Assembly: GCA_024278345.1 (NCBI GenBank)
Contig: JAJRTK010000396.1
Coordinates: 1 to 11,804 of the forward strand
DNA: 11,804 nucleotides
Direction: 5' to 3'
Source of the DNA: a bacterium
GTDB lineage: Bacteria; CSSED10-310; JAJRTK01
Part shown: positions 1-11,804 of the stretch, piece after piece
Position numbering within the stretch: the first letter of the stretch is position 1
Layout: each line of letters begins with the position of its first letter
The notes under the pieces: model-generated
What the model was told of the DNA's origin: nothing
The model's input: the letters and a program-made list of their open reading frames with translations, nothing else
Databases searched by the model: none
Position numbers and translations under genes: made by a program

Positions 1-56
1 AACGTGACCCTTCGAGTCACGCAAACGTGACCCTTCGAGTCACGCAAACGTGACCC
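1..56 (+). repeat. 23-bp tandem hairpin unit, two full copies plus a third partial
   Basis: The unit starts AACGTGACCCTTCGAGTCAC and recurs at 1, 24 and 47 with an exact 23-bp period. Each unit contains the 6-bp inverted pair CGTGAC/GTCACG, so adjacent units can fold either within or between units. The full element at 8882-9123 carries only one such unit (about 9024-9046), so this copy has expanded. There are no spacers, so it is not a CRISPR array. Confidence 0.8.
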
Positions 57-131
57 GCCGAGCGGAGCGCGGCGCTGCCCGATGCCAAGTTTTTTTTCCG
101 CGACCCATTGTCCCGCTTTGCGTGGATACCC
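1..131 (+). mobile_element. Right end of a MITE-like inverted-repeat element (partial)
   Basis: This stretch matches the right part of the complete element at 8882-9123. Positions 110-131 are identical over 22 bp to the right terminal repeat at 9102-9123, and 47-109 aligns closely to 9038-9101, including the hairpin around GCCGAGCGGAGCGC and a T-run. The left end lies outside the window, so its target duplication cannot be checked. There is no protein-coding capacity. The copy differs from the full one by having its hairpin unit repeated at 1-46. Confidence 0.75.
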
Positions 132-207
132 TTTTTCCACCAACAGATCTCGCACCACCGGCGGTGCCGCTGAATACCGGGGCCGCTTCTTTCGACGGAT
201 GCCATCC

Positions 208-408
208 TCACTTTCGCTTCCGGGTGTTCTGTTCCTCATCCCCGAGCTCTTGTGAGTTCTCCCTGCTCCCTGGCACCGCGGACCCGTTTCCCGCCCCGGG
301 GCCGACCGAAAGAGGTCGGGCACGACCGAGTTCCAGGCAGAGGTCGCGCAGGTGTGAGGCCTGCTCCAGGCGCCGGGTTACCGCTTCAGGGGAGATGTCC
401 AGGGTCAT
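208..408 (-). CDS. Small protein translationally coupled to a nucleotidyltransferase
   Basis: This 66-residue ORF starts with an ATG that overlaps the stop codon of the upstream nucleotidyltransferase (ATGA, 405-408), a classic translational-coupling arrangement. The N-terminal half (SPEAVTRRLEQASHLRDLCL) looks like a short helical domain of the kind I associate with small partners of minimal nucleotidyltransferases. The C-terminal half is Gly/Ser/Glu-rich and probably disordered. By analogy with MNT/HEPN or AbiE-type pairs, it could be the partner or antitoxin half of the cassette. That role is inferred from the overlap and size only; no catalytic residues are recognisable. The tail may have drifted, since its last 30 residues are low complexity. 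Confidence 0.6.
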   Translation of the reverse strand: MTLDISPEAVTRRLEQASHLRDLCLELGRARPLSVGPGAGNGSAVPGSRENSQELGDEEQNTRKRK

Positions 409-881
409 TCGCCGCACTCCAGCAACCGTTCGATATCGGCCAGATCCTGGCGCCGCCCGCTCAGGCGCTTGAGTTGTATCAGTCCGGCTCGCGACACGAC
501 CGTGAGCCGGCCATACCGCCATTGGATGCGGATTCGGGAAGCCCAGGCCGCCTCCATGGCCGGCGTGACAGAAGCAAGTCCAGGGGTAGGAGTTCCGGCT
601 CCAGGGACGGATCGGGCCGGGGGCAGCAGCTTGGAGAGCCCGCGGATTTCCACTTCTCCATGGCCGAAGCTCATGGGACGGGATTCCAAATCGAATCCAA
701 GGGCGACGGCGACCTGCCGGACCGCGGGCCAGTCTTCTTCCCGGATGAGGAGGTCGATATCCTGCGTGGCTCGCGGGACTCCGTGGATGGCAAGGGCGAG
801 GCCACCGCACAGGGCGTAGCCCAACCGTGCCGACTCCAGCGCGTCGATGACCGTTCTTAGTTCTTCCAACAGGCTGGCCAC
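405..881 (-). CDS. Nucleotidyltransferase, AbiEii/MNT-like
   Basis: This is a 158-residue protein with a nucleotidyltransferase-fold signature. CGGLALAIHG at residues 25-34 carries the glycine pair of the nucleotide-binding turn. RATQDIDLLI at 37-46 carries the DxD metal-binding aspartates. A C-terminal KRLSGRRQDLADIERL segment (138-153) is typical of the short AbiEii-like or DUF-type nucleotidyltransferases found in toxin-antitoxin and abortive-infection cassettes. The start is GTG at 879-881, chosen because GGAGGG lies 9 nt upstream (plus-strand 891-896) and no ATG competes. It overlaps its small downstream partner by 4 nt. Family membership is seen from the motifs. The role, transferring a nucleotide to a target RNA or protein as part of a TA-like or defence pair, is inferred. 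The gene appears intact. Confidence 0.8.
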   Translation of the reverse strand: MASLLEELRTVIDALESARLGYALCGGLALAIHGVPRATQDIDLLIREEDWPAVRQVAVALGFDLESRPMSFGHGEVEIRGLSKLLPPARSVPGAGTPTPGLASVTPAMEAAWASRIRIQWRYGRLTVVSRAGLIQLKRLSGRRQDLADIERLLECGE

Positions 882-890
882 CGATGAAAT

Positions 891-896
891 CCCTCC
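891..896 (-). promoter_or_regulatory. Ribosome binding site deciding the GTG start of the nucleotidyltransferase
   Basis: On the minus strand this reads GGAGGG, 9 nt before a GTG codon. It is a near-perfect Shine-Dalgarno sequence and supports the GTG start at 881. Confidence 0.65.
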
Positions 897-1227
897 ACTG
901 CCCGTTCCACGCTTCGACTGGTTTCTCCAACAAGTTCGCCACGGATGGCGTTCCTCGCGGCCCTCGATTCCCGCTGGAACGGCTTCCGCCTCCTTTTTAT
1001 CTCAATCCTCCCGGTGGCCGGTCGGCTGGCGGGATCGAGGCCAGCCTGGAAACCTCGGGGTTTCACTGCCACAGCAGGGACCAGGTCATGGGCGAGTTTC
1101 ATGGGAAAGACCTTTTCATGGGGCCTTGGGACGGAGTCCGCTTTCTGTCCGATGATGGATGCATTGGAACCCGGGTTCGATGCTCGAAGGAGAAGGAGGG
1201 GAGCTCCGTCCAGGGACCGCTCCAACC

Positions 1228-1272
1228 CGAAAATTTTTCCCCGCGACATTGTGCCGCCTTGCGTGGATGCCC
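1228..1272 (+). repeat. Degenerate right-end fragment of the MITE-like element
   Basis: Positions 1251-1272 match the 22-bp right terminal repeat (110-131, 9102-9123) with four differences. They are preceded, as in the other copies, by a T-run and CCCCGCGACATT. The rest of the element is not recognisable upstream, so this is an old truncated copy. Confidence 0.6.
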
Positions 1273-1349
1273 GGGAATCAAGGGAAGCCCTCTTTCCAAT
1301 TTTTGACCGGACCCCGGTGTCGGCCCCCGCCAAGTTTCGGTCTGCCGCG

Positions 1350-3170
1350 TCAATCCGTGGGTTTCACTACGAAGAGCAATCCGTGGTGTTTATCCCATGC
1401 GGCGAGTCCTCCCGACGCATAATCGGGCTTGAGGCGTAGGGTTGCCCATACTCCACCGCCCAGGTTCGCGCCTGCCAGGTTGAGGCGCTCGATGAGGGTT
1501 CCACCGGAAATCTCCCGGACCTCCACCGCCGCCTTCCCCTTTGGCCGAATACGGATCCAGCGCGAGCGATCCCCCACCATCGCCCAGATCTGGGTTGTCT
1601 CAAAGTTACCGTTGGCATCGAGTTTCCCGTAGGAATTGACGCTGTAATCCCGGTTTACCGCGAACCAAAAATCACCGTTCGGAAGAACGACTGGATTCGA
1701 ATACCAGACCCGCTCCATGTCGATGGCGATGCGCACTAGGGGCCTGGTGTTTCCGTTTCTGTCCATGCTCCACAAGATCCCCTGATCGTGAAAAAGCCAG
1801 TTCCCGTGCCAGTCCGGCGCTCCCCAACAGGGGTTGAGAGAGCGGGGCCTGGCTTCCTCGGCGAGCACCCTGGGAACGATGCGGTTGCCGCGCCAACCGC
1901 CTTCATCGCTCCGGAAGAGATAGGCCATTCCAAGAGATTGTCCGGACCATCGCCCTTGCAGGCAAATCCAGGCCGCCGGACCCGTGGGCGCCATTCTCAA
2001 GCTCGTGGCAACTTCTCTTTCCCCATCGCTTCCCTCGTTTCCCGTTTTGTGGAGCCAATCGGGAGCGATGCTCATCTCCAGGAGACCATTCTTGGAATTC
2101 CAGCCCAGGTAGGCGGCCTCGGATTTGCCCGGGAGGTTGACCTCTATGAAGAGGTTCCCGTTCCGATCTCCGTCGAATCCTTTCAATTCGTAGATGGCGG
2201 AACGGAGGCCGCTCTTTTTCAAGGCCGCCGAAAGATGTGTCCCATCGATGGGCGTCTCGGTGGCGCGCTGGCTTCGATCCGGGTATTTCCACACGGTGCG
2301 ATCATACTCGTTGAGGGGCAGATAGTAGAGATTTCCCTGCCGATCCGTGGCAATCTCCAGCGTCTTGTAGGCAGTCTGGCGCTGGAACCAGAGGATCCGG
2401 AAGGGAACTTCGGCCAACCGCTTGGAATTCCCGGTGCTGGTGACGGTGACAAACGATTCCCACCCGGTTTCTCCCATGGCCGTGGAACCTTCGCCGGTGG
2501 CACCAAGCTGTCCCACGGCCACCTCGCTGCCCTGCTTCCACGGTGAATCGTCTCTTCGACCAGGCGCGTCAGGCGGCGCGACGGCGCGCCGCCCGGCGCG
2601 ATACCAACTTCCCGCCGACGGCGCCTCCTTCGCGGCATAGCTTCGGAGAATGTTGTGGAACATCGCCCCGAAGAGCTTGCCCTGTTTCAGTTCATGACCT
2701 GTCAAGAAGAAATAGCCGCGGATCCCGGGACCGAACCTGCCCACCACCATCACTGGCTTGAGGGCCGTGTTGCCGCCGCTCGCCGGAGCTCCGCCCATCC
2801 AGATGCGGCTCGCCACGCCTTCTCCGAAATCACCGCCAGGTGACGGTGGAAGAAACGTGCCCCCCGGAAACAGTTCCTCCACTAGCCTCGAAAACTCCTC
2901 CGGATCTGCCCCCTCCTTCCCCGAAGCCGGTCGTGCGCAGAAGAGAATGCGGTACCTTCCATCGGAGAAGGCCGCGATCCTGTATCCCGGGGCTGTCCGT
3001 TCCGATGTCACCGCTCCGAATCCATCCGGAAGCGCGAATGAAATCTCCCAGGCGCCCACACGTTGCGTGATGCCCACGGCACTCCATGCGGCGGTCGATG
3101 TCGCCAGAACCGCGAGCGCCCCAGCAAGAACAGTGCCCCATCGGATTCCGGAAGTCTCTGAATCGTTCAT
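1350..3170 (-). CDS. Exported protein of unknown function, possible beta-propeller
   Basis: This 606-residue protein has no domain I can name. Residues 1 to about 32 form a Sec-type signal peptide: a charged start, the hydrophobic core TVLAGALAVLATSTAA, and small residues near the cleavage region. The mature part has several loop motifs of the form D-x-x-G-N-hydrophobic (DRQGNLYYLPL, DRNGNLFIEV, DRNGNTRPLV, DANGNFETTQ) spaced through the middle and C-terminal region, separated by Trp-rich strands. That resembles the blade turns of NHL/SGL-type beta-propellers. Secretion is well supported; the propeller fold is inferred. The ATG at 3168-3170 is preceded by AAGGA with a 6-nt spacer. It lies on the same strand as the nucleotidyltransferase cassette but 468 bp away, so it is probably a separate unit. 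The frame is intact. Confidence 0.75.
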   Translation of the reverse strand: MNDSETSGIRWGTVLAGALAVLATSTAAWSAVGITQRVGAWEISFALPDGFGAVTSERTAPGYRIAAFSDGRYRILFCARPASGKEGADPEEFSRLVEELFPGGTFLPPSPGGDFGEGVASRIWMGGAPASGGNTALKPVMVVGRFGPGIRGYFFLTGHELKQGKLFGAMFHNILRSYAAKEAPSAGSWYRAGRRAVAPPDAPGRRDDSPWKQGSEVAVGQLGATGEGSTAMGETGWESFVTVTSTGNSKRLAEVPFRILWFQRQTAYKTLEIATDRQGNLYYLPLNEYDRTVWKYPDRSQRATETPIDGTHLSAALKKSGLRSAIYELKGFDGDRNGNLFIEVNLPGKSEAAYLGWNSKNGLLEMSIAPDWLHKTGNEGSDGEREVATSLRMAPTGPAAWICLQGRWSGQSLGMAYLFRSDEGGWRGNRIVPRVLAEEARPRSLNPCWGAPDWHGNWLFHDQGILWSMDRNGNTRPLVRIAIDMERVWYSNPVVLPNGDFWFAVNRDYSVNSYGKLDANGNFETTQIWAMVGDRSRWIRIRPKGKAAVEVREISGGTLIERLNLAGANLGGGVWATLRLKPDYASGGLAAWDKHHGLLFVVKPTD

Positions 3171-3358
3171 GTGGCATCCTTACCGGTCAGGCGGTTCCAG
3201 GCGAACTCGTTGGGGTCTTCCCCCGCATCCGACAAACTAACAAGAGCGAATGCGGGAATCAACGACCGGCGGTTGCATACGAGTCGGCGGGCCTGCGTGC
3301 AACCCAAGCTGGCGAGCAAGCCGGCGATGGAATAAAGAAAAGGCTTGGCGACCTTCCA
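3167..3358 (-). pseudogene. Possible small ORF remnant coupled to the exported protein
   Basis: The frame ends in TGA overlapping the ATG of the 606-residue gene (ATGA, 3167-3170). It has codon usage with many C/G third positions over its last 60 codons (ending DPNEFAWNRLTGKDAT). It also holds a hydrophobic stretch ending in Leu-Gly-Cys (LYSIAGLLASLGC), loosely like a lipoprotein signal. No good start codon is present, and further upstream the frame runs into the repeat terminus at 3382-3403. One reading is a small gene whose 5' end was replaced by repeat insertion. It may equally be non-coding leader sequence. Confidence 0.3.
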
Positions 3359-3381
3359 TGAGCGCCTCACTTCACTTTGCC

Positions 3382-3403
3382 GGGTACCCACGCAAGGCGG
3401 GAC
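3382..3403 (+). repeat. Left terminal repeat of the MITE-like element (isolated)
   Basis: This differs at one position from the left terminal repeat at 8882-8903 (GGGTACCC here versus GGGTATCC). As in that copy, it is followed by an A/G-rich tract. No matching right terminus is found in the next 700 bp, so it is a relic or half element. Confidence 0.65.
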
Positions 3404-3578
3404 GAAGCAAAAAAACAAAAGAAAAAGGCTCAACATGGATTTCAGGGACCTACGTCGGAGCCTGGCCAGAAACACTCCGAACCACCACGGAAGCATGAAA
3501 AAAGAGAAAGACGCGGTGCCGAGCGAAGCGAGAAGCCGAGCACAAGCGAGGCCTACCGTCGAAAAAACCCGCGCAACG

Positions 3579-3732
3579 GGGACCTATCAGATCCGGTTGA
3601 CAACATCACTGCTGGGGCGGGCCTCCTTCCCGGCTCCGTTCAGCCCGGAGGGCGCTACACCGGCAAGATGCCGGTGCCACCGTTTCGGCGAAGAAAATTG
3701 TAAAGCAAAAACACGACAATTTGATAGGTCCC
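3579..3732. repeat. Inverted-repeat unit enclosing a TGILPV-type palindrome
   Basis: GGGACCTATCA (3579-3589) and TGATAGGTCCC (3722-3732) form a perfect 11-bp inverted pair around about 132 bp. Inside, at about 3659-3679, CACCGGCAAGATGCCGGTG is a short hairpin. Its minus-strand translation (GTGILPV) is a recurrent spurious peptide in repeat-rich bacterial genomes. No direct target duplication is obvious, and there is no coding capacity. Confidence 0.55.
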
Positions 3733-3736
3733 GCGC

Positions 3737-3865
3737 AGCGTACAAAAAATTGGGTCCTGGAATGTAGCGTCACGGCGTGCTGTGACCTTGCTCCACAAAG
3801 CAAAAGTCGTGCCATGCACCCACGCCAGGGAGCCAGCTCCCTGGACCCACATCTTTGTGCGCTGC
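3737..3865 (-). repeat. Degenerate hairpin-array copy in minus orientation
   Basis: Read on the minus strand, this goes GCACAAAGATGTGGGTCC, then a perfect hairpin CCAGGGAGC/GCTCCCTGG (3825-3844), then GTGGGTGCA. This parallels 8934-8980 of the full element and 11721-11763 at the window end. A second imperfect pair, GTCAC/GTGAC (3769-3786), corresponds to the GTCACG/CGTGAC hairpin. The termini are not conserved, which suggests an older copy. Confidence 0.6.
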
Positions 3866-3962
3866 GTGCTTTTTTCGGGTGGCCGGTACCATGACCGAGG
3901 CCCGGCGGTCGACCGGATAGCCGCCGCCGCGAGCGGAACTCAACCCTAAAAGAAAAAAGCGT

Positions 3963-4076
3963 TTTCGGACGCATCTGTCCTGGAGGCGTTCCACTACTGG
4001 GTTTTGATGGAGGAGGGTGTTTCGGACGCATCTGTCCTGGAGGCGTTCCACTACTGGGTTTTGATGGAGGAGGATG
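3963..4076. repeat. 57-bp tandem duplication
   Basis: Two adjacent 57-bp units (3963-4019 and 4020-4076) differ at a single position near their 3' ends (AGGGTG versus AGGATG). The unit begins TTTCGGACGCATCTGTCC and contains the small palindrome GGAC...GTCC. The length is a multiple of three, so the minus strand reads as a 19-residue repeat, but no real gene covers it. It lies 72 bp upstream of the truncated helicase start. Confidence 0.9.
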
Positions 4077-4148
4077 TTTTCGTTTCGCTCCTTGCCTCGA
4101 TTTTGTTAGCCTGGCTTTGGTGCCACTTACCGTTTTTCTGGGGGGGCC

Positions 4149-4643
4149 ATGCTTCCGTCCATTCTTGTTTCCCAGCTTCGCCAGGGGATGCGCGACTTCC
4201 TGGAGACCAGTTTCTGGTCCAGCACGCCGGAGTTTTCTGGGCTCATCGGCGATTTTCTGGATGAGCCGGGAAAGTTGTTTAAGGGATCCTACCTCTCTCT
4301 TGGGCTGCCCTTTCGCCAGGGGACGCGGGGGCCGGGTTATTTTCCCGGGATTCCTCTTGGCTTTCCGCCTCACTTGCATCAAGAACGGGTTTTCCAGCGG
4401 CTTTCTGGGCGGGCCAAGGGGAACACCCTGGTGGCGACGGGGACGGGTAGCGGGAAGACGGAGGCGTTTCTGTTGCCGGTCTTGGCGCATTGCTTGGAGA
4501 ATCTGGGTTTGCCGGGGATCAAGGCGATCTTGGTCTATCCCGTGAACGCGTTGGCGGTGGACCAGGCGCAGCGGTTGGGCCGGTTCGTTCACGGAAGCGA
4601 GGCGCTGCGGGGCAAGGTGACGACCGGGCTTTACGTGGGGGGC
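4149..4643 (+). pseudogene. N-terminal fragment of a large DUF1998/DruE-type SF2 helicase
   Basis: The first 165 codons look like the start of the roughly 1,800-2,000-residue DEAD/DEAH helicases found in defence islands, similar to Druantia DruE and other DUF1998 helicases. Residues 1-20 (MLPSILVSQLRQGMRDFLET) and the GSYLSLGLPFR and FPPHLHQERVF segments (46-82) precede a Walker A motif, ATGTGSGKTE (96-105), and motif Ia, VYPVNALAVDQ (129-139). After GLYVGG (about 160-165, position 4643) the similarity stops. The frame runs on to 4856, but that part is antisense to the methyltransferase. The Walker B, motif VI and DUF1998 regions are therefore missing and no active helicase can be made. The ATG is preceded by a run of G, a mediocre ribosome site. 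The N-terminus does not resemble DrmA as I know it. The family assignment is from recalled motif order, not a search. Confidence 0.7.
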
Positions 4644-4679
4644 GGTGGCAGGAGGTTGTGGGGCGGCGGGCGCGTGTGG
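4644..4679. other. Rearrangement (or assembly) seam between two broken convergent genes
   Basis: Helicase-like sequence on the plus strand ends at about 4643. Methyltransferase-like sequence on the minus strand ends at about 4680. The bases between are G-rich (GGTGGCAGGAGG...TGGGGCGGCGGG) and fit neither family. Both genes are cut internally, so the seam is an inversion, a deletion join or a misassembly. Confidence 0.65.
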
Positions 4680-6812
4680 GTTTTCCGGATCGACGAAGCG
4701 TCGGCCTGCGCCGATGAGGGAGTTGCCGCACTTGAGCTGGAGGCGGAACCAGTGGACATAGGCGCCCTGGTGGATGGTGTTGAGCCAGAGGGAGACCTGG
4801 GCGAGTTCGACGGCGGTGGGGTTGAGGTCGACGCCGAAGACGTTGTTGTCGGCTAGGAACATCTTGACTTTCTGTTTTTCGTGTGCGTAGTCCTCGAGGG
4901 GGATGGTGCGGTCGAGTTCTTTTTGTCGTCGTTGGAGGTAGATTTCGGCGAGCTGGTCGATGGCTTCGCCCAGGAAGGCGGCGCTGCCCATGGCGGGTTC
5001 GCAGAGGGTGATTCGGAGGATCTCTTGGGCGGTGGCGGGGCGGTGTTTTTCGTTGTGGAGGAGTTCGTCGAGGGCGTAATGGACGAGGCAGCGGGTGAGG
5101 GGTTCGGGGGTGTAGAAGGAGGCGGATTCCTGTCGGTCCCGGCCGGCCATGCGGTAGATGAAGGAGCCCTTGGGGTAGCGTTTGAAGGATCCGTCGTCGT
5201 TGTAGACGCGTTCGGTTTCGGCGTATTTCTCCAGTTCCCGGCGCGAGACGAAGTAGGCGGGGCCCAGGGGGTCGTGTTTGGCGTTGGTCGTTCCTCTTGC
5301 GGGTTGGACTTCGTAGAGGTCGGTTTTTGCGAAGAAGCCCCGGTAGGAGAGGAGTGCTTCGTAGACGGCGCCGAGTTGGTTGATGCCGAGCTGTGCGTAG
5401 GAGATGCGGCCTCGGCGGCGGTTTTTCCTGGAGTCGGGTCGGGAGAGGGAGAGGAGTTCGATGATGCGCTGCCAGACGAAGTTTCGGATGGTGACGGCTT
5501 CGAGGATCTCGTTTTTTCGGGGGTCGAAGAGGTGGGAGCGGAGGGGGTCGAGGTGGAAGGTTTTGTGGAGCGGCGCGGCGTCATCGGAGAGGGCGAGCTG
5601 GCGGTTTTCGCGGGTTCCCCGGTAGACGAGCCGGAAGAGGAGGGCGATGGATTGGTGGAAGTAGGTGCCGTTGCGCGCCTCGTCGGTGGTGAGTTCGACG
5701 AGTTCGAGTCGGCGGAGGCTTTCGAGGCTGTATCCCTTGCGGTAGGTCTCTTCGCCCATGGGGGCGTAGCCCAGTTCCGGCCGCGCCTCCAGGTAGAAGA
5801 GGAAGAGGAGCCGGTACATGACGCGGAGGCATTCGCGTCCCAGGTCTTGTCCCAGTTTGTGTTCGTCGAGTCTTTGCTTGCGCACCTCGCGCCAGTAGTA
5901 GACGGCTTCGTTGCCCAGGAGTTCGATGGCTTCGCGGAGGGCGTATTTGAGGTCCTGGCTGACGCCGTGTGCGTGTCGGTGCGAGCTTTCGTCGAGTCCG
6001 TCCAGGAGGCAGAGGCCGTCGCGCGGGGCCAGGCTTTGGCGGTGGAGGAGGGCGGCGGTGGCGCGGAGGGTTTCGGGTTCGCGGCGGCCAAGGATTTCCG
6101 GGAGGTGGAAGCGCAGGATGTGTTTTTCGGGCCACTTGGAGCGGTCCAGGAGGAGGAGCTGTTCCAGGCCGCAGAGAAGGATGAAGCGGGGCGGCTCGGG
6201 GAGGTTGAAGATCTGTTGGTTCAGGAGTTCTTCCAGGGAAAGGTTCTGGACGGCGAGGGGCAGTTCGTGGGCCGGGGGAAGCTGCCAGGGTTGGATGCGG
6301 CAGTCCAGGGGATCGGCGGGAGCGCCGGCGAGGTCGAGGGGGGAGGCGGAGGGCGAGGGCCGAGGGGCGGCGTCGGTGGCGCGTGCGGCGGTTCCGGTGG
6401 CCCAGTCGTCGGCGGCCAGGGCGGGGATGCACCAGACCAGGGGGGCTCCGTCGTGGCGGCGGACGTGGGCCAGGAGAGGAAGGGGTCCTTGGGGGAGAGG
6501 GACCACGGCGTTGGGGGCGTGACCGGCCAGGGGCTCGTAGCCCAGGGCATGGAGGAGCTCGGTGAAGAAGCCGCGGTGGAGATCGCTGCGTTGGCGCTGG
6601 TCCCGCTCCCGCTCCAGATCGTTCCGGAACTTGAAGAAAGGGCGTGCCACGCGCCGCAGCGCGGCCTCGGGGGTGGATTTTCCGTCCTTTTCGGCTTGCT
6701 GGCGCCACCGGGGGACGAGGTTTCGCTTCAGTTCGCCTTCCATGATGGCGGTGAGGTAGTGGTGGGTATAGAATTCCTGGACGTTTTCGATGCCGGTGAA
6801 GTGGGTGGTCAT
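4680..6812 (-). pseudogene. drmMI: DrmMI-like N6-adenine DNA methyltransferase, 3'-truncated
   Basis: About 711 residues of a large DISARM/PglX-like (Eco57I-type) methyltransferase are present. The N-terminal region starts MTTHFTGIENVQEFYTHHYL and leads to the AdoMet motif I, CEPAMGSAAFL (604-614). FGVDLNPTAVELAQVSLWLN follows from 659, then CGNSLIGA (695-702). In this family the catalytic NPPY/NPPF motif IV and the target-recognition region follow, and both are absent. Homology stops at about position 4680, although the frame stays open to 3606 antisense to the helicase fragment and through repeats. Its ATG overlaps the drmD stop (ATGA, 6809-6812), so the pair was translationally coupled. 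Its role would be methylating host DNA so that DISARM helicases spare it. As present, it should bind AdoMet poorly or not at all and cannot methylate. The DrmMI label rests on the coupling to DrmD. Confidence 0.75.
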
Positions 6813-8571
6813 GGTGAAGTTCCCTTTGGCTGGTGGGAAGAGGGGTTCACAAAGACCGCCACCACCTGGATGAAGGGCGATTCTTCCGTGGTCATGGTCT
6901 CCTCGATCCAGGTGTAGTACTCGTCGAAAACCCGTTCGATCTCCCGCCGTCGCCGTTCCATCTCCAGGTCGCAGAGCTGCGGCCTTTTCGGCCCGCGCCG
7001 TGGTTTTTGCCCCCGGGCTCCTTCCGCGGTTTCCCCGCTCCCCGCGGTATCCTCGCTCCCTGCCGCCCCCGCGGCCTCCAGGCCGTCTTTCTCTCCCGTC
7101 GCCACCTGGACCCTGAGCTTCCGCTCCTTCAAGCGATCCAGCTTCTTCAGGTGGGCGTCGAGCTTTTCGTTGATCTGATTATCGAACTCCCGGCGAAGCT
7201 CCACCATCCGCTTTCTAACCGCGTCGATCGCCGGTTCCAGCCTTCGTTCCAGGCGCTCGATGGCCACGTGCGTCTCCCGGTTGGCGAGCTTCGTTCGGCC
7301 CAGGCCCGTGCGGTCCAGGAAAGCGCCGAAATCCTCCAGCCGCGGCTGCCTTCGGCCCCGGAAGGTCACGGCGAACCAGTGGTGGATCAGCGGCTGGCTC
7401 CTCCGGTTGGGGATGAGCCCCGACAAGAGGAAGACCTCCTCCCCCGGCTCCAGCCCGTGGTTCAGATCCAGGACGGGCGCGGCGTGCCGCCCGAAGTTGC
7501 CGGCCATTTTGTCGCCCAGCCACCCGAAGATGGGGTGAAGCGGCCAGAGGTAGTGGAGTGCCGGCCAGGTATTTTCTTGCCTTCGCGCCGATTCGAGCGC
7601 CCTGCCCACGGCGTCGGTATCGCCGGAGAGGACCACCCGCCCATCGCGGAAGTCCAGCTCTTTCGGCAATTGCCTGAAGCGCCGCCGCAGGTCTCCGGGG
7701 ATCTCGATCTCGATGCGCTTCCCCACCGGGTCGGTCTCGAACGATAGCTTCCGCTCCCGGCGCAAGAAGGTGAGCCCCTGCTCCAGATATTCGAAGTCGC
7801 TGGCGAAGATTGAGACGGCCTCCCGGTTCACCTCCACCGCCGGGCGCGTCTCCCGCGCCTCCTCACCGAGCCCCAGAAGCAGGTCCAACGGGTTGAAGTT
7901 CCCCGCCTCAAGACTCAACTTCCCCTCGAACGCCTCCGCGTCCCCGGTGTCCATGGCGCGGGCCGTGATCTCTTCCTCCGCTCCCACATCGTACACCCTC
8001 ATGAGAGCGCACGGATCCCCGATGTTCTTTCGAGCCTGCTCCTCCTTCCGAACCAGGATCTCCAGGATCCGCGCATCGCCCCGAAGCCGCGGATTCCCCG
8101 ATTCGGTCAGAAGATAGACGATCTCCGGCGCCCGCTTCTGCCCATACCGATCAATGCGACCGTTCCGCTGCTGGAACACCATGAGCGACCAGGGAATGTC
8201 GAAATGGATCATCCGGTGGCACAAATAGTGGAGATTGATCCCCTCCGCCGCCACGTCCGACGCGATGAGCAGCCGCACGGGCGATTTATCCCTCCCGAAA
8301 TCCTCCACCACCCGCTGCTGCTCCACGTCCGAAAGCCCGCCGTGCAGCACCTCAACCCGCTTCTCCGGAAGCCCCAGGTCCTTGGCCAGCGCCGCCCGCA
8401 GAAACCGCAGCGTCTCGATCCGCTCCGTGAAAATCACCAGCCGATCCCCCGTCTTCCGCCCCCGCCACCGAAACTTGTTCCGAATCACATCGAGCAGCTT
8501 CCGGTACTTCCCGAACCGCTCCGGAACCACGGCCTCCAGCGCCCGAGCCAGATCCTCCAAAGCCCGGATAT

Positions 8572-8577
8572 CCCCCC
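8572..8577 (-). other. Homopolymer G6 frameshift site in drmD
   Basis: Before this run (minus strand) the reading frame gives a plausible linker, RELGDGLDAVFRGESKEAR. After it, the conserved C-terminal domain continues in the next frame. One additional G, giving seven, would read IGGDIRALEDL without interruption. It could be a fixed mutation, slippage-based phase variation, or a sequencing error. Confidence 0.6.
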
Positions 8578-8737
8578 AATCCGCGCCTCCTTTGACTCCC
8601 CCCGAAAAACCGCGTCCAATCCATCCCCCAGCTCGCGACTCCCGGCCAGACCCTCCGCGTCCGGTTCCCGCCCAGCTCTTCTTCCTTCGCTCATCTCCAC
8701 CGGCCGAATGTCCTCTCTCCCTGCTGTGTTCCGCTCG

Positions 8738-8763
8738 CATCGGGCGCGTCCCACGCCCGCTCC
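8738..8763. repeat. 26-bp repeat shared with 9213-9238 in the drmD linker
   Basis: CATCGGGCGCGTCCC followed by A (here) or G (at 9213-9238) and CGCCCGCTCC: 25 of 26 bases are identical. The copies are 475 bp apart, or 225 bp (75 codons) apart once the 250-bp insertion footprint is subtracted, so they were in frame in the pre-insertion gene and both read GRARC(E/D)R. Confidence 0.7.
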
Positions 8764-8798
8764 TCGCCCCTCTTCCCCCCAATCCCCATCCAGTACCC

Positions 8799-8882
8799 GG
8801 GAGGCCGGGGGCACTTCTTCGCCTTCCCGCGGCAGCTCCAGGGAGGCCGGGGGCACCTCTTCGCCGTCCCGCGCCAGCTCCG
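8799..8882. repeat. 42-bp tandem duplication in the drmD linker
   Basis: Two adjacent 42-bp units (8799-8840 and 8841-8882) begin GGGAGGCCGGGGGCAC and differ at a few positions. In the pre-insertion frame they encode two 14-residue repeats containing EEVPPAS. The second unit contains the CCAGCTCC sequence used as the insertion target. Confidence 0.8.
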
Positions 8883-9123
8883 GGTATCCACGCAAGGCGG
8901 GACGGAACAGGAAAAGAAGAGGGAAAACGCGAAGCGTACAAGAATGTGGGTCCAGGGAGCTCGCTCCCTGGTGGGTGCAGGGTGAAGCCCTGCCAGGGGA
9001 CCGGGGACGGAGTCCCCGGACGACCTTCGAGTCACGCAAACGTGACCCGCCGAGCGGAGCGCGGCGTTGTCCGAGGCCAAGTTTTTTCCCCGGCGACCAT
9101 TGTCCCGCTTTGCGTGGATACCC
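8882..9123. mobile_element. Complete 242-bp MITE-like element with TIRs and 8-bp target duplication
   Basis: The left terminus 8882-8903 and right terminus 9102-9123 are 22-bp inverted repeats with a single mismatch (starting GGGTATCCACGCAA). They are flanked immediately by the direct repeat CCAGCTCC at 8874-8881 and 9124-9131. The interior has no transposase and is a row of hairpins: CCAGGGAGC/GCTCCCTGG (8952-8971), GCAGGG/CCCTGC (8977-8993), CCGGGGAC-GGA-GTCCCCGG (9001-9019), GTCACG/CGTGAC (9031-9046) and CGCCG/CGGCG (9048-9066). It must be mobilised in trans. An 8-bp duplication is typical of several DDE transposase families, but I cannot say which one. Confidence 0.88.
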
Positions 9124-10483
9124 CCAGCTCCCAGTCCCACGGGACCAGGCTCGCGCCCTCTTTCCCCGTTGCGTCTCTTTGCCCGCCGGGCCCACGGCTC
9201 GGCGATCGATCACATCGGGCGCGTCCCGCGCCCGCTCCAGGCCCGTCGCCACCGCCCTCCAGCCTCCTGGAATCCCGGATCCGCCGGATCTTCCGGAGCC
9301 GGTTTTCGATGGTCCGAATGCAGGCCCCGGGGCTGGAAAGGAGCGCCGTCTCCAGGGTCGTTCTGAAGAGCCGCTGGCCGCCTCGGTGGCTTTCCCCAGC
9401 GCCGAAGCGGAGCTTCGAGAAGATCCCGTAGGCCGCCTCTTCCTCCGGCGTGGCCGCGGCTCGGACCAAGGTCGTCTCCCGCTCCGGGATGGCGTTTCCC
9501 AGTTGATTCTCGATATCGTTCTTGAAGCGCCGGATGTAGAGCCCGTCGATTTCCTCCTTGGTGTAGTCGTCCTCGTCAGCGATCGCCGTGGGACCCAGCA
9601 TGTTCATCAAGCTGGCGAAGCTCCTGGCTCTGCCGTCGTGGGGCGTGGCCGACAGCATGATCAGGCTGTCCGACCTGCTGGCAAGGAGCCGTGCCAGTCG
9701 CGACCGGAGAGAGGAGTTGGTGCCCCGGACGGCCACGTTCTGCGCCTCGTCGATGACGATGACGTCCCAGTGCGCGGTCTCCAGGTAGTGGCGGTACTCG
9801 TTGTTTTGCTTCAAAGTGTCAATGGAGATGATGGCCTTGTCGAAGATGTGAAATGGATTGTGGTTTGTGGGGATCCGGCGGCGGATGCGGCCCAGGCCCA
9901 CGGAGTCCAGCCGCACCAGGGGAATGGTGAAGCGGCACCACATCTCCTTCTGGAACTGGGTCAGCAGGCTCTTGAGGACCACCACCAGGATCCGTTTTCC
10001 CCGGCCCCGGGCCATGAGCTCCGAAAGGAGAATCCCGGCTTCCAGGGTTTTCCCGAGGCCGACGCCATCGGCGATGAGGATCCTCTGCCTGGGCTGGCGG
10101 AGCGCCTTGGCCGCCGGCTCCAACTGATATTCCAGAAGATCCATGGCCGCCCGGTGCCCGATATGAAGGCGCTCGTCCGTAGGCGGGATCCGCCGGTACA
10201 GGCTCTCCAGGTAGAGAAGGGAGGCCCGGTAACCGCTGGAACTGTCCCGGACCAGTTTTGTCTCCACCGGATCCAGGATTTCCATGGAAGGCTCGATCTC
10301 CGAAAGGAAAACCGCCTCCTGATCCCGCACCAGCTCCGTCATGCCTACGACATGCGCCGCCTGCCCCCCCGTGGAGGTATGCTCCACCTTCAAAATCCGC
10401 CAGACCTCGTCCCGCACCCGGATGTGCGTCCCAGGCGCCAAAGGTGCCTCCGCGCCCCCTCTAACAGTTTTCTTACAGCTCAT
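9032..10483 (-). pseudogene. drmD: DrmD N-terminal half: SNF2 ATPase lobe
   Basis: This is a 483-codon frame. After a small N-terminal domain (about 15-75) come the Walker A motif ADGVGLGKT (138-146), the Walker B motif VIVIDEAQ (241-248, a DEAQ variant of DEAH), and motif III LSATPHDG (277-284). The segment TALLSSPGACIRTIENRLRKIR (from about 379) is the typical end of the first lobe in this family. The start ATG at 10481-10483 has GGGGAGGAAG 7-16 nt upstream. From about residue 405 the sequence is low-complexity linker. The frame enters the mobile element at 9123 and stops inside it at 9032, so the product would lack the second RecA lobe and could not act as a translocase. Confidence 0.85.
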
Positions 10484-10493
10484 CGTTCCGCTT

Positions 10494-10500
10494 CCTCCCC
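10494..10500 (-). promoter_or_regulatory. Ribosome binding site of drmD
   Basis: The minus strand reads GGGGAGG followed by AAGCGGAACG and the ATG at 10483, a strong Shine-Dalgarno sequence. It supports this start over upstream in-frame codons. Confidence 0.6.
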
Positions 10501-10543
10501 TCGTGGCTCTCTCTGCCCTGCGGCACTGGGCGCGGCAGGCGCC

Positions 10544-10572
10544 ATTGTAGGGCAGGCCCCGGGGGTAAACAA
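10544..10572 (-). promoter_or_regulatory. Sigma-70-like promoter of drmD
   Basis: On the minus strand, TTGTTT (10567-10572) and TACAAT (10544-10549) are separated by exactly 17 bp. The -10 box matches the consensus at five of six positions and the -35 at three. It lies about 60 nt upstream of the drmD start codon and is the best promoter match seen in the divergent intergenic region. Confidence 0.5.
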
Positions 10573-10793
10573 GAGCGGCCAGCCACGGACCGGCCAGGTG
10601 CTGGCGGGAGCGGAACCGGTGGCAGGCTCCCGGGAAAACCTGGTAGGTTGCGATCCAGCCACTAGCCCCGGCCCGCGGCGACACGAGGCACCGCATCGGC
10701 GACCGCCGCCTGGCCGGGGATCCGCGGAACTCGCCAAACAACCGAATCGAATCAACGCGAATTGGCCGGGACCGAACGCCAGCCCAAGCAACC

Positions 10794-10798
10794 GGAGG
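10794..10798 (+). promoter_or_regulatory. Ribosome binding site fixing the Dam-type methyltransferase start
   Basis: GGAGG lies 8 nt before ATG 10807. This favours that ATG over an in-frame TTG at 10762. Confidence 0.65.
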
Positions 10799-10806
10799 CG
10801 CCGACG

Positions 10807-11676
10807 ATGACCGCCCCAGCCGCGAAATGTGCGCCCTTCCTCAAGTGGGCCGGCGGCAAGCGCCAGCTCTTGCCCATTCTCCGGGCGCACCTTCCGACCG
10901 GGATCGCGGACTACTACGAACCGTTCGTCGGCTCCGGCGCCCTCTTCTTCGACCTCGCATTTCGCGGAATGATTCGAGGAACCGCCCACCTGTGGGACCA
11001 GAATCCCGGCCTCGTCAACGTCTATCGAGTGCTGCGGGATTCCCGGGCCGAACTCGTCGAACTCCTCTCCCGCCACAAGAAACAGCACGATCCCGCGGAT
11101 TCGGCCTACTACTATCGACAACGGGCGAGGTTCAACGCCACGAACCCCGACACGATTGAACATGCCGCAATGTTCATCTACCTGAACAAGACCTGTTTCA
11201 ACGGACTCTTCCGCGTCAATAGCAAAGGCCGTTTCAACGTCCCCATGGGCGCTTACAAGAATCCGGGAATCTTCGACCCGGAAAACCTTCGGGCCGTCTC
11301 CCGGGCCCTGGAAGAGGTCGAACTCAAGGTCGCCGACTTCCGGGAACTGGACCCGGCGGGGATCAAGGCCGGCAGCTTCGTCTATTTCGACCCGCCCTAC
11401 CAGCCCCTGGACACGACGAGCAACTTCACGAGCTACACGCGGGGCAGTTTTTCCGAAAGCGACCAGCGACACCTTGCGGACCTGTTTGGGCGGCTCCGGA
11501 ACGCCGGCATCCCATCCATGCTCAGCAACTCTTGGACGCCGCTGGTGAAAGAGCTTTACGCCGAATTCCACATCCAGCCCATCCAGGCGCGAAGGTCCAT
11601 CAACTCCAACGGCGGAAAGAGGGGACGGATCCCGGAGGCCCTCGTCCTGAACTACGCGGCAAAGGCAAGATCGTGA
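10807..11676 (+). CDS. Dam-type N6-adenine DNA methyltransferase (D12 class)
   Basis: This 289-residue protein of normal length carries all hallmarks of the D12 class. FLKWAGGK (11-18) is motif X, which binds AdoMet. FVGSGALFF (40-48) is motif I. LNKTCFNGLFRVN (126-138) is a segment diagnostic of Dam relatives, which in the family contributes to DNA contact. DPPY (195-198) is the catalytic motif IV. ARRSIN (261-266) is near the C-terminus. It would transfer a methyl group from AdoMet to adenine N6, in GATC if it follows Dam, though specificity cannot be read here. It is divergent from drmD, and no cognate restriction enzyme is visible, so it is either an orphan or a partner of a gene beyond the window. 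The frame is intact, in contrast to the broken neighbouring methyltransferase. Confidence 0.92.
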   Translation: MTAPAAKCAPFLKWAGGKRQLLPILRAHLPTGIADYYEPFVGSGALFFDLAFRGMIRGTAHLWDQNPGLVNVYRVLRDSRAELVELLSRHKKQHDPADSAYYYRQRARFNATNPDTIEHAAMFIYLNKTCFNGLFRVNSKGRFNVPMGAYKNPGIFDPENLRAVSRALEEVELKVADFRELDPAGIKAGSFVYFDPPYQPLDTTSNFTSYTRGSFSESDQRHLADLFGRLRNAGIPSMLSNSWTPLVKELYAEFHIQPIQARRSINSNGGKRGRIPEALVLNYAAKARS

Positions 11677-11704
11677 ACGGCTCCGTCCATCGTTTCGGCC
11701 ACCA

Positions 11705-11804
11705 TACGACGCGGAGCGTCGTACATAAATGTGGGTCCAGGGAGCGCGCTCCCTGGCGTGGGTCTGGGAGCAGCGCTCCCAGCGGAGGTCCGGAGGCGGA
11801 GCCT
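11705..11804 (+). repeat. Hairpin array related to the MITE-like element, running off the window
   Basis: Perfect hairpins follow one another: TACGACGC-GGA-GCGTCGTA (11705-11723), CCAGGGAGC-GC-GCTCCCTGG (11737-11756) and CTGGGAGC-AGC-GCTCCCAG (11764-11782), then the start of another ending GGCGGAGCC. ATGTGGGTCCAGGGAGC is shared with the full element at 8944-8960. The 22-bp left terminus is not present before 11705. The first hairpin, 29 bp after the methyltransferase stop, might also act as a transcription terminator, but no U-run follows. Confidence 0.7.

Follow-up and report, generated by a model that had tools for sequence, protein, structure and literature searches.

A high-copy MITE with a row of hairpins, one of them variable in tandem number, between the lobes of a DrmD-like helicase

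The stretch of DNA analysed here (11,804 nucleotides, hereafter the window) is one entire contig of a draft genome of 6.06 Mb (550 contigs, 88% complete). It carries a 242-bp insert between two open reading frames (ORFs) that both have DrmD, a SNF2-type helicase, as their best PADLOC match (3e-60 and 3e-43). The insertion point is the GC-rich stretch between the two helicase lobes, where other repeats are also located. Removal of the element and one copy of its flanking octamer does not give a single open helicase frame, the frame of the first lobe leading into one other than that of the second. The joined flanks thus do not appear to support an intact gene as the target, and the frame mismatch is either an earlier frameshift in the linker, a later change or an error in the draft sequence. 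Within the same linker, a 54-bp direct repeat (78%; 8732-8785 and 9207-9260) flanks the element beside 42-bp repeats, and this pair may explain the frame problem.

The surrounding genes give a similarly mixed picture. The methyltransferase ORF (type IIG/DrmMI-like, 3606-6812, minus strand) matches type IIG better than DrmMI; profile matches stop at residue 709 of 1068, its C-terminal third matches nothing, and the sequence past the matched part contains other mobile elements. A fragment of a DruE-like helicase (4149-4856, plus strand) overlaps this ORF on the other strand. Beside the broken helicase there is also an open gene for a D12-class adenine methyltransferase (10762-11676), one of two in the genome. 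Neither drmA, drmB nor drmC was recognised among the scanned ORFs of the 11.8-kb contig, and a search of the 88% complete genome for the MZB domain (PF09369) retrieved a single protein, a BrxHI-like helicase rather than DrmB. The attribution of the split gene to DISARM in the earlier note is therefore only partly sustained: the gene is DrmD-like, but no drmA, drmB or drmC was recognised among the scanned ORFs of the contig and the methyltransferase is closer to type IIG. Taken as a whole, the region around the insert looks like a decaying defence locus.

The insert itself (8882-9123), as read directly from the sequence, is bounded by 22-bp inverted termini with one mismatch; the left end GGGTATCCACGCAAGGCGGGAC (8882-8903) and the right end GTCCCGCTTTGCGTGGATACCC (9102-9123) are complementary at 21 of 22 positions. 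The octamer CCAGCTCC abuts it on both sides. Its parts are as follows.

8874-8881, plus strand: left copy of the 8-bp target duplication CCAGCTCC (direct reading; other copies are arranged alike)
8882-8903, plus strand: left 22-bp terminal inverted repeat GGGTATCCACGCAAGGCGGGAC (sequence and genome-wide terminus matches)
8904-8946, plus strand: A/G-rich left subterminal part, ending in a small hairpin, ACGCGAAGCGT and ACAAGAATG (36-copy alignment)
8952-8971, plus strand: hairpin 1, CCAGGGAGCTCGCTCCCTGG, a module common to a second MITE family
8977-8993, plus strand: hairpin 2, GCAGGGTGAAGCCCTGC
9003-9017, plus strand: hairpin 3, GGGGACGGAGTCCCC; GGGGATGGAATCCCC or GGGGCCGGAGGCCCC in other copies
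9024-9046, plus strand: hairpin 4, one 23-bp unit CCTTCGAGTCACGCAAACGTGAC; other copies have 0 to 5 units
9048-9066, plus strand: hairpin 5, CGCCGAGCGGAGCGCGGCG (fold and 36-copy alignment)
9102-9123, minus strand: right terminal inverted repeat (22 bp), differing from the left one by a single mismatch
9124-9131, plus strand: right copy of the 8-bp target duplication CCAGCTCC (direct reading)

The insert is a miniature element of the MITE class, non-autonomous and bounded by terminal inverted repeats of 22 bp, and the genome offers many copies in which this can be followed. The terminus GGGTATCCACGCAARGCGGGAC has 328 matches in the genome when up to 2 mismatches are allowed and 443 when up to 3 are, and the reversed pattern used as control has none. 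In 60 contigs (0.575 Mb) chosen regardless of the element, the terminus in a less strict form was found 54 times (reversed control 0); scaled from this sample, and with two ends each, this gives some 280 elements per genome. The whole 242-bp element has 65 blast matches.

Target duplications were read in detail in 134 stretches (about 1.34 Mb, 22% of the draft genome). Of 45 facing terminus pairs less than 450 bp apart in these stretches, 13 have a perfect 8-bp duplication, against about 0.0007 expected by chance (4^-8 each); four more have one with a single mismatch, and three further copies have a perfect 9-bp duplication. The octamers vary from site to site. None of the 12 terminus pairs separated by at least 450 bp has a duplication. 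Among the short pairs about half lack one, some of them being decayed, nested, mispaired or cut by contig ends. Since 328 terminus matches stand against none for the reversed pattern, and 13 duplications against 0.0007 expected, chance is excluded. The paired copies span 210-367 bp and contain no transposase gene, as the MITE class requires; their termini are conserved from copy to copy and the duplication is of constant length, its sequence varying with the site. The original proposal of a non-autonomous element with a target duplication is therefore confirmed, with many copies carrying different 8-bp (in a few cases 9-bp) duplications.

Other pieces of such elements are found elsewhere in the window, belonging to the same family and to two more.

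1-131, plus strand: another copy of the same family, of which the contig start leaves the right-hand part; it includes at least two 23-bp hairpin units, and its right terminus is at 110-131
1231-1272, plus strand: right-end fragment of the same family
3382-3432, plus strand: left-end fragment of the same family (terminal inverted repeat at 3382-3403)
3579-3732, plus strand: complete element of 154 bp from a third family (terminal inverted repeat GGGACCTATCA...), with flanks GCGCAACG/GCGCAGCG differing by one mismatch
3810-3902, minus strand: part of an element of the second MITE family (terminal inverted repeat GGCCTCGGTCATGGTACCGGCCAC) with hairpin 1
11684-11804, plus strand: left part of an element resembling the second family, truncated at the contig end

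Partial copies had been listed earlier at five places. Those at 1-131, 1228-1272 and 3382-3403 do belong to the family of the insert, but those at 3737-3865 and 11705-11804 are mostly of the second family, which has other termini and the hairpin-1 module in common; the complete third-family member was absent from that list. The second family is about 200 bp long with ends GGCCTCGGTCATGGTACCGGCCAC, and the third is 154 bp long with ends GGGACCTATCA; both have 8-9-bp duplications, and the third has 17 other copies with perfect 8-bp duplications in the genome stretches read in detail. The 200-bp and 242-bp families have in common a stretch of 55-79 bp that includes hairpin 1 (76-87% identity), though their ends differ.

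The interior of the 242-bp element has no recognisable gene and consists of a row of small GC-rich hairpins; one of these, of 23/24 bp, expands and contracts in tandem in the manner of a minisatellite. Folded as single-stranded DNA or RNA, the element is far more stable than its shuffled versions (z -7.5 as DNA and -6.7 as RNA; none of 200 dinucleotide shuffles was as stable). Thirty-six aligned copies have one order of modules: terminus, A/G-rich stretch, small hairpin (ACGC-GAA-GCGT), hairpins 1 to 5, tail and terminus. In this alignment hairpin 1 is CCAGGGAG...CTCCCTGG, hairpin 2 GCAGGG...CCCTGC, hairpin 3 GGGGAC...GTCCCC and hairpin 4 GTCACG...CGTGAC, and single hairpins are often missing or repeated. 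The unit of hairpin 4 (23/24 bp) is absent in 23 places, single in about 41, double in about 13, triple in 3 and present five times in 1. Changes in this number could have arisen by replication slippage or recombination.

On 22 distinct copies, 96.5% of the stem cells of hairpins 1-3 are paired, a value reached by none of 500 shuffles. Changes on both sides of a stem are seen in 3 of 22 pairs. Only one of these three changes often, the top pair of hairpin 3, where C-G has become T-A in 8 of the 22 copies; most stems are nearly invariant. The hairpin series described in the earlier note is thus borne out, with stems kept and few compensatory changes, and support for selection on structure is modest. 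The strong folding, the paired stems with the change in hairpin 3 and the presence of hairpin 1 in two families with different termini would all suit a structured RNA or regulatory element used by the host (a terminator or mRNA stabiliser), which transposition only spreads. We consider this unlikely. Two-sided changes are few in stems that hardly vary, and template switching within palindromes can also yield stem-preserving changes; moreover, the element has no match in Rfam, a consensus search found no terminator-like or promoter-like site in it, and copies differ freely in which hairpins they have and in how many. The hairpins would then have no essential role in the host. It is quite unlikely, too, that they are exchangeable modules preserved for their structure, traded and varied in number among MITE families with unrelated ends, and dispersed as structured transcripts or DNA that act in the cell or during transposition.

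Rather, the 242-bp insert is almost certainly a high-copy MITE moved in trans, with an interior made of a row of hairpins that includes one tandem-variable unit. A transposase acting in trans would recognise the termini and cut the target with a stagger of 8 bp, or sometimes 9 bp, leading to the target duplication; to judge by structure alone, it would be a DDE transposase. Along these lines, the earlier note had looked forward to copies with different 8-bp flanks, which were found, and to an autonomous relative with the same termini, which was not: no transposase with the termini of the 242-bp family appeared in the genome searches for IS1595, ISKra4, ISL3, IS256 and IS5 or in the 22% of the genome that was read. 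The partner may be located outside the 22% that was read or in sequence missing from the draft, or may have been lost.

The ISL3 and IS1595 families both give 8-bp duplications and both occur in this genome, which makes them candidates as mobilisers, but their ends differ from those of the 242-bp family. The end of an ISL3 copy in C5 is GGCTCTTCGCCA and the IS1595 ends are GGCTCTATATGCGATCC, both unlike GGGTATCCACGC. In addition, this ISL3 copy seems to be located within a MITE copy, the sequence past its end (AAAAATGTGGGTCCAG) being MITE interior. Mobilisation by either family therefore seems most unlikely. IS256 transposases had no match in the genome, and those of IS5 were found as fragments only. 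The ISKra4/ISMich2 group (Mutator-like) has GGG ends and 8-9-bp duplications, which would presumably suit the 242-bp family, whose termini start with GGG and whose duplications are of 8-9 bp. Within the MITE interpretation, the family could thus descend from, and have been mobilised by, a transposase of this type that now persists only as pseudogene fragments. The ISKra4 profile has four weak, broken matches in the genome, but none of these fragments is bounded by the termini of the 242-bp family, and we regard this origin as possible, if rather doubtful.

Three candidates for an autonomous copy or its end were rejected. A 2.2-kb interval bounded by termini in C253 (L119 169-2376) has no duplication and contains ordinary host genes. 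In C481, a host gene separates the right terminus from the ISKra4-like fragment near it. At the start of C5, an ISL3 gene is followed by hairpins and a right terminus, but its own ISL3-type end precedes the MITE sequence, and for this reason it reads as an IS inside a MITE. Nesting of this kind, with MITEs within one another and within IS copies, recurs in the genome. In C5 (L083 1-1238) a 200-bp MITE sits within the ISL3 transposase gene, and that ISL3 copy appears to lie in turn within a copy of the 242-bp family, which would make a three-level nest.

The nearest known element is BrickBuilt of Porphyromonas gingivalis, which similarly has short inverted ends, a leader and a tail, an inner tandem 23-nt unit and no remnant of a transposase (PMC4596501). 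BrickBuilt has 19 copies, always intergenic, with irregular duplications and 12-bp IS5-type termini, GAGACC (PMC4596501, Table 2). Compared with this description, the element found here is present in hundreds of copies and has termini of 22 bp, duplications of 8-9 bp and more than one type of hairpin, several in all. A tandem unit of about 23 bp in variable number (0, 1, 2, 3 or 5) is present here also; the termini are not of the GAGACC type but GGGTATCCACGC. The 242-bp family is, like BrickBuilt, a MITE plus a minisatellite. Other elements are similar in modularity, size or copy number. The BOX elements of Streptococcus pneumoniae are modular: one unit varies in its number of repeats, and the secondary structure is strong. 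They insert into one another (PMC10969869). Modularity, a variable unit, strong folding and mutual insertion are common to BOX and the present element, which we set apart by description rather than sequence comparison, its inverted ends and 8-bp duplications being much clearer. Chunjie, a MITE of Geobacter uraniireducens (178-235 bp, 38 full and 57 partial copies), has conserved termini and direct repeats, and one copy disrupts an operon (PMC10969869). By description it is alike in size, termini, direct repeats and many partial copies, whereas several hundred copies are found here. ERIC of enterobacteria is a very high-copy MITE-like element, with 711 copies in Photorhabdus luminescens, and is common to several bacterial families (PMC10969869).

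The copy number here is likewise very high, but the 242-bp element was not found in 59 other genomes, apart from single terminus matches with 3 mismatches. Its terminus had no match in IMG/VR and the element none beyond 27 bp in plasmids. Since the searches matched it nowhere outside its own genome, the family appears to be undescribed so far, and we file it as a new MITE family, set apart from BrickBuilt, BOX, Chunjie and ERIC by their descriptions. Rather than a new kind of element, it is another case of a MITE-borne minisatellite, here of hairpin units, with one module common to families with different ends.

Together the three MITE families make up 903 bp of the window. Markers of these families were found at 44% of contig ends and in 2.1% of inner stretches, and much of the fragmentation of the draft genome is therefore probably due to them. 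A 57-bp unit in two tandem copies, 98% identical, is located at 3963-4076 of the window.
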